Below, piece after piece: positions 1 to 64,000 of a DNA stretch of 64,000 nucleotides; position 1 is the stretch's first letter, and every line of letters starts with the position of its first letter. The notes below the pieces were generated by a model. It was not told where the DNA came from and did no database searches. It saw only the letters and a program-made list of their open reading frames with translations. The position numbers were made by a program, and so were the translations under genes. This stretch comes from a virus, in the IMG/VR virus record IMGVR_UViG_3300044641_003190, positions 1 through 64,000 of that record, one strand, 5' to 3'.

Positions 1-68
1 ACGTCTGAGATAGCAGACTTATTTGGAACGTGTGATTTACACACTTGGATTATTACATTTGAGTTCAT
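1..68 (-). CDS. partial small protein cut by the left edge
   Basis: A leftward reading frame opens with ATG at 68 and stays open for 22 codons to the edge of the window. An AAGGAG ribosome binding site lies 5 bases upstream of the ATG (minus strand). Its leader and promoter copy those of the gene starting at 1642, which supports it as a real gene. Function cannot be judged from the visible part. Confidence 0.55.
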   Translation of the reverse strand, partial: MNSNVIIQVCKSHVPNKSAISD

Positions 69-85
69 TAGAACTCCTTTCTAGT

Positions 86-102
86 TTGAGAACCTTTCTC
101 AA
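86..102 (-). promoter_or_regulatory. leader hairpin A
   Basis: A perfect 7-bp inverted repeat (TTGAGAA / TTCTCAA) with a 3-base loop lies between the promoter and the ribosome binding site of the gene at 1-68. The same position in the leader of the gene at 1442-1642 holds a different 7-bp hairpin, so the pairing is kept while the bases change. Confidence 0.6.
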
Positions 103-118
103 CTTTCTTTATACTAGA

Positions 119-140
119 AGTATAACACCTACCACTGACA
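119..140 (-). promoter_or_regulatory. leftward promoter A
   Basis: Minus strand: TGTCAG (140-135), 10 bases, then a TATACT -10 box (124-119). The same TGTCRG-N10-TANNNT layout occurs at 1694-1715 and 1386-1407. There is no good -35 box at normal spacing, which fits an activator-dependent promoter. A CRP-like site is centred 67 bp upstream of the -10. Confidence 0.55.
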
Positions 141-141
141 T

Positions 142-155
142 TTACTGACCAGTAA
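142..155. promoter_or_regulatory. palindromic operator TTACT-N4-AGTAA, copy 1
   Basis: TTACT-GACC-AGTAA is a perfect dyad just upstream of promoter A. The same arms with the same 4-base spacer occur at 2141-2154, and a near copy at 1780-1793. The binding protein is unknown. Confidence 0.45.
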
Positions 156-180
156 CCATACCAAAACGGACATTTGGGAT

Positions 181-196
181 TGTGATAAACCTCACA
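181..196. promoter_or_regulatory. CRP/GlxR-like site 1
   Basis: TGTGA-TAAACC-TCACA matches exactly the TGTGA-N6-TCACA consensus bound by CRP-family regulators (CRP in enterobacteria, GlxR/Cmr-type in actinobacteria). It lies centred 67 bp upstream of the -10 of promoter A, in the range of class I activator sites. Confidence 0.6.
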
Positions 197-222
197 CGGA
201 TTTTTCACGCTCAAATTTTCCA

Positions 223-238
223 GGTGATTAATCTCACA
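223..238. promoter_or_regulatory. weaker CRP/GlxR-like site
   Basis: GGTGA-TTAATC-TCACA keeps GTGA-N6-TCAC and misses one outer base. It lies about 42 bp upstream of site 1 and may act together with it. Confidence 0.4.
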
Positions 239-245
239 TCTTAAA

Positions 246-283
246 CGACACGCCCGACAGAGGCGCCTCGCTCGGGCGTGTCG
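246..283 (-). terminator. GC-rich nested hairpin, probable terminator
   Basis: A perfect 12-bp inverted repeat (CGACACGCCCGA at 246-257 with TCGGGCGTGTCG at 272-283) encloses a second palindrome, GAGGCGCCTC (260-269). It stands just downstream of the last gene of the leftward unit (312-503) and upstream of the next promoter. There is no clear U-tract. It is strikingly GC-rich for this genome. Confidence 0.55.
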
Positions 284-311
284 CCACGCCGTTGCGAGTT
301 AATTTAATTTA

Positions 312-503
312 TTAAAAATTAAACTCTAAAGAATTTGCGCCAGTTGCTTTTGCAAATCTCTCTGGGTCAAATCTCGGATTATCTTTTTCAAACATTTCAG
401 AAAACTCATCTACCAAATCGTTAAATATTGCGGGATGAATTTCATCCGAATATTGTTTTAAAATGTTAGCAGTTTCCTGATAATCTTTTCTAGTCATTGT
501 CAT
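312..503 (-). CDS. hypothetical small phage protein, 63 aa
   Basis: Acidic 63-residue protein with a helical middle (residues about 8-40) and a C-terminal stretch reading NPRFDPERFAKA. Proteins with this kind of ending are common among small conserved actinophage proteins, but I know no function. A GGAG ribosome binding site lies before the ATG at 503. The ATG overlaps the stop of the upstream gene (TAATG), so the pair is translationally coupled. It is the last gene before the hairpin at 246-283. Confidence 0.75.
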   Translation of the reverse strand: MTMTRKDYQETANILKQYSDEIHPAIFNDLVDEFSEMFEKDNPRFDPERFAKATGANSLEFNF

Positions 504-673
504 TATTTAATTCTCCTTAAAAATCTAGGAGTTTTAATTGGATACTTTTTAAAATATCTAATTGCATAAATTAAAACTGCGGCGGTGATAGCAAAGCCCC
601 AAGTAAAATCAAAGCCTGCCCAAGGTGAGTAAAAACCTAAGCCCCACTCATTTATTTCGATTGTTATTTCCAT
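503..673 (-). CDS. small one-helix membrane protein, 56 aa
   Basis: Starts at ATG 673 with a GAAAGGA site upstream and ends in a TAATG overlap with the next gene. An acidic N-terminus (MEITIEINEWG) is followed by a hydrophobic segment at about residues 24-41 (WGFAITAAVLIYAIRYF) and a basic tail (KKYPIKTPRFLRRIK). This suggests one membrane helix with the C-terminus inside by the positive-inside rule. Function unknown. Confidence 0.65.
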   Translation of the reverse strand: MEITIEINEWGLGFYSPWAGFDFTWGFAITAAVLIYAIRYFKKYPIKTPRFLRRIK

Positions 674-724
674 TAGTTAGTTTTCCTTTCGTAGTTTAAT
701 TCTATCGGTTAGCCCTGACAATTG

Positions 725-865
725 TCAAGACCTCCAAACATATCCAACAAGGTCACAAGTGCGACCCTCTAGAGTTTGCTTACAGTTTGAGTAAATCGGA
801 TCGGTTAGAATATCAAAGGACACAATACCCGAGCAGATGAGAAGGGAAGCGATTATAGATTTCAT
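725..865 (-). CDS. short secreted or membrane-anchored protein, 46 aa
   Basis: ATG at 865 overlaps the stop of the upstream gene (TAATG). The N-terminus MKSIIASLLICSGIVS looks like a short signal or anchor segment. The rest (about 30 residues) holds two cysteines (C29, C37) that could pair outside the cell. The C at position 11 is not in a standard lipobox. No family is recognised. Confidence 0.55.
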   Translation of the reverse strand: MKSIIASLLICSGIVSFDILTDPIYSNCKQTLEGRTCDLVGYVWRS

Positions 866-1053
866 TATTGCTTTCTCCCCATGATAGAGCCACCAATAGC
901 CAAGACATCACAAGCAAAGCTAACCTTAGTGCCTTTACTTAATCGGTTAGGTAATTCTTCTATGAATAACCTTACAGCGTTTTTATTGGCTAGGCTAATA
1001 TTCATTACCTCACCGCTATAAGTTTCTAATCTAACTTGGTATCCTGATTTCAT
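865..1053 (-). CDS. hypothetical protein, 62 aa
   Basis: Coupled by TAATG overlaps on both sides. Begins MKSGYQVRLETYSGEVMNISL, which reads like a small beta-rich fold, followed by a helix (NAVRLFIEELPNRL) and a basic C-terminus. Function unknown. Confidence 0.65.
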   Translation of the reverse strand: MKSGYQVRLETYSGEVMNISLANKNAVRLFIEELPNRLSKGTKVSFACDVLAIGGSIMGRKQ

Positions 1054-1214
1054 TATTTATTATCCTGTTCTATCTTATGGACTAAGTATTCAAACTTAAT
1101 AGGTGGATTAACTGAGTTTAACTCGTCTATAGTCTTAACTATATCTTTAATACTATTAGAGGTTAATGTACCTTTTTGCAAAGAGCCTTGCCAAATTGAG
1201 TAAGTTAGTTTCAT
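1053..1214 (-). CDS. hypothetical protein, 53 aa
   Basis: ATG at 1214, stop overlapping the next ATG (TAATG). A beta-hairpin-like start (MKLTYSIWQGSLQKGTL) is followed by a helix rich in I, V and K. No known family. The tight coupling in a run of four genes supports it. Confidence 0.6.
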   Translation of the reverse strand: MKLTYSIWQGSLQKGTLTSNSIKDIVKTIDELNSVNPPIKFEYLVHKIEQDNK

Positions 1215-1343
1215 TTAGTTATTCTCCTCTACATTAAAGTTATTGGTTAAAGCATTGTTTGCCTTAGTTAGGGCAAGGATAGCGTCCCTTAGACTTTTGG
1301 CTCTTTCAGCCTCTATCATTTCTTTATATTGTTGTATATTCAT
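1215..1343 (-). CDS. small helical protein, 42 aa
   Basis: ATG at 1343 with an AAAGGA site upstream; the stop directly abuts the next ATG. Residues 4-31 form one long amphipathic helix (QYKEMIEAERAKSLRDAILA), possibly a coiled coil. It is the first gene of the unit driven by promoter C. Function unknown. Confidence 0.55.
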   Translation of the reverse strand: MNIQQYKEMIEAERAKSLRDAILALTKANNALTNNFNVEENN

Positions 1344-1385
1344 TTAGTTTATCCTTTCTAGATAACTTTCATTTTGTTGTCTGTA

Positions 1386-1407
1386 AGACTATCAGACTTG
1401 ACCGACA
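1386..1407 (-). promoter_or_regulatory. leftward promoter C
   Basis: Minus strand: TGTCGG (1407-1402), 10 bases, TAGTCT (1391-1386), the same layout as promoters A and B. A CRP-like site is centred 55 bp upstream, about one helical turn closer than in A and B. It would drive the genes from 1343 down to 312. Confidence 0.45.
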
Positions 1408-1435
1408 TTATCAAGCCGACACGCATGGCGTGGGG

Positions 1436-1451
1436 TGTGATTTAGTTCACA
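1436..1451. promoter_or_regulatory. CRP/GlxR-like site 2
   Basis: TGTGA-TTTAGT-TCACA matches the CRP consensus exactly. It overlaps the stop codon of the gene at 1442-1642 and lies upstream of promoter C. Confidence 0.6.
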
Positions 1452-1642
1452 CGATTAGCGATAAGCCATTGGCTTTCGCTAGGGCTTAGGTATTTATGAG
1501 ATACGCAACCCTCTTTAGTAGAGAGTAACTCTAGATAAGCCTTACGGCTTATGTAGTTACCTACACTATTGCGAAACACTAGGCTATTGCCTGTGTTACT
1601 AGTAGCCATTGGGTGGCTAGCATCTATAATCATTTGAGACAT
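1442..1642 (-). CDS. hypothetical protein, 66 aa
   Basis: Single-gene leftward unit with its own promoter (B), leader hairpin and AAGGAG ribosome binding site before the ATG at 1642. The protein carries HPMATSNTGNSLVFRNSVGN followed by a helix (RKAYLELL) and an SPSESQWLIANRV tail. No known domain. Function unknown. Confidence 0.65.
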   Translation of the reverse strand: MSQMIIDASHPMATSNTGNSLVFRNSVGNYISRKAYLELLSTKEGCVSHKYLSPSESQWLIANRVN

Positions 1643-1659
1643 TTTGTCTCCTTTCTAGT

Positions 1660-1676
1660 TTAAGGACTTTCCTTAA
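1660..1676 (-). promoter_or_regulatory. leader hairpin B
   Basis: Perfect 7-bp inverted repeat (TTAAGGA / TCCTTAA) with a 3-base loop. It sits at the same place relative to the ribosome binding site as hairpin A, in an otherwise nearly identical leader. The stem bases differ from A in a compensating way. Confidence 0.6.
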
Positions 1677-1693
1677 CTTTCTTTATACATAGT

Positions 1694-1715
1694 ATTCTAG
1701 CAGAGGGTACTGACA
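1694..1715 (-). promoter_or_regulatory. leftward promoter B
   Basis: Minus strand: TGTCAG (1715-1710), 10 bases, TAGAAT (1699-1694). About 80 bases here align with the promoter and leader of the gene at 1-68. A CRP-like site is centred 65 bp upstream. Confidence 0.55.
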
Positions 1716-1753
1716 TTTTGGGGTGTTTTTCGGGCGTGTCGGGAAATTATTTT

Positions 1754-1769
1754 TGTGAGTTACATCACA
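1754..1769. promoter_or_regulatory. CRP/GlxR-like site 3
   Basis: TGTGA-GTTACA-TCACA matches the CRP consensus exactly, centred 65 bp upstream of the -10 box of promoter B. Confidence 0.6.
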
Positions 1770-1779
1770 TAGGGGGGTA

Positions 1780-1793
1780 TTACTGAGTAGTAT
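1780..1793. promoter_or_regulatory. palindromic operator TTACT-N4-AGTA, copy 2
   Basis: TTACT-GAGT-AGTAT differs by one base from the exact dyads at 142-155 and 2141-2154. It lies between the leftward unit B and the rightward promoter at 1910. Confidence 0.35.
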
Positions 1794-1909
1794 GTCCGAT
1801 TTGTGCCCATTATATGTGCTCGCTATTCGAACATGTGTTCGGTCTCAAAATAGTGCATCATACAAATTAAAAATTTATTAACATTTTGGGTATTTTAGAT
1901 CGGGAAGGG

Positions 1910-1939
1910 TTGACATAAAATTTACCTTGCTGTTATACT
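1910..1939 (+). promoter_or_regulatory. rightward promoter
   Basis: A perfect TTGACA at 1910-1915, 18 bases, then TATACT at 1934-1939 (TTATAC with 17). No clear reading frame follows for about 280 bases, so the transcript is either a long leader or a non-coding RNA. Confidence 0.6.
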
Positions 1940-2137
1940 GGAGGAAAGGTTTTTGGGGGTTTACACTAAGACTCAATACACCAAGTAATTCTTGGGAGTT
2001 TAGTGAAGCTTCTCTCTTCTCACCATAAGAATTTAATTTATGGGGGGAGGGGGGGTTTTGCTAAAATCTAATTCCCAAGTATAAGTATAGAATACAAGAT
2101 AGAAAAGATAAAGCTTTAATATAATAAATACCTATAT

Positions 2138-2157
2138 ATGTTACTCATCAGTAACAT
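2138..2157. promoter_or_regulatory. palindromic operator, copy 3 (extended)
   Basis: ATGTTACT-CATC-AGTAACAT is an 8-bp dyad whose core (2141-2154) repeats TTACT-N4-AGTAA from 142-155. It sits 34 bp upstream of the -35 box of the next rightward promoter. It could be a regulator site or an RNA hairpin of the upstream transcript. Confidence 0.5.
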
Positions 2158-2171
2158 AGTACTATATATAT

Positions 2172-2184
2172 AAACAGGGCATAT
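2172..2184. repeat. upstream element AAACAGGGCATAT, copy 1
   Basis: A 13-base direct repeat, exactly repeated at 3241-3253, with TATATA-like sequence before it in both copies. Both copies end 6-8 bases before a -35 box. Confidence 0.5.
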
Positions 2185-2190
2185 CATAGA

Positions 2191-2219
2191 TAGACATACT
2201 TTGATCCATATGATACTAT
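2191..2219 (+). promoter_or_regulatory. leaderless promoter for 2226
   Basis: TAGACA (2191-2196), 17 bases, TACTAT (2214-2219), 6 bases, then ATG at 2226. Transcription would start at or next to the ATG, which explains the missing ribosome binding site. Confidence 0.55.
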
Positions 2220-2225
2220 GGATAT

Positions 2226-2390
2226 ATGGAAGCAATAATCGTATATATATGTATAGCTATAGCTATTACTTTGATAGAGACTTTTGACTCACTTAGGGAT
2301 AAAGGTTATAACCCGTCCGCCATCGATAGAGATCATGATGGATGGATCCAAGAAGGAACTAAATGGGAAAGACGCTCCCGCCGACTTTAA
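2226..2390 (+). CDS. small membrane protein with D-x-D-x-D-G motif, 54 aa
   Basis: A hydrophobic N-terminal helix (residues 3-18) is followed by a polar region with DRDHDGWIQEGTKWERR (about 34-50). This resembles the Asp-rich calcium-binding loop of EF-hand/Excalibur-like domains and ends in a basic tail. I infer a membrane-anchored, possibly calcium-binding protein. It is expressed without a leader and overlaps the next gene by 28 bases. Confidence 0.6.
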   Translation: MEAIIVYICIAIAITLIETFDSLRDKGYNPSAIDRDHDGWIQEGTKWERRSRRL

Positions 2391-2503
2391 AATGTAATTA
2401 TTGCGATAATAACGCATATACTTCAAAATTAAACTCTAGAGGAATAATTATAGGGTACTGTCATCCATGTTTCGAAATTCACTACTGGGTGTCCACATTA
2501 TGA
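2363..2503 (+). CDS. zinc-ribbon protein, 46 aa
   Basis: Two CxxC knuckles (CNYC at residues 11-14 and CHPC at 33-36) about 18 residues apart give a classic small zinc ribbon. An AAGGA site precedes the ATG at 2363, inside the end of the previous gene. Such ribbons in phages often bind host polymerase or nucleic acid, but nothing here shows the partner. Confidence 0.6.
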   Translation: MGKTLPPTLKCNYCDNNAYTSKLNSRGIIIGYCHPCFEIHYWVSTL

Positions 2504-2565
2504 GAAATTTGTTAATAATGGTAGCTTCTCTATATCTAGTCTTCTGCCTGCTATTGCTTATCTAA
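2500..2565 (+). CDS. tiny hydrophobic peptide, 21 aa
   Basis: Starts in an ATGA overlap with the zinc-ribbon stop and encodes MRNLLIMVASLYLVFCLLLLI, almost a bare membrane helix. The coupling favours translation. The size makes it uncertain. Confidence 0.35.
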   Translation: MRNLLIMVASLYLVFCLLLLI

Positions 2566-2589
2566 TATCCAGTATGGTATTCTGAATAT

Positions 2590-3216
2590 ATGAAAAAAGA
2601 AGAAGTAGATTTACTTATCCTTACACCAGGCCATGGCGCAAAATCTGGCTACGTGAGATCCCTTGTTAAAACTCTAGATGCCTTGAATGAGGCCAATATT
2701 TCTTATGCTTATTATATGAGAGCTTCCTCCCATGTTTCAGTAGCTAGACAAAAAACACTAGACCACGCAATGGATGACTATATGTTCAGATACAAGAAGA
2801 TGCTTTGGATAGACTCAGATATCGAGTGGGAACCTGAAGATGTATTTAAACTTTATAATTCAAAAGAGAAAATTATATCTGGAGCCTACCTATCATCTGA
2901 TGGGTATGTAGCTGCTTCCGAGACAGAGGTATTTGCTCAAAGATTTCACTACGATGACTTTTTGAAAAAGACTGGCGTAATAGAAGCAAAGAGAATAGGT
3001 TTTGGTTTTGTTATGATATCCAAGGGTGTGTTTGAGTCCATTAAAAGACCTTACTGGGAAAAGCATAAAAGTGAAGATTGGATAACTGGAGAAGACATAG
3101 CTTTTTGCGAGAATGCCTATGAGGCGGATCATAAAATTTATTTAGATACTAGTGTTAAAGTTAATCACTATAAAACAACAGTTCTTACATGGCATGGTTG
3201 GCAAAGTCCAGCATAA
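2590..3216 (+). CDS. GT-A type glycosyltransferase, 208 aa
   Basis: Family 2-like fold: an N-terminal strand (VDLLILTPGHG), a helix region with SVARQKTLDHAM, and the metal and nucleotide-sugar binding motif in KMLWIDSDIEWE (DxD). Further on come a GFGFVMISKGVFE strand and a GEDIAFC acidic motif. It would transfer a sugar in the cytoplasm, perhaps to virion proteins (inference). It is a paralogue of the protein at 25746-26420, sharing the pattern WIDSDI-WE followed by G-Y. No ribosome binding site is visible; an extended -10 (TGG-TATTCT) ends 5 bases before the ATG, suggesting leaderless expression. Confidence 0.8.
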   Translation: MKKEEVDLLILTPGHGAKSGYVRSLVKTLDALNEANISYAYYMRASSHVSVARQKTLDHAMDDYMFRYKKMLWIDSDIEWEPEDVFKLYNSKEKIISGAYLSSDGYVAASETEVFAQRFHYDDFLKKTGVIEAKRIGFGFVMISKGVFESIKRPYWEKHKSEDWITGEDIAFCENAYEADHKIYLDTSVKVNHYKTTVLTWHGWQSPA

Positions 3217-3240
3217 ATCTTTGTAGTATCATATATAAAT

Positions 3241-3253
3241 AAACAGGGCATAT
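3241..3253. repeat. upstream element AAACAGGGCATAT, copy 2
   Basis: Exact copy of 2172-2184, ending 8 bases before the -35 box of the promoter at 3262. Confidence 0.5.
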
Positions 3254-3261
3254 TACTTAGT

Positions 3262-3290
3262 TTGTAAAATATGTATATTTATCTTATAAT
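3262..3290 (+). promoter_or_regulatory. promoter for 3324
   Basis: TTGTAA (3262-3267), 17 bases, TATAAT (3285-3290), placed 33 bases before the start codon. Confidence 0.6.
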
Positions 3291-3323
3291 AGATTACTAA
3301 CCTAAAAATTAGGGGAGGTAATC

Positions 3324-3467
3324 ATGTCCAAAAAACAATATCTATCATCTGTAATTCAAAAGATGATCCAATCAGGTCAATATATCACTTCAGAGCAAAA
3401 ATTGAATTTCGACGGGATGTCAGAAGATATCCTTATTGCCTTAGAGAGTTATGATCCTAACTCCTAG
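3324..3467 (+). CDS. hypothetical protein, 47 aa
   Basis: Strong GGGGAGG ribosome binding site 6 bases before the ATG and its own promoter. The protein (MSKKQYLSSVIQKMIQSGQY, then an acidic half) looks helical, with no known domain. It ends 4 bases before the end of the convergent nuclease-like gene. Confidence 0.65.
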   Translation: MSKKQYLSSVIQKMIQSGQYITSEQKLNFDGMSEDILIALESYDPNS

Positions 3468-3471
3468 GATA

Positions 3472-3852
3472 CTACTCTAATACTATATCTACAGTAGTTC
3501 TGGCTAATTCAGACTCAGTCCAAAGACCTACCTTTGAATCACCCATATAGCCTTTAGCCATTCCTTTTTCTACCATTTGGTCATTGATCGATTTCTCGGA
3601 GTTAATATAAATTTTTGCTAGGTATCTACCATATTTATCAGGTTTAAATACTTCAAGCTTTACCGTCTTATCAACTAGTAGCTTGGTTAAATACTCTTTA
3701 GTAGCTTTTCCATATGGTGTATTTTTCTCGGCGGTATCAACACCTACTAGACGCATACGTTCTTGACGCCATACCTTAAATCCCAAATCAACAAATACAT
3801 CTACTGTATCTCCATCTACTACATTACTTACCTTAGTGAAATATGTATACAT
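3472..3852 (-). CDS. thermonuclease-like (SNase) protein, 126 aa
   Basis: Staphylococcal-nuclease fold motifs in order: VVDGDTVDV (about 10-18), RLVGVDTAE (about 34-42), KATKEYL, then KYGRYLAKIYI. The Asp and Arg positions match those of active SNase enzymes (metal-binding Asp in DGDT, Arg in RLVG and KYGR). It would cleave nucleic acid using calcium. No signal peptide, so likely cytoplasmic, perhaps degrading host DNA. Its ATG overlaps the stop of the gene upstream (TAATG). Confidence 0.85.
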   Translation of the reverse strand: MYTYFTKVSNVVDGDTVDVFVDLGFKVWRQERMRLVGVDTAEKNTPYGKATKEYLTKLLVDKTVKLEVFKPDKYGRYLAKIYINSEKSINDQMVEKGMAKGYMGDSKVGLWTESELARTTVDIVLE

Positions 3853-4229
3853 TATCTTATAAAACTCCCATTCCAGAATTTATCCATATCGGACATGTCG
3901 TTATCATTATTATCCATAGAATTAGGTGTGTCCCCATTTTCGGCGTTCACTAATCCATCTGGAATAGCAGCTAATCTGCATAATCCATTCTCTTCTACAT
4001 TAAATGAAACTATTTTACATCCTAGTTCCGTAGTTCCAGAAAGCTCTACATGAAATGAGCAGTTTCCGCATCTTACTCCAATAGAAGCATTATCGTTATT
4101 AGATCCATTTTCATATCCGACCCAAACACTGCCGCTGCCTTTATCAAAAGGTCCAAATTTATCTACTACGCCAAGTAGGGCGTCATGGTAGGCCTTTTCA
4201 ACAGGGGCTAACTGGTCATATAATTCCAT
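3852..4229 (-). CDS. hypothetical four-cysteine phage protein, 125 aa
   Basis: Central CGNCSFH, then CKIVSFNVEENGLCRLAAIP: four cysteines spaced like a metal or iron-sulfur site. Similar Cys motifs occur in small phage head-region proteins, but function is unknown. The N-terminal third is helical and the tail is Asp/Asn-rich. I chose the ATG at 4229 rather than 4244 because TATAAT (4241-4236) ends exactly 6 bases before it, the leaderless layout seen elsewhere here. Coupled to the nuclease-like gene. Confidence 0.65.
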   Translation of the reverse strand: MELYDQLAPVEKAYHDALLGVVDKFGPFDKGSGSVWVGYENGSNNDNASIGVRCGNCSFHVELSGTTELGCKIVSFNVEENGLCRLAAIPDGLVNAENGDTPNSMDNNDNDMSDMDKFWNGSFIR

Positions 4230-4294
4230 GCTTAAATTATACATGGAAAAGGGTTCTTACCCCTATTTTTCGGCGCACTTCACTTCCGCTTATA

Positions 4295-4324
4295 TGGACA
4301 TAAAAATAAAATATTTGATATAAT
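4295..4324 (+). promoter_or_regulatory. promoter for hsp20
   Basis: TGGACA (4295-4300), 18 bases, TATAAT (4319-4324). The leader of about 50 bases contains a small hairpin (CCTCG-CTT-CGGGG) and an AAAAGGAG ribosome binding site. Confidence 0.6.
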
Positions 4325-4381
4325 AATACTAGTACCTCGCTTCGGGGGGTGCTAAATTAACTCGCTTAAAAGGAGCAAAAA

Positions 4382-4804
4382 ATGGTTACAACTTATACAT
4401 GGGATCTTTTCAAAGACCCATTTTTCATAGGGTTCGATAGAGCCCTGGATACCTGGAATCACGTCCAGAGTTCATCCACAGTTACAAATTACCCACCATA
4501 TAATCTAATCAAGGTAGATGAGGACAACTTTATTGTTGAACTTGCTTTGGCTGGATTTACCAAGACGGATATTGATATTTCAGTGTCTGAAGGAAAACTC
4601 ATCGTAAAGGGAGAGACAAATACGGAGGATAACGATTCGAAGTTTATCCACCGTGGTATCGCTGCCCGTAAATTTACCCGTGAGTGGGCCCTTGGTGAAT
4701 ATATGGAGGTAAAAGCAGCTGAGCTAAAGGATGGTATGCTAAAAATTGAAATTGAGCGTATTCTTCCAGAAGAAAAGAAGCCTAGACAAATAAAAGTTAA
4801 ATAG
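4382..4804 (+). CDS. small heat shock protein (Hsp20 family), 140 aa
   Basis: An alpha-crystallin domain spans about residues 40-130: YPPYNLIKVDEDNFIVELAL, then EGKLIVKGE, the HRGIAARKFTREWAL segment and DGMLKIEIE. The C-terminal QIKV is the I-x-I/V motif that docks into neighbouring dimers. It is an ATP-independent holdase. Hsp20 genes are known from cyanophages and other aquatic phages, where a role in folding of virion proteins under stress is assumed. It has its own promoter and a good ribosome binding site. Confidence 0.92.
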   Translation: MVTTYTWDLFKDPFFIGFDRALDTWNHVQSSSTVTNYPPYNLIKVDEDNFIVELALAGFTKTDIDISVSEGKLIVKGETNTEDNDSKFIHRGIAARKFTREWALGEYMEVKAAELKDGMLKIEIERILPEEKKPRQIKVK

Positions 4805-4812
4805 GCTATAAT
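4783..4812 (+). promoter_or_regulatory. promoter at the end of hsp20
   Basis: TAGACA (4783-4788), 18 bases, TATAAT (4807-4812). It would drive the holin and endolysin genes through a leader of about 145 bases. Confidence 0.5.
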
Positions 4813-4949
4813 GTAAATGTGCTTTTCTATTCGGACCATGCCTTAAAAGCTACGGTGAAAAGCATAAGGGACCTGAGCATTGTCCATGTAAACGGCTCAT
4901 TTATTATCTTGATAATTTAATAAATACTAATAGTGTCAATAGGCACTAG
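4812..4949 (+). other. Cys-rich reading frame without a start, or structured leader
   Basis: One frame reads CKCAFLFGPCLKSYGEKHKG, then PEHCPCKRLIYYLDN, up to TAG at 4947. That is a Cys/His pattern typical of a small zinc protein, but there is no in-frame ATG, GTG or TTG. Dropping one base at 4814 would give an ATG start. The same DNA has an 8-base inverted repeat (TGCTTTTC at 4819-4826, GAAAAGCA at 4856-4863), so it may instead be a structured leader of the lysis transcript. Confidence 0.3.
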
Positions 4950-4964
4950 AAAAGGAAAACATAT

Positions 4965-5216
4965 ATGTCAGAACAAATTAAAAATGCATTAGCTTCATAC
5001 GGACGTTCAGTAATTGGAGCAGCAACAGCTTTATACATGGCTGGTGTAACAGATCCTGCAGATCTATCTAAGGCTTTACTAGCTGCCCTAATCCCAGTTG
5101 CATTACGTGCAATCAATCCAAATGATAAAGCTTTTGGAAGAATGCCAGCAACATCAGATGTTGAGGAAGCTCTTAAGTCTGTTAAAAAGCCTTCAAAGAA
5201 AAAGGCGGCTAAGTAA
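4965..5216 (+). CDS. putative holin, 83 aa
   Basis: Two short hydrophobic segments (about residues 13-28, VIGAATALYMAGV, and 35-49, KALLAALIPVALRAI) are followed by NPNDKAFGRMP and a Lys-rich C-terminal tail (KKPSKKKAAK). Size, two segments, charged tail and position directly before the endolysin fit a holin that opens the membrane for the lysin. The family is common next to actinophage lysins. A GGAAA site lies before the ATG. Confidence 0.65.
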   Translation: MSEQIKNALASYGRSVIGAATALYMAGVTDPADLSKALLAALIPVALRAINPNDKAFGRMPATSDVEEALKSVKKPSKKKAAK

Positions 5217-5218
5217 TA

Positions 5219-6037
5219 GTGTCAGCAAAAGGATCTCTAGAAGCAATTATTGAGGTTGCTAAAAAAGAAATAGGTACCATAGAAGGACCAAAAGATAACG
5301 AAACTAAATATGGAAAATGGAGCGGAGTAAATTTTGCACCATGGTGCCAGTCTTTCGTTTCTTGGTGCGCCTTTACTGCTGGTCTAGATCCTAAGAAGTA
5401 TCCAAAGTCAGCATCTACCGTTGCAGCATCTGATTGGTTTAAGAAAAACAATAGATGGGCAGACGCAAGAAATGATGACCCAACTCCAGGAGACTGGATT
5501 TATTTTGATTTTCCAGAAGATGGAGTAAACAGAATATCTCATGTTGGAATTTGTGTTAAGAATAACGGAGATGGAACCATACAGGTTGTTGAAGGAAATA
5601 CTTCAGGAACAGCAAAGGGTGACCAACGTAATGGTGGTATGTGCGTAGAAAAAACTAGAGCATATGTTAAGAACAATAAAAAGAAACTTCTTAACGCTGT
5701 AGTTGGCTGGGGAAGACCAGTTTATGTAGGAGAAGAAAATTTACCTCTTCTATCTAAAGTTGGATCAACTGATTCGCCATCAGCATCAGCACCAAAACCT
5801 GCTGTAGCAGATAAACCAGTAGTTAAAAAAGAGGCTACAGAGCCATTTAAGCCCATTAAGCTTGGAGATAAGGGTGATCGTGTCAAAAAGCTACAATCAT
5901 TCCTTAAACTAAAGGCTGATGGTGATTTTGGTAATCTAACATTAACATCAGTAAAAGCATTCCAGAAAGCAAATAAGATTGCTGATACTGGTATTGTTGA
6001 TGAAAATACTTGGAAAGCATTAAAAGCTAAAAAGTAA
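5219..6037 (+). CDS. endolysin: CHAP amidase/peptidase plus peptidoglycan-binding domain, 272 aa
   Basis: The CHAP domain (about 5-165) has the catalytic Cys43 in APWCQSFVSWC and His108 in RISHVGIC. An Ala/Pro/Lys-rich linker (about 185-208) leads to a PG_binding_1 repeat (about 211-268: LGDKGDRVKKLQSFLK, DGDFGNLT, VKAFQKANKI). There is no signal peptide, so it needs the holin just upstream. It starts with GTG two bases after the holin stop and is followed by a terminator. Confidence 0.92.
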   Translation: MSAKGSLEAIIEVAKKEIGTIEGPKDNETKYGKWSGVNFAPWCQSFVSWCAFTAGLDPKKYPKSASTVAASDWFKKNNRWADARNDDPTPGDWIYFDFPEDGVNRISHVGICVKNNGDGTIQVVEGNTSGTAKGDQRNGGMCVEKTRAYVKNNKKKLLNAVVGWGRPVYVGEENLPLLSKVGSTDSPSASAPKPAVADKPVVKKEATEPFKPIKLGDKGDRVKKLQSFLKLKADGDFGNLTLTSVKAFQKANKIADTGIVDENTWKALKAKK

Positions 6038-6054
6038 AACATTATAAAAAAAAT

Positions 6055-6084
6055 AACCCCTGGGATAATACCTAGGGGTTTTTT
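6055..6084 (+). terminator. intrinsic terminator after endolysin
   Basis: A 10-bp stem (AACCCCTGGG with CCTAGGGGTT, one G-U pair) with a 6-base loop, followed by six T. Confidence 0.85.
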
Positions 6085-6088
6085 ATTG

Positions 6089-6159
6089 AGCGAGTGACCA
6101 GAATCGAACTGGCACTATCTGCTTGGAAGGCAGAGACACTACCATTATGTAACACTCGC
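6089..6159 (-). tRNA. tRNA-Gly(TCC)
   Basis: The minus strand folds into a cloverleaf: acceptor GCGAGTG pairs with CACTCGC, anticodon stem TCTGC/GCAGA with loop CTTCCAA (anticodon TCC), and T-loop GTTCGATTC. The CCA end is not encoded. It reads GGA, by eye the commonest glycine codon here, especially in the glycine-rich and collagen-like fibre genes. Confidence 0.9.
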
Positions 6160-6172
6160 AGTTTAATTTATA

Positions 6173-6352
6173 TTAGTAGTCTTCGTCTAATGAATCAATT
6201 TCGCCATTTTGGTCAACTTCTTCAAATGTGACATCAAGGACTTCTGTGTTTTCAGCAGATCCAATAAGGTCAAAAGAGTCAACAACGGCTTGAATATTAT
6301 CATATTTGTTTATATCAACCTCTAGGCTAATATTTACAAAATATTTACTCAT
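6173..6352 (-). CDS. hypothetical acidic protein, 59 aa
   Basis: A beta-strand-like start (MSKYFVNISLEVDINKY), a helix and a very acidic tail (DEDY end). The ATG at 6352 is chosen over 6358 because GGAGG lies 6 bases before it but directly abuts the other. It overlaps the end of the upstream gene. Function unknown. Confidence 0.65.
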   Translation of the reverse strand: MSKYFVNISLEVDINKYDNIQAVVDSFDLIGSAENTEVLDVTFEEVDQNGEIDSLDEDY

Positions 6353-6530
6353 TTTCATCCTCCACTAGTGACGGGGCTGGCGTTAGTATCTTTCCTTGCT
6401 CATGAAGATCTCTTATCTCTAAGGCCTCTTCACCTTTTCCTACACCATCCGCTATTATCATAAGCATATCATAAACTCTGGAAAGCTGTATATAAATTCC
6501 TAAAAGTATATTATCGTTTTCTTCAGACAT
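6345..6530 (-). CDS. hypothetical acidic helical protein, 61 aa
   Basis: Mostly one long helix (NILLGIYIQLSRVYDMLMII) with an acidic end. Overlaps its neighbours by 8 bases each side, so it is part of a coupled three-gene unit. Function unknown. Confidence 0.65.
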   Translation of the reverse strand: MSEENDNILLGIYIQLSRVYDMLMIIADGVGKGEEALEIRDLHEQGKILTPAPSLVEDENE

Positions 6531-6735
6531 TTAGTTCTCTTTTCATTGTTTCGTAGGTATGTAGACCAACGTATGTTTTTTCATTGCACTCTAGGCATAT
6601 TAAATAAACACCGTTATCATCAAATCCAGATATAAGCTTAGTTGTACACTCTGCCCCATGACGAAATCCATCTCTATTATCAAGCCACTGCCTGACAACT
6701 CTAATGTCTATAGTTCCAGTTGTTTCTAAGTCCAT
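6523..6735 (-). CDS. hypothetical protein with four cysteine/histidine ligands, 70 aa
   Basis: Contains HGAEC and later CLECNEKTYVGLH, a possible zinc site. The promoter is leaderless: TTGACA (6770-6765), 17 bases, TACAGT (6747-6742), 6 bases, ATG at 6735. First gene of the three-gene leftward unit. Function unknown. Confidence 0.7.
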   Translation of the reverse strand: MDLETTGTIDIRVVRQWLDNRDGFRHGAECTTKLISGFDDNGVYLICLECNEKTYVGLHTYETMKRELNV

Positions 6736-6741
6736 ATATTA

Positions 6742-6770
6742 ACTGTATCATTTTGTCTAAACGGTGTCAA
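6742..6770 (-). promoter_or_regulatory. leaderless promoter for 6735
   Basis: Consensus TTGACA, 17-base spacer, TACAGT, then 6 bases to the ATG. The promoter overlaps the start of the noncoding gap after the transglycosylase gene. Confidence 0.65.
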
Positions 6771-6775
6771 ACAAT

Positions 6776-7396
6776 TTATGCAATAATATCGTACTTTTTG
6801 ATATCTACTTTTGGAAACATTTGTATTAGTTCTGCAGTCTTAGGCGTTATACCCTTCCAGGCTGTCCAGTTTTCTCCACCCCTAGACATTTTAAATGCAA
6901 TCTCTGCGTTGGTTACAGGATTTAACAATTCCTTGTTGCTATTTAGTCCAAACTTTTCAAGTCTGGCTGGTCCTAGATTTCCAATCATGTTTATCTGGAA
7001 TATACCATAGGAACTATCTCCTGTTTTTCTATTACCATTATAGGCAAGGGGGCGACCATTGGACTCTTTTTTAGCCACAGCCCAGGCTTCCTTAAGGTCT
7101 TTTCCTTCAAATCCAACCAAATATAATAATATGGCTAGATCCTCGTCGGAGAGACTCTTTGCAACCTTAAACTCCTCAAGCTTAGACTCTCTAAGCTCTC
7201 TAGTTTTAAGAATTTCTTTTAAATGCTGATATTTACTGTTTTCTACTGAAAACGGTGCTACAGCACTTAAGTTACTTACCCTTTTCAAAGGATTTTTAGT
7301 ATAATTGTCATAGTCAATCTCGGAACCAAGAATGTTGCTTCCTAGTATAACTATCGACAAGTAACTAATTACTTTTATAATTAGGTTTTTACTCAT
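6776..7396 (-). CDS. lytic transglycosylase with N-terminal membrane segment, 206 aa
   Basis: An N-terminal hydrophobic segment (about 5-24) acts as signal or anchor. The SLT/lysozyme-like domain (about 85-190) has the catalytic Glu111 in AVAKKESNG, followed by SSYGIFQINM and NPVTNAEIAFKMS, the usual order of the family. It would cut peptidoglycan glycan strands outside the cell, perhaps at release or for cell-wall entry. Its transcript appears leaderless: TTGACT, 17 bases, TAAACT, 6 bases, ATG. Confidence 0.85.
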   Translation of the reverse strand: MSKNLIIKVISYLSIVILGSNILGSEIDYDNYTKNPLKRVSNLSAVAPFSVENSKYQHLKEILKTRELRESKLEEFKVAKSLSDEDLAILLYLVGFEGKDLKEAWAVAKKESNGRPLAYNGNRKTGDSSYGIFQINMIGNLGPARLEKFGLNSNKELLNPVTNAEIAFKMSRGGENWTAWKGITPKTAELIQMFPKVDIKKYDIIA

Positions 7397-7402
7397 AATA
7401 TT

Positions 7403-7431
7403 AGTTTATCGGCTAAATAGGACCAAGTCAA
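7403..7431 (-). promoter_or_regulatory. leaderless promoter for the transglycosylase
   Basis: Minus strand TTGACT (7431-7426), 17 bases, TAAACT (7408-7403), then 6 bases to the ATG at 7396. Confidence 0.65.
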
Positions 7432-7454
7432 CTATTTTAAAAAAAATATGCCTG

Positions 7455-7463
7455 TGGTAGACT
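7455..7463 (+). promoter_or_regulatory. extended -10 promoter for 7490
   Basis: TGG-TAGACT (TAGACT at 7458-7463) followed by TTA. The same TGRTAGACTTA word occurs at the promoters before 8556 and 54981. The -35 (TTTTAA, 7435-7440) is weak. Confidence 0.45.
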
Positions 7464-7489
7464 TAATATATTCTGAAGCGAAGGGTTAC

Positions 7490-8464
7490 ATGCATATAAG
7501 CTTTTTTACGTCTGAGTCTGGATATAATGCCACTGTTGGCTATGGTCAGGCTGGAAAAGGCGTAATATCATCATTACAGAGCTTGGGACACTTAGTTACA
7601 GCCACAAACCCTAAAGCTGACATTCACCTAAATTTTGTTCAACCAGTATATTATGAGTATATTAGGTCTGATATACATACTATTGGATACACTCCCTGGG
7701 AATCTACTGAGTTGCCAATGTATTGGCTAGAGAATTTTAATAAGTGTGATGAGGTCTGGGCAACTTCCCCAATTGTTGCACAATGGTATTTAGATGCAGG
7801 CGTCAAAAAGCCAGTACGTGTTTATGAGCATGGACTTCACGACATATGGAAGTCTCCCAGGGTTAGAGAAGTAAAAAATAAATTTAGATTTTTGCATATT
7901 GGTGAGCCAGCAGAAAGAAAAGGCGGATCTTTAACAGTAAAGGCATTTATAGAATTATTTGGAGACAATCCAGATGTAGAGTTAACAATTAAGGCACACG
8001 AAGCAAATACAATAAGGCACAAGGACATGTTTGGTAATTTTATTGATATTGCTCAAAGATACCCAAATATAAAAATTGTAAGTAGAGAGATGGAAGACGA
8101 AGAATTACTTCAACTAATGTCCATGCATCATTGTTTAGTATATCCTTCCTGGGGGGAGGGTTTTGGATTTATACCACTACAGGCAATGGCAACAGCAATG
8201 CCAACAATTTGCACAGAGTCTTGGGCTCCGTATAAAGAGTTTATAACTCTAAAGCTTGACTCGACACTAGGAGATTCTCCATGGCCAATGATGCATCCAG
8301 GCAAAATGTACGAGCCAAACATAGAAAATTTAAAGGAATTAATGATGGATGCAATAAACAGTTACAGTAAACACTCTGCAATTGCCCTGAAAAACACAAC
8401 AAAGATTTATGAAAAGTATAATTGGATAGATTTAACTAAAAAAGCTTTTGAACACCTAGTATAA
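7490..8464 (+). CDS. GT-B (GT4-type) glycosyltransferase, 324 aa
   Basis: Rossmann-type halves: the N-terminus MHISFFTSESGYNATVGYGQ, then RFLHIGEPAERKGG (start of the nucleotide-sugar half), and the GT4 acceptor/donor motif YPSWGEGFGFIPLQAMATAM. It transfers a sugar from an activated donor. The ATG at 7490 is chosen over 7448 because AAGGG lies just upstream and the protein starts directly with the first strand. Neighbours are the reductase and the fibre genes. Its target is unknown; virion or lipid carrier are possible. Confidence 0.85.
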   Translation: MHISFFTSESGYNATVGYGQAGKGVISSLQSLGHLVTATNPKADIHLNFVQPVYYEYIRSDIHTIGYTPWESTELPMYWLENFNKCDEVWATSPIVAQWYLDAGVKKPVRVYEHGLHDIWKSPRVREVKNKFRFLHIGEPAERKGGSLTVKAFIELFGDNPDVELTIKAHEANTIRHKDMFGNFIDIAQRYPNIKIVSREMEDEELLQLMSMHHCLVYPSWGEGFGFIPLQAMATAMPTICTESWAPYKEFITLKLDSTLGDSPWPMMHPGKMYEPNIENLKELMMDAINSYSKHSAIALKNTTKIYEKYNWIDLTKKAFEHLV

Positions 8465-8466
8465 AC

Positions 8467-8495
8467 TTGGCACCAAAAAATCTTTGTGATAGACT
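8467..8495 (+). promoter_or_regulatory. promoter for the ribonucleotide reductase
   Basis: TTGGCA (8467-8472), 17 bases, TAGACT (8490-8495) with TGA before it (extended -10). Confidence 0.6.
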
Positions 8496-8555
8496 TAGTA
8501 ACTCAAATAAAAAAACAAAAATCCCATAAGGGGACAAGGAAGAGGTTTCATAAAA

Positions 8556-10478
8556 ATGTCATTACCATCAGCTTACCAAGAGTTTATCGCTCTATCAAGA
8601 TACGCAAGATACATAGATTCTGAAAATCGTAGAGAAACTTGGGGTGAGACTGTTGATAGATATTTTAATTTTATTATCGAGCACTTGTCAAAAAACTATT
8701 CTTACAAGCCAGAAGATAAATTAGTTAATGAATTAAAAAAAGCAGTTTATGGGTTAGACGTAATGCCATCTATGAGATCTGTTATGACTTCTGGAGCCGC
8801 ACTAGATAGAGACCACGTTGCTGGATACAATTGTGCGTTTATGCCAGTAGATAGCCCTAAGACATTTGATGAAGCGATGTATATTCTTATGTGTGGTACA
8901 GGAGTAGGATTCTCTGTTGAATATAAATATATTAATAAGCTTCCATCTGTTCCAGAGTCGCTAGAAAAATCATCAACTGTTATAACTGTTGAGGACTCTA
9001 AAACTGGATGGGCTAAGGCATACAGGGAATTGCTGGCACTACTTTGGTCTGGACAGATACCAACTATTGATATTAGTAAGTTGAGACCAGCAGGAGCAAG
9101 ACTTAAGACAATGGGCGGAAGATCATCTGGACCACAACCACTTGTAAACCTATTTGATTTTACAATTAAAGTTTTTAAAAATGCTGTAGGAAGAAACTTG
9201 AAGCCAATTGAATGCCATGACATTATGTGCAAAATTGGAGAGATTGTTGTTGTTGGTGGAGTAAGGAGATCTGCAATGATTTCTTTATCAAATATTAATG
9301 ATATTGAAATGGCACAGGCAAAGGTTGGAAACTGGTGGGAAAATAATTCACAAAGAGCTCTTTCAAATAACTCCGTTGCGTATTCAAGAAAACCAGAAAT
9401 GGCACAGTTTATTACAGAGTGGAAAAACCTGTACGACTCAAAGTCTGGGGAGCGTGGTATATATAATGTTGCAGCAGCACAAGCACAGGCAGCCAAGTAT
9501 GGAAGAAGAGATCCAGAGATACATTATGGAACTAATCCATGTTCAGAAATCATTCTAAGACCCTATCAATTTTGTAACCTATCAGAGGTAGTTCTTCGTG
9601 AGAACGATACTGTGGAGCAGGTAGAAAATAAAGTAAGATTGGCCACAATCCTAGGAACATGGCAATCAACACTGACTGACTTTAAGTATTTGCGTAAAAT
9701 CTGGAAAGATAATACAGAAGAAGAAAGACTTCTTGGTGTATCTCTAACTGGACAATTCGGACACAAGTTTTTTTCTGGAAAAGAAGGAATAGAAAAACTA
9801 GAAAAAACACTATCATCTCTTAGAGAATATGCAAGAAAGACAAACTCTGCAGAAGCAGAAAAAATTGGAATTCCAGAGTCAGCAGCAATAACTTGCGTAA
9901 AGCCATCTGGAACAGTTTCTCAACTAGTTGGGGTATCTTCTGGAATGCATCCGTGGCACTCTGAATATTATATTAGAACAGTAAGAGCCGACAATAAAGA
10001 TCCACTTACAGAGCTAATGAAGTCATACAACATTCCAAGCGAGCCAGACGTAATGAAGCCAGACTCAACTACAGTATTTTCTTTTCCAGTAAAAGCTCCA
10101 TCAGGAGCTATACTAAGAAACGAATTAACTGCAATAGAACATTTAAATATTTGGTTAGCATATCAAAGAGCTTGGTGTGAACATAAACCATCAATTACAG
10201 TATCCGTACATGAAAATGAGTGGATGGCAGTAGGAGCATGGGTATGGGAGCACTTTGATGAAGTTTCTGGAATATCATTTTTACCATACTCAGACCACAC
10301 CTACAAACAAGCACCGTATCAAGAAGTTAACGAAACAGAGTACCTAGAGCTATTAGCTAAAATGCCTTCAGTTATTAGATGGGAAGACCTATCCTTTTTT
10401 GAAAAAGAAGACATGACCGTTGGATCACAAACTCTAGCCTGCACATCCGACTATTGTGAAATTGTAGACATATCTTGA
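8556..10478 (+). CDS. nrdJ: adenosylcobalamin-dependent class II ribonucleotide reductase, 640 aa
   Basis: Monomeric RTPR type. Cys329 in TNPCSEIIL is the thiyl-radical residue; Cys93 (GYNCAF) and Cys340 (QFCNLSE) are the reducing pair. The 11-residue spacing of Cys329 and Cys340 equals that of Cys408/Cys419 in the Lactobacillus enzyme. The C-terminal Cys629 and Cys634 (CTSDYC) are the shuttle pair, again with matching spacing. It makes deoxynucleotides for replication without oxygen or an iron subunit but needs adenosylcobalamin. Three genes that plausibly supply that cofactor follow. At 640 residues it is shorter than the 739-residue Lactobacillus enzyme. Confidence 0.93.
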   Translation: MSLPSAYQEFIALSRYARYIDSENRRETWGETVDRYFNFIIEHLSKNYSYKPEDKLVNELKKAVYGLDVMPSMRSVMTSGAALDRDHVAGYNCAFMPVDSPKTFDEAMYILMCGTGVGFSVEYKYINKLPSVPESLEKSSTVITVEDSKTGWAKAYRELLALLWSGQIPTIDISKLRPAGARLKTMGGRSSGPQPLVNLFDFTIKVFKNAVGRNLKPIECHDIMCKIGEIVVVGGVRRSAMISLSNINDIEMAQAKVGNWWENNSQRALSNNSVAYSRKPEMAQFITEWKNLYDSKSGERGIYNVAAAQAQAAKYGRRDPEIHYGTNPCSEIILRPYQFCNLSEVVLRENDTVEQVENKVRLATILGTWQSTLTDFKYLRKIWKDNTEEERLLGVSLTGQFGHKFFSGKEGIEKLEKTLSSLREYARKTNSAEAEKIGIPESAAITCVKPSGTVSQLVGVSSGMHPWHSEYYIRTVRADNKDPLTELMKSYNIPSEPDVMKPDSTTVFSFPVKAPSGAILRNELTAIEHLNIWLAYQRAWCEHKPSITVSVHENEWMAVGAWVWEHFDEVSGISFLPYSDHTYKQAPYQEVNETEYLELLAKMPSVIRWEDLSFFEKEDMTVGSQTLACTSDYCEIVDIS

Positions 10479-10493
10479 TCTATTGTGTATAAT
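10465..10493 (+). promoter_or_regulatory. promoter of the cobalamin operon
   Basis: TAGACA (10465-10470), 17 bases, TATAAT (10488-10493), partly inside the end of nrdJ. It gives the three downstream genes their own transcription start. Confidence 0.6.
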
Positions 10494-10519
10494 TAATATA
10501 AATAGAATGGAGAAAAAAA

Positions 10520-10987
10520 ATGAATAAAAAAATAAATAAAAAAATATTAATAGTTTTATCTGTTATTATTATTTCTTTCATTGGGTTTCCAGTGGTAAGT
10601 AAAAATAATTCAAATTGCATAAACCTATATGTTGATTATAGTGTACTGGACAATAAAACAAAACTAACCAAATGCTTAGAGGCCTCAGCCAATACAAATG
10701 CTTTAGATCTATTAAAGGGTGCTAACCTAACAATAGAAGGAACTAAGAAATATGGCGACGCAGTTGTTTGCCGAGTAAACGGATTACCAGATATATCTAT
10801 TGAGTCATGTGAAGATATGCCATCAGGAAAAGCATATTGGGCAATTATAATAAAAGAAAAACAAATTTTACCTTTTCCAACTAAAGAGTGGGGCTGGGGT
10901 CAGCTTGCCATAAATCAACAATATCTAAATCCTGGGGATTCAATAGGTTTAGTGTGGGCTAACAATGGAGAAGTAGTATTCCCATGA
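10520..10987 (+). CDS. secreted DUF4430/transcobalamin C-terminal-like protein, 155 aa
   Basis: A basic start and hydrophobic segment (residues 1-26) form a signal peptide or anchor. The outside part has four cysteines (33, 52, 84, 97), ALDLLKGANLTIEGTKKYGD, VVCRVNGLPD and NPGDSIGLVW. This order resembles the DUF4430/transcobalamin C-terminal-like fold of secreted actinobacterial proteins, some of which sit with cobalamin or ECF uptake genes (from memory). Its place between a B12-dependent reductase and a cobalamin adenosyltransferase suggests that it captures cobalamin or a related corrinoid. The family call is by motif only. Confidence 0.65.
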   Translation: MNKKINKKILIVLSVIIISFIGFPVVSKNNSNCINLYVDYSVLDNKTKLTKCLEASANTNALDLLKGANLTIEGTKKYGDAVVCRVNGLPDISIESCEDMPSGKAYWAIIIKEKQILPFPTKEWGWGQLAINQQYLNPGDSIGLVWANNGEVVFP

Positions 10988-11118
10988 AACTATTAGATAG
11001 ACATGTGGAACAAAAGTCTACTTACAAAGTAATAGTTCAACTTTCTTTAACTTTGATATGCTTATACATAGCAAACTCTAAAACAGTAGACATCTGGCGT
11101 TCTTTGACTGGACACTAA
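10984..11118 (+). CDS. one-helix membrane protein of the cobalamin operon, 44 aa
   Basis: Its ATG overlaps the stop of the gene before (ATGA) and its stop overlaps the next ATG (TAATG), so all three are translated together. A membrane helix spans about residues 15-30 (KVIVQLSLTLICLYIA) after a basic start. It may hold the secreted partner at the membrane or help uptake (inference). No family is recognised. Confidence 0.65.
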   Translation: MKLLDRHVEQKSTYKVIVQLSLTLICLYIANSKTVDIWRSLTGH

Positions 11119-11687
11119 TGGTTAACCTAACTCGTATTTATACAAAAACAGGGGACGACGGAACCACTTCACTTGGAGATATGAGTAGAACTTCTAAAAA
11201 CGATCCAAGACTCGAAGCATTTGCAACAGTTGATGAATCTAATTCATACATAGGGGTTAGTATTCTTCATGTAAAAAATGAAGAAATAAGGTTACTGCTT
11301 TTAAAAATTCAAAACGACTTGTTTGATGTGGGGGCAGACCTGTGTACCCCAGTTGTAGATAATCCAGAAATTAAACCACTAAGGGTTACACAAGATCAGA
11401 TAGAATATCTAGAGTATCAAATAGACAAATATAATAAACACCTAAAACCACTCAGATCATTTGTTTTGCCAAGTGGTTCTTCGTCATCCTCACATTTACA
11501 TGTTGCCAGAACTATTGTTAGAAGGTCAGAAAGGTGTGCCTGGTCAGCCATATCCTCATTTGGTTCTGGGGTCAGCGTGTTAACTGCAAAGTATCTAAAT
11601 CGTTTGTCTGACCTGTTGTTTGTTTTAGCTAGATACGAAAATATAGAATTTGGAGATAATTTGTGGGTTCCTGGAGGTCCAAAGTAG
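11118..11687 (+). CDS. PduO-type cob(I)alamin adenosyltransferase, 189 aa
   Basis: The ATP-binding N-terminus IYTKTGDDGTTSLGD (residues 7-21), VDESNSYIG, then RTIVRRSER (131-139) and NRLSDLLFVLAR (161-172) are the signature blocks of the PduO family. Length matches bacterial PduO domains. It transfers adenosyl from ATP to cob(I)alamin, making the cofactor of the reductase encoded 640 bases upstream. Last gene of the coupled operon. Confidence 0.92.
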   Translation: MVNLTRIYTKTGDDGTTSLGDMSRTSKNDPRLEAFATVDESNSYIGVSILHVKNEEIRLLLLKIQNDLFDVGADLCTPVVDNPEIKPLRVTQDQIEYLEYQIDKYNKHLKPLRSFVLPSGSSSSSHLHVARTIVRRSERCAWSAISSFGSGVSVLTAKYLNRLSDLLFVLARYENIEFGDNLWVPGGPK

Positions 11688-11755
11688 GGTTACTATAAAA
11701 TCAGTCTAGAACTGTTTTTATGATAAAATGGAATTATCTTGGAGGTATATAATTG

Positions 11756-12106
11756 ATGGCAGGAATTAAAAATTGGAAGGTTGATCAAGCCGCTAATTTT
11801 CGTTTTAGCATAGTCTACAAAGACCCAGACGGAGACCCAATAGACCTAACACAATACCAAGTTTATATGGATATAAAATCAGCTCCAGGATCTAAAAAGA
11901 TCCTTGCTTCCTGTGCCATAGGAGACGGAATAGTTGTTACTCCACTTCTCGGAAAAATTGACGTAAACGTTAATGCAGATAAAACAAAAGTTATTGCCTA
12001 TCCAAAATCTGCTTATGATTTAATTATTGTAACTGCAAGCGGTGTCGTAACAAGACTGCTTGAAGGATGGCTAGACGTTTCTAGAGCGGTAACAATAAAT
12101 GACTAA
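11756..12106 (+). CDS. tail or baseplate-associated beta-sandwich protein, 116 aa
   Basis: Reads as one Ig-like beta domain (FRFSIVYKDPDGDPIDLTQY, DIKSAPG, GKIDVNV, SAYDLIIV, LEGWLDVSRAVTI). The pattern is common in phage baseplate/fibre-attachment proteins such as the N-domain of BppU. GGAGG lies 10 bases before the ATG at 11756; a TTG at 11753 is also possible. First gene of the fibre array. Confidence 0.6.
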   Translation: MAGIKNWKVDQAANFRFSIVYKDPDGDPIDLTQYQVYMDIKSAPGSKKILASCAIGDGIVVTPLLGKIDVNVNADKTKVIAYPKSAYDLIIVTASGVVTRLLEGWLDVSRAVTIND

Positions 12107-12554
12107 TTACATAGACAACTCTAATATTATAGATATTACTACCACTGAAAATGAGGTAATAATATCCGATACTGGTCAGCCAGGTCCAAGAGGTAATTCA
12201 ATACTTAATGGAACACAAGTTCCAACTGCTAACTTTCCAGCAAATGCCGTAGAGGGTGATTTTTACCTAAAGGTACCAGAGTACTTATTGTATGGCCCAA
12301 GAACATATGCTGGCAACTGGGGAACCCCAATTGATCTCTTTACCCTACCAGAATCTGTATTTACCTTTACCCAAGAGATTTCAAATACCACTTGGAATAT
12401 ACCATTTTCTCTGCATAAACTGCAGTTTAAACCAAACGTAACCGTAGTGGATAATAATGGATATCAGGTAGAGGGTCACGTCCAGTACCAGAATGATAAT
12501 TCTGTTATAATTAGTTTCGCAGCAGGTTTTTCTGGAAAAGCATACCTGTCGTAA
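12099..12554 (+). CDS. small tail fibre protein, 151 aa
   Basis: Begins with a short beta segment, then GQPGPRGNSILNG (a brief collagen-like turn) and a fibre module with GDFYLKVPEYLLYG. The end is beta-rich, with FKPNVTVVDNNGYQVEGHV, like fibre tips. Its ATG overlaps the stop of the gene before. Confidence 0.65.
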   Translation: MTNYIDNSNIIDITTTENEVIISDTGQPGPRGNSILNGTQVPTANFPANAVEGDFYLKVPEYLLYGPRTYAGNWGTPIDLFTLPESVFTFTQEISNTTWNIPFSLHKLQFKPNVTVVDNNGYQVEGHVQYQNDNSVIISFAAGFSGKAYLS

Positions 12555-12580
12555 TCTTAAATACCTAGGAGTAATAAACA

Positions 12581-13888
12581 GTGGCACGTAAATTTTTAAC
12601 GTCGATAGATATGACGGGTCTGGAAATCCAGAAACTCCGTATAGAGAACGCTACTTCAAATCCAACAGTACCTTCTGGATCAGAAACAGTATTCAAGGGT
12701 AGAGTCTACTTTGACTCAACAACAAACAAATTATTTTATTACAATGGAACAGCATGGGTTTCATCTGGACAAATGTCCATTACTCTTGGCGGAGACCTTT
12801 CTGGAACAGCAACAACAAATGCTGCTGGAGAGATTACGCTTAATGCCACAATCACAGCTAACTCCGTAGAACTTGGTACAGATACAACAGGAAATTATGT
12901 AGCAACACTAGCTTCTTCTGCTGGAACAATTACAATTACAGGTTCTGGTTCAGAAACTGCCGCAGTAAATATTGATCTTCCTACAACTGGTGTAACCGCT
13001 GGTTCATATGGATCAACAACAAAAATTCCTACATTCACAGTAGACTCAAGAGGTCGTTTGACCGCTGCTGGTGAAGTAGATGTAGCAACTAATCTTTCAA
13101 TAGCAGGAGATACTGGAACAGACACAGTAAATCTTCTTACAGATACACTAACAGTATCTGGTGGAGAAGGTATCGATGTAGCTGTAACAAATAATACAAT
13201 TACGGTATCTGCAGAAGATGCAACTACTACCAATAAGGGTGTAGCATCATTCGCAGACGCTGACTTTACAGTATCATCTGGTGCAGTATCAATAAAGAAC
13301 GTAAACCTTGGAACGCAGACAACAGGAAATTATGTTGCTGGAATTACTGGAACGGCAAACGAAGTTACAGTTACTGGTTCTGGATCAGAAAATGCAAGCG
13401 TAACAATTGGACTTCCAGATGACGTAACTATTACCAATAACCTTCTTGTTGGCGGTAACTTAAATGTAACTGGAACAATTAACTCTGTTAATACAACACA
13501 GGTAAACATTGTTGACAATAAGATTAACCTTAATACAGACTTTACTGGAACACCAACAGTAGATGCTGGAATTAGAGTAGAGCGTGGCTCAGAAGCAGAT
13601 GTTGAAATTCTATGGAATGAAACAGACAATGCATGGACACTTACAAATAATGGTACAAACTATAATGCTATAACTAGAAAATATTCTACAACTATAGGAG
13701 ACGGTACCGCAACATCATTTACAGTAACACACAACCTTGGAACGAGAGAAGCAACAGTCCAGATTTTTGATTCTTCTACATTTGAGTCAGTAGAGGCTGG
13801 TGTGGTTAGAACAAGCACATCTGCAGTCACAGTATCTTTTGCAGTAGCACCTGCGTCTGGAGCTTATAAGGTAATAGTAGTAGGGTAG
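12581..13888 (+). CDS. tail fibre protein, 435 aa
   Basis: Starts with GTG after AGGAG. The N-terminal module ETVFKGRVYFDSTTNKLFYY NGTAW recurs in other fibre genes here. The middle is Thr/Gly/Ser-rich beta-repeat sequence, with two copies of a LGTQTTGNYVA-type unit. The end (TSFTVTHNLGTREATVQIFD) resembles C-terminal fibre modules. Probably trimeric. Confidence 0.75.
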   Translation: MARKFLTSIDMTGLEIQKLRIENATSNPTVPSGSETVFKGRVYFDSTTNKLFYYNGTAWVSSGQMSITLGGDLSGTATTNAAGEITLNATITANSVELGTDTTGNYVATLASSAGTITITGSGSETAAVNIDLPTTGVTAGSYGSTTKIPTFTVDSRGRLTAAGEVDVATNLSIAGDTGTDTVNLLTDTLTVSGGEGIDVAVTNNTITVSAEDATTTNKGVASFADADFTVSSGAVSIKNVNLGTQTTGNYVAGITGTANEVTVTGSGSENASVTIGLPDDVTITNNLLVGGNLNVTGTINSVNTTQVNIVDNKINLNTDFTGTPTVDAGIRVERGSEADVEILWNETDNAWTLTNNGTNYNAITRKYSTTIGDGTATSFTVTHNLGTREATVQIFDSSTFESVEAGVVRTSTSAVTVSFAVAPASGAYKVIVVG

Positions 13889-13891
13889 TAA

Positions 13892-15589
13892 ATGTCTATT
13901 AAATTTAAGTTACCTGTAAATTTAGTAGCTTTAGCCCAAGACCCAGTGTCAGCTAACGCTGGGGATATATATTATAATACAGCATTAAATTCTTTTAAAT
14001 ACTATAATGGAACCGCATGGGGTCCAGTATCATCTTCATTAACTTCTGAAGAAATTCAAGATGCAACAGCAACACTATTAAGTCACTCTAATCATACAAA
14101 TATAACAGCAACATATGACGATGCAAACAACCGTGTTGTTTTAACTGCTGAAGATGCAGTAAAAGTTCAATTTACCCCACCAACAACAGCTTCAGTCGGA
14201 GATGTTTGGTTTGATAATCAAACTGGAGAGTTTTATGTATATGATGGATCGTTTTGGGTTCAAGTATCTGGAGTAACAGGACCTACAGGACCCACTGGAC
14301 CTGCAGGTGTAGCTGGCCCTACTGGCCCCGCAGGACCTACTGGAGCCACTGGTACAACTGGTTCACAAGGAATACAAGGTGTGCAGGGTGAGCAGGGAAT
14401 ACAAGGTGTTACTGGTGCCTCTGCTGGAGTAAAGTGGTCATTCATAACTGGAACTACAGATTCAGACCCATCTTCTGGTAATTTTAAATTCAATAGTGCA
14501 GTTCCACTAACCGTAACAAATATTTATGTAAGCAATACAGATAAAATATCTGTATCCCAGTTTGACTGGATAGGAAGTTGGGATGACTCAACATCTTCAA
14601 CAAGAGGACACATAGTAATATCTGGTGAATCGGAATCTAAAAATTATGTTTTTGCAATTAATGGATCAGTAACTTCCGCTTCTGGATATTATAAGGTTCC
14701 AGTAGCATATGTTTCTGGTTCTACATCTATTCCAACAAATAATAGCAATATGTTATTTGTTGTTACTAGAACTGGTAATCAAGGAGCTACTGGCCCTACT
14801 GGTGCACAAGGAGAAACTGGTCCACAAGGAATACAGGGAATACAAGGAGCAACAGGAGCAACTGGCGCTACAGGACCAACTGGACCACAAGGTCCGACGG
14901 GACCACAAGGACAGGCTGGAGCATCAGTCACATTAAAGGGTAGCGTTGCTGCAGTTATTAATTTACCTTCAAGCGGAAATACAATAGGAGATTCATGGAT
15001 TGTAGATGCAGACGGAAATCTTTATGTTTGGAATGGAACTAGTTGGACAGATGCTGGACAAATAGTTGGGCCAACTGGACCAACAGGAGCAACTGGCGCA
15101 ACTGGCGCTACAGGACCAGCTGGTCCACAAGGTGAACAAGGAATACAAGGAGTTCAAGGAGCTACAGGCTCTACAGGCGCCACAGGTGCTACAGGTGCCA
15201 CAGGTGCTACAGGACCAGGTGTTGCAGCGGGAGGATCTACAGGACAGTATCTTGTAAAATCAAGCAATACAGATTATGCAACAGAATGGTCTAGCATTGC
15301 AGGAGGCCTATCACCACAATCAGTATCTACAAACATAACACTATCGGCAAGCACAAGATATTTTGTAGATACCACAGGAGACAGAAGCCTTACTTTGCCA
15401 GCCACACCAGCACTAGGAGCTGAAATAGAAATTTTAGATGCATCTAACAATGCATCAGTTAACGATGTTATTATAAATAGAAACGGTGAAAAAATAAATG
15501 GTGTTGCTGACAATGCATCATTAGATATAAGTGGATTTTCAGTATCATTTATATATACTGGATCTACTTATGGATGGAAGATGAAATAA
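13892..15589 (+). CDS. collagen-like tail fibre, 565 aa
   Basis: Three Gly-X-Y runs (about residues 126-176, 295-346 and 393-446) made of GPT, GAT, GPA and GIQ triplets alternate with globular modules. Two N-terminal modules carry the GD-YY-N-YNGTAW and [17 protein letters not shown] pattern. Such runs form triple helices in phage fibres. The Thr-rich triplets resemble those that are O-glycosylated in spore collagen-like proteins. The end is a beta domain ([12 protein letters not shown]). Overlaps the next ATG (TAATG). Confidence 0.85.
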
Positions 15590-17397
15590 TGGTAATAAAT
15601 CTATCTAATTCACAACCACAAGGTCCAAAATCTACAGAGACCTTTGAGAGTAAGACTATTATAGGATCACAAAATAAAATGGGATTAAAAAGTGGTAATA
15701 GTGCTAATAGAACACAGTCTCCAGTAGAGGGAGAAAACTATTTAAATACAGAAACAGGAAGCCTAGAAATATTTAAAAACTCTGCATGGACATCCCTAAT
15801 TTTACTACCAGATACTGTAACAAATTTAGTAGCAACAAATCAAGGTAGTAGTAGGCCTTACAATAATGGACAAGTATCATTGTCATTTGAACCAGGTGTA
15901 GTACTTGGAACTTCATATACTTCAACTTCTAATCCAGGGGCTATAACAACAACATCAAGCTCTACTCCTATAATAATAACTGGATTACAATCTAATACGG
16001 CATACACATTTTCAGTTGTTGCATCAAGTCCGCAAGGTGCATCCCAGCCAAGTTTGGCATCAAACTCTATTACAGTTACAACGGTTCCTCAATCTCCAAC
16101 AATTGGAACAGCAACGCCAGGAGATTTATCAGCTTCTGTTTCTTTTACTCCTGGTGCTACTGGAGGGTCAGCAATAACATCTCATACCATAACAGCAAAC
16201 CCTGGTAATATAACTGCCTCTGGTTCTTCATCTCCAATTACAATTTCTGGATTAACAAATGGAGTTACTTATACAATAACAGCTTCATCTACAAATGCTA
16301 ATGGTACATCCTTAAGTAGCGGTTCTACAACAGTTACTCCAATAGCGCCATTTTTAATAAATAAATCTGTTCCAGATTTATTTACCGCAGCAGAGTCGTT
16401 TTCTCATCCAGATCCAGTTGTTGGAATTCCAACTGCTGGAGGAACACTATCAGTAAATAGCGTTTCACTTGGATCTTATGATTATGTTAAAAGAAATGGA
16501 CCGCTCACAGTATTTAATTTTTCATCGGATGACTGGTTTACTGTTACAGAAGATAGCAGATCGGCCTTTGTCTACATTGAAGGAAATTTAACAATAAATA
16601 CTGGACAAATATTCAAGCCATCAAAAAGAAAATTATTTACATGTATTTACGTTAATGGAGACCTTACTCTTAATGGAGAAATTTCTATGACTGCTCGTGG
16701 TGCAAACCATTCTACAAGTGGGTCAAATATAAGCCCTGGAGAAATTTTAATTAAAACTGGTACATATAGTAGTGTTACAAACCCTAGAGTTCCCGCATCT
16801 GGTGGTTCAGGAGGAACTGGCGGAGTAGATCCAGATGGTGCATGGGGTAACAGTGGTGTAGGTACCAACGGCGCCGCAGGAACAGCTGGAGGAACTGGAG
16901 GAGGAGCTGGTGGATCACATTACACTCCAGTACAGCCAACAAATTTTTCACGAGGAGGAAACGGATCTGCTGGAACTTCATTTAGCGGTGGATCTGGTGG
17001 TGGAGATGTATTTTCTGGATACTTTAGTGGAATGAATCCAGATGCACAAACAAACGGTGGTTACGGAGGAGACTCACATAACTATTATTCAAGTTTTCCT
17101 GGGCAAAATGGTGGAGCTGGAAATCCAACTGGAAGATCTTATTACGGAACGGGCAACCCAGGTGCGCTGGGAACTTCTCCAGTAACTGGTACTGGCGGAG
17201 TTTTAATTATTTTTGTTAATGGTACACTTTCAACTGGTGGAACTGGAACTATAACTGCACAAGGTGCATCACATGGTCAAGCATCAGGTGGTGGATCAAT
17301 AACGGTTATGGTAAAAACAGATATGGGTCCAACACCAAATGCTTCTGCAATTAACAGCGGAGGCGCAGGAACAGCAAGGAAACTATTGTGGACATGA
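15589..17397 (+). CDS. fibre with Fn3-like repeats and glycine-rich domain, 602 aa
   Basis: After an N-terminal module (NRTQSPVEGENYLNTETGSL) come two Fn3-like repeats (about residues 75-165 and 165-250, each with the TGL-NTAYTFSV or SGLTNGVTYTITA turn). A beta region follows, then a glycine-rich domain (about 400-590) with GGTGGG and GGSGGG stretches like the polyglycine sandwich of T-even adhesins. The start at 15589 (TAATG overlap) is preferred over 15574. Confidence 0.8.
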   Translation: MVINLSNSQPQGPKSTETFESKTIIGSQNKMGLKSGNSANRTQSPVEGENYLNTETGSLEIFKNSAWTSLILLPDTVTNLVATNQGSSRPYNNGQVSLSFEPGVVLGTSYTSTSNPGAITTTSSSTPIIITGLQSNTAYTFSVVASSPQGASQPSLASNSITVTTVPQSPTIGTATPGDLSASVSFTPGATGGSAITSHTITANPGNITASGSSSPITISGLTNGVTYTITASSTNANGTSLSSGSTTVTPIAPFLINKSVPDLFTAAESFSHPDPVVGIPTAGGTLSVNSVSLGSYDYVKRNGPLTVFNFSSDDWFTVTEDSRSAFVYIEGNLTINTGQIFKPSKRKLFTCIYVNGDLTLNGEISMTARGANHSTSGSNISPGEILIKTGTYSSVTNPRVPASGGSGGTGGVDPDGAWGNSGVGTNGAAGTAGGTGGGAGGSHYTPVQPTNFSRGGNGSAGTSFSGGSGGGDVFSGYFSGMNPDAQTNGGYGGDSHNYYSSFPGQNGGAGNPTGRSYYGTGNPGALGTSPVTGTGGVLIIFVNGTLSTGGTGTITAQGASHGQASGGGSITVMVKTDMGPTPNASAINSGGAGTARKLLWT

Positions 17398-17771
17398 TAG
17401 ATAAAAACAAAATATATTTTTTTCATAATATATATGGAGATGAACAAGAACTTTTAAATACAATTCCAGAAAACGTTGTCGCCGTACCATTTGGCTGGTC
17501 AGAAGAAGCAGAGTCAAATAGAAATGCCATTATGAGAGAATTAAATGTTTCTGTTTCTAGTATACCTTGCGTAGTGGCATACATAGAGGAGCATTATGCA
17601 GATAGCTCATTTTTTCCAAATTTACAATTTTTACCAGAAAATGATCCACGAAGAGAAAAAGCAGAACATTTGGTATATGCAAAGTGGACATTTTTTGATA
17701 TACTAAATATGGAAAAGCCATGGAACTGGCAAGACATATTAAATAAAATTAATAACTATCATAAACTATAG
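17394..17771 (+). CDS. hypothetical protein, 125 aa
   Basis: ATG at 17394 overlaps the stop of the fibre gene (ATGA). Mixed alpha/beta with NVSVSSIPCVVAYIEEHY, a strand after an Ile-Pro turn that recalls the cis-Pro loop of thioredoxin-like folds, but there is no CxxC. Function unknown. It sits among fibre genes and may be an assembly helper. Confidence 0.7.
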   Translation: MIDKNKIYFFHNIYGDEQELLNTIPENVVAVPFGWSEEAESNRNAIMRELNVSVSSIPCVVAYIEEHYADSSFFPNLQFLPENDPRREKAEHLVYAKWTFFDILNMEKPWNWQDILNKINNYHKL

Positions 17772-17782
17772 AATAGGAAAAA

Positions 17783-18487
17783 ATGTTTAAAAAAATATTT
17801 TTTATACCAAAAAATAAAGAAGTTTCAAATTTATTAAAAACCCCCTATCCTGCAAAAAACATAATACCTGATTGGTATAAAGAATCAGAACTATTTATGG
17901 GTTCAGATCGTTTACAGGTAGATAGATATGCAACAAATGCTGGTTTAAAACATTGTATGTCATACCTAGATGCAATGGTACACGGATACATATACGAACT
18001 TTGGACAGACATACATGTGTCTAATGGAGAAAATGGAATACAAATTAGTTGGACAAACACTCCAGACCCTATAGTTAAAAGAACAAAAGACCTGGGAGCT
18101 AAAATACCAAGACCAACAGAAATGTATGAAGATATGTTTAATTGGGTTTTACAATGGGGTGCTAAAGCGCCCAAGGGGTATAGCCTATTAATGACTCATC
18201 CCCTTAATAGAACGGACCTGCCATTCTATACCCTGAGTGGAATAGTTGATTCTGATAACTATATGGGTGAAGGAAAGGTACCGTTTTTTATTAAAAAAGA
18301 CTTTACTGGAATTATTCCAGCTGGAACCCCAATTGTTCAAATTATTCCAATAAAGACTGATGAAGTCTGGAAATCGGAAAAAGCAGAGCATTTAATGCAG
18401 GAGCGAGATAAGCAGCAATGGCTATTAAGAACAAGCATTACTGGATACTATAAAAAAGTTTTTAGAAGGTCTAAAATATTCAAATGA
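17783..18487 (+). CDS. DUF6065-like protein, 234 aa
   Basis: Motifs PAKNIIPDWYKE, KHCMSYLDAM, then PKGYSLLMTHPLNRTDLPFY, SGIVDSDNYMG, VPFFIKKDFTGIIPAGTPIVQI match, from memory, the conserved blocks of a phage family of unknown function (DUF6065). The HPLNR and GTPIVQ blocks suggest a beta-barrel or cupin-like fold. Its place inside the fibre array suggests a role in fibre modification or assembly (inference). Confidence 0.65.
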   Translation: MFKKIFFIPKNKEVSNLLKTPYPAKNIIPDWYKESELFMGSDRLQVDRYATNAGLKHCMSYLDAMVHGYIYELWTDIHVSNGENGIQISWTNTPDPIVKRTKDLGAKIPRPTEMYEDMFNWVLQWGAKAPKGYSLLMTHPLNRTDLPFYTLSGIVDSDNYMGEGKVPFFIKKDFTGIIPAGTPIVQIIPIKTDEVWKSEKAEHLMQERDKQQWLLRTSITGYYKKVFRRSKIFK

Positions 18488-18489
18488 GG

Positions 18490-18495
18490 TATAAT
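18490..18495 (+). promoter_or_regulatory. leaderless -10 box for 18502
   Basis: TATAAT ends 6 bases before the ATG at 18502. No good -35 box is visible. Confidence 0.5.
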
Positions 18496-18501
18496 TAGAA
18501 T

Positions 18502-19392
18502 ATGGCCACAATTTTTCCTTCCAGCCCCACGCTAAACCAGGTATACCAAGGGTACATTTGGAACGGTGAAGCATGGAAAGTAATAGACAATAGCGTAGAA
18601 AAAGCACAAGATGACGTTGCCTCCTTATTTACACATAATCTACATACAAATGTAAGTGCTACCTACGATGACGCAAACAATAGAATTGTTTTATCAGCTG
18701 CATCAGCTACAGTTACAGCAGCATCTAAAATATCACAAGAGGTTATAAATAATACTGGGGCAACAATTAATAAAGGACAAGCGGTATATGCTTCTGGAGC
18801 AGTTGGAGCGTCTGGGAAAATAAGAGTTTCTCTTGCATCAAATTCAGGAGAAGCGACATCATCTAAAACATTTGGAATTTTAGAAAACACATTAACAAAT
18901 GGATCATCTGGAACGGTAGTTACAGAGGGATTGATAGAGGGCATTGATACATCAACAGCTCAAGAAGGAGATCCCGTATGGTTAGGCCCAACAGCAGGAT
19001 CATTAATATTTGGAACAGCAAATAAACCAGTATCCCCTGCTCACTTAGTATTTATTGGAATAGTTATAAGAGCACAACAAAATACTGGGTCTATATTTGT
19101 CAAAGTTCAAAACGGATTCGAGATAGGCGAACTTCATGATGTTGCTATTACTAGCCCAGTTAATGGAGCCGCAATATTATTTAATTCAACTACTGGACAA
19201 TGGGAAGATGTCGACATTTCAACAATTTATGCCCCAAAGAACAATCCAACATTTACTGGAACAGTGCAGGTAGGATCGGGCGGAATTAGGTTTGCCGATA
19301 ACAGCGTACAAACTAGCTCAGCCGATGTAAGTCAATTTGCCACAAAGGCAGAACTGGAGGATCTAGAAGCCCTAGTACTCGCTGGCTTATAA
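18502..19392 (+). CDS. tail fibre protein, 296 aa
   Basis: The N-terminal module (LNQVYQGYIWNGEAWKVID) and the [21 protein letters not shown] segment repeat those of the fibre at 13892. The middle (NNTGATINKGQAVYAS, GDPVWLGPTAGS) is a beta domain found in many fibres. The end contains TFTGTVQVGSGGIRFADNSV followed by a short helix. Leaderless start. Confidence 0.75.
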   Translation: MATIFPSSPTLNQVYQGYIWNGEAWKVIDNSVEKAQDDVASLFTHNLHTNVSATYDDANNRIVLSAASATVTAASKISQEVINNTGATINKGQAVYASGAVGASGKIRVSLASNSGEATSSKTFGILENTLTNGSSGTVVTEGLIEGIDTSTAQEGDPVWLGPTAGSLIFGTANKPVSPAHLVFIGIVIRAQQNTGSIFVKVQNGFEIGELHDVAITSPVNGAAILFNSTTGQWEDVDISTIYAPKNNPTFTGTVQVGSGGIRFADNSVQTSSADVSQFATKAELEDLEALVLAGL

Positions 19393-19425
19393 TACCAGTA
19401 ATGCTATACTTCTATAGAGGTAAAC

Positions 19426-20334
19426 ATGTCACTTAATTTCACAAATCTTGAAGCAACAATCAATGCTAAGCTCAATTCGCTTACTGCAACAGTAACCGCT
19501 GCATCAGCAGCAGGTGGCACAGTAACTTATACAGCAAACAACGCATTTGCAGTAGGACAAACAGTAACAATTACTGGATTGTCTACAGCAGCATTTAATC
19601 TACAAGGCGTTGCGGTAGCAACAAAATCTCCTACACAGTTTACAGTAACAAATGCAGCTACTGGAACAGCGGTAACAGGAGCATCAGGAGTAGCAACAAT
19701 CATTGTTGACTCAAAAGAACTTTTAATTCAAATGAAGGCCCTGGAAGCGGCCACACAAAATTTATCATTAGGAAAAGTAGTTGCTGAGGGTTTATACCAA
19801 CAGGGTCTCATTCAGACAACAGCCAACTCAGCTCTATCTACATATAATGCAACAACTGCAGCAGCAACAGTACAAATCAATGCATTGATCGCACAACTCG
19901 GAGGAGTTAATACTCAAGCTATCGTAGACCTTGTAACAGCAAAATTAGCAGAAATTAACTCTGCTACAACTACAGCAATTAATAATATTAGCTCGGCAGC
20001 ATCCGCTGCACAAACTACTGCCGTTAACGCAGTTTCAGCCCAACAGACAACATCTGTAAATGCTGTAACTTCAGCCCAAACAACAGCAACTACTGCCATT
20101 ACTTCAGCACAATCAACAGCTGTTTCTGCAGTTGGCACTGCTGGTACAAATGCGACTAATACTGCAACAGCAGCCATAACAACTGCAAAAAATGCAGCGA
20201 TAACAGAAATTAATACAGCTCTAACAGGAACGGGAGCAGCACAGATATCTGTATCTTTGAATGATCTAGATGGTCGATTAGACCTGCTAGAAGCAAACAG
20301 CCCACAGGCACTTATCTACGCCCTGACAGACTAG
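19426..20334 (+). CDS. fibre or stalk protein with Ala/Thr repeats, 302 aa
   Basis: A short beta domain (to about residue 95) leads to a helix-rich part. From about 165 there is a repeated Ala-Thr-Gln unit (SAQTTATTAITSAQSTAVSA) that would form a coiled-coil stalk, then DLDGRLDLLEANSPQALIYA. Start follows an AGAGG site. Confidence 0.7.
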   Translation: MSLNFTNLEATINAKLNSLTATVTAASAAGGTVTYTANNAFAVGQTVTITGLSTAAFNLQGVAVATKSPTQFTVTNAATGTAVTGASGVATIIVDSKELLIQMKALEAATQNLSLGKVVAEGLYQQGLIQTTANSALSTYNATTAAATVQINALIAQLGGVNTQAIVDLVTAKLAEINSATTTAINNISSAASAAQTTAVNAVSAQQTTSVNAVTSAQTTATTAITSAQSTAVSAVGTAGTNATNTATAAITTAKNAAITEINTALTGTGAAQISVSLNDLDGRLDLLEANSPQALIYALTD

Positions 20335-20389
20335 TATTATGAAGCAAAAAAATAAAAAAACAGTCTCAAAAAGCCTACAAATAAAGGGT

Positions 20390-20418
20390 TTGACAGAGCA
20401 GAAAAGGGATGGTAAAAT
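20390..20418 (+). promoter_or_regulatory. leaderless promoter for 20425
   Basis: TTGACA (20390-20395), 17 bases, TAAAAT (20413-20418), 6 bases, ATG at 20425. One of the best promoters in the window. Confidence 0.7.
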
Positions 20419-20424
20419 TTAAAC

Positions 20425-20979
20425 ATGACACTAAGCTTCACTAACTATAGCACAGTACTGCAAGCAAAATTAAACGCAGTAACTTCAAGCACAACTCCGC
20501 AGGACTTGTTGCTTATATCAAAGTCTGTACAAACTACCGTTGGAAACATTGTGGTAGCAGATATCCAGTCTACTGGAGCATCTCAGGTAGCGCTAGTTCA
20601 GTCAGCAGGTACATCACAAATTTCAGCTGTAAACTCAGCAGGTAGCACAAAATTAACAGAACTTCAGAATTACTACAACTCAGTAGTTTTGGGGGCTCCA
20701 GCCGCTCTAGATACTTTAGATGAATTGGCAGCAGCTCTCGGAGACGATGCAAATTTCGCCTCCACAGTAACAACCGCCTTAAATGGAAGGATCCAGAAAT
20801 CGACCCTTACAACGAAAGGTGATATAATTGTTGCAAGCGCTTCATCAACACCAGTTAGAGTTGGAGTAGGTCAGAACTCATATGTTTTGACTGCAGATTC
20901 TTCAACAGCAAGTGGAGTTACATGGACTCGTGTAGCAGATAGCTCGACAAAAATTTTAGCCCTAATGGGTGCATACTAA
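20425..20979 (+). CDS. tail fibre module protein, 184 aa
   Basis: Contains the common fibre motif LDTLDELAAALGDDANFAST and a GSTKLTELQNYYNSVVLG helix. The end (QKSTLTTKGDIIVASASSTP) is a short beta segment seen in fibre C-termini. The N-terminus is similar to the gene at 19426 (MTLSFTNYSTVLQAKLNAVT against MSLNFTNLEATINAKLNSLT), so the pair share a module. Confidence 0.7.
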   Translation: MTLSFTNYSTVLQAKLNAVTSSTTPQDLLLISKSVQTTVGNIVVADIQSTGASQVALVQSAGTSQISAVNSAGSTKLTELQNYYNSVVLGAPAALDTLDELAAALGDDANFASTVTTALNGRIQKSTLTTKGDIIVASASSTPVRVGVGQNSYVLTADSSTASGVTWTRVADSSTKILALMGAY

Positions 20980-21014
20980 GCAAAGTAGTATGAGAAAACA
21001 AGGAGAATAAATAA

Positions 21015-23450
21015 ATGCCATTAACAAAGACAGCGGTTCTAACAGGACCTCAAAGAAGTAATTACCTAAATTTCTGGGGACATGGAAACACCCTACAGAT
21101 GAATGACGGTACAGAAATATTTCTGTTCGGAGGAAACGATACTGGTATCGATCAATTTGATTTCCCTCTTGCGTATAAGATCAATTTAGTAGCAAACGGT
21201 CTAGAGAATCAACCACTAGCTGTTTCTGAGATTACGGTGGCTGGTCACGGACAAATGACTCTCCCAGATGACTACTCTACTGGAATGATACCAATAACAA
21301 AAGACAACGAAGATAATATTTACTTTGCAACAATGAGTGGAACAACATCAACCGATTCCACAAGCAGCTGGATTAACATTTATAAGATCCACGCACCAGC
21401 AGTTGGATGGAGAAGATGGACAGATCAAACATCATCTTCACAGAACGTAAATTCATTTTATTCTGAAGATATACAAATAGCAGAAACTGCAGTAGTTACA
21501 AATATTGATAACAACCACGCAAACGTACGTCATGTACCAAATTATGGTGGAGAAGCTAAAGTATTTCAAAATGAAATAATTGTAGAAAAGCTAAATTCAT
21601 GGAGAAACTCTATGACATATACTAGCAATAGATATATACAAAATATCACATGGTTTAGATCAAATCACATAGGTGTTTGGTGCTTCAACGACAGAACAAA
21701 CTCTGCAGGAAACGAGTACTATACAGTACAAATTTTTGCGACAAAGAATCAAATGGCAGTTAAAGCAGATAGAATGTGGACAAAGGGTCAGTGGGTTTCA
21801 TCTACAATCCTTCAGTACTACTCATTTGCTGGATCAGCTACAACAATAGATGACTTCACTCAATTCGGAGCTGGAGAATATCAAGGAGCTTATGTTTGTG
21901 GGCAAACATATCAAAACTCATCTAACTCATATGTTGCTCACGTAGTAAATACATGGAGATTTATTCCAGAAACTGGAGTTCTAACTCCATACGGAACACC
22001 AATTGCTGTTGGAAACTCAAGTAATCAGTCAGGCAACCAACTTAGCAGTAGATTTCACAAAGGTTTCGGACACTTAATAACATACCTTGGAAGATATAAC
22101 TCAAACTTCTATATGGCTATCCTGGGTCCAGATTCAGACAGCGGCTCTGATACAAATATTCGTGCCTATATATTAGGAACAAATGGAACTTCTACACTGT
22201 TCAATCCAAAGGTTTTGGATACAGTTACCTACTTCGTACATGATACGCCAGGTAATAGAGCAGCACAATACAGAATGAGACAATCTAACGATGAGACAAA
22301 CACCAACGGTGGATACAGATGGGAAAGAACACTACAAAACTGGACAGATTCTGGAAAATTAAGATTCTGGCAGTGCGGTAATGACCATTACTGGAACACA
22401 TGGTACTTAGACATCGACTACACATTTGGAGCCACAAACTCAATGACATTTTCTACTAACGGAGTAAGATTTAACGATATTCCTCAGTATGGAACATGGA
22501 ACAGAGGAGTTGTAAGTACAATTAATAAGTATCCAACTAGAAGAGATACAAATATGTACGGTATAGTTAACCACGGAAGAATAGACGTTAATCCAGGATA
22601 TACATCTACAATAAGCACAGTCAACGAAGCTTATGTATTTATACCTTATGCCGCTGGGTCAAGAAATTCATGGTGGAACAAGTTAGTTTGTTACACATTG
22701 ACAGATGATGGAATAACAACAGCAGCAGTAGCAAATGCTTCTGCAGCCTTGATATCACCTACATCAACAGTAACTTCACTTCCAAAGGTTGGCGGAGTAA
22801 CACTAAGATTTACACCAAACATTAGAACTGGTGCAACTGGAGGTAGCGGAACATCCTACTATGGATGGCCAACAAACGTACGTGGATTTAGATTGTCAGC
22901 AAATGACGGTACTACAACCACTTACTATAATGGAACAACATTAGGGTCAACAGAAACTACAATTCCTTTCTACTTTAACGGTATCACTAGAAGGTCACAT
23001 GAAGAAGTTGTTGTAGACCTTCCAGGAACAGCCTTTACAGCAGGACTAACATACACATTTAAAATAGCATTTGTTACAATGGATGGGTCTGTAAGTGCAT
23101 ACTCATCAAGTAACTTAGCTACAATACTATTCACAGCCGCTCCTACAGCAAAAGACACTCCTACAGCAATAAGACTTGCTAGAGTGTTGACAGCTGGCAG
23201 CGCTGAAGCTCACATAGCAAGCGTAGATAACAAAGCTTTAGTTAACAGAATAAGTATTACTAATCCAACATCACAACAGGGTAAATTCTCTGTAAGAATT
23301 GGCGGATTCCCACTACTATCACCAACGGTTGTACCAGCTGGAGGAACTTTACACATTGATTCATCTCACATAGTTGATCAAGGTGACAAGATTCTTGTTT
23401 CTGGCCCAGTCGGTGGAAGCATTTACATCAGCGGAACGGAAGGTATCTAA
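21015..23450 (+). CDS. large structural tail protein, 811 aa
   Basis: A long beta-rich protein with many Trp, Tyr and Asn (FWGHGNTLQMNDGTEIFLFG, SWINIYKIHAPAVGWRRW), suggesting a beta-propeller or similar receptor-binding body. It ends in two beta modules (DTPTAIRLARVLTAGSAEAH, GPVGGSIYISGTEG). AAGGAG before the ATG. No catalytic motif is seen. Placement among fibre genes suggests a receptor-binding protein. Confidence 0.7.
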   Translation: MPLTKTAVLTGPQRSNYLNFWGHGNTLQMNDGTEIFLFGGNDTGIDQFDFPLAYKINLVANGLENQPLAVSEITVAGHGQMTLPDDYSTGMIPITKDNEDNIYFATMSGTTSTDSTSSWINIYKIHAPAVGWRRWTDQTSSSQNVNSFYSEDIQIAETAVVTNIDNNHANVRHVPNYGGEAKVFQNEIIVEKLNSWRNSMTYTSNRYIQNITWFRSNHIGVWCFNDRTNSAGNEYYTVQIFATKNQMAVKADRMWTKGQWVSSTILQYYSFAGSATTIDDFTQFGAGEYQGAYVCGQTYQNSSNSYVAHVVNTWRFIPETGVLTPYGTPIAVGNSSNQSGNQLSSRFHKGFGHLITYLGRYNSNFYMAILGPDSDSGSDTNIRAYILGTNGTSTLFNPKVLDTVTYFVHDTPGNRAAQYRMRQSNDETNTNGGYRWERTLQNWTDSGKLRFWQCGNDHYWNTWYLDIDYTFGATNSMTFSTNGVRFNDIPQYGTWNRGVVSTINKYPTRRDTNMYGIVNHGRIDVNPGYTSTISTVNEAYVFIPYAAGSRNSWWNKLVCYTLTDDGITTAAVANASAALISPTSTVTSLPKVGGVTLRFTPNIRTGATGGSGTSYYGWPTNVRGFRLSANDGTTTTYYNGTTLGSTETTIPFYFNGITRRSHEEVVVDLPGTAFTAGLTYTFKIAFVTMDGSVSAYSSSNLATILFTAAPTAKDTPTAIRLARVLTAGSAEAHIASVDNKALVNRISITNPTSQQGKFSVRIGGFPLLSPTVVPAGGTLHIDSSHIVDQGDKILVSGPVGGSIYISGTEGI

Positions 23451-23452
23451 TA

Positions 23453-24316
23453 ATGTCACTATCATATAACACAAATCAAGAACACCCACTAATGAGCATC
23501 TTGGGACAAAAACCAAAAGCCATTATTCTATCAAGCTCATCATGGATTGCACCAGCAGGTATCGACAAGGTATTTGTTGCAGTAATCGGTGGCGGTGGCG
23601 GTGGAGCAATGGGATTTACTGGCGCAGGATCAGGTGGCGGTGGTGGAGGAGCAGTTGTTCTCGGATACGTACACGTTGAGGCAGAAGAAACATATTTTGC
23701 TACAATTGGTAAAGGCGGAATGCCTGGTTACCAATCTACCACACAAGCACACGGTAAAGTCGGAGGAATTACTAAATTTAATAACATCATTGCATATGGT
23801 GGATTAGGTGGAAGACAAGGTGCTGGTACATCAACAACAGCTGGAATGGGATCTGGCGGAAACGGCGGTCTCGGACAAGGATGGGTATTTTACGATAAAG
23901 CAACACTAGGAACTATTGAAGCAACTGATGGTCAATTTAACCTAGGAGTCGATCCAGGAACATCATCAATGCTATATCGTGGATCCATGAGAAATGGATA
24001 TCCAGGAATTAGCGGAACAAACTCAGGCGGTGGGGGATCAGGAACTGGTATTTCAGAATTCCAGCAAAATGTTGGACAAAACCCTAGAGGTGGAGCTGGT
24101 ATTACAGGTGGAGGACAAGGCGCACTATTTAACGGAGTATTTTATTCTGCAGGTATGGGTGGAGCTGGATTCCTAGGACAAGGTCAAGAACCACATGGAG
24201 AGTATTTCTACTTCGGAGGTGCAGGTGGACTCGGCGGTGGCGGTGGTGGAGCAGGTGGACCAACAAACTTCCCAGGCGGAGAAGGCGGCGACGGCGCAGT
24301 CGTAATTTGGTACTAA
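23453..24316 (+). CDS. glycine-rich adhesin-like fibre tip, 287 aa
   Basis: Residues about 25-287 are a glycine-rich domain with GGGGGG runs alternating with short strands (KVFVAVIGGGGGGAMGFTG, GGGGSGTGISEFQ, GLGGGGGGAGGP). This is the layout of polyglycine-sandwich tips such as T-even gp38-like adhesins. It starts 3 bases after the previous gene. Confidence 0.75.
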   Translation: MSLSYNTNQEHPLMSILGQKPKAIILSSSSWIAPAGIDKVFVAVIGGGGGGAMGFTGAGSGGGGGGAVVLGYVHVEAEETYFATIGKGGMPGYQSTTQAHGKVGGITKFNNIIAYGGLGGRQGAGTSTTAGMGSGGNGGLGQGWVFYDKATLGTIEATDGQFNLGVDPGTSSMLYRGSMRNGYPGISGTNSGGGGSGTGISEFQQNVGQNPRGGAGITGGGQGALFNGVFYSAGMGGAGFLGQGQEPHGEYFYFGGAGGLGGGGGGAGGPTNFPGGEGGDGAVVIWY

Positions 24317-24327
24317 GGAGAATATAA

Positions 24328-24537
24328 ATGAGCAAATTACTAAAAACAATAATTAATGGAGCAGCAGTTTATACTGTTGCAACAGAGTATGAAGTAGAAA
24401 ACTTTGATTCTATCATAAGTTTAGAAGAGGTAGAACTTGTAGACTCAACCCCAGAATTGGAAGCTCTTGTATCAAGAGTAGAGGATACTGAATTGGGACC
24501 AATAACTTCTGACCCAGGCGCAGAAGAAGAAGCGTAA
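24328..24537 (+). CDS. hypothetical acidic protein, 69 aa
   Basis: AAGGAG before the ATG. A short beta part (IINGAAVYTVATEYEVENF), then a very acidic C-terminal half. Last gene before the terminator at 24556. Perhaps a fibre chaperone; function unknown. Confidence 0.65.
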   Translation: MSKLLKTIINGAAVYTVATEYEVENFDSIISLEEVELVDSTPELEALVSRVEDTELGPITSDPGAEEEA

Positions 24538-24555
24538 TAATTAATAAATAAATTT

Positions 24556-24583
24556 AAAGGCCAGTCGAAAGACTGGCTTTTTT
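24556..24583 (+). terminator. intrinsic terminator
   Basis: Stem GGCCAGTC/GACTGGCT with GAAA loop and a run of six T on the plus strand (A-run on the other side, so it may act both ways). It separates rightward and leftward genes. Confidence 0.85.
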
Positions 24584-24584
24584 A

Positions 24585-25553
24585 TTATAATTCTTTATCT
24601 AGGGTTAACCAAGATTGTATAAATTTATCTAAAGAATACTTTTCATTCATAAGTTCTGACTGATTTCCTGGGTTATAATTACCAGATCTTATCAGGCTTA
24701 TTGACTTAGATAGATTTTCCGTAAGTATGTCTTGATGCTTTTTATAATCATCTTCATAGTCGTATGATATTCCTATACCAGAGCCTATTTCTTCAAGGGC
24801 ACCTAATTTAGGATATATTGTCACCATATTGGCAGAAATAGCTTCTACAAGAGAGATACAAAAAGTTTCTTTGTAGATTGATGGGTAAGCAAAAATATGT
24901 GACTCCTTTAGAAGAGTTAATACCTCACGCTTAGATACCCTTCCATGATACTTTATGCCAGGATGATTGATATTTGAAGCATTTCCATGTTCATCAAATA
25001 AGCCAGGAACTCCATTACCAAGTATATTAAGTGTTATATTTTTATCACCTAGCTCAACAATTGAGTTCAACAATATTGTTAAACCTCTTTCTCCCCCTGA
25101 AGTCCATAAGAGCTTAACATTGTCTACATCATTAAACTTTTCCAGATCCTTTTCAACTGGGTCAAAAGTGTTGTGTATTACATGGACTAGGTTCTCATCG
25201 ATCCCTATTTCCTTTATTATTTCATTTTTATGCCATTCAGAAACTGCAATTATTTTCTTTACCTTTTTAATAAATTTATGTGACCTCATTAGAGTTAGGG
25301 TCTCGTAGCTAAATTGGGATGGTAGGTTATGTACCCACATGATAATTTCTTTATCCTCATTATCAACATATTCCTGTAAAAGATTATTTCTACAACCAGG
25401 GACTATTACACAGTTATACTTTTTTATATTATTCATTTTATCTAAAACATGGTTATGGAACTTTAAACCCATTCTTTCTGTTCCGCCATTTAATATAGGG
25501 TTATACTCGAATATATCTGGTACCTCATTTATCATCTTTGGCTGACTCCTCAT
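24585..25553 (-). CDS. GT-B (GT4-type) glycosyltransferase, 322 aa
   Basis: The second half carries LLWTSGGERGLTILLNSI, NILGNGVPG and FAYPSIYKETFCISLVEAIS, the donor-binding Glu region of GT4 enzymes. The first half has VIVPGCRNN and VHNLPSQ. It would act in the cytoplasm. It lies in a leftward three-gene island inside the fibre array, which suggests that fibres are its target (inference). ATG at 25553 lies inside the end of the Lys-rich gene. Confidence 0.85.
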   Translation of the reverse strand: MRSQPKMINEVPDIFEYNPILNGGTERMGLKFHNHVLDKMNNIKKYNCVIVPGCRNNLLQEYVDNEDKEIIMWVHNLPSQFSYETLTLMRSHKFIKKVKKIIAVSEWHKNEIIKEIGIDENLVHVIHNTFDPVEKDLEKFNDVDNVKLLWTSGGERGLTILLNSIVELGDKNITLNILGNGVPGLFDEHGNASNINHPGIKYHGRVSKREVLTLLKESHIFAYPSIYKETFCISLVEAISANMVTIYPKLGALEEIGSGIGISYDYEDDYKKHQDILTENLSKSISLIRSGNYNPGNQSELMNEKYSLDKFIQSWLTLDKEL

Positions 25554-25746
25554 TATTATTGTTATTGTTATCTAGATTCATCTGCTTTACATATTTTTCA
25601 AGCATGTTCGCAGCTCTCTGGGATTGTCTTTTTTTACTAGAAGGCTTGGTAGAAAAATGAGAGTTGCTAGACTTTTTCTTTCTTTTCTTATTTTTATCGC
25701 TTCTTTTAGAAGCCCTAATAGATTTATTTTTATTATTTTTTTTCAT
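25525..25746 (-). CDS. Lys/Ser/Asn-rich low-complexity protein, 73 aa
   Basis: Very basic (KKNNKNKSIRASKRSDKNKK) with a short helix (RAANMLEKYVKQMNL) and an Asn/acidic tail. ATG at 25746 overlaps the stop of the glycosyltransferase gene before (TAATG), and its end overlaps the next gene. The coupling supports a real gene. It may bind nucleic acid or link to the two transferases. Function unknown. Confidence 0.55.
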   Translation of the reverse strand: MKKNNKNKSIRASKRSDKNKKRKKKSSNSHFSTKPSSKKRQSQRAANMLEKYVKQMNLDNNNNNNEESAKDDK

Positions 25747-26420
25747 TATGGTCTCGCAATCTCAAATCCAACTGATTTGTGGTGTTTAACTATTACTGAG
25801 GAATCCATCCATATTTCAAACCCAGCATCATTTATCTTAGAGCAAAATCCTATATCCTCTGAACCATTTCTTCTATCAAAATAGTTGCCATCTTTATCTA
25901 AAAACTTTATGTATGGATTCCAAAACCATGGCTTTTCTAGTTTTTCTACTATTCCAGACTTCAAGCACATAAACCCCATGCCAGATGCCCAGATTTTTTG
26001 CATAGACCCACCACATTCATAAATCTCTTCTGGAGACATCAAGGTATAGTCTACTTCCCTATCCTTAATAATAGCAGCCTTATTCTTAAATACTACTGGG
26101 TATACCCCAGTTGTTACATCTTTTTCGGAGTTTAATATTTTTATAAAATCTTTTACTTCCCAGCTTATATCAGAGTCTATCCAAAATATCTTATCGTAGG
26201 TATATTCACCATTTCCTGGGAATGAAGAATCAACCAAACCATCATTAAGAGTTAGCTCTCTCGCCACAGAAACTATAGAGGAGTAGTTGTTTAAAAACTT
26301 CCACTTTATGTTATTTGAAGACAAGAAAGAAGTAGTCTGTAGTATGCTGTGAATATATTGGACGTCAAAAGACATTCCTGGTGTAGCAATTAAAACATCA
26401 TAATGAGGTTTTGAAGACAT
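25746..26420 (-). CDS. GT-A type glycosyltransferase, 224 aa
   Basis: Paralogue of the gene at 2590: YDVLIATPG start, SVARELTLNDG, KIFWIDSDISWE (DxD), a GMGFMCLKSG strand and SEDIGFCSKIND. These are the core family 2-like motifs. First gene of the leftward island, with GAAAGG before the ATG and a consensus promoter. Confidence 0.82.
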   Translation of the reverse strand: MSSKPHYDVLIATPGMSFDVQYIHSILQTTSFLSSNNIKWKFLNNYSSIVSVARELTLNDGLVDSSFPGNGEYTYDKIFWIDSDISWEVKDFIKILNSEKDVTTGVYPVVFKNKAAIIKDREVDYTLMSPEEIYECGGSMQKIWASGMGFMCLKSGIVEKLEKPWFWNPYIKFLDKDGNYFDRRNGSEDIGFCSKINDAGFEIWMDSSVIVKHHKSVGFEIARP

Positions 26421-26439
26421 TATGGCCTTTCGTCTAGTC

Positions 26440-26453
26440 TATAGGTACCTATA
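26440..26453. promoter_or_regulatory. 14-bp perfect palindrome in the leftward leader
   Basis: TATAGGTACCTATA lies between the leftward promoter (26467-26495) and the glycosyltransferase start. Possible operator or small RNA hairpin. Confidence 0.4.
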
Positions 26454-26466
26454 TCTTTATATATCT

Positions 26467-26495
26467 AGTATACCTATGTTGTTATTGCCTGTCAA
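26467..26495 (-). promoter_or_regulatory. consensus leftward promoter of the glycosyltransferase island
   Basis: Minus strand TTGACA (26495-26490), 17 bases, TATACT (26472-26467). It overlaps the rightward promoter at their -35 boxes. Confidence 0.75.
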
Positions 26496-26513
26496 TCTAA
26501 TTTGGGGTATAAT
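26485..26513 (+). promoter_or_regulatory. rightward promoter for 26532
   Basis: TTGCCT (26485-26490), 17 bases, TATAAT (26508-26513), then TTTAGGAG and the ATG. Its -35 shares base 26490 with the leftward promoter, so the two should compete for polymerase. Confidence 0.65.
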
Positions 26514-26531
26514 TGAGGTTTAGGAGAATAC

Positions 26532-28091
26532 ATGCCAAATACCAGTAAAGGGTTTCCATACCCAGTAGCAATAGATGATCCAAATATCCCAGCAGATATA
26601 CAGGCACTTGCACAGGCAATCGATACCCAGCTAAATAACTATTCACAGACAACACATACCCATACTGGGGTATATGCTACATCAGCACATAATCATGATG
26701 GCACATATTCTTTATCAGCACATGTGCACTCAAACTATTTAACATCTGCAGACCTAACTGGATATTCTCAAACAACGCATAACCATGACTCATCATATGC
26801 CACAACTGGGCACACCCACTCAACATTTATATCAACATCACTAATTAGTTCTACAAAAGGCTCCATGCCCGTTGGGACTGGAACTGGTGTTTCTACAATA
26901 ACTCCAGGAGCAAATGATTACGCTTTGTTATCAGATAGCAGCACCGCCACAGGATTAAAGTGGGCATCTCTTGCAGCCGTTGGAACAGTAATACCTAATA
27001 CATTTTCTAGCATAGCGGTTTCTGGACAGACTACAGTTTCTGCAGATCAACAGGCAGATACCCTGACATTAACTGCTGGCTCTAACATATCATTAACCAC
27101 AAACAATACTACAAATACGGTAACTATTACTGGAAGTAATTCTGGAGTAACAACACACGAAGCGGCAGCAGATCCACACCCACAATATTTAACAACAGCA
27201 GAGGCAAGCTCTGTGTATGAACAAATTGGAGCGGCATCACTAGCACAAACTGCAGCGGCAGCATATACAGATACAGCAATATCAAACTTAGTTAACTCAG
27301 CACCAACAACACTAAATACATTAAAGGAATTATCTGATGCTTTAGGAGGGGACGCTGCTTTTGCAACAACTGTAACAAATTCTATTGCAGCTAAGGCACC
27401 AATAGCATCTCCAACGTTTACTGGAACGGTAGCTGGTATTACCAAATCAATGGTAGGACTTGGAAATGTAGATAATACTACAGACGCCCTTAAACCAATT
27501 TCAACTGCTACCCAGACAGCACTTGATACCAAGCTTTCGTCTTCAACAGCTTCAACAACATATGCTCCAATTGCCTCACCTACTTTTACAGGGACAGTAT
27601 CTGGTATTACAAAATCTATGGTTGGGTTATCAAACGTTGACGATACTACCGATGCCAATAAGCCAATTTCAACCGCAACACAAACAGCATTAGATGCAAA
27701 AGCACCTCTGGCAAGCCCCACATTTACTGGTACGGTATCAGCCTCTACTGTATCTGTTAGTGGAAATTTAATATCACATATAACAATCAATCCACAAACA
27801 GCATCATATATTCTAGACATATCTGATGATGGAAAGATAGTTGAAATGTCTGTTTCAGCAGGAAATACAGTTACTATTCCACCTTCTAGCTCTCAAAATT
27901 TTACAGTTGGATCACAGATTATAATAGTACAATCTGGAACTGGTAAAACAACAATACAGCAGGGCTCTGGAGTAACAATAAATTCAAGAGGTAATGTAGC
28001 AACAGCTCCAGAACTTGCAGGACAATGGGCATCATGCGTTTTAATATACCGTGGTTCCAATAGTTGGCTAGTTACTGGAGACATTGCATGA
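26532..28091 (+). CDS. tail fibre with His-rich and repeated fibre motifs, 519 aa
   Basis: Residues about 33-95 hold repeated THTH, HNHD, HVHS, THNH, HTHS motifs, as in metal-centred fibre tips with HxH sites. Later come the fibre word LNTLKELSDALGGDAAFATT and three copies of an ASPTFTGTVSGITKSMVGL unit followed by NVDNTTDAxKPISTATQTAL, a repeat common in T-even-like fibres. The C-terminal domain (VTIPPSSSQNFTVGSQIIIV) is a beta tip. Confidence 0.82.
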   Translation: MPNTSKGFPYPVAIDDPNIPADIQALAQAIDTQLNNYSQTTHTHTGVYATSAHNHDGTYSLSAHVHSNYLTSADLTGYSQTTHNHDSSYATTGHTHSTFISTSLISSTKGSMPVGTGTGVSTITPGANDYALLSDSSTATGLKWASLAAVGTVIPNTFSSIAVSGQTTVSADQQADTLTLTAGSNISLTTNNTTNTVTITGSNSGVTTHEAAADPHPQYLTTAEASSVYEQIGAASLAQTAAAAYTDTAISNLVNSAPTTLNTLKELSDALGGDAAFATTVTNSIAAKAPIASPTFTGTVAGITKSMVGLGNVDNTTDALKPISTATQTALDTKLSSSTASTTYAPIASPTFTGTVSGITKSMVGLSNVDDTTDANKPISTATQTALDAKAPLASPTFTGTVSASTVSVSGNLISHITINPQTASYILDISDDGKIVEMSVSAGNTVTIPPSSSQNFTVGSQIIIVQSGTGKTTIQQGSGVTINSRGNVATAPELAGQWASCVLIYRGSNSWLVTGDIA

Positions 28092-29680
28092 AGCCAGCCT
28101 TACTAGGAGCATTATCTAAAAAACACGGAGTTGCAATTCTAGCAACTGGTGAAAATATATTAACAACATACAATGGTTATGTTTATCACACTTTTACATC
28201 TTCTGGAACACTAGCAGTTGCAGCACCAGTCACAGCAGAAGTTTTAACAATTAGCGGTGGTGGAGCTGGTGGAATGCACCACTCAACACTATACAATACA
28301 TATGGCGGTGGAGCAGGGGGAGTTATTTATACTTCATCTACATCACTTACACCAGGAAACTATATTGTTACTGTTGGTAGCGGAGGCTCAACATCATATA
28401 CAACAGTTGGCGTAAGAGGTGGTAATGGCACTGGATCTACGTTTGGTTCATTGGGTGGCCCAATTGGTGGTGGCGGTGGTGGTTCAAGTAGCGGGTTAAG
28501 CGCATACGGTGGTACTAATTCTCAAGATGGTTCAACTGGACAAAATGGTGGCTCTGGTGGTGGAGGTTCTCCTGCTGGCTCAGCAACAATAGGTGGTCAG
28601 GGTAATAACGGAGGACTTGGTGGTGGAGGTGGAGCAGGATCTTCAGCAACATCAACTTCTCCTGGAAATGGAACAACATTATATGCAGACTGGGCATTAG
28701 CAAGTCAAAGAGGAGTCAATTCATTTTTTGCATCTGGTGGAGGATCATCTGATTACATAACAGTGACTGGCGGAGGTGGTTCTGGTGGTGGACCTGCACC
28801 ATGGGGAGGTGCTGGAGTTGCTGGATCAATTAATACAGGTTCTGGTGGCGGAGGAAGCGGAAAAAACCAAGATCAATACATAGGTGCTGGCCAGGGTGGA
28901 TCTGGAATAGTTATAGTTAGATATCCTGGATCAAATCCAAATGCTACTGTAGTAACTGCACCATCTGGAATTCCTACAAATACTTCTATACCAACAATAA
29001 GTGGAAGCGCATCAAGTGGATCAACTTTATCTAAATCATCTGATGGTTCATGGACTGGATCACCAACTTCGTTTGAATATAAATGGCAATACTCAAATGA
29101 TGGAACATATTGGGGAGACAGAAATTCATGGGGATCATATTCAGATCGTACAATAGCAGCAAATAGCGTACAGTATTACCCTTGGCAATATTTTACAATG
29201 TATCCAAATAGAACATCATCATCTAACTCATTTCCACAATTTATGCAGGGCTCATCAGATCAAGGTTTGTACTACAGACTTGCAGTAAGAGCTATAAATT
29301 CTAACGGAACATCTGAGCCAGCATATTCATCATCGATAGGTCAAATACCATCAATTCCAATTTACACAGGAGGATCTTCTTGGGTAGGATCACTATCCTC
29401 TGGTTCAACAGGCTACGCCTCATTTGCAGGATGGTCAACCAGTTCACCTCAATGGATATTCCAATATTTTTATTCACCAACACCAACAGGATCACAAACC
29501 TTTACTCAAATTGGTGCTACCGATGCAAGTGGTAACACTTTGCCAGGCTGGACAAATGGAAGAAATTATACTATTCCATCAGCAGCTAGATTTAATTATT
29601 TAGGTGTAGTACTATTTCCAATAGGTGGTAGTGTTTCTGGTGGTTCTGGTCCAAGAATAAATTTGGGGTACGTACCATGA
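28088..29680 (+). CDS. glycine-rich fibre/adhesin, 530 aa
   Basis: Begins with MKPALLGALSKKHGVAIL, then a glycine-rich domain (about residues 45-270) with GGGGGGSSSG and GGGGGAGSS runs like a polyglycine sandwich. A beta-sandwich part follows (TPTISGSASSGSTLSKSSDG and a WKQYSNDG-type segment). The start at 28088 overlaps the previous stop (ATGA). Confidence 0.78.
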   Translation: MKPALLGALSKKHGVAILATGENILTTYNGYVYHTFTSSGTLAVAAPVTAEVLTISGGGAGGMHHSTLYNTYGGGAGGVIYTSSTSLTPGNYIVTVGSGGSTSYTTVGVRGGNGTGSTFGSLGGPIGGGGGGSSSGLSAYGGTNSQDGSTGQNGGSGGGGSPAGSATIGGQGNNGGLGGGGGAGSSATSTSPGNGTTLYADWALASQRGVNSFFASGGGSSDYITVTGGGGSGGGPAPWGGAGVAGSINTGSGGGGSGKNQDQYIGAGQGGSGIVIVRYPGSNPNATVVTAPSGIPTNTSIPTISGSASSGSTLSKSSDGSWTGSPTSFEYKWQYSNDGTYWGDRNSWGSYSDRTIAANSVQYYPWQYFTMYPNRTSSSNSFPQFMQGSSDQGLYYRLAVRAINSNGTSEPAYSSSIGQIPSIPIYTGGSSWVGSLSSGSTGYASFAGWSTSSPQWIFQYFYSPTPTGSQTFTQIGATDASGNTLPGWTNGRNYTIPSAARFNYLGVVLFPIGGSVSGGSGPRINLGYVP

Positions 29681-29880
29681 TAGACAAAGAAGTAACTGAA
29701 ATTAAATATTCAAGTTTATTGGAGGACAGAGAAAATATGTCCATTTGGGTTTCTGAATCCGAAGGAAGACTATGGGTTGAAATTATTGATGGTCAACTTT
29801 CTGCTATAAGATATAATGAAAACGGATCTATATTAATAAAAAATAACGATGAGGATGACTGGAGGGTAGAAAATGTCTAG
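29677..29880 (+). CDS. hypothetical protein, 67 aa
   Basis: Small acidic beta-rich protein (SIWVSESEGRLWVEIIDGQL). Overlaps neighbours by a few bases. Perhaps a fibre assembly helper; function unknown. Confidence 0.6.
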   Translation: MIDKEVTEIKYSSLLEDRENMSIWVSESEGRLWVEIIDGQLSAIRYNENGSILIKNNDEDDWRVENV

Positions 29881-30262
29881 TTGGGCAGAGATTGATAATA
29901 ACAATGTTGTTCTTAGAGTGCTTGTAGGAAATGACAATCTACCAAATGAAGGTTACGACTGGTTTGTAGAAAACCTAGGAGGTACATGGATTAAGGCTTC
30001 ATATAATACATTTAGAGGAGAACATAGACTGGGTGGAGTACCACTTAGAAAAAACTTTCCATCACCAGGGTATTTGTATATTGAAAATATAGATGCATTT
30101 GTTTTGCCAAAGCCTTATAACTCATGGAGTTTAAATGAAGATACTGGCTCATGGGAATCACCAGTTCCACTTCCTGATGATGGTGGGGCATACATGTGGA
30201 ATGAAGAATTACAAAATTGGGAATTAGAAGATATACAGTATGGAGAAGAAGATGGGCTATAG
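29873..30262 (+). CDS. tail fibre accessory protein, 129 aa
   Basis: MSSWAEIDNNNVVLRVLVG, GGTWIKASYNTFR, then FVLPKPYNSWSLNEDTGSWE and WNEELQNWE match, from memory, a small protein family often found next to fibre genes of aquatic phages. It may help fibre assembly. Confidence 0.65.
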   Translation: MSSWAEIDNNNVVLRVLVGNDNLPNEGYDWFVENLGGTWIKASYNTFRGEHRLGGVPLRKNFPSPGYLYIENIDAFVLPKPYNSWSLNEDTGSWESPVPLPDDGGAYMWNEELQNWELEDIQYGEEDGL

Positions 30263-32699
30263 AGAAGTAATATTAGGACAAGACCCTGTATCTTTTTGGC
30301 CATTAGATGACCAGGTTTCTTCTGGGATTGCTAAAGAGGCATCTGGTGTTGGAAATGATGGGGCCTACGTAGGTTTAATCTTTGATAAAGCTATGCCACT
30401 AGTATCAAATGGATTGTATGGAACTAGATTGTTAGACTCTACTGCAGAAATATATTATCCATGCCCAGGCGCTACTGGATCAGGAACTTCATGGTCTAAT
30501 GGAAGCATGTGGTCTGCGGGTAAAGAGTCACAAACATTCTCCGTAGAGCTATATTTTAAACTTAATGAAAATGCCTCATACCTTAATAACGAGATAGTGC
30601 TGTTTGGAAATAGAACAATTGTGCAGTCATCCTCAATGTCACAGTATCAAACATACACAGACATCATAGAAGACTTTGCAACATATACTGCCGTTCTTAA
30701 TGCTTTTCAGACATATGATCAAATATTAAATGCTAGTATATTTGCCCCATATGGAATTTACTTATACAAAAATAAAATATACTTTAGACCAGACCCAGAG
30801 GTTAACTATTATGTTTCTTATCAGGTTCCAGACTGGAACAGAAGATATCACGTTATCGCCAACTACTCACAGGGCGGAATTTCATTGATAGTTAATGGAG
30901 AGAATGTTGTTTCAAATACCACAGATGTGCTTGATACAGACTTTTCCTTTTCTTTAACAAATTCAATATTTAAGACAATAGGTAGTGATGATTATAAGCT
31001 TACGGTAGATGCCGTTGCCTTGTATAAATATAACATTAGTCAAACACGGGCCCAGGATCACCTAGACCTTTCAAGAAGAACTGTAGTAAAAAGAAATTAC
31101 TTTAACTCCAATAACCAGCTTTTTTACTCACCAAATAATTCTGAATGTATGAAGGCGTATAGCTTTACAAACAACTGGACTAACTTTAGTTTTACAAATG
31201 CGATAGTAAATGAAAAAAATAACGTAACCCTAAAGTACATATCAGACCATACGATATCTGGAACAGGATCAGCCGTATACTCTACAAACTCTAGTAGGAC
31301 TGGGCTATCACTTGGCTCAGATCAATATTTAGACATATCTCAAATAGTGGCACTCATAGAGCGTGGAACTGCTATATCAATGAGCTTTTTCCACTCCACG
31401 GTATCTCCTCAAAAAGGCCTCCTATCTCTAGAAAATTCAGAATCTTCCCAGTCCCTATTTGCCTGGATTAATTCTTCTAATCAGTTAACAATAAATTATA
31501 ACGGGTCTGCTACAGTATCTGGCACAGCACCAGTTTCTGGGTGGAACGAACTTTTAGTAGAAAACAAAACGGGGGACCTAAAGGTATACCTTAATGGAAC
31601 ATCAATATTTTCATCAATAACCAGTTTCAATAACATAACCCTTGCACATATAGGAAGAACAAACACCTTATATGCTCAATGCCCAATAACTTGGGTAGCA
31701 ATAAAGTCTGATATTAACTATAATGGAATAGTTAGTCATGTTTTATACAATCAGCCATCGGACTACATATTAAAATTACAAAACAATTTATCATGGTCTC
31801 AGCATGCATCTGTAAATGGGTCCATATACGTCCCTGCAGCCCTGTATGAGGGTTCTTTAGCTTTCTACACAGGAAGTTCCCAAAACCTTTCCGTAACCTA
31901 TAATAACGGCCTTGTATGGCCTAAGATGGGCATTCTGCCACAGATCACAAGCTCCGCTATCAATACCGTAACAGATTATGAAATCACTATTAGTTTATCT
32001 ACTGATAATTCAGAAACAGATCTACCAATCTTAACAAATATTGGACTTTATGCTTATTCAGATTCGATGAAGCGGGTCATTCCAGAAAATGGAGAAGACC
32101 TAGCGCAGATTATGAATATAGATCAATCTGTTATTTTTGACGACGACGTAGAGGTATTAGACAGAATTGATCAAGCGGGTATATGGCTTAATGGAACTTC
32201 ATATTTAAAGATACCGTCTCAATCAAAACACTCAGACTTAAATGGTTTTGACGGAACAAAGTCTATAACAATGATTTTAAAAATTAATGAAGCTCTAACT
32301 TCTGGAAAGTATATTTTAGAATCTGGTTCTAAATCCCTTTATTGGGACGGAACGGCATGGCAGTACCCAGGATTTTCAGCTATGTATGTAAATGGACAGA
32401 GCACATTTGACAATAAGGCAATAATAGATGATTGGGTACACATATCTTTAACATCAACATCAAAAATAAACGCTGGAGAATATATTTATGTAGGGTCTGA
32501 TGATGCTGGAGCAAATCAATTAAACATAACACTAGGAGCATTTTCAATGGCTGCCTATGTTTTAGACTCCGCAGATATTGAAAACGAGTACGAGATGTTT
32601 GTCGGATATCCACAAGAAGAGCTATTTACTGACACTGTAAGCCTAAATTCAATAGATATTGGCCTTATCCCATACCAAGTAGCCTGGCAAACAGCCTAA
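30252..32699 (+). CDS. large LamG-like tail protein, 815 aa
   Basis: A VSFWPLDDQVSSGIAKEASG start and later SVELYFKLNE, VIANYSQGGISLIVNGENVV and GWNELLVENKTGDLKVYLNG are typical of laminin-G/concanavalin-like carbohydrate-binding domains; at least two are suggested. Start at 30252 has GGAGAAG just upstream, so it is preferred over 30240. Likely a carbohydrate-binding structural protein at the tail. Confidence 0.72.
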   Translation: MGYREVILGQDPVSFWPLDDQVSSGIAKEASGVGNDGAYVGLIFDKAMPLVSNGLYGTRLLDSTAEIYYPCPGATGSGTSWSNGSMWSAGKESQTFSVELYFKLNENASYLNNEIVLFGNRTIVQSSSMSQYQTYTDIIEDFATYTAVLNAFQTYDQILNASIFAPYGIYLYKNKIYFRPDPEVNYYVSYQVPDWNRRYHVIANYSQGGISLIVNGENVVSNTTDVLDTDFSFSLTNSIFKTIGSDDYKLTVDAVALYKYNISQTRAQDHLDLSRRTVVKRNYFNSNNQLFYSPNNSECMKAYSFTNNWTNFSFTNAIVNEKNNVTLKYISDHTISGTGSAVYSTNSSRTGLSLGSDQYLDISQIVALIERGTAISMSFFHSTVSPQKGLLSLENSESSQSLFAWINSSNQLTINYNGSATVSGTAPVSGWNELLVENKTGDLKVYLNGTSIFSSITSFNNITLAHIGRTNTLYAQCPITWVAIKSDINYNGIVSHVLYNQPSDYILKLQNNLSWSQHASVNGSIYVPAALYEGSLAFYTGSSQNLSVTYNNGLVWPKMGILPQITSSAINTVTDYEITISLSTDNSETDLPILTNIGLYAYSDSMKRVIPENGEDLAQIMNIDQSVIFDDDVEVLDRIDQAGIWLNGTSYLKIPSQSKHSDLNGFDGTKSITMILKINEALTSGKYILESGSKSLYWDGTAWQYPGFSAMYVNGQSTFDNKAIIDDWVHISLTSTSKINAGEYIYVGSDDAGANQLNITLGAFSMAAYVLDSADIENEYEMFVGYPQEELFTDTVSLNSIDIGLIPYQVAWQTA

Positions 32700-32724
32700 A
32701 ACTACACAGTATGGTGTCATTTAC

Positions 32725-32753
32725 TGGCACTTAATAGAAAAAGATGGTATTAT
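32725..32753 (+). promoter_or_regulatory. leaderless promoter for 32760
   Basis: TATTAT (32748-32753) ends 6 bases before the ATG. An imperfect -35 (TGGCAC, 32725-32730) lies 17 bases upstream. Confidence 0.5.
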
Positions 32754-32759
32754 AGGTTA

Positions 32760-33089
32760 ATGAAGAATTTAAAAACATCGGTAGTAGAAGAAACAACCCT
32801 AGGAGTTTTTGTCTGGGAAATGCCAGACGGTAGATGGGTGGGAGACGACAACGGTAACTATTTATCAATACAAGGATTCAAGGGAGATAGAACAAGAGTT
32901 AATGTTTTGACAGAGGTTGTTAAAGGGTATGGAATACATACTGGTAGCGCAAAGTTTTTATCTGGTCAAAGAAAAATTAATGATGAAGAATATCAGGAGC
33001 AAATACAAAGATTAAACTGGGGGCTTACTCCAGATCCACTAGATATTGGTGAGTATAAAGATAGCTTAAAGAATTTGAGGAATGACTAA
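32760..33089 (+). CDS. hypothetical protein preceding portal, 109 aa
   Basis: LGVFVWEMPDGRWVGDDNGN, ATG at 32760 with no visible ribosome binding site. Stop overlaps the portal ATG (TAATG). Function unknown; proteins of this kind commonly sit between terminase and portal in actinophages, but no terminase is seen here. Confidence 0.65.
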   Translation: MKNLKTSVVEETTLGVFVWEMPDGRWVGDDNGNYLSIQGFKGDRTRVNVLTEVVKGYGIHTGSAKFLSGQRKINDEEYQEQIQRLNWGLTPDPLDIGEYKDSLKNLRND

Positions 33090-34657
33090 TGTCTGATGTA
33101 GTTGACGATTCAAAAGAAATCAATGCCGTAATCTCTGGAGATTTTTTCCAAGAGAGACCTTCAGAAACTACCACCGATCCCTTTGAGGCAAAAGCAGATG
33201 ACATCTCAAAGTATAGAGGATTCTCTCCAAACTTTAAACGCAAGAACACAAGACTTTTACAAAAGTTTCAACGTGGCCAAGAGGGTGTTTCATCTAAAAG
33301 AAATGAAACAGAGCTTCTTATGGGGTACGACGTATTAGACGTTGTAACACCTCCATATAACCAAGATTATTTAGCACAGATATATGAAATATCATCCCCA
33401 CACTTTGCAGCAATAAATGCCAAGGCTTCTAACATAGTTGGATTAGGTTACGAGTTTGTTGAAACCCGTGCAACCAAGGATAGAATTTCTGAACTTTCAG
33501 AAACACAAGAAAGCCTTTCAAGATTTAGAAAAAAATTAGAAAGATTAAAAGAAGACCTAGCAGTTCAGTTAGAGTCTATGAACGAAGAAGATACCTTTAC
33601 AGAAATTCTAAGCAGAGTGTATATTGACTATGAGGCTACTGGAAATGGGTATATTGAAATTGGTAGAAAAGTAAACGGAGAGATCGGATACATTGGTCAT
33701 ATTCCAGCAAGAACAATGCGTGTTCGTAAGCAGAGAGATGGCTTTGTTCAGATAGTATCCAACCTAGTTGTATTCTTTAGAAATTTTGGGGACTCAGAAA
33801 CAGAGAATCCAATTGGAGATGACACAAGACCAAATGAAGTTATACACATTAAAAAATACACGCCAAACAACTCATTTTATGGGGTTCCAGACGTAATCCC
33901 AGCAAAAACAGCATTAGCTGGAGACGAGTTTGCTTCAAGATTCAACCTAGACTACTTTGAAAATAAAGCAGTGCCTAGATATATTATTACAGTCAAGGGC
34001 GCAACCTTAAGTAGGGATGCAGAAAGAAAACTATTAGAGTTTTTCCAAACAAACTTAAAGGGAAAGAATCATAGATCTTTATACATACCACTACCAGCGG
34101 ATGACGAAGGTAATAAAGTAGAGTTTAAAATGGAAGCCGTAGAGTCTGGTGTACAGGATTCATCATTTAATAATTATAGAAAAATGAACAGAGATGAAAT
34201 TCTAATTGCACACAGAGTTCCAGTATCAAAGATAGGACTGCCAGAAGGCGTGTCACTTGCCGCTGCTAAGGATGCAGATAAAACATTTAAAGAGCAGGTT
34301 GCAAGACCAGCACAAAGAAATCTAGAGAAAAAAATAAATAGATTAATCGGCGAGCTTACCGACGCTTTTGTTTTAAAGTTTAATGAACTAACTTTAACTG
34401 ATGAGGATACCCAATCAAAGATTGATGAAAGGTACCTGAGAATGAAGGTCATTGTTCCAAATGAAGTTCGTGCTAGACTTGGTATGGCTGGAAGATCTGG
34501 TGGCGATGACCCAGTTCAGTTAACTGGACAACAGGCTGCTGATCAAACAGCGAGGGCTACTGCTAATCGTAATAGAGATCAACAGAGAACAGCAAATGCA
34601 ACTGATTCAAACGATGGTGCAAGAAATCCTCAAGGTGAAGGGCGTAATACGCCCTGA
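33089..34657 (+). CDS. portal protein, 522 aa
   Basis: Typical portal blocks: HFAAINAKASNIVGLGYEF, DEFASRFNLDYFENKAVPRY and FFQTNLKGKNHRSLYIPL, with the stalk helices in between and the EILIAHRVPVSKIGLPEG segment near the C-terminal third. A Gln/Arg/Asn-rich tail ends the protein. It forms the ring at the head vertex through which DNA enters. Sits directly before protease and capsid genes. Confidence 0.85.
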   Translation: MSDVVDDSKEINAVISGDFFQERPSETTTDPFEAKADDISKYRGFSPNFKRKNTRLLQKFQRGQEGVSSKRNETELLMGYDVLDVVTPPYNQDYLAQIYEISSPHFAAINAKASNIVGLGYEFVETRATKDRISELSETQESLSRFRKKLERLKEDLAVQLESMNEEDTFTEILSRVYIDYEATGNGYIEIGRKVNGEIGYIGHIPARTMRVRKQRDGFVQIVSNLVVFFRNFGDSETENPIGDDTRPNEVIHIKKYTPNNSFYGVPDVIPAKTALAGDEFASRFNLDYFENKAVPRYIITVKGATLSRDAERKLLEFFQTNLKGKNHRSLYIPLPADDEGNKVEFKMEAVESGVQDSSFNNYRKMNRDEILIAHRVPVSKIGLPEGVSLAAAKDADKTFKEQVARPAQRNLEKKINRLIGELTDAFVLKFNELTLTDEDTQSKIDERYLRMKVIVPNEVRARLGMAGRSGGDDPVQLTGQQAADQTARATANRNRDQQRTANATDSNDGARNPQGEGRNTP

Positions 34658-34661
34658 TTTT
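34639..34661 (+). terminator. weak intrinsic terminator at portal end
   Basis: AGGGCG-TAATA-CGCCCT hairpin overlapping the portal stop, followed by a short T run. Confidence 0.55.
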
Positions 34662-34688
34662 GTATTTTCATAAAAACGTTGCTAAAAT
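34660..34688 (+). promoter_or_regulatory. promoter for protease/scaffold
   Basis: TTGTAT (34660-34665), 17 bases, TAAAAT (34683-34688), then 9 bases to the ATG at 34698, leaving almost no leader. Confidence 0.6.
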
Positions 34689-34697
34689 AGGTACACC

Positions 34698-36008
34698 ATG
34701 GAAATAAAAAAAGCTAATTGGTATTCAGACGGAGACTCATTAAAACTCTCCATGCCTATCGCAAAGGTAGACAAAGAACGCAGAATCGTATCTGGATTCG
34801 CCACCCTTGATAATATAGATCAACACGGGGACATAGTTTCATCAGAGGCATCAACAAAAGCATTTGAAAGATTTCGTGGAAATATTCGTGAGATGCACCA
34901 ACCACTCGCTGTTGGTAAAATGGTCTCATTTAGAAAAGAAACAGTATTCGATAAGCAAAGCGGAAAAGAGCATAACGGAGTATTCGTAAACGTTTATGTA
35001 TCTAAGGGCGCACAAGACACATGGGAAAAAGTATTAGACGGAACACTATCTGGATTTTCAATTGGTGGAAACGTTAAAGAGGCAAAAAATGAATTTGTTG
35101 CAGAGCTAGAAAAAACAGTCCGCATTATTAAGGACTACGATCTAACAGAGTTATCACTTGTAGACAACCCAGCAAACCAATTATCAAATGTATTATCAAT
35201 TCAAAAAACATCAGACGGAAACGTTTATAAAGGAATTGCAACAGACGTAAAGGTAGAGAATGTTTTTTATGATAAAGAAAACGACTCAATATTCCTATCG
35301 ACAGAATCAGAATTTAAATCACCAACATCAGAAAACAACTTAGAACTAATAGGTTGGGTAGAAACAAATGACGCTAATAAATCTTTAGAGATAACAAGAA
35401 TTCTTGAGGCCTATAAAACTTCAAGAGCAGTTTTGCCTGAGAGCATTGTTGAAAAACAATCTGGGCAAAATAATGAAACTACCGAAGGAGGTGTTACTGT
35501 GGCAGAAACTACAACAGTAGAAGATACCAATATAGAAGCAGTAGCCGAAGTTGAAGAAGTAACAGAAGCGGAGCTTGCTAAATCAGCTGATGCAGAGGAA
35601 GCACCAGCAGTAGAAGCAGCAGAAGCTCCAGCAGTAGAAGAGCCTGCAGCAGTAGAAGAGGCCGCTAACATTTCTGAAGTTGAAGTTGAAGAAACTGATT
35701 TTGCAAAAATGTTGGACAATATGAAAGCATTCTTCTCAGCAGAGATAACAAAAACAGCAACCGCACAGGCAGTGTCAAACTTGTCTACAAAGGTTGATGA
35801 AAAAATTGCTGAAATTACAAATAAGTATAATGAGCTTGAACAAGCAGTTAGCAATATAAAATCACACATCTCTAGCGTTGAAAAACGTATTGATGGAGTT
35901 GAAAGTGATACAGCAATAAAAAAGTCTTCTGATCTGGACGGGTCAGATGTTAAAATAACAAAAAGTACGTGGGGCGGGCATTTCCTCAGCGTCCGTAACA
36001 TTGACTAA
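34698..36008 (+). CDS. capsid maturation protease fused to scaffold-like domain, 436 aa
   Basis: The N-terminal half (to about 175) follows the XkdF/prohead protease pattern: RRIVSGFATLDNIDQHGDIV, EMHQPLAVGKM, DGTLSGFSIGG and LTELSLVDNPAN. The C-terminal half is acidic, Ala/Glu-rich (about 255-335) and ends in coiled-coil helices (QAVSNLSTKVDEKIAEITNK), as in scaffold proteins. It would cut the prohead scaffold during assembly. Lies directly before the capsid gene. Confidence 0.82.
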   Translation: MEIKKANWYSDGDSLKLSMPIAKVDKERRIVSGFATLDNIDQHGDIVSSEASTKAFERFRGNIREMHQPLAVGKMVSFRKETVFDKQSGKEHNGVFVNVYVSKGAQDTWEKVLDGTLSGFSIGGNVKEAKNEFVAELEKTVRIIKDYDLTELSLVDNPANQLSNVLSIQKTSDGNVYKGIATDVKVENVFYDKENDSIFLSTESEFKSPTSENNLELIGWVETNDANKSLEITRILEAYKTSRAVLPESIVEKQSGQNNETTEGGVTVAETTTVEDTNIEAVAEVEEVTEAELAKSADAEEAPAVEAAEAPAVEEPAAVEEAANISEVEVEETDFAKMLDNMKAFFSAEITKTATAQAVSNLSTKVDEKIAEITNKYNELEQAVSNIKSHISSVEKRIDGVESDTAIKKSSDLDGSDVKITKSTWGGHFLSVRNID

Positions 36009-36027
36009 TAAAATCTATAAAAAAGAT

Positions 36028-36044
36028 GGAGGTGAAATAAAATA
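36028..36044 (+). promoter_or_regulatory. strong shared 5' leader of the capsid gene
   Basis: GGAGGTGAAATAAAATA before the ATG at 36045. The same 17 bases precede the tail-tube gene (40211-40227). GGAGGTGA matches the expected anti-Shine-Dalgarno end of 16S rRNA. Confidence 0.7.
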
Positions 36045-37031
36045 ATGAGCGATATCCTACAAAAAGTAGTAGATACAACAGACGTTGGAGCAGGTGGCGG
36101 AGGTTTGCTAACAAAAGAGCAATCTAACCGTTTCATCGACTACATGTTTGATGCAACAATACTTGCCCGTGCAGCCAGAACTATTCGTATGAGTTCAAAC
36201 ACCGCTGATATTGACAAGGTCGGTGTTGGTACAAGATTGATGACAGTTGCAACTGAGTCTACAGACACAGCTACAAATGCAGCAGTTACATTCACAAAGA
36301 TTTCTTTAACAACAAAGAAACTACGTCTTGACTGGGAACTTTCAAGCGAAGCACTAGAAGATAATATCGAAGGTGCTGATCTTGAAGATCACATTGCACG
36401 TCTGATGGCAACACAGGCTGGAAACGACATCGAAGATCTTTTGATCAACGGTCTCGGAACTGGTTCTGGTTTGATGTCAGCATTCGCAGGTTTCCGTTCG
36501 CTAGCACTTTCAAGTGCTAACGTCGTAAACGCTGGTGGTGCAGTAATCAGCAAGGCAGTATTCAATAGCGCAATCAAGGCATTACCACGTAAGTACAAGC
36601 AACGTCGTAATGAGTTAAGATTCTTCACAGGTTCAAACCTAGTGCAAGATTATCTATACAACCTAACAACAATTGGCGCAGGAGGAACTCCAGAAGACAT
36701 TGCATCGTCAATTCTTCGTGGAAATCCTAACGGTCCAGCTGGTGCTCCAGGTGGCGTAGTTCCATTCGCATTTGGTATACCAGTAGTTGAGGTACCACTA
36801 ATCGATGAAACTCGTGCTGGTGATTACTCAGGTGCAACAGGAATACACGGAGACATTCACTTGTCTTTCGCTAACAACTTTGTTGTTGGTGTAAAGCGTG
36901 AAATTCAGGTTTACCGTGAATTCAAGCCAAAGAAGGACACAATTGAATATACCATGTTCATCAGAACAGGTTGTGCAATTGAGAATCCAGAGGCTTTTGT
37001 TGTGGTTAAGAACGTAAAAGTTTCTTCATAA
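36045..37031 (+). CDS. major capsid protein, 328 aa
   Basis: HK97-like capsid layout by context and features: an N-terminal helix, IEDLLINGLGTGS region, KALPRKYKQRRNELRFFTGS and a beta-rich end (GDIHLSFANNFVVGVKREIQVYREF). Arg is mostly CGT and codon use is stronger than in neighbours, where AGA dominates, as expected for the most abundant virion protein. Followed by an efficient terminator. Confidence 0.85.
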   Translation: MSDILQKVVDTTDVGAGGGGLLTKEQSNRFIDYMFDATILARAARTIRMSSNTADIDKVGVGTRLMTVATESTDTATNAAVTFTKISLTTKKLRLDWELSSEALEDNIEGADLEDHIARLMATQAGNDIEDLLINGLGTGSGLMSAFAGFRSLALSSANVVNAGGAVISKAVFNSAIKALPRKYKQRRNELRFFTGSNLVQDYLYNLTTIGAGGTPEDIASSILRGNPNGPAGAPGGVVPFAFGIPVVEVPLIDETRAGDYSGATGIHGDIHLSFANNFVVGVKREIQVYREFKPKKDTIEYTMFIRTGCAIENPEAFVVVKNVKVSS

Positions 37032-37058
37032 CAACCCTTAAAAACTAAATAGTCTACT

Positions 37059-37083
37059 GGGGGGCCCGAAAGGGCTCCCCTTT
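37059..37083 (+). terminator. intrinsic terminator after capsid gene
   Basis: A GC-rich stem (GGGGGGCCC with GGGCTCCCC, one G-U pair) with GAAA loop and a following T run. Confidence 0.82.
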
Positions 37084-37095
37084 AGTCATTTTTGG

Positions 37096-37104
37096 TGCTA
37101 TAAT
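37096..37104 (+). promoter_or_regulatory. extended -10 promoter for 37133
   Basis: TGC-TATAAT (TATAAT at 37099-37104) without a clear -35. A GAGAGGAG ribosome binding site follows. Confidence 0.5.
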
Positions 37105-37132
37105 TAGTAAAGAAAAGACGAGAGGAGAATTA

Positions 37133-37525
37133 ATGTCTTTCAATAATCTGAGGCTCGAGGAGCTTCAAAAGGTAGCAGAAACCTTCGCCGTAGATCACCA
37201 AACTGCAAATAATAAAGCCGACCTAATTGCACTTCTTACTGAAGAGGGCATAAGCTTTGAAATGTATGAAAAGTTTTCAAATGCTGATAAGGTTGATCCA
37301 GAGCTTTCGCCTGGAGTAGTAAAGACTGCCCCAGAAGCCCCAACGGATGGTCAAGTTTTAGTAAAAATGGAGCGAATGAATCCTAGATACGATGTTAATG
37401 AGTTTACCTTTACAAAGGAAAATCCATTTATTGTTATGTCTGAACCAAAAGCCCAAGAAATTTTTGATAGCCAAGAAGGATTCAGACTGGCTACACCCAA
37501 GGAGGTTCAGGAGTTTTATTCCTGA
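37133..37525 (+). CDS. hypothetical head-region protein with HeH/LEM-like start, 130 aa
   Basis: The N-terminus LRLEELQKVAETFAVDHQTA followed by NNKADLIALLTEEG resembles the HeH/LEM/SAP helix-extended loop-helix fold. The C-terminal half is beta-rich (FTFTKENPFIVMSEPKAQEI). Position right after the capsid gene suggests a head decoration or connector role (inference). Confidence 0.65.
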   Translation: MSFNNLRLEELQKVAETFAVDHQTANNKADLIALLTEEGISFEMYEKFSNADKVDPELSPGVVKTAPEAPTDGQVLVKMERMNPRYDVNEFTFTKENPFIVMSEPKAQEIFDSQEGFRLATPKEVQEFYS

Positions 37526-37530
37526 TTTAA

Positions 37531-38460
37531 ATGGAGTTATACACAGGTCTGACCCAAAAAATATACTTAGACGTATATGAAGATGGTGAGTTAAGCGCAA
37601 CAGATTCAAACCCGATAGTAACGATATATGACGGGGTCACTGATGTACAGATATTTAACGCATTTGCACTACCAGAGCTAGATGATGACGGTCACTATGG
37701 ATTCTCTATTCTGGATAACCACCTGCTAGTAGATAAAACAATCAAGGCAGTTTGGTCATATGCTGTTGGTGGCAATACAATGCAAACTATTGATTACTAC
37801 AATGTGGTAACTCCATATATTTCAATTTCAGAAGCCTACACAAAGCTACATATTGGTCGTGAAGTAGGAGACTCTAACTATAAGCCATTCCATGAAATGG
37901 CAGAGGCAGAGAGATTTGCCAGATTTATGATAGAGAATTACACAGGTAATAAGTTTGGAAAGTATAGCGGATCTATTACAGCATACGGACAAGATTCAGA
38001 CGTACTGTATCTGGGAGAAAGAATAACATCATTTAGCCAATTAAAAGAAAATAATAAAGTTGTAGTAAATACGGCAAGTAATATAAACGTATTTGGATAT
38101 CCAATAGAAATTACAGAAACAAATCACTCTATACGAATATATTCAACAAACGATATTTCAGAGGGTGGACAAAAAGACCTAGTATACCCATCAAAAGGTA
38201 GCTTTTTAAATGGATATAAGTACGATATTACTGGCGTATTTGGCTGGAAGTCTGTTCCAGAAAAAGTCCAATTAGCAGCGCTAATGCTAATGAAAGATTA
38301 CTTTGGTAAAGATAATATCTGGAGGGCTAGATATGTTCAAAATATATCTTTCGGAGATACCGATATTCAGTTATCAAAACTAGCATTTAGAGGAACAGGC
38401 AATTTTTACGTGGACAAACTACTTGACGAGTACAAGTCTACAAGCATGGCGGTAATATAA
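37531..38460 (+). CDS. head-tail connector-like protein, 309 aa
   Basis: Beta-rich first part (YLDVYEDGELSATDSNP) and a helical second part (ISEAYTKLHIGREVGDSNYK, AERFARFMIENYTGN) as in the gp6-like adaptors that sit under the portal. Position between capsid and tail-terminator genes fits a connector. Confidence 0.68.
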   Translation: MELYTGLTQKIYLDVYEDGELSATDSNPIVTIYDGVTDVQIFNAFALPELDDDGHYGFSILDNHLLVDKTIKAVWSYAVGGNTMQTIDYYNVVTPYISISEAYTKLHIGREVGDSNYKPFHEMAEAERFARFMIENYTGNKFGKYSGSITAYGQDSDVLYLGERITSFSQLKENNKVVVNTASNINVFGYPIEITETNHSIRIYSTNDISEGGQKDLVYPSKGSFLNGYKYDITGVFGWKSVPEKVQLAALMLMKDYFGKDNIWRARYVQNISFGDTDIQLSKLAFRGTGNFYVDKLLDEYKSTSMAVI

Positions 38461-38891
38461 TGATAGGATATTTTGCTGTAGAGGCTAAATATGCTATGAA
38501 GTTAGATGTCTATCGTGTACAGATTTCGCAAGACCCAAATAGCGGAGAGATAAGAAGGCAATGGGCTTACACAGAAACACTACCATGCCTAGCAAAATCT
38601 ATAATTTCTACTGGAGTTAGAAGTCCATCAAACGACAGGACTATAGATTCTAGATATATGGTTGAAGAAATAATAAAGGTTAATACTTTATCTAAGCTAC
38701 CAAGAAATGCAAAAATAAGTAATGTAAGAGATTTAGACGATAATGTTATTTGGGAAGAGGCAGAGATATCTGGAAGTCCTGCAACCATATTTGAGATAGT
38801 TGGATCAACTCCGATTATAGATGGATTTGGTCAGACGCTAGAGTATGAAAGTACTTTACAGAGGAGTGATATTCAGAATGCCCTCACTTAG
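38460..38891 (+). CDS. head-tail stopper-like protein, 143 aa
   Basis: A small beta-barrel-like protein (AMKLDVYRVQISQDPNSGEI, RQWAYTETLPCLAKS) of the size and place of head-tail stoppers. The start overlaps the stop of the gene before. The assignment rests on gene order. Confidence 0.55.
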   Translation: MIGYFAVEAKYAMKLDVYRVQISQDPNSGEIRRQWAYTETLPCLAKSIISTGVRSPSNDRTIDSRYMVEEIIKVNTLSKLPRNAKISNVRDLDDNVIWEEAEISGSPATIFEIVGSTPIIDGFGQTLEYESTLQRSDIQNALT

Positions 38892-39627
38892 TATAAAATC
38901 AGATGCCGCAAATATAATAGAGAATGCTACTGCATATATGCAAGGCATTGCACAGGCACCAAATAAACTAGCAGTAAATAATGAGATCGGCATTGCTATT
39001 ACAGCAATAGCCCACAGATCTTTGTCTAGATTTATAGACACAGAGGCAAGACTTAGTCCAGTATCTATGCACCACGTATACGAATGGAATCAGGTAGGCA
39101 AGCCTCTAGGAAGACTATGGAAATTAAACTCAACATATAAAACAGGGACAATATCTCTATCAGCAAATTTCAAGCAATCCAGAACATTTGTTCCAATTAA
39201 AAATGGAACATCTCGTAGAAGTAAGTTTATATTTAAGGCAGAGGTTATGGAAAAAGGAAAAACTGTAAGAATAACTGCCAAAAAAGCAAACGCATTATTT
39301 TTTTATTCTTCTAGCGGAGATCCAGTTTTTATTCCAAGAGGTAGGTTTGTTGTTGTAAGATCTCCTGGAGGAAAGCAAGTAAGAGGAGCCTTTGGTAAAA
39401 CTATGGATAGGTTTAAGTTTTCTAATAATTTAAATATTGATATTCAGGCTTCGGGAATTATAAAAAGGCTAGAGTCTGCTCAAAGATTAGCAGCCTCACA
39501 AACAATTTTAGGACTTTCTGGATCATCAAGATCTTCCATGTCTGCAGCTGCAGTTTCAAATACAGCAAGACACATCAGACAAGTAACGAAAGCCTACTCT
39601 TTGGCGGATGGTGATTTAATTGGCTGA
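38878..39627 (+). CDS. HK97 gp10-like tail-completion protein, 249 aa
   Basis: Start MPSLSIKSDAANIIENATAY with ATG at 38878 and GAGGAG upstream is preferred over 38845. A helical start with an internal basic region (NGTSRRSKFIFKAEVMEKGK) fits a connector-region protein. Assigned by place. Confidence 0.6.
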   Translation: MPSLSIKSDAANIIENATAYMQGIAQAPNKLAVNNEIGIAITAIAHRSLSRFIDTEARLSPVSMHHVYEWNQVGKPLGRLWKLNSTYKTGTISLSANFKQSRTFVPIKNGTSRRSKFIFKAEVMEKGKTVRITAKKANALFFYSSSGDPVFIPRGRFVVVRSPGGKQVRGAFGKTMDRFKFSNNLNIDIQASGIIKRLESAQRLAASQTILGLSGSSRSSMSAAAVSNTARHIRQVTKAYSLADGDLIG

Positions 39628-40147
39628 CTATTCTAAAGGCGCTGTGTGGGAAGTTAGAAAACTGCTTTGGGCAGAACTACAGTCTACTGGAATTTTGACA
39701 GCTTCAGATTACAGAGAAAATAATATTAGTTATATACCAATTATACCTGTTCAAGAGCAGGACACCTTTAAAAATAAATTTGTTGTTAATAGAGAAAACC
39801 CACTACCGTATATTGTATATGATTTAGATGTTGTCGGATATGATACAGACTGGTTTATATGTAATGAAAGATTAACATTTAAAATTTATGCAAATTCATA
39901 TAATACGGTTATAACAATAACCAACCTGATGATAGACCTATTTAGAAGGTTTGATGATAGTGCCAAGACCATGAACTCTTATGCCAAAAATCTGGACCCG
40001 ACCACACCATTCAATTACCACTACTTTACCCTTGCAGAAGCAAATTCCCCTAACCCAGCAGAAGAATTAGCTGGTCGTTTAGAGGCGGATATAGCAATAA
40101 CCTACGCATATTCAAGAGATTTAAACCAGAGCGGAAGATTTGCCTAA
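39620..40147 (+). CDS. tail terminator-like protein, 175 aa
   Basis: Starts with TTG (MADYSKGAVWEVRKLLWAEL) inside the end of the previous gene. Contains NPLPYIVYDLDVVGYDTDWF and LTFKIYANSYNTVITITNLM, like tail-terminator proteins that cap the tail tube. Precedes the tail-tube gene. Confidence 0.6.
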   Translation: MADYSKGAVWEVRKLLWAELQSTGILTASDYRENNISYIPIIPVQEQDTFKNKFVVNRENPLPYIVYDLDVVGYDTDWFICNERLTFKIYANSYNTVITITNLMIDLFRRFDDSAKTMNSYAKNLDPTTPFNYHYFTLAEANSPNPAEELAGRLEADIAITYAYSRDLNQSGRFA

Positions 40148-40210
40148 TAAGGGCTATTCGGCTATGATTAGATATGAGGAAATGCCGCAATCCACATTCC
40201 AGAAAAAGGA

Positions 40211-40227
40211 GGAGGTGAAATAAAATA
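40211..40227 (+). promoter_or_regulatory. strong shared 5' leader of the tail-tube gene
   Basis: Identical 17 bases to those before the capsid gene (36028-36044), followed by A and the ATG at 40229. Confidence 0.7.
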
Positions 40228-40228
40228 A

Positions 40229-40903
40229 ATGGCAACTAATGTTCGTAATATTATTATCGGTGCAGCTAGAATTTATATATCAAAAAAGGATTCAACAACA
40301 GCTGATTGGACAGATGTATACCAAGATGGATTAGATCCATTCGCAGTATCACCACAACCAACAGGATCATACGTAGCTTCAACAGGCACTGGAGGAGCTC
40401 TAGATTCAGCAAAATGGTCAGAGGTAGGATTTACATCTGACGGTTTACGTGTTATGTATGAGCCAACATTCGGTGAGGTAGAAGTTGATCAACAGCTCGA
40501 CGTTGCAAAACTTTTCAAGTCTTCACAGCGTGTTATGCTTTCAACAACACTTACAGAAGGTACACTTCGTAACCTTTTGGTTGTTTTCGGTGCATCCGAA
40601 AGCGATCTAAAGACATACGATGCAGTCCCAGACGCACGTCTTGACTTATCAATTGGTGCTCTAAACGCAGAGCCAACAGAACGTCAATTCGTAGCAGTCG
40701 GAAACGCACCATCTGCAACCGTCTCTAACGTATCAAAGGACCGTGAGCGTGTTTACTATGCTCGTCGTGTTCTCTCAGTAGAATCATCTGAGCATGCTTT
40801 AACCCGTAACGAGGCAACTAGATTCCCAGTGACATTCCGTCTCTTGGGTGATCCACGTTACTCAGATACATATGGTAGAATCGTTGATCGCATTGTAGCG
40901 TAA
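40229..40903 (+). CDS. major tail (tube) protein, 224 aa
   Basis: A beta-rich protein (GAARIYISKKDSTTADWTDV, GLRVMYEPTFGEVEVDQQLD, VMLSTTLTEGTLRNLLVVFG) of typical tube size, with an ARRVLSVESSEHALTRNEAT end. Expression signals match those of the capsid gene, and Arg is again mostly CGT. Ends in a terminator, before the chaperones and tape measure. Confidence 0.82.
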   Translation: MATNVRNIIIGAARIYISKKDSTTADWTDVYQDGLDPFAVSPQPTGSYVASTGTGGALDSAKWSEVGFTSDGLRVMYEPTFGEVEVDQQLDVAKLFKSSQRVMLSTTLTEGTLRNLLVVFGASESDLKTYDAVPDARLDLSIGALNAEPTERQFVAVGNAPSATVSNVSKDRERVYYARRVLSVESSEHALTRNEATRFPVTFRLLGDPRYSDTYGRIVDRIVA

Positions 40904-40922
40904 TTCGATTTTAGAATTAGGC

Positions 40923-40955
40923 ACAGGCCCTTCGAAAGGAGGGCCTTGTCTTTTT
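40923..40955 (+). terminator. intrinsic terminator after tail tube
   Basis: ACAGGCCC ... GGGCCTTGT stem (one bulge) with a TTCG-containing loop, followed by five T. Confidence 0.8.
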
Positions 40956-40975
40956 AACCTGTTTTTTGGTATAAT
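40946..40975 (+). promoter_or_regulatory. promoter for tail chaperone/tape measure unit
   Basis: TGG-TATAAT (TATAAT at 40970-40975, extended -10) with TTGTCT (40946-40951) 18 bases upstream, overlapping the terminator arm. Confidence 0.5.
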
Positions 40976-41002
40976 TATATTGACTATTTAGGAGGTCAAA
41001 TT

Positions 41003-41338
41003 TTGGCTACTCAGTTATATGACACTGTAGAGATTGAACTGCAAGATGGAAGGCAAGTTAAGTTAAAGCCGCTTCCAATTAAATACCTTCGTGATTTTAT
41101 GGAGGTCGTCACAAAACTTGATGACGTAAAAAACGAAAAAGAAGCAATCGACATTTTTATCGATGCTTGTGCAATAGCTCTTAAGAGATCATTGCCAGAC
41201 CTAGCAGGGAATAGAGAAGCCCTAGAAGAGGCCCTAGACGTACCTACAATATGGAAAATTATTGAGGTGTGCGGCGGTATTAAACTTGGTGATCCAAATT
41301 TAATAGCGGCAGCGAACAAGATGGTTGGGGAGAACTAA
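41003..41338 (+). CDS. tail assembly chaperone, upstream frame, 111 aa
   Basis: TTG start after AGGAGG. VEIELQDGRQVKLKPLPIKY, then helices KEAIDIFIDACAIALKRSLP and CGGIKLGDPNL. Its stop TAA (41336) is avoided by a -1 shift near the GGGG at 41327-41330; the -1 frame stays open to 41703 and gives the longer chaperone (the lambda gpG/gpGT arrangement). Precedes the tape measure gene. Confidence 0.75.
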   Translation: MATQLYDTVEIELQDGRQVKLKPLPIKYLRDFMEVVTKLDDVKNEKEAIDIFIDACAIALKRSLPDLAGNREALEEALDVPTIWKIIEVCGGIKLGDPNLIAAANKMVGEN

Positions 41339-41703
41339 CCGAAAAAACTAAGTCTTCAACGACTTGGAAAGAACTTGATCTCGCTGCCTTAGAAAAGCAA
41401 ATTTTTCTTTTAGGATCATGGGAAAACTATGAAGAACTAGAAGAGAAGATGTCATTAAAAGAACTTATTGACACACTAGAAGAGATGAATAAGAAGGACT
41501 TAGAAGATAAGAAATTCTTAGCAGCCCTACAAGGGGTTGATCTCGAGGGTGGATCAGAAAGCTCTAAATCATTTGATGATGTCAGGAGGGAAGCACTGGG
41601 AGACGATCCAAGAACAAACGATATAGCAAACCTTAAAGGCAATCTTGCCAAAGAAGAAGGTTTCGGTATCGGTAATGGTTTAGGATACGAAGTCTGGGAT
41701 TAA
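41323..41703 (+). CDS. tail assembly chaperone, -1 frameshift extension
   Basis: The -1 frame reads GWGELTEKTKSSTTWKELDL, an acidic helix part (ENYEELEEKMSLKELIDTLE) and GVDLEGGSESSKS, ending 4 bases before the tape measure ATG. A fused product with the 41003 frame would be about 233 residues. The exact slip site is not certain. An in-frame ATG at 41449 could also start a short version. Confidence 0.62.
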   Translation, partial: GWGELTEKTKSSTTWKELDLAALEKQIFLLGSWENYEELEEKMSLKELIDTLEEMNKKDLEDKKFLAALQGVDLEGGSESSKSFDDVRREALGDDPRTNDIANLKGNLAKEEGFGIGNGLGYEVWD

Positions 41704-41707
41704 TTAA

Positions 41708-44700
41708 ATGGCACAAGCAGTAGTAATTAATTTTAACGCTAACGCTAATTTCTCTGATTTAATATCAGAGATTAGAAAAGCCAACGCTGAAATTGGTACA
41801 CTACAAGCCCAACTTAATGGTTTGGGCTCAGGAGCCTTTGTCTCCATAGATAACTTAAATAAACAATTCATACAGGGTATGCGAAACAGCAGACTCTGGT
41901 CATCTTCTTTCGTAGATGTAACAAACCAAACCAGAGAATTTGGAAAACATCTAGATCAAGGAAGACTTAAATTAAGAGACTACTATCGTGAATTCACAAC
42001 ACAGGCTAGAGGTCAACGTGGCCTAATTAGAAGGCTTGCAGAAGATCAAGTAAAATTACAAAAATCAGTATTAACAACTTCAATTGGTCCAAGCGGTGAT
42101 ACTAGAAGCATACTTTCTACACCTACTGGATTAGATAAATTTGATCCAGCGGTTATGAAGTCTTTAAGATCAGAGCAATTTAAAATTATAGGAAAGTCCA
42201 TTCAGGGCGCCTCAACAGAATTAATTAACTTAGGTAAAAATACACAATGGGCTGGAAGACAGCTTACTGTTGGTTTAACCGTACCGCTGACAATGTTTGC
42301 GGGATCAGCAGCAAATGCCTTTAAAGAGGTGGATAAGCAGCTAACAAGATTAGCTAAGGTATATGGAGATGTTGGTGGTGCAACAGCATCAGAAATACAA
42401 AACATAAAGAATCAAACAACAGATTTAGCAAAAACATTAGCTAGAGACCTAGGTGCCTCCGTGCAGGAAACTATTGGACTAGCTGCGGATATTGCAGCAA
42501 CTGGAGCTACAGGAGAAGATTTAATAAAGTCTGTTGCAGAAACAACCAGGCTTGCTGTTTTAGGTGAAGTAGATAGACAAGAAGCAATGGCAGCAACACT
42601 GTCACTTCAGAATGCATTTAATTTAAATACAAAAGAACTAGCGGAATCAATCAACTTCCTTAACGCAGTTGAAAACCAAACGTCAACATCTTTGAATGAC
42701 TTGGTTATAGCAATTCCTAAAGCTGGACCAGTTGTAAGACAGCTGGGTGGAGATGTAAAAGATTTAGCTTTATTCCTTACCGCTATGCGTGAAGGTGGTA
42801 TCAATGCTTCAGAATCAGCTAACGCACTTAAGTCTGGTCTAGCATCTATAATTAACCCAGCACAAAAAACAACAGAGGTATTAAATTCATTCGGAGTAAA
42901 TATTGAAGGAATCGTTAATGCAAACGCTGGAGATTTAGTTAAAACAGTTGTTGCATTAAAAGATGAATTAAATAACCTGGATCCCTTAGCAAGAGCAAGA
43001 GCAATCGAACAACTTTTCGGAAAGTTCCAGTTTGCACGTATGTCCGCATTGTTCGATAACTTAGGAAAGGCTGGAAGCCAAACACTACAAGTTATAGAAC
43101 TTATGGGATCATCAACTGCCGAGTTAGCACAAATAGCTGACCGAGAGTTATCAATCTTAACAGAATCAGCATCTGGTAGATTCCAGAGACAGATAGAAAC
43201 TTTCAAGGCTAACCTAGCTGGCGTGGGAGAAGGATTCTTGCAAGTATTCTCTACAGTGCTAGGAGCTGTAAATAAATTATTAGATGGATTTAATAATCTT
43301 CCAGATGGAGTTAAAAATGTTCTAACAATAGTCGGAGCATTAGTTGGATTAGTTGGACCGCTTATCATGTTGTCTGGTGTATTCCTAAACTTCTTTGGAT
43401 TCTTGCTAAAATCAGTGGGAGTGCTAGGCAGACTATTTACTGGAACTCCTAAATTCCAGCTACTCACAGAAGAGATTATGGCAACAAGCCTTTCTTCAGA
43501 AAAAATGTCAAACTCTTTTTATGACCAAGCACTTGCCGCTGAAACAGCTAGAAAAAATATTGATAACCTAATAAACTCATTAAAGAATCTCAATGCTGCA
43601 CAAGGAACAGCAATGTCAGGAGCTGCACAAAGAGCAGCTGGGGCATTTATACCAAAACCAATGTTCCAATCAGGTGCTGGAGTTATGCCAGCTGGAATAG
43701 AATACTCTCACGGAGTTTCAAAGTCCGCTAGAGCACAACTAGCATCACAGTTAGGATTAACGGCACAAGAAACACAGCTTCTTGGTGGCTCTGGATTATC
43801 TGGACTATCATCTTTAACAAGACCTATGTCCGCTGGCTCTCCAGAAGCACAACTACAACAAAATTTTGCAGAAAGAATGCCAAACTTTATTGTTCCTGTT
43901 GGAACTACGGCAGAACAGATGAGGGCAAGACTGGAACCACTTGCTACAACTGAAAGAAGTAAAGAGTCTTTGATGCGAATAGGTCCAGATATAACAAAAG
44001 CATTTCAGACATCAGAAGATTATGCACAAACACAAGCGATACACGTTGCAAACTTAAAAGCAATATCACAGGCATACTCTAAGAGTGCTAAAGATGGAGC
44101 AGCTCTAGCAAACTCAATGAAGACAGCGTGGCAACAAACATTCTCAGACACTGGTGATGAAGTAGCAGCAGCCAGAGCAGCAGCTGAAGTAGCAAAAGCA
44201 GAGCTAGGATCTGGATACAGCGCACTTGTAAGAAAAACATCTAGAGAAATATCTGCCGCATTCTCATCAGGCGGAGCAGACGCAGCAATTATAGCTGGTG
44301 CCAAAGCCGAACTTGCAGCAATGCGTGGTGGATTATTATCGGGCGGGGCGGCAAAGACAACGGTTGAAAGAATTTCAAGAATGTCATTAGCAATTGCACA
44401 AGGTGGCGTAATGAATGAGATAGCTGTTTATCAAAAGAGAGTTACAGCCTCAACAAAAGAATTTGGAAGAGTAGCAGTTCAGTTACTTGGTGACACAGCA
44501 ATAGCATTTACTGCAGCTGGTAGAGAATTAACTGCACAAGAAATGTCAGATGATGCAAAAGTTTCTGCAGCGATAGCACAATTAAAAGCTGCAAAGATTA
44601 AAGCAGATAGAGCAGTTGTTCAAGATATCCAGGAGAAGGCTACTGCACTTCAGGTGGTAGCAAATACTGCAGCAACTGGAGGAGCAAGCGAGATAACAAT

Positions 44701-47026
44701 GGCTGGGTCAGCTGCTGGAGGAAGATTCGGAAGATTCCGTGGAATGGGAATGTCTATGGGAATGATGGGTCTTGGAATTGCGTCTACAGCTATACCACAA
44801 ACTGGAACTGCTGGAAATATTGCAGGTGGAGCATTAATGGGAGCATCAATGGGCATGATGTTCGGACCACAAGGTGCGGCAATTGGAGCAGCTCTAGGAG
44901 CGATAGTACCAGCAGCAAAAGCCTTGTATACACAATTTGATAGATTAAGAGATATTGTTGCACTTAATGTAAGACAATATCAAATAGATCAAGAGTTTGC
45001 AAAAGCAGCTGGACTAAACCTAAAAACAATTGGTGACATTCAATTACAACAAATAGTTGGAAAATCTGCAGAAGCAGCAAGCCAACTAGAGGTACTTGCA
45101 CAAGCAGCACTAAGCGCTTCAACAAACTTATCTACTGGCGCACTTAGAGAAAAAACAAGAGGGGCACAAGATTTTGCAGAAGTTTCTGCAGAGTTCCAGA
45201 GCCAGTACCTAACCTACCTCGCTGCTGGTGCAGCACCAGAAGTAGCGAAAACAATGATGGCTGCTATATTAAAAGCTGCTGGTAAAGAAGGATTTGCTAC
45301 AGACTTAAATATGATGCTAAATAATCTTCAAACTGCTACACAGCAGTCTGCTCCAGGATTAATGCTTTCTAGATTACCACAACCAGCTCCAGTACCAACA
45401 GTTGTACCAAACACTGGCAGATATAATACTTCAGCAGCAGCGGCTAATCTTCAAAGACAAAATGATTTAATATTTAGACAACAGGCAGAAATAGTAAATA
45501 ATATTTTGGCTAACTCAGACTTAGCCACATTTGCACAACAAATGGCGGAACTAGGAAGAAGCGGAAAGCTTGCATCACAGTCATTAGGACTAGTCGCAGA
45601 TTCTATATCTGGTCTTAGTACTCCAGAAAGAACTGTTTATGACGGACTTATAAGAAATGGCGTAAACGCAGCAGACGTGGCACTTGCACTAAAGATGAGA
45701 ATAGAAGGACTCATACCAAGCCTACAGTCTGTAAAAGACTTTGATGGAATGAAAATAAGAGCAACATTTGAATTGCTTACAGCTCAAAAACAACTAGAGG
45801 ATGCTAAAAAGAACCTAGAGTCTTCATTACAAGGTATGTTCTCTGGAGGTAATGCTTCAGGAAATAATGATGCGGCAAAGAAAGCTCTACAGGCCCAGAT
45901 AGACGCACTTGATGAGATTGAGCGTAAAGAAAAAAATATAAATAAGATAAAAGAACTTAGAATAAAGTATGAGGAAAAGTTAAGAAATCTTTCAGTAGAC
46001 TACTTATCAGCATTAAGCTCTGGAGATTTAGAAGGAGCATTAAGAGCTCAGTTATCAGTACAACAACAACAAGCTGAATATGCTTCTGAAAACGCACAAC
46101 TACAAAAAGAAATAGCTCGTGAAGATAAAAAGAAAGCTCTTCAAGATAGGCTAAAATCTTTAGATAATGCGCCTGCTGGAGTAAATAATACAAACGCTAA
46201 GTTTAAACAAATGCAGTCTAATATAGATGAAGCAATTAAAAAAATTGTTGCTGGATTTAAAAATGGTGGAGAAATAGGAAAGACCCTAGAAGGATTTACT
46301 ACTAGTGACTCATTTAAGAATTTTGAAAAACAATTTAAGGGTGTACTAAGTCCCAAAGCTTTTGAAGATGCAGTATCAGTATTAAAGGGAGCACTTGGCG
46401 AGGCAAAGGGATTGCTAGATCTTTCAGCATCTGGCCTAAGTGGACAAACTGGGGCTACTAGGTCAACAGCTAGAGATGTTTCAAATATTTTAGGTTTCCA
46501 AAAGAATCCAAACGAGGTAAGAAAATTAACTAACGCAGAAGAACAAGAAATTATATCTAAAGGCGGATTAGTTTCTAATGAAATGATAAAGGCATTTGGT
46601 TATATATATAGATATGACTTAGAGAAAAAAGATCTTATTAATACTGGCGCAATTCAAAAGAAATTTTCTGGAGGAAAAATTCGTGGTTATGCTGGAGGTG
46701 GTTACATTACTGGATTTGGAAGCTCAGTAGCAGACAACATACCGCTATTTGCATCTAATAAAGAATTTATGATGAGTGCTAAGGCTGTTAGTAATTATGG
46801 AGTTCCATTTATGGAAAGCATTAACAGATTGCAATATAACCCAGGGGCTCCTAAGAGAAACGACATGTCCCAGTCTAATTTTGGATCATCATCAGTTAGC
46901 GTTTATGTAAATAAAATTGATATCATAGAGCCAGGTGCGGATGCTGATACAATTATTGCTACAATGGAAAAGAAGCTATTTGCATCTGTTGGCAGATCAA
47001 AGGAACCGAGGTATCTTTCAATATGA
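41708..47026 (+). CDS. tape measure protein, 1772 aa
   Basis: Very long helix-rich protein with an N-terminal coiled part, a hydrophobic stretch at about residues 537-575 (NVLTIVGALVGLVGPLIMLS) and a Gly/Met-rich segment at about 1010-1075. The central SAEAAAN-type helices and a polar C-terminal domain are usual for tape measures, which set tail length and enter the membrane during ejection. A length of 1772 residues suggests a long tail (about 0.15 nm per residue by the usual rule, so roughly 250 nm). Follows the chaperones. Confidence 0.88.
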   Translation: MAQAVVINFNANANFSDLISEIRKANAEIGTLQAQLNGLGSGAFVSIDNLNKQFIQGMRNSRLWSSSFVDVTNQTREFGKHLDQGRLKLRDYYREFTTQARGQRGLIRRLAEDQVKLQKSVLTTSIGPSGDTRSILSTPTGLDKFDPAVMKSLRSEQFKIIGKSIQGASTELINLGKNTQWAGRQLTVGLTVPLTMFAGSAANAFKEVDKQLTRLAKVYGDVGGATASEIQNIKNQTTDLAKTLARDLGASVQETIGLAADIAATGATGEDLIKSVAETTRLAVLGEVDRQEAMAATLSLQNAFNLNTKELAESINFLNAVENQTSTSLNDLVIAIPKAGPVVRQLGGDVKDLALFLTAMREGGINASESANALKSGLASIINPAQKTTEVLNSFGVNIEGIVNANAGDLVKTVVALKDELNNLDPLARARAIEQLFGKFQFARMSALFDNLGKAGSQTLQVIELMGSSTAELAQIADRELSILTESASGRFQRQIETFKANLAGVGEGFLQVFSTVLGAVNKLLDGFNNLPDGVKNVLTIVGALVGLVGPLIMLSGVFLNFFGFLLKSVGVLGRLFTGTPKFQLLTEEIMATSLSSEKMSNSFYDQALAAETARKNIDNLINSLKNLNAAQGTAMSGAAQRAAGAFIPKPMFQSGAGVMPAGIEYSHGVSKSARAQLASQLGLTAQETQLLGGSGLSGLSSLTRPMSAGSPEAQLQQNFAERMPNFIVPVGTTAEQMRARLEPLATTERSKESLMRIGPDITKAFQTSEDYAQTQAIHVANLKAISQAYSKSAKDGAALANSMKTAWQQTFSDTGDEVAAARAAAEVAKAELGSGYSALVRKTSREISAAFSSGGADAAIIAGAKAELAAMRGGLLSGGAAKTTVERISRMSLAIAQGGVMNEIAVYQKRVTASTKEFGRVAVQLLGDTAIAFTAAGRELTAQEMSDDAKVSAAIAQLKAAKIKADRAVVQDIQEKATALQVVANTAATGGASEITMAGSAAGGRFGRFRGMGMSMGMMGLGIASTAIPQTGTAGNIAGGALMGASMGMMFGPQGAAIGAALGAIVPAAKALYTQFDRLRDIVALNVRQYQIDQEFAKAAGLNLKTIGDIQLQQIVGKSAEAASQLEVLAQAALSASTNLSTGALREKTRGAQDFAEVSAEFQSQYLTYLAAGAAPEVAKTMMAAILKAAGKEGFATDLNMMLNNLQTATQQSAPGLMLSRLPQPAPVPTVVPNTGRYNTSAAAANLQRQNDLIFRQQAEIVNNILANSDLATFAQQMAELGRSGKLASQSLGLVADSISGLSTPERTVYDGLIRNGVNAADVALALKMRIEGLIPSLQSVKDFDGMKIRATFELLTAQKQLEDAKKNLESSLQGMFSGGNASGNNDAAKKALQAQIDALDEIERKEKNINKIKELRIKYEEKLRNLSVDYLSALSSGDLEGALRAQLSVQQQQAEYASENAQLQKEIAREDKKKALQDRLKSLDNAPAGVNNTNAKFKQMQSNIDEAIKKIVAGFKNGGEIGKTLEGFTTSDSFKNFEKQFKGVLSPKAFEDAVSVLKGALGEAKGLLDLSASGLSGQTGATRSTARDVSNILGFQKNPNEVRKLTNAEEQEIISKGGLVSNEMIKAFGYIYRYDLEKKDLINTGAIQKKFSGGKIRGYAGGGYITGFGSSVADNIPLFASNKEFMMSAKAVSNYGVPFMESINRLQYNPGAPKRNDMSQSNFGSSSVSVYVNKIDIIEPGADADTIIATMEKKLFASVGRSKEPRYLSI

Positions 47027-47481
47027 CATGGTTAGTCAGCGGTCTTAAAGACTCATTAATTTATTTTAAATCTTCTGCATCTGGTGCAACATACCAAAAA
47101 ATCACAGATCACAACAGAAGACCTTTAGGTATAGATATTGAAAAAATAGAAAACTCATTAAGAACAGCAAATGGAACAATGAGAAGATCGACCATAGCCG
47201 AAAAGCACAGATTCGACATATCTTGGCAAGATGTTCCTAATATTTCGCAATACACCGTAGATGGTGGATTTGGCGGAGGAGAAATATATGATTTCTATAT
47301 GGATAATCAACAGCCATTCTACATGAAGATAACACAAAAAATTGACTCAGATGCCTCATTATCATATCAGGAGTTCCTAGTAAACTTTTCATCCTGCTCG
47401 TTTGAAATTGTAAAACGTAATCCATCTGGGACATATCCATATATAAGGATGAATGTAAACATATCTTTAGAGGAGGTTTAA
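47023..47481 (+). CDS. distal tail-type protein, 152 aa
   Basis: A small beta-rich protein (IYFKSSASGATYQKITDHNR, GEIYDFYMDNQQPFYMKI) directly after the tape measure, the usual place of the distal tail protein. Overlaps its neighbours by 1-4 bases. Assigned by order. Confidence 0.58.
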   Translation: MTWLVSGLKDSLIYFKSSASGATYQKITDHNRRPLGIDIEKIENSLRTANGTMRRSTIAEKHRFDISWQDVPNISQYTVDGGFGGGEIYDFYMDNQQPFYMKITQKIDSDASLSYQEFLVNFSSCSFEIVKRNPSGTYPYIRMNVNISLEEV

Positions 47482-50400
47482 TGTTAAGCTTTCCTTCAGT
47501 CAAAACAGCAGTAGACTCTCAATATACATTAAGGCCAAGTCAAAAAATATGGCTAGAGTGGAACTATAACATCCATGCTGGAATTAATGAGATGGGTATA
47601 GACGATATTGCACTTTATCAGTATGACAATACAATATCAGATCTTAAGTTAATTGAAACCTCAACAGTATATAACAAGTACTACGAGTCATTGTACCCAC
47701 TTACATCAGTGTCTAATTTTATTAGGCCAGGAGAGTATGCTCTTCATAACAACCAAAAGGTAGGCGGTATAGTAAAGTCTATATTTGGAAACTCTGTAAG
47801 CGGACTATCTAATTATGACCTAACCTCAGCTACAAGAAATTATTTTGTGTCTAAAGATGATGGATATAAGTACTGGGCGTTTATAAGAAAAAATCAATCT
47901 AGCACAGCAGTAAATAAGTCTATTTATTTAAACTATGATAGAACTGTAAAGGTAAATAAACTTGTTGTTAAATTTGAAACATCTCATACGGTACCAAACA
48001 GCTACACTGTATTTGTAAGACGGTCTGGAGCCTGGGTTCAGGCATACACATCATCTACCCCATTAACAAATGGTGGGCTAGTTTTATATTACAATGGTAG
48101 TGCATGGAATACTACAAGGCATACGTCGCCATCAGTTACAACAAATACACAAGAAATATCTGGAATCAAGGTGCTTGTATCTACTGTAAATGTTGGTTAT
48201 TCACCTTTAGAAATAATCGAAGTTTCTGGAAGGCTAGAGGCAGACGTTAGCGCAGAAACAGTATCTTGGACAATCGATAAGACGTACTTTGAAGACCATG
48301 AAGTTCTTCCAGTTGGAGAGATAAGCTCTAATAGCGCAAGTATTAATTTTGACAATACCTCAAATATATATAGTTATGAAAACACATCAGCCAAGTATGC
48401 TGGACTTGTAGATAAAAGAATAGGCGTAAAGATATTTACGATTATTGATTCAAATGAGGTGCCTCAGTTTACGGGATTTACTGATGCCTGGAGTTTATCT
48501 GCAAATGATACGGCAACAGTAAGTTGCTATGACATGGCAAAAATATTACAACAGACTCAGGCTCCAGATATGGTAATAGGAAGCAACCTGCCAATATCTC
48601 GTGTTATAAGAACAATATTCGATTCTGCTGGATTAAATGAAGTACAAATAGATACAATTGGATCCTCATCACAGGTTGTAGATATATTCTGGATGTCAAA
48701 GGAGCAAACTATATGGCAAGCTCTTCAGCAACTTTGTATGTCTAACCAATGTTCAATTTTTGTAGACGAGTACGGTAAATTTATTTTCAAGTCAAGGTCT
48801 ACTGTTTTAGACTCTTCTACAGTAGAACAGATTTTAACTTATAACAATAGCGGAAGCACCCTGTCAAATATAGTAAGCATAGACCAATCATCAAAACCAA
48901 GAATCGGAAACTTAGTCGTAAAGTACTCACGAAGATCGTATGAAACTCAAAGCGACGTTCTTACAACTTACCAAAGTATTGCAAATAATCCAAAAGAACA
49001 GTTGGTTAGCTTTAGAGGCTCCTCATATGCAACATCTATTTGGGATCCAGGAGAAGCATGGGTACTTGGAGCGGCACCACTTGTATATCCAATTACACAA
49101 TCTGAAGTAACATCTATACAAACACAGGCTCCAGAAATGCAACAAGTTGTTCAAAAAAATGGGGAGGTTGTCTGGAAGGTAGTTTCTGGACTTACAGCAT
49201 TCTCTGGGTATTTTTATTTAAATGGAGAGATTATCTATTATGATGCTATAAGGCACAGAGTACTTTATAAAGATGGAAGGGCTCCAGAAAATATAGAGAT
49301 ATCTTCAAGACAGCAGTTTGAGTCATTAATTCAATCTGACCCAGGAGTCAAAACCATAACTAATACTGGAATTCTTACTGGAATAAAAAGAGCACAGTTT
49401 TCAACAACACAAATAGCGCACACACCAGTCTCTACAGATAATGGTCTATGGTCTAGAAAGCAATTTAAAATTGGTACAACCACGCAAAGTAACCTTACGG
49501 CACCTGCATTTAGTCTTCAACAAAGAGCATTAAAACTATCAACAGATAACGATTCTGGTGCGAGCAAGATTTCTTCTTTATCGAATTCAGAAAGAAGAAA
49601 GTATATTCAGCTTGGCTTAGTAGATTTAAAAAAGTCAAACTATAAAAGATTTGAGTGCACCATGAGGATAGTAAATAAGCAGCCTGGCGAAGAAGTCGGA
49701 GACGTAGATAGCCTAGGTGGAATATTCTTTGACTATAATCCAGCAAATAATTCTGGATACTTTATAGAGCTTGGACTAGACTACACAACAGCAACATATA
49801 AAACAGCCAATGCCAATAAGTCTGTTAATATATATAAGATTAATTCTAGTGGAAATATTTCTGAAATAAAAAGCGTAGGAAGCCTTACTGGTAGAGCAAA
49901 AACAGACAGCCCAGAAACTGTTTTTAAAGATACTGTTTCATTTGAAACGGTACAAGATTACGACATACAAGTATTGCGTGTAGATAGAAATGGTAAAAGA
50001 TGTATCGATGTATATATAATGGGTCAATTAATTGTTCAGGTAGAAGACTCTACACCACTATCTCCAACAAATAAATCTGGTGTATTTGTACGTGGAGACT
50101 CAACAGCATTCTTTACAAAGTTTGCTGCATGGGGAGCAAACAATGAATCAACCCTACAAGACGGAAGCTTCTTTGCAGATTCAATTAGAGGGTTTATGAC
50201 GGAAGTTGTTGCAGCGGGAAATCTAGGAGTAGCAAGTAAGCTTAGCCTTGAAAAAGATTATGACTATTATGAGTTTTATCCACACATGAGGGAAATACGT
50301 GTTGCTGAATTTGACTACACAAAGTTCCCAGCATCTCCACTAAAGATATCTGCAGGACCAGCAATAACATTATATGGAGCAACAATTTTAGAATCTAATT

Positions 50401-50861
50401 CATTTAGAGCAAAAATTGCTGTGGTCAATGAAACTAACTCTCCAGTAGATTTATCTAGTACATTCCCTGGAACAACAACAGCAGTATATCCAAAACTATT
50501 AGGGTATGCATTAAAAAAGTTTGAGCCTAGAGAATATAAAACAACAATATCTAAGGCAAAATCAGATGACGCAAAATTTGAAATAGACAGCGAATGGATT
50601 CAATCTGAGGGCCAAGCCAAGGATATAGCAGAATTTATTAAGTTAAACTCCGTAACCTTGAAAAATGGCAAATTAAATGATATCATAATACTAGACGTTG
50701 AAATTTTTGCTAACCCATTAATTCAACTAGGTGATACGGTAGACGTCATACACCCAGACCTGGGGCTATCCGCAACAACCCATACCTTTGTTGTTACGAG
50801 AATAAGTCAAGAGTTCAATGGTGGTATTTCAACTAGTGTCAGATTACAGGAGATACCATGA
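47481..50861 (+). CDS. large tail-tip (hub-like) protein, 1126 aa
   Basis: Part of the first half (about 260-460) follows the phage hub pattern: LPVGEISSNSASINFDNTSN, FTGFTDAWSLSANDTATVSC and QTIWQALQQLCMSNQCSIFV, like baseplate hub proteins of siphoviruses. The rest is beta-rich and may carry cell-wall or receptor contacts. Follows the distal tail protein. Confidence 0.72.
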   Translation: MLSFPSVKTAVDSQYTLRPSQKIWLEWNYNIHAGINEMGIDDIALYQYDNTISDLKLIETSTVYNKYYESLYPLTSVSNFIRPGEYALHNNQKVGGIVKSIFGNSVSGLSNYDLTSATRNYFVSKDDGYKYWAFIRKNQSSTAVNKSIYLNYDRTVKVNKLVVKFETSHTVPNSYTVFVRRSGAWVQAYTSSTPLTNGGLVLYYNGSAWNTTRHTSPSVTTNTQEISGIKVLVSTVNVGYSPLEIIEVSGRLEADVSAETVSWTIDKTYFEDHEVLPVGEISSNSASINFDNTSNIYSYENTSAKYAGLVDKRIGVKIFTIIDSNEVPQFTGFTDAWSLSANDTATVSCYDMAKILQQTQAPDMVIGSNLPISRVIRTIFDSAGLNEVQIDTIGSSSQVVDIFWMSKEQTIWQALQQLCMSNQCSIFVDEYGKFIFKSRSTVLDSSTVEQILTYNNSGSTLSNIVSIDQSSKPRIGNLVVKYSRRSYETQSDVLTTYQSIANNPKEQLVSFRGSSYATSIWDPGEAWVLGAAPLVYPITQSEVTSIQTQAPEMQQVVQKNGEVVWKVVSGLTAFSGYFYLNGEIIYYDAIRHRVLYKDGRAPENIEISSRQQFESLIQSDPGVKTITNTGILTGIKRAQFSTTQIAHTPVSTDNGLWSRKQFKIGTTTQSNLTAPAFSLQQRALKLSTDNDSGASKISSLSNSERRKYIQLGLVDLKKSNYKRFECTMRIVNKQPGEEVGDVDSLGGIFFDYNPANNSGYFIELGLDYTTATYKTANANKSVNIYKINSSGNISEIKSVGSLTGRAKTDSPETVFKDTVSFETVQDYDIQVLRVDRNGKRCIDVYIMGQLIVQVEDSTPLSPTNKSGVFVRGDSTAFFTKFAAWGANNESTLQDGSFFADSIRGFMTEVVAAGNLGVASKLSLEKDYDYYEFYPHMREIRVAEFDYTKFPASPLKISAGPAITLYGATILESNSFRAKIAVVNETNSPVDLSSTFPGTTTAVYPKLLGYALKKFEPREYKTTISKAKSDDAKFEIDSEWIQSEGQAKDIAEFIKLNSVTLKNGKLNDIIILDVEIFANPLIQLGDTVDVIHPDLGLSATTHTFVVTRISQEFNGGISTSVRLQEIP

Positions 50862-51238
50862 TAAATAAAAAAGTAAACTATTCAAATAGGCAGGTGAAGG
50901 GCGAGGAAGACGTATTCTCACCGTTTGACACAGATGCAGAATTAGTTGGCGGAGTTAACCAGTCTGATCCGTACGGGTATTCTGTTGCATATTCAAAAAA
51001 ACAGCCTATAGATTTAGATGATGGGGTTGGCGACGGAAGCACGGACATATTATCAACAGACGTAAGTACTGATAATGAATTAGGCGAAGAAGAAAAGCTA
51101 GGTACTGTGTCTTCAGTCTCATTTGAACAAACTGGTTCTTTTACTGGGGATGGTACATTTTTGGCAAACGTTACAGTTACATTATCTGGAATTAAGGGGG
51201 CAACAAATTATGAAGTTGAATTTACCAAAATATCTTAG
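50858..51238 (+). CDS. hypothetical tail protein, 126 aa
   Basis: Acidic, Asp/Ser-rich with a C-terminal beta segment (GSFTGDGTFLANVTVTLSGI). ATG overlaps the end of the hub gene. Probably a tail-tip accessory protein. Confidence 0.6.
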   Translation: MINKKVNYSNRQVKGEEDVFSPFDTDAELVGGVNQSDPYGYSVAYSKKQPIDLDDGVGDGSTDILSTDVSTDNELGEEEKLGTVSSVSFEQTGSFTGDGTFLANVTVTLSGIKGATNYEVEFTKIS

Positions 51239-52166
51239 TGGTGAATACATATTCTATAAAAATGGAATAGAAGTATTTAGGTCAAAAAATATAGTAACCA
51301 CATTGGGCAAAGAGGCAATATTAAAATATTTATCTAGAGAGTCCTATGAATATGCTTCTAGGCTAGTTATTGGATGCGGATCTACTGCAGCATCAGCAAC
51401 AGATGAGTTCCTATCACTAGAGATGTTTGCTACCTCAATCAATTTTAAAACATTAGATTATACAAAAACACCCACTCAGTTAGTTTTTAGATCTACACTG
51501 CCATCAACATTTAATGGTGTTATATATGAATCTGGAATTACAACTGGCGGTGGATCAATATTGTCAGATTTAAATAGCGTGAACGATTACCAAGAGTTAG
51601 TAGCCACATTCGATCCAGATTTTGAAAACTGGTCTATTTCAAGTGGGGTAGCTTTTCATACAAATGATTTAGAGGGCACTCCAAGGCTTAGAGTAGGAAA
51701 ATATGGACTTCAGATAACAGCACCATCATCATCGACAAGACAATCTACACTAGACTCTGTAGTTCCAGTTCTTCCATATATTAGTTCGGATAAGATTAAA
51801 GTTGCACTGCATATATCTGGATCAGTACCAAGCTCTGTTATTGTAAAGCTATCTAACGATGGACTAAACTACTATTCATTAACAATACCATCCACCAACC
51901 TATCCCTTGGCTATAACATTGTTAATTACAATGTTGGTCAACTAATAGCAACTGGATCTCCAGAAATTAGCCAAACACAATCAATATCAGTTATTGTAAA
52001 CTCAAGTGCCTCACAATCAGTTGTTACTATGGATGCAATTAAATTTGATAGCATGTCCGATTTAGAAAAACCAATATTGGTTAGCAGGTCTGTTTTATCA
52101 ACACCTTTAGTTGTTGAAGGCGGATACCCGTTTGATATAGAATATAGGTTGGCGTTTAACATATAA
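51210..52166 (+). CDS. tail-tip protein, 318 aa
   Basis: ATG at 51210 follows AAGGGGG at good spacing and begins MKLNLPKYLSGEYIFYKNGI; the longer frame from 51123 lies inside the previous gene. A beta-rich body (LVIGCGSTAASATDEFLSLE) with a later FENWSISSGVAFH segment resembling carbohydrate-binding modules. Function unknown. Confidence 0.62.
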   Translation: MKLNLPKYLSGEYIFYKNGIEVFRSKNIVTTLGKEAILKYLSRESYEYASRLVIGCGSTAASATDEFLSLEMFATSINFKTLDYTKTPTQLVFRSTLPSTFNGVIYESGITTGGGSILSDLNSVNDYQELVATFDPDFENWSISSGVAFHTNDLEGTPRLRVGKYGLQITAPSSSTRQSTLDSVVPVLPYISSDKIKVALHISGSVPSSVIVKLSNDGLNYYSLTIPSTNLSLGYNIVNYNVGQLIATGSPEISQTQSISVIVNSSASQSVVTMDAIKFDSMSDLEKPILVSRSVLSTPLVVEGGYPFDIEYRLAFNI

Positions 52167-54943
52167 TGGAATTTAAAAAAACAATTGCTGGTCTAACCCC
52201 AGGAACATGGGGATTTAGATTTAAATCAATAAATGATAGTGGTTTATCTGGCGATTGGTCTGCGGTATTTACATATACTGTTACTGGAGATTTAACTGCC
52301 CCTCCAGTTCCCTCAAAGCCAAACGTTACATCTGTCATAGGTGGAGTTTCTGTTAAATGGGTAGAAACAGGGTATCAAACACCAATTGATTTTAACAGGG
52401 TTGATGTTTATGTTTCTAGCGGAGGAACTTACACTAAGTTTGGATCAATTGCTTCAATAAATAGCGTAGTTACATACGTTCCACCAGAAGGTATTACTGG
52501 ACCATTTACATTTAAATTTACTGGTGTTGACAGAAGCGGTAACGTATCAGAATTATCAGAAGCTTCAGATAGCGTGTCTTCTGGAACAATAGGAATAGAT
52601 ACGACACCACCATCAGCTCCAAGCGGACTGTCTGTCCTTGCATATAATGATTCATCAGATACATCTGGAGCCACAGGTTATGTAGATGTATCCTGGACTG
52701 GATCAACATCTACAGATTTACTAGGACACTACATTAGATATGGAAGAACATCATCTGTGTGGGACGAGTACTTGTTTATTCAAGCAGGTCAAAATACTAA
52801 AAGAATATTTAATTTAAAATCTGGCACAACATACTATTTTCAGGTTAACGCTACCGACGGAAGTAATCCAAGTTCTTACGTTCCATCTACTCCTATATCA
52901 GTTTTAATTCCTGGAGATACAACAGCCCCATCCGCACCACAAAATTTATCTGCAGTTTCTGGACTAGACTATGTTATTGCTTATTGGGATAGAAATACAG
53001 AAAATGACGTAGATCTTGCAAGGGGTCAATATCAAGTACAGATTTCAACATCAAGTAGCTTTTCATCTGTAGTAGAAGACAGCGTAATAACTGGAACCGT
53101 AGCCACATTCAATGGGCTAACAACTGGAACTTTGTATTATGTTAGAGTTAGGGCTACGGACTCTTCTGGTAATTCTGGCCCATGGTCATCTATAGCATCT
53201 ACAACACCATCAACAATAAATGCTCAGACAGCAATTACATCTGGAACAATTGTAGGAAACTTAATAGCAGCAAACACTATTATCGGAGATAAAATACAAG
53301 CCAACACAGTTGATGTAGATAGATTTAAAACAAATACTGGAATTGCAGGTATCATATATGTTGGTGCAGACGACTCACCAACTGGAACAAACAGAATAGT
53401 ATTAGATGGATCAAGTACACTACCAAAAATATATTATGGAAGCGGAGTGTATAACAATTCTAATACACCATTTTATATAGACGCTGCTGGAAAGTTTAGC
53501 TTAAAGGACCAGCTTACTTGGGATGGATCAGCATTAACAGTAAGAGGATCACTAAATGTAACACAAGCTTCTACAATAACAGCAAATTTAAATATAAACT
53601 CTGGCGGAAGCTTGATAGTAAATGGTGGTGCCATAAGGGTTACTGGAACGGCTGGCCGTGTAGAGATGAGTTCTTTGGGTATAGTTGGATATAATGCTTC
53701 AACTGGAGGATCACCACTTGTAACAATACAAGCAAATACTGGACAGATAGTTGCTACTGGTGGACAAATTGGTGGATTTACACTAGGCCCTACATCTTTA
53801 ACAACAACAAACTCTTCTGGGCAGGCCGTAGGCCTATACAGTACTGGACAGTTTAGTCTTGGATCAAACTTTAATGTTAGTGCTGCGGGAGACCTTACAG
53901 CAACTGGAACATTTACTATTGCTGGAACAGGTCAGGCAGCTATTGCAGCAAATCAAGTTAACTCTAATGTTACATCTATTTCTGGTGGTGTGATATCTAC
54001 TGGAACAATTAATCTTAATAACGTATTGGTTAATAGCGGTACTGGAAATAACACCATTAGATTAAGTAGCTCTGGGTTAGAAATTTGGAACTCTAGTGGA
54101 ACTAGAACAGTAAACTTAACACCTTCAGGTACTGCAACATTTAGTGGAGCTATTAGTGGAGCAACACTTAATGTTACTGGTGAAAATTTTGCAATTAACT
54201 ATAACAACGATGCTGATGGATTAGCCCCACCAGTAAGTACAATTTCAAATGCTTTTGCAAGCACATACATTAGACAAAGTATAAATTGTGTTGGATTTAA
54301 TGCTATAGCATTTACTTCAATAAACACTGCTGGAGTACTAAGTTCTTGGTACCCATATTATGATGCTGACGTAGACTTGGGTGTAAAGTTTAGTCCAACA
54401 GCTGGTGCTGGTCCATTTAGGTGGAGAAACGGAAGATTTACTGGAAGCATAATGATTGGTGGAGACGGCAGTACAGATACACCAAGTACAAGTGGCGTTG
54501 GCCCATATACAAGACTTTATGATAATGGAAGAATATACGCAAACTCTTTAGGCACATCAACTAGAACTCCAGGATCTGGCGTAACAATTGTTCAGGATAC
54601 TAATGGGTTTTTAAGAGTATTCACATCCGCATCTAGCCAAAAATATAAAGAGAATATTGTGACATTTGGTGGTAGTGAAACATACAATATAATTAAAGGA
54701 ATGAGGCCAGTAAAATTTAATTATAAGCCTGAATTTTCTGATTATCCAGAACAGGAGCACCTAGGTCTTATTGCTGAAGAGGTCAATGATTTAGAAGAAG
54801 GTCAAGATTTAGTTTTATATAAGGACGGGGTACCAGATTCTGTAGTTTATGAAAAAATACCCATGTACCTAGTTTCCGCATTTAAAGAAATGGCTAACAA
54901 AATAGATAGCCTCCAGACTAGGCTTGACGCTCTTGAGTCATAA
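52166..54943 (+). CDS. fibre with Fn3-like domains and C-terminal Peptidase S74 chaperone, 925 aa
   Basis: Three Fn3-like repeats (to about residue 345) with GTTYYFQVNATDGS and GTLYYVRVRATDSSGN turns are followed by repeats for a trimeric beta-helix. The C-terminus (SQKYKENIVTFGG from Ser824, then GMRPVKFNYK and HLGLIAEEVNDLE) is the intramolecular chaperone of Peptidase S74 type, with Ser824 as expected cleavage residue. The chaperone trims itself off after trimerisation. Last gene of the tail block. Confidence 0.86.
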   Translation: MEFKKTIAGLTPGTWGFRFKSINDSGLSGDWSAVFTYTVTGDLTAPPVPSKPNVTSVIGGVSVKWVETGYQTPIDFNRVDVYVSSGGTYTKFGSIASINSVVTYVPPEGITGPFTFKFTGVDRSGNVSELSEASDSVSSGTIGIDTTPPSAPSGLSVLAYNDSSDTSGATGYVDVSWTGSTSTDLLGHYIRYGRTSSVWDEYLFIQAGQNTKRIFNLKSGTTYYFQVNATDGSNPSSYVPSTPISVLIPGDTTAPSAPQNLSAVSGLDYVIAYWDRNTENDVDLARGQYQVQISTSSSFSSVVEDSVITGTVATFNGLTTGTLYYVRVRATDSSGNSGPWSSIASTTPSTINAQTAITSGTIVGNLIAANTIIGDKIQANTVDVDRFKTNTGIAGIIYVGADDSPTGTNRIVLDGSSTLPKIYYGSGVYNNSNTPFYIDAAGKFSLKDQLTWDGSALTVRGSLNVTQASTITANLNINSGGSLIVNGGAIRVTGTAGRVEMSSLGIVGYNASTGGSPLVTIQANTGQIVATGGQIGGFTLGPTSLTTTNSSGQAVGLYSTGQFSLGSNFNVSAAGDLTATGTFTIAGTGQAAIAANQVNSNVTSISGGVISTGTINLNNVLVNSGTGNNTIRLSSSGLEIWNSSGTRTVNLTPSGTATFSGAISGATLNVTGENFAINYNNDADGLAPPVSTISNAFASTYIRQSINCVGFNAIAFTSINTAGVLSSWYPYYDADVDLGVKFSPTAGAGPFRWRNGRFTGSIMIGGDGSTDTPSTSGVGPYTRLYDNGRIYANSLGTSTRTPGSGVTIVQDTNGFLRVFTSASSQKYKENIVTFGGSETYNIIKGMRPVKFNYKPEFSDYPEQEHLGLIAEEVNDLEEGQDLVLYKDGVPDSVVYEKIPMYLVSAFKEMANKIDSLQTRLDALES

Positions 54944-54952
54944 TGGTAGACT
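54924..54952 (+). promoter_or_regulatory. promoter for 54981
   Basis: TTGACG (54924-54929), 17 bases, TGG-TAGACT (TAGACT at 54947-54952), followed by TTA, the same TGRTAGACTTA word as before 7490 and 8556. Confidence 0.62.
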
Positions 54953-54980
54953 TATTAGAAGTATATACTGAGAGGTAAAA

Positions 54981-55145
54981 ATGGAAAACAACGAACAACA
55001 AAATAAGGCTGAACTAGTAGTATTGGCACTACAACAAAGAATCGGTGAGCTGGTATCAAATTATGAGACTCAAATTGCTATCCTTCGTGCAGAAATTACT
55101 CGAATGGTCAACAAGAGTAATTCTGAAGACAAACCAACAGAATAA
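54981..55145 (+). CDS. coiled-coil protein, 54 aa
   Basis: GAGAGG before the ATG. One helix (NKAELVVLALQQRIGELVSN) suggests a small coiled-coil assembly partner. The next frame lacks a good start of its own, so the two may be linked by a +1 shift. Confidence 0.65.
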   Translation: MENNEQQNKAELVVLALQQRIGELVSNYETQIAILRAEITRMVNKSNSEDKPTE

Positions 55146-55524
55146 TTTAATAGATCCACCAGTAGTACCAACGGTGTACCCAAGCGGTGTTGCCGTATCT
55201 GATGGAATCAATACTTATTTTATTAAGAATGGTAAAAAATATAGAGTAATCTCTGACAGGGCTTTAGAGAGCTGGGGATTCTCTGTTTGGTATGGAAGTC
55301 CAGAATCTCTTTCTAAGACGGTCCTAGGGGGTATTCTAGGCTTTAGAGACGGTACTGTGATTAAGGACATATCAAATGGTAAAATATATCTAGTGGTAAA
55401 TAGCAAAAAACAGCATATTACAAGTCCAGATGTGTTTACTAAGTTTGGTATTGATATAGAGTCAATATTATTAGTAAGCCATAAAGAGGCTGAATTGCAC
55501 AAGGATGGGGAGCCAATAAATTGA
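55045..55524 (+). CDS. repeat protein with GKxY pattern, up to 159 aa, start uncertain
   Basis: The recognisable part begins near 55180. Two repeats (INTYFIKNGKKYRVISDRAL and GKIYLVVNSKKQHITSPDVF) are like those of secreted cell-wall binding proteins of Gram-positives. The in-frame GTG at 55045 lies in the previous gene; ATG 55063, GTG 55087 or GTG 55174 are also possible. None has a good ribosome binding site. Confidence 0.55.
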   Translation: MSWYQIMRLKLLSFVQKLLEWSTRVILKTNQQNNLIDPPVVPTVYPSGVAVSDGINTYFIKNGKKYRVISDRALESWGFSVWYGSPESLSKTVLGGILGFRDGTVIKDISNGKIYLVVNSKKQHITSPDVFTKFGIDIESILLVSHKEAELHKDGEPIN

Positions 55525-56132
55525 CTATAAATTATCTGAAGCCGTTTGAGCCAGGAGACCCAATAGACATAAATGTATTAAATAAACTTATACAGAATGT
55601 TAACTATTTGTCTTCTCAGATTGCACAAATTTATAAACTTCCTGCTGTAGAGGCACCAGTATTAGTATCTGGTCCAGTTGGAGTAACTGGAGGATCAACA
55701 AGCTCTGGAACAAGCACATCTACAACAAATAATCCTGGAACGTCCTATGTTGATTATCCATTAAAGTGGATTGATAGCAATATTAATTTTAGTAGTGTTA
55801 ATAATAGAGTTGTCAGGTCAGTAACTTCATCAATATTGTCAACATACCTACCTGGTATAAAGTACACCAGTTTTGAAATTTTATCAGCATCTACATCTAG
55901 TTTATTTTTTCACCCAGGAGGAAATCAAAACTCTAGGTCTCAGGCCAATGGTGTAAGGTTAGACTATTATAAAGTAGACCCAGGTAAGCAGTCTTTTAGC
56001 TTTATGCCTAAGAAAAATGGAGTCGATGGAACGGTCTACAGGTCTGGTATCAATGGCCCACTAACAAATGGTGGAACGCTCAGCAATAGGCTATTGGCAA
56101 CATTCGATATTACTGTTAGACTATATAAGTAG
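55521..56132 (+). CDS. structural protein with helical start, 203 aa
   Basis: TTG start overlapping the stop of the gene before (TTGA). A helix (NVLNKLIQNVNYLSSQIAQI), then a Ser/Thr-rich linker and a beta domain (SFEILSASTSSLFFHPGGNQ). Probably a small virion protein. Confidence 0.62.
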   Translation: MTINYLKPFEPGDPIDINVLNKLIQNVNYLSSQIAQIYKLPAVEAPVLVSGPVGVTGGSTSSGTSTSTTNNPGTSYVDYPLKWIDSNINFSSVNNRVVRSVTSSILSTYLPGIKYTSFEILSASTSSLFFHPGGNQNSRSQANGVRLDYYKVDPGKQSFSFMPKKNGVDGTVYRSGINGPLTNGGTLSNRLLATFDITVRLYK

Positions 56133-56395
56133 TGTACAAGCCAATCACTGATTGGTCTAAAAGAAAAAAAGAAAAACTAAATAAGTATATAGTTGTATGG
56201 GTACCAGAACACCCTAAGTCATTTAGCGGTGGATGGTATTACGAACATAGACTAGTTTTAGAAAAACAATTAAATAGGATCCTTAAAGCTTGGGAGACAA
56301 TCCATCACCTAGATGGAAATAAAGAAAACAACTCAATAGACAATCTCTTTCCGTGTACGGAAAGGGAACATAGATATGCTCACGAAATAGCTTGA
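56132..56395 (+). CDS. HNH endonuclease-like protein, 87 aa
   Basis: GTG start. YYEHRLVLEKQL, then TIHHLDGNKENNSIDNLFPC and EHRYAHE give the HNH core (His-His ... Asn ... His) seen in phage and intron HNH_3 proteins. It nicks or cuts DNA and may be selfish or help packaging. Confidence 0.8.
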   Translation: MYKPITDWSKRKKEKLNKYIVVWVPEHPKSFSGGWYYEHRLVLEKQLNRILKAWETIHHLDGNKENNSIDNLFPCTEREHRYAHEIA

Positions 56396-56421
56396 CTTTA
56401 TAGTCAGGGCAAGAGTAGAAT
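56392..56421 (+). promoter_or_regulatory. promoter for 56448
   Basis: TTGACT (56392-56397), 18 bases, TAGAAT (56416-56421), then an AAGGG site. Confidence 0.6.
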
Positions 56422-56447
56422 AGATATAGGACACAGAAGGGTTCTTA

Positions 56448-57263
56448 ATGAGTAACGATTTAAAGTGGATGCTATCATCCGACCAGCAGTTCCCATACCA
56501 GGATGATAAGGCTATCGCTTTATGGTTTAAGGTTATGAAATGGTTTAAACCAGACGTAGTAGATTACCTTGGCGATACAGACGATCAGGCATGCTACAGT
56601 AAATATACCGAAGGCAAGCCAACTGAGTTTATTAAAGCTTATAAGAACGACAATGTAACAAATGATCTAGAGCTAATGATAAAAGATATGCGTATCGAAG
56701 CAAGTGGCGCTAGAGAGTTTTATGCCAAGACTAGAAAAATGTTGCCTAAAGCACAACTGTTCTCTGCTCTTGGAAATCACGATATTAGAATTTTTGATTA
56801 TCTAGATAAGAAAATACCAGAGTACGCAAAGCATGTAACACCAGAAGCTTTATGGGGACTAGACTCTATGGGGTATGACTATATCTATTACAATGAACTA
56901 CCGAAAAAAAGATTTGGTGATATCCATGTTCATCATGGAATGTCAATTAGCGCAACTGGCGCAGTAAGAAAAGATATGGAAGATATGCAAATATCTTTAA
57001 TCCGTGGTCACTCACATAGAATTGCATCACACCTACAAACCTATGAATTAAGAAATGGTGGTAAGGGTGAGACTATTAGAGGATATGAGATTGGACACAT
57101 GTGTGATGAAAAAGGTCCAGGTATGAAATATACTCAGCACCATGACTGGCAAAAAGGATTTGCAGTTGCACACATTGAAAACGGAAAATATCCACATATA
57201 AACATGATTCATATTTCTCCAAATTATACATGCGTTGTAGATGGGAAAATGTTTTCTCTATGA
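56448..57263 (+). CDS. calcineurin-like metallophosphoesterase, 271 aa
   Basis: Motifs in order: SDQQFPYQ (variant of DxH), LGDTDDQ (GDxxD), SALGNHDIR (GNHD), VHHGM and RGHSHR (GHxH). A two-metal enzyme that cuts phosphate esters; targets may be nucleotides or nucleic acid. The DxH is changed to DQQ, so metal binding or activity could differ. First gene of the unit that leads to the replication genes. Confidence 0.82.
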   Translation: MSNDLKWMLSSDQQFPYQDDKAIALWFKVMKWFKPDVVDYLGDTDDQACYSKYTEGKPTEFIKAYKNDNVTNDLELMIKDMRIEASGAREFYAKTRKMLPKAQLFSALGNHDIRIFDYLDKKIPEYAKHVTPEALWGLDSMGYDYIYYNELPKKRFGDIHVHHGMSISATGAVRKDMEDMQISLIRGHSHRIASHLQTYELRNGGKGETIRGYEIGHMCDEKGPGMKYTQHHDWQKGFAVAHIENGKYPHINMIHISPNYTCVVDGKMFSL

Positions 57264-57451
57264 TGTTTTGTAAAAGGTGTAGAACTGGCAGGGTGTTCAT
57301 AGACAGGGTTTATTCCCAGTACGATCACCTTGAGCTATACTGTATTAAATGCGCTAAAAGATGGGTCTTTCATAAACAAGGGAGCAGATTTGCATCATGG
57401 CTAATGAAAAAAGAAGCCGAAAGAGCAAAGACTTACGGTACTTTTTCTTAA
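57260..57451 (+). CDS. zinc-ribbon protein, 63 aa
   Basis: ATG at 57260 overlaps the stop before it (ATGA). CKRC and CIKC knuckles about 24 residues apart, then a basic helix (HKQGSRFASWLMKKEAERAK). A nucleic-acid binding zinc ribbon is likely. Confidence 0.66.
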   Translation: MMFCKRCRTGRVFIDRVYSQYDHLELYCIKCAKRWVFHKQGSRFASWLMKKEAERAKTYGTFS

Positions 57452-57912
57452 ACGGAGAACTCCATAAGAAGTTGCACGTAAACAAGTCCTCGGACGTTAT
57501 AACTGCTTGGAATTATACTCAAGCAAAACGTATCGGATACTCTCTTAGCGATGCAAAAAAGAATTTGCAGCAGGCATACACCATTAATGAGGCAGCACTT
57601 TTATTGAATAGACATAGAAACAGAATCCTTGAGTATATTGAAAAAGGATTTATATCTAAACCTAGAATGAGTTATACGCTAGATTCTAAAAAGAAGCCAG
57701 TAAAGTATTTAATGTCAGAAGATGATGTTATGGCTGTAAGAGAATTTTTATCTACATTGCATAGAGGTAGACCAAGAAAAGATGGTCTTATTACTTCAAA
57801 GAATGTACCTACTAAACAGGAGCTACGTGCAAAAATTAAAAATGAAGTTGTACTATATCAGCAAACAGAAGACGGTGAGTTTATACCTGTCTGGAAACAA
57901 CCAGAGTGGTAA
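57397..57912 (+). CDS. HTH DNA-binding protein with AT-hook-like motif, 171 aa
   Basis: The middle (YTINEAALLLNRHRNRILEY, then KGFISKPR and KYLMSEDDVMAVREFL) reads as a MerR/excisionase-like winged helix-turn-helix. GRPRK after it is an AT-hook core. It should bind AT-rich DNA and may regulate late or replication genes. Overlaps the gene before by 55 bases. Confidence 0.72.
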   Translation: MANEKRSRKSKDLRYFFLNGELHKKLHVNKSSDVITAWNYTQAKRIGYSLSDAKKNLQQAYTINEAALLLNRHRNRILEYIEKGFISKPRMSYTLDSKKKPVKYLMSEDDVMAVREFLSTLHRGRPRKDGLITSKNVPTKQELRAKIKNEVVLYQQTEDGEFIPVWKQPEW

Positions 57913-57914
57913 GA

Positions 57915-58226
57915 ATGACTAAGCAAACAAAAAAGGCTGTTAAAAAGACAACAAAGAAAGCTGTAAAAAAGAAAGTTGTTAAAAGACCAAGAATGCAATC
58001 TGAGCCTGATCACAAGGTAGATATTAATCAGGAGCTAGCATATACTAGGTCTGCAGTTTATTTAGAAGAAGCTGGAAGTAGAGCAGCAACATCTAAAAAC
58101 ATAGAAGGACTATTGTTGGTTGCAAAAGGATGGATGGAATTAGCTGATATGTTAGACACTGGACAGCACTCTAAGAAACGTGCTAAACTGGGATTCAGAC
58201 CACATGGAGAGGAAGATCATGAGTGA
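57915..58226 (+). CDS. histone H1-like basic protein, 103 aa
   Basis: The first 30 residues are nearly all Lys, Val, Thr and Ala (KKAVKKTTKKAVKKKVVKR), like the tail of linker histones. A helical domain (NQELAYTRSAVYLEEAGSRA) follows. The ATG at 57915 is preferred over GTG 57906. It may coat or bend phage DNA or bring the helicase genes' products to DNA. Confidence 0.68.
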   Translation: MTKQTKKAVKKTTKKAVKKKVVKRPRMQSEPDHKVDINQELAYTRSAVYLEEAGSRAATSKNIEGLLLVAKGWMELADMLDTGQHSKKRAKLGFRPHGEEDHE

Positions 58227-58437
58227 AATTGATAGCACAAGAGTAACCGTAACCCTGGGGTTTACCAAGAACCTAGGTAACTTTGAAAGCCTAAGAGTAG
58301 ATATTGGAATACAAGATCATTTAAGATCTGGTGAAAATATTAGTGATGCAACTGATCGTGTCTATAAGTTTGTTGAAAAAAAGTTAGAAGAAAAAGCAAC
58401 AGAGATAGCGGAAGAACTAAGTGTCGGCAAAAAGTGA
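58219..58437 (+). CDS. hypothetical actinophage-type protein, 72 aa
   Basis: GAGGAAG before the ATG at 58219, which overlaps the previous stop. TRVTVTLGFTKNLGNFESLR, then VDIGIQDHLRSGENISDATD and a charged helix, a recurring small phage family of unknown function. It sits in the replication block. Confidence 0.66.
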   Translation: MSEIDSTRVTVTLGFTKNLGNFESLRVDIGIQDHLRSGENISDATDRVYKFVEKKLEEKATEIAEELSVGKK

Positions 58438-58774
58438 TCCAAAACTATCCTATGCATTAATATCATTATATGAAAATTTATATTTAGATAGGTATGGGAA
58501 GAGGCCAGTGGTTAACAGGTACAGAGAAAAGTGGGGCATGCAGGACGTCATAGAGTCTGTCGGCTTTGATCGTGCTAAAGAGCTTATGGAATATTATTTT
58601 AAAACTGGTAAGCCTGGACACCCAGTAAACTGGTTTTTTATGAATTTTGATAATATAGATAAAATGTTATACCAGAAGGCCGAAGATGAAATTAATAGAA
58701 AAAAGCTTAAAGAATTAACTAGACAAATGGTAGAAGAGATGGAGAAGGATGAACACCGAAGCAGCAGTAATTAG
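58421..58774 (+). CDS. probable helicase loader, 117 aa
   Basis: GTG start. Helix-rich (RYGKRPVVNRYREKWGMQDV, KELMEYYFKTGKPGHPVNWF) with a Lys/Glu-rich tail. It overlaps the helicase gene and has the size and place of phage helicase loaders. The role is inferred from that. Confidence 0.62.
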   Translation: MSAKSDPKLSYALISLYENLYLDRYGKRPVVNRYREKWGMQDVIESVGFDRAKELMEYYFKTGKPGHPVNWFFMNFDNIDKMLYQKAEDEINRKKLKELTRQMVEEMEKDEHRSSSN

Positions 58775-59963
58775 TGCGGTATGCAAAAACAAAGATATTA
58801 GCGTTCTTCTTGCAGACAACGTAGATGAAGTATTTCAGTCCCACAAAGACGTTTGGGATGGTTTAAAGTCATACTATTATAAGTTTAGGGCTGTTCCAGA
58901 TATTGGTGTGCTGCAAGACAAGTACAGAGATTTTGATGCCGTAGATGTAAATGCAGAAACTGGATTTTATTTAGAGCAAATGAAGTCAGAGTTTCTTGGA
59001 AACAAAATTAAAACAATTATTTTAAACTCTGGATCCTCTTTAAAAGAAAATGCTCCATCAAGAGTTTTACAACAAATGCAAATGCAGTTAGCTGGACTTA
59101 GCAAGTTTACCAACAATGTTAGAGACTTGGATATTACTGACATTCAGTCTGCCACAGATCACTATTTATCGGTAAGAGATAGATCATTGGCCATGGGCGG
59201 TTCACCAGGAATACCAACTGGATTTAAAGCAATAGACGCTGCGTATCCAACTGGTCTAGCCCCAGGACACCTTGCGGTGGTTATTGGTTGGCCAGGAAAA
59301 GGAAAGACTTGGTTTACATCCTACTTAGCTTGTAAGGCGTGGGAGCAGGGATTTAAGCCTATGATTATATCTCTTGAAATGTCTCCAGAGAATATGCGTG
59401 ACCGTATATATACAATGCTGGGTTCTGGATTGTTTAGGGCAAGCCAATTTCAAAGAGGAGATATTAACCTAGACGATTTTGGAACATGGGCAAACAAAAG
59501 CTTTAAAGACAAGCGTGGCTTTATCTTGGTGTCCAATGAAGGAACTAATGAAGTAACGCCAGCTACTGTTCAGGGTAAGATAGAGCAGCACAGACCAGAC
59601 CTTGTAATTTTAGATTATCACCAATTGTTTAATGACAATAAAAGATCTAATTCTGAAGTTGAAAGAAATAGAAATATTTCTAGAGAGTTCAAGTTGCTTG
59701 CGGTAACAAATAACATACCTGTTATTGATATTACTGCTGCTACTGCGGATGATATATCTGACCACGATACTCCACCTATGATGAGCCAGGTGGCTTGGTC
59801 AAAGGCTATCGAGTATGATGCAGATATAGCTATGGCTGTCCATAGACATCCAGATACAAATATGATTGAGATTGTGTCTAGAAAAAATAGACACGGAAGA
59901 GATTTTAGCTTCTTTTTGGACTGGGATATTGATAGGGGTATAATTAAAGAACTGTACGAGTAG
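58749..59963 (+). CDS. DnaB-like replicative helicase, 404 aa
   Basis: The RecA-like half has Walker A GWPGKGKT (residues 180-187), Walker B LVILDYHQLF (Asp289) and an arginine region near KNRHGRDFSFFLD. The N-terminal half is helical (SAVCKNKDISVLLADN). It unwinds DNA at the fork using ATP. Directly before the primase region. Confidence 0.87.
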   Translation: MNTEAAVISAVCKNKDISVLLADNVDEVFQSHKDVWDGLKSYYYKFRAVPDIGVLQDKYRDFDAVDVNAETGFYLEQMKSEFLGNKIKTIILNSGSSLKENAPSRVLQQMQMQLAGLSKFTNNVRDLDITDIQSATDHYLSVRDRSLAMGGSPGIPTGFKAIDAAYPTGLAPGHLAVVIGWPGKGKTWFTSYLACKAWEQGFKPMIISLEMSPENMRDRIYTMLGSGLFRASQFQRGDINLDDFGTWANKSFKDKRGFILVSNEGTNEVTPATVQGKIEQHRPDLVILDYHQLFNDNKRSNSEVERNRNISREFKLLAVTNNIPVIDITAATADDISDHDTPPMMSQVAWSKAIEYDADIAMAVHRHPDTNMIEIVSRKNRHGRDFSFFLDWDIDRGIIKELYE

Positions 59964-59977
59964 AAAGATGCGACAGT

Positions 59978-60295
59978 TTGACCCACAAAAGAATAAAGCG
60001 TTTTAAAGTAAATGGTACATTTAGGGACGATTCGGACATGATCCGAATACGTGCCCAGTTTGAGTCCACTTTAATTCAATCTATGCGTGGGGATGGTTAT
60101 ATACCAGTGCTTGACATAGACCCAGCCTTTTCAGTATCATATAATGTAGAAGATAAAAAATGGTCGTTTGTATTAACGATTCAAGGTATTTATATAGGAA
60201 AGGTTAAGGCGTGGCAAATAGAGGGATTCTCAAGCGGCAAGATGCTTCCACGCAGTATACCGAAAAGCAAGTCAAAAAAGTCCTTAAGTCGATAG
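59978..60295 (+). CDS. hypothetical replication-region protein, 105 aa
   Basis: TTG start. ESTLIQSMRGDGYIPVLDID, then FSVSYNVEDKKWSFVLTIQG and a basic end. Family often seen next to phage primases; function unknown. The primase starts inside its end. Confidence 0.6.
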   Translation: MTHKRIKRFKVNGTFRDDSDMIRIRAQFESTLIQSMRGDGYIPVLDIDPAFSVSYNVEDKKWSFVLTIQGIYIGKVKAWQIEGFSSGKMLPRSIPKSKSKKSLSR

Positions 60296-61236
60296 AGATT
60301 AAGTTAGTTTCTGAAACAGGAAATGACTTTTTATGTCTATGCCCAATTCATGGAAACAGAAACACGCCAAGCTTATCAGTATCAAAACAAACTGGACTGT
60401 TCCTTTGCTTTAATCCATCATGCGGTGCAAGTGGATCTTTGCAAGAGTTAGTTAAAACAGTTACTAAAAGAAATGAATTTGAATCCTTAAGATTAATATC
60501 TAAATGTGTTACTGATTCGCTAGAAGATTTTGATGAACAGGTTATAGAGGTTTTAGAAGAGAAGCCAGATTTTGTACAGTTTGATCCACTTATACTAGAC
60601 AAGCTTTGGTCAGAGATGAGCTCGTATCCAGATGGTAGAGAGTATATGCATGGTCGTGGATTTAATGATGAAACTCTAAACTATTTTCAGGTTGGGTATT
60701 CTCATAATCAAGAAATGGTTACAGTTCCAGTTCACTCTCCAGATGGACTACCAATAGGAATTGTTGGTCGGGGCATAAAAGATAAAAAGTTTAAAAACTC
60801 TACTGGGTTACCAAAAACCAAAACATTATTCAATGTACATAGGGCCAAGAGATTGTCATCAACAGTAGTAGTTACAGAAGCATCGTTTGATGCAATGAGA
60901 GTACACCAAGCTGGATATCCAAATGTTGTTGCAACACTGGGAGGACACCTAAGCCCACATAATTACGACCTTCTTAATAGATATTTTACAAAGATCATAA
61001 TAGCAACAGACTTTGACGACAAGTCTAGCCATAATGGAAAAAATCCAGGAAGAGACTTAGGAAATTCAATATCTAATAAACTAAAGAATAAAGATGTTTA
61101 CTGGGCTAGTTATGAATATAATGTTGTATACCCACACGGAGCTAAAGATATGGGTGATATGACTGATGAAGAAATAAAGCAGTGTATAGAAAACTCTGTA
61201 CCAAATTACGAGTACCACTCTTGGGAAATCTACTAG
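60211..61236 (+). CDS. DnaG-like primase, 341 aa
   Basis: An N-terminal zinc site (CPIH at 44-47 with C66 and C71 in the CFNPSC part) and a TOPRIM-type half with VVVTEASFDAMRVHQAG and IIATDFDDKSSH. Makes RNA primers on the lagging strand. GTG start. At 341 residues it is shorter than bacterial DnaG and lacks the helicase-contact end. Confidence 0.84.
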   Translation: MANRGILKRQDASTQYTEKQVKKVLKSIEIKLVSETGNDFLCLCPIHGNRNTPSLSVSKQTGLFLCFNPSCGASGSLQELVKTVTKRNEFESLRLISKCVTDSLEDFDEQVIEVLEEKPDFVQFDPLILDKLWSEMSSYPDGREYMHGRGFNDETLNYFQVGYSHNQEMVTVPVHSPDGLPIGIVGRGIKDKKFKNSTGLPKTKTLFNVHRAKRLSSTVVVTEASFDAMRVHQAGYPNVVATLGGHLSPHNYDLLNRYFTKIIIATDFDDKSSHNGKNPGRDLGNSISNKLKNKDVYWASYEYNVVYPHGAKDMGDMTDEEIKQCIENSVPNYEYHSWEIY

Positions 61237-61249
61237 AATGGTGTATACT
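61221..61249 (+). promoter_or_regulatory. promoter for ssb and dnaE
   Basis: TTGGGA (61221-61226), 17 bases, TATACT (61244-61249). Confidence 0.6.
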
Positions 61250-61302
61250 AGAATGACAGAGACATTTATAGTCTCAAATATCAGAAAAGGAAAACATATA
61301 AT

Positions 61303-61974
61303 ATGATGGCAATAGTAAAAGGGCTTAAGAACATTAACAATGCTCTAGACAAGCCAAGCGATTCAGAAGGTAGCAAAGCTCGTTGGGTAAAACTAGCGGA
61401 CGGCGAAAGCGTAAAGATCAGATTTTTACAAGAATTGGATCCAGACTCACCAAATTATTTAGAAAAAAATGGGTTAGGCTTTATAGCAGCAGAACATACA
61501 AACCCAAAAAACTACAAATCAAAAGCGTTATGCACATCAGATGACCAAGGTCGTTGCTGGGCATGCGAACAACACCGCAAAGATTACAAGGCTGGCTGGA
61601 AAGCACGTAGCCGACTATACATAAACGTATTAGTTGATGATGGTAAAGAAGATCCATACGTAGCAATTCTTTCACAAGGCACAAGCGGTAAGTCAATCAC
61701 CCCAACATTAATTGAATATGCTGGAGAGATGGGCAGTGTATCAAATCTCACATGGAGACTAAAGAGAAGTGGTACTGGCACATCAACAGAGTACGTAGGT
61801 ATTTCATTAGGTCAGGACAAAGAAGCCCTTGATATATCCAAGTACGAACTATTCCAACTTGAAAAGGTTGCAGTTAAGGAAATCCCATATGAGGAACAAG
61901 AAAAGTTCTACATGGTAGGAGAATCCGAAGAGCAATCATCAACCGATAACTCATCTAGTAACGTAGAGTGGTAA
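61303..61974 (+). CDS. ssDNA-binding protein (gp32-like), 223 aa
   Basis: Starts MMAIVKGLKNINNALDKPSD and contains a Cys-rich part (CTSDDQGRCWACEQHRKDYK), as in zinc-bearing phage SSBs, then beta segments (ARSRLYINVLVDDGKEDPYV). The C-terminus is acidic and ends ...NVEW, like the acidic tails that recruit partners. Placed right before the polymerase. Confidence 0.8.
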   Translation: MMAIVKGLKNINNALDKPSDSEGSKARWVKLADGESVKIRFLQELDPDSPNYLEKNGLGFIAAEHTNPKNYKSKALCTSDDQGRCWACEQHRKDYKAGWKARSRLYINVLVDDGKEDPYVAILSQGTSGKSITPTLIEYAGEMGSVSNLTWRLKRSGTGTSTEYVGISLGQDKEALDISKYELFQLEKVAVKEIPYEEQEKFYMVGESEEQSSTDNSSSNVEW

Positions 61975-61975
61975 A

Positions 61976-62003
61976 TTGTAGGGGCGGGAAACCGCCCCTA
62001 CAA
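61976..62003. other. 12-bp perfect hairpin with GAAA loop between ssb and dnaE
   Basis: TTGTAGGGGCGG-GAAA-CCGCCCCTACAA, directly after the ssb stop. GC-rich stem, no T run. Likely an attenuator or mRNA 3'-end/stability element that lowers polymerase expression relative to SSB. Confidence 0.7.
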
Positions 62004-62022
62004 ATATTCAAGAAAGGTATAA

Positions 62023-64000
62023 ATGTCAAACTTCACACACTTACATGTGCATTCACAATATAGCGTAATGGATGGCTTAAATAGCCCCATGGAAATATTA
62101 ACTGCTGCACAAAAACTAGGACACACGTCCATTGCCATTACAGACCATGGAACTTTATCCAGCCATAGAGAGATGCAAAAGGCATCGGAAGAGCTTGGGA
62201 TGAAGCCTATACTTGGCGTAGAGGCATATATTTCTGCAACAGATAGATTTGATAAGCGTGATACAAGCAAGCGTGACGATAATACATCTATATTCAACCA
62301 CATAATTATCTTGGCTAAAAATGAAGCAGGTCTCCGTAATTTAAACAAGCTTTCAGAGATTGCTTGGACAGAGGGATATTATCATAAGCCAAGAATTGAT
62401 AGAGAGATTTTGGCTGAGTATAAAGAAGGTCTAATAGTTTTATCTGGTTGCATGAACGGACTTATATCAAAAGCAATTGAACGTGGCGAAGAAGACGAAG
62501 CACGTATGCTTGCAAAGTGGTTTAAAAATACATTTGAAGATGACTTTTATATGGAGATTCAGCCACACAACCCAGTAGAATTAAACAATAAACTTTTAGA
62601 AATTGCAGACGAGACTGGAATTAAACCAGTTGTTACAGCAGATTGTCATTTTTCATGTGAAGAAGAAAGAGCTCTTGAAGAGGCAATGCTCATCTTATCA
62701 ACATCACCTAAGCCAAACAAAGATGTAGATTTTGAAAAATCTAGACAGATAGATAATGTGTTTGAAAGATTCAATTATCTTTATCCAGAAAGAAAGATAA
62801 GCTTTGAGAATTTAGACGTTTATATTATGGACCGTAAAGAAATTGAAAAACGAATGATTGATCAGGGGATTACTAGATCAGATATATACGACAATACGGT
62901 TTTAATTGCAGACTCAGTAGGCAAATATAAATTTCATCAGAACCTTAATATTCTACCAAGACCAAAAGAGGATCCAGATGAGACTGTAAGAAAGTTTTGC
63001 TGGGAGGCAATGGAAAGACTAAAACTTACTTCTCCATGGCTAGGCAATGATGTATACGAGCTAAGACTAGAAGAAGAACTTCATGTAATTAAAGAGAAAG
63101 ATTTTGCCCCATATTTTTTGGTTATTTCAGATATGATTAACTGGGCAAAGTCTCAGAATATTTTAGTTGGACCAGGTCGTGGTTCCGCAGCAGGCTCCCT
63201 AGTTTGCTACCTATTAGGAATTACAAATGTCGACCCGATAGAATATAATTTATTGTTTTTTAGATTTATTAACGAGGAAAGAAATGACTTCCCAGATATT
63301 GATACCGACTTTGAAGACCGTAGACGTGGAGAGGTTAAGGATTATATCCGTAAAAAGTTTAAAAACGTAGCATCTATTTCTACATTTACATATTTTAAAG
63401 ATAAAGGTGTTGTGCGTGATGCTGCTCGTGTATACATGGTGCCACTTGGTGAAGTAAATAAAGCTTTAAAGTTGGTAGATACGTTCGAAGAGTTTGAAGA
63501 ATCTGAAAATCTAAAATGGTTTAGATTAAAATATCCAGAGGTTGTTAAGTTGGCAAGGCAACTTCGTGGAAGAATAAGATCTGTTGGAATGCATGCTGCA
63601 GGAGTAGTTGTTGCTAACAAACCACTTAATGCATATGCCCCAATTGAAACAAGAACTGACCCAAGCGATAAGGTTTCTGGGCGTGTACCAGTAGTTGCAT
63701 ATGACATGGACCAGGTTGCGGACATTGGATTGATTAAGCTTGACGTATTAGGGTTAAAAACGCTATCTGTAGTTTCAGATACCGTATCTATGATTGAGGA
63801 AAGAACTAAAACTAAAGTTGACCTATCTCAAATATCTCTAAAGGATGAAAAAGTATTTCAGTCATTATCTGCTGGATTTACAAAAGGCGTGTTTCAGGCA
63901 GAAGCTGTTCCATACACAAACCTACTAATTAAAATGGGAGTAAGCGAGTTTGAAGACTTGGCTGCTTCAAACGCATTGGTTAGACCAGGAGCAATGAATA
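62023..64000 (+). CDS. dnaE: DNA polymerase III alpha subunit, partial (first 659 aa)
   Basis: The PHP domain starts the protein (HLHVHSQYS at 6-14, then IAITDHGT). Later blocks include GPGRGSAAGSLVCYLLGI and PDIDTDFEDRRR, the palm motif with catalytic aspartates, and GMHAAGVVVANKPL, DVLGLKTLSV. Bacterial-type replicative polymerase. AGAAAGG before the ATG. The gene runs off the right edge, so the rest of palm, fingers and the C-terminal half are not visible. Confidence 0.9.
   Translation, partial: MSNFTHLHVHSQYSVMDGLNSPMEILTAAQKLGHTSIAITDHGTLSSHREMQKASEELGMKPILGVEAYISATDRFDKRDTSKRDDNTSIFNHIIILAKNEAGLRNLNKLSEIAWTEGYYHKPRIDREILAEYKEGLIVLSGCMNGLISKAIERGEEDEARMLAKWFKNTFEDDFYMEIQPHNPVELNNKLLEIADETGIKPVVTADCHFSCEEERALEEAMLILSTSPKPNKDVDFEKSRQIDNVFERFNYLYPERKISFENLDVYIMDRKEIEKRMIDQGITRSDIYDNTVLIADSVGKYKFHQNLNILPRPKEDPDETVRKFCWEAMERLKLTSPWLGNDVYELRLEEELHVIKEKDFAPYFLVISDMINWAKSQNILVGPGRGSAAGSLVCYLLGITNVDPIEYNLLFFRFINEERNDFPDIDTDFEDRRRGEVKDYIRKKFKNVASISTFTYFKDKGVVRDAARVYMVPLGEVNKALKLVDTFEEFEESENLKWFRLKYPEVVKLARQLRGRIRSVGMHAAGVVVANKPLNAYAPIETRTDPSDKVSGRVPVVAYDMDQVADIGLIKLDVLGLKTLSVVSDTVSMIEERTKTKVDLSQISLKDEKVFQSLSAGFTKGVFQAEAVPYTNLLIKMGVSEFEDLAASNALVRPGAMN

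Follow-up and report, generated by a model that had tools for sequence, protein, structure and literature searches.

Phased CRP/GlxR-type palindromes upstream of small-gene promoters in an uncultured phage group: probable targets of a host regulator

Introduction

Does an uncultured freshwater phage place a set of its own genes under the cAMP-responsive regulator of its host? CRP-type activation is a textbook mechanism for cellular genes, and the question is raised for a phage by the left end of IMG/VR record IMGVR_UViG_3300044641_003190, where operators of the type TGTGA-N6-TCACA lie upstream of leftward promoters. The window analysed here is the first 64,000 nucleotides of this record. We give a probability of about 80% to the reading that a CRP-family regulator of the host (GlxR/Crp) binds three palindromes in the window and thereby activates three leftward promoters of a small-protein module. 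No description of a phage group with phased CRP sites spread through a gene module was found in the open-access literature.

Palindromes and leftward promoters of the record

The original prediction placed exact copies of TGTGA-N6-TCACA at 181, 1436 and 1754, and all three were found, at positions 181-196 (palindrome A, TGTGATAAACCTCACA), 1436-1451 (palindrome B, TGTGATTTAGTTCACA) and 1754-1769 (palindrome C, TGTGAGTTACATCACA); as palindromes they are given no strand. No other exact copy exists in the 74,534 bases of the full record, and the reversed control pattern is not found there at all. Allowing up to two mismatches gave 24 matches against 36.5 expected and, since degenerate CRP-like matches are therefore not enriched, only the exact palindromes carry weight. 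Palindrome B overlaps the 3' end of an open reading frame (1442-1642); it was also considered as a terminator hairpin and was ruled out by inspection because its stem is 5 bp long and no U-run follows.

Each of the three exact palindromes is located upstream of one leftward promoter of the form TGTCRG-N7-TG-N-TANNNT, all three promoters being on the minus strand. Promoter A (119-140) consists of TGTCAG (140-135), the TG of an extended -10 and TATACT (124-119), promoter B (1386-1407) of TGTCGG (1407-1402), TG and TAGTCT (1391-1386), and promoter C (1694-1715) of TGTCAG (1715-1710), TG and TAGAAT (1699-1694). The record contains WTGTCRGN7TGNTANNNT at these three promoters and nowhere else, and no copy of its reversed control. 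The distances from palindrome centre to the centre of the -10 box are 67, 55 and 65 bp, as had been claimed. With +1 placed 7 bases past the -10 box, the palindrome centres fall at about -76.5 of promoter A, -64.5 of promoter B and -74.5 of promoter C on these inferred start sites. The proposed sharing of a TGTCRG-N10-TANNNT layout was borne out at all three promoters; the accompanying statement that they lack a normal -35 has to be amended, as each has a -35 of degenerate sequence together with the TGN of an extended -10.

A fourth promoter, TGTCAG-N10-TAGAAT, was observed on the minus strand at 699-720. It has no exact CRP site and carries a consensus-like TTGACA -35; being in the same gene cluster, it lends itself naturally to comparison with the CRP promoters. 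The weaker copy proposed at 223 is present with one mismatch (223-238, no strand) and is probably not functional. An arm base of this site is lost in all five relatives that align there (L140-L144, 88-90% identical; GGTGATTAAAATCACG) and no promoter lies in phase with it; as a mismatched, unconserved and out-of-phase site it was ruled out as a functional operator.

Conservation and spread among viral contigs

The five relatives L140-L144 are about 89% identical overall. Wherever they align with the palindromes at 1436 and 1754, all ten arm bases are kept and only the N6 changes, with up to three or four of the six central bases differing. Palindrome A is unaltered in L141-L144. The gaps between palindromes and promoters, together with the promoters, are 95-100% identical in the relatives except for promoter C in L144, and promoters A and B are 100% identical in L144 and L142.

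A motif search of related phages, proposed along with the original prediction, found the layout to recur widely. The composite search pattern (palindrome, 20-50 bases, TGTCRG-N10-TANNNT) was matched in at least 120 loci of viral contigs, with up to 7 copies per locus among the matches listed, compared with 13 loci of one copy each for a control in which a scrambled palindrome preceded the same promoter. The number of loci depends on the composite pattern by which they were retrieved; nothing in the search prescribed helical phase, the N6 spacing or the extended -10. In 41 related records the palindrome by itself was counted 210 times and its reversal once. Counts of TGTGA-Nk-TCACA in the scanned loci gave 384 unique copies for k=6 and 0-3 for every other k between 0 and 15, and among all 5-mers TGTGA was the top arm (384 copies), the runner-up having 32. 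Of 665 similar promoters, 226 (roughly one third) have no CRP site; CRP therefore supplements a promoter type that is phage-wide and does not define it.

No near-identical DNA was found among named phages. Four Streptomyces phages of the Stanwilliamsviridae were observed to contain 0-1 palindromes each and no TGTCRG promoters, so that these soil relatives are without this system.

The binding protein and the host

A Crp-type helix-turn-helix domain (PF13545) was found in none of 41 phage records, several of them fragmentary, and in 14 of 14 control genomes. Because of this absence, the protein that binds the palindromes is presumably that of the host. Motif identity is no proof of the binder, and the same activation could come from some other regulator that recognises a CRP-like site, either a phage-encoded protein with a different fold or a cAMP-independent member of the host Crp-Fnr family. 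The extra TGTCRG and TGTC boxes of these promoters do suggest a further dedicated factor. However, the motif is the textbook CRP/GlxR consensus with a strict N6, which together with the lack of a Crp-type domain in the phage records makes a different regulator unlikely, and the host GlxR/Crp protein is the candidate that we prefer.

The capsid and portal proteins are 62-64% identical to those of Streptomyces Stanwilliamsviridae phages, and a related capsid is present in 19 of 42 module-bearing records; we take these uncultured phages to be relatives of the Stanwilliamsviridae. A WhiB gene is carried by 15 of the 41 records; WhiB and an Lsr2-like protein both point to an actinobacterial host. 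The GC content is about 37%, and a low-GC freshwater actinobacterium is the probable host. Low GC and kinship suggest hosts such as the Nanopelagicales, which are low-GC freshwater actinobacteria (PMC10202952). A scan of genome contigs for prophages that would reveal the host returned only one contig of a Phycisphaerae MAG and one of a cyanobacterial MAG; both were rejected as host leads, being probably mis-binned phages.

Helical phasing and proposed mechanism

The gap between palindrome and TGTCRG was observed to peak at 18, 28, 38, 48/49, 59/60 and 70 bp, and the peaks at 18, 59 and 70 lie outside the gap range that fetched the loci. The period is 10.3-10.4 bp over 302 unique matches, and a non-redundant set (n=176) gave R=0.75 with p ~3e-43. 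Across the whole collection, the in-phase gaps of 37-40 bp occur in at least 120 loci compared with 10 loci for the out-of-phase gaps of 42-45 bp. Palindromes with one mismatch show the same phase as the exact ones. A half-turn class makes up 32 of the 302 matches, with a gap of 33-34 bp and a centre at about -69.5.

In E. coli, class I CRP sites are centred at -61.5, -71.5, -82.5 and -92.5. The original prediction of a class I-like helical spacing is strongly supported by the comparison as regards the period of about 10.4 bp; the register is a different matter, as the first in-phase position is found at about -64.5, 3 bp beyond the E. coli -61.5. The main series on the inferred start sites (about -64.5, -74.5 and -84.5) is displaced upstream by the same 3 bp, which may reflect either our placing of the start or a property of the actinobacterial polymerase.

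From these positions we infer the following mechanism. Host cAMP-CRP/GlxR would bind at about -64.5, -74.5 or -84.5, sites one helical turn apart, and would contact RNA polymerase from one face of the helix, probably through the alpha C-terminal domain, giving a class-I-like activation. The predicted target promoters combine an extended -10 (TGN-TANNNT) and a weak -35 with TGTCRG in the spacer. It is plausible that expression of the module would then depend on the carbon state of the host, as had been suggested.

A poorer -35 was expected in promoters with a CRP site and this expectation failed, with 3.46 matches to the -35 in CRP promoters and 3.13 in the CRP-less ones; the -35 boxes of the CRP promoters are no poorer and so do not show the mark that dependence on an activator should leave. 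A weaker -35 does not strictly define a class I promoter; its lack here weakens the case for dependence. The -35 result would also suit a host CRP whose main role is that of a repressor or silencer and which keeps the small genes switched off under certain metabolic conditions, and cAMP-CRP is known to repress the pir, dam and recE promoters of bacteriophage T1 (PMC6737242). The positions of the sites speak against repression: the CRP centres start at about -54 and run upstream from there, none lies on the promoter core, and their phasing is the geometry of activation. We consider repression improbable, more so than a different regulator. That the repeats are replication-origin or packaging elements and not transcriptional is very improbable, for although DnaA boxes (TTATCCACA) are enriched about 15-fold within 150 bp of CRP sites in relatives (L020-L139), no DnaA box is present in window positions 1-2000 and the palindromes stand at fixed, phased distances from single promoters that are followed by a ribosome-binding site and a start codon.

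Comparison with known systems

The arrangement resembles E. coli class I promoters such as lac in its exact TGTGAN6TCACA upstream of the promoter, its steps of a helical turn, its sigma70-like -10 and its weak -35. It differs in its first position, about -64.5 and not -61.5 on an inferred start, in its small half-turn class, in the TGTCRG spacer element and the upstream TGTC boxes, and in being found in phage genomes. With the actinobacterial GlxR/Crp regulons (GlxR of Corynebacterium; Crp of Streptomyces, PMC10033298) it shares the operator type and the probable host phylum, whereas its targets are phage genes and the host protein is only predicted.

Bacteriophage T1 is the closest phage precedent that we found, in that host CRP acts on the phage's own promoters, as is predicted here (PMC6737242). 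T1, however, is an E. coli phage in which CRP represses a few promoters as part of a lysogeny switch, whereas in the present group many phased upstream sites are distributed through a small-gene module, in a manner consistent with activation.

Should host activation be correct, these phages would couple their infection of freshwater actinobacteria to the cAMP/carbon regulator of the host, or would simply profit from an activator that is abundant there. As the pattern suggests, an entire group of uncultured phages may switch on part of its programme by way of a metabolic regulator of the host. In addition, hundreds of natural promoters are at hand for asking which CRP spacings work in actinobacteria, and TGTCRG in the spacer calls for explanation as a new promoter feature.

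The TGTCRG element and upstream TGTC boxes

A logo of 280 promoters reads AAA-TGTCAG-nCC...TGC-TAtAAT. When the two bases that follow TGTC were not specified, TGTCAG or TGTCGG was nevertheless found in 473 of 504 promoters. The TG of the extended -10, which is absent from the search pattern, is present in 70-86% of promoters.

Promoters A, B and C each have one further TGTC-type box at a preferred position, all on the minus strand. Promoter A has TGTCCG read leftward at 167-172, starting at about -60, promoter B has GTGTC read leftward at 1418-1422 (about -43) and promoter C has GACAC read leftward at 1736-1740 (about -53), inside CGACACGCC. The positions found in related promoters are -53/-54 for GACAC, -43 for GTGTC, -60 or -51 for TGTCCG and -56 for CGGACA. 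They are fixed relative to the promoter, not to the CRP site. Among the 504 related promoters, -60 is the commonest position of TGTCCG, and GACAC at -53/-54 is seen in 66; the others have TGTCCG or neither.

In Streptomyces the word read by WhiA is GACAC (PMC3781837), and by hypothesis WhiA could be involved at the GACAC boxes. The resemblance to the co-activation by WhiA and WhiB in Streptomyces (PMC3781837, PMC4850268) lies in GACAC/GTGTC words at preferred promoter positions and in WhiB being encoded in most of the long related phage records; unlike that system, the spacing and flanks seen here (CGACACGCC, TGTCCG, TGTCAG) exceed GACAC. We tentatively put forward, as a possibility considerably less probable than host CRP activation itself, a composite system in which phased host CRP upstream acts with a second factor that reads the TGTC words, both the spacer TGTCRG at -28 and the boxes at about -43, -51 or -60. 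Such a factor might be host WhiA with a phage WhiB, or a new phage protein, and when bound at the spacer it might recruit RNA polymerase to the extended -10.

The element CGACACGCC/GGCGTGTCG, which contains GACAC, was observed to be enriched about 18-fold near CRP sites, at 90 of the 120 loci listed (L020-L139). Its three exact copies in the window (246-254, 275-283 and 1733-1741) all fall inside 246-1741.

The small-gene module

The claim that these promoters serve small-protein genes is supported by the module of small genes downstream, all on the minus strand in the window. Promoter A precedes a gene that starts with ATG at 68-66 and is truncated by the left end of the record (1-68). Promoter B has as its first gene an ORF of 42 aa (1215-1343), which by eye is like the first gene past a CRP promoter in the related module of L169. 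It is followed leftward by ORFs of 53 aa (1053-1214, resembling by eye a module gene of L169/L170), 62 aa (865-1053), 46 aa (725-865), 56 aa (503-673) and 63 aa (312-503). The last of these (phrog_19432) is homologous to module genes of the relatives, and its comparison with named phages gave weak matches in unrelated phages only. Promoter C precedes an ORF of 66 aa (1442-1642).

Several ORFs of the window have counterparts in L169 and L170, as judged by eye. The module is composed of many ORFs of 40-140 codons along with a small number of longer ORFs (DUF932, an Api92-like protein and a fragment of an Lsr2-like protein), and almost none of its genes has an assignable function. We infer that the module may be an early one.

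A GC-rich inverted repeat, CGACACGCCCGA...TCGGGCGTGTCG, is present on the minus strand at 245-284, with a fold of -31.6 kcal/mol and a z of -3.25, and is the probable terminator of the leftward operon. The same repeat also consists of two inverted CGACACGCC elements and may act as a terminator, an operator or both.

A small hairpin just upstream of the ribosome-binding site is common to the 5' leaders of gene A (about 62-112) and gene C (about 1638-1687), both on the minus strand. Its stems are apparently compensating (TTGAGAA-AGG-TTCTCAA and TTAAGGA-AAG-TCCTTAA), with a folding z of only -1.7. Furthermore, a DUF932 protein of about 335 aa was observed behind a CRP promoter in both related modules, at 9433-10437 in L169 and at 10061-11068 in L170.
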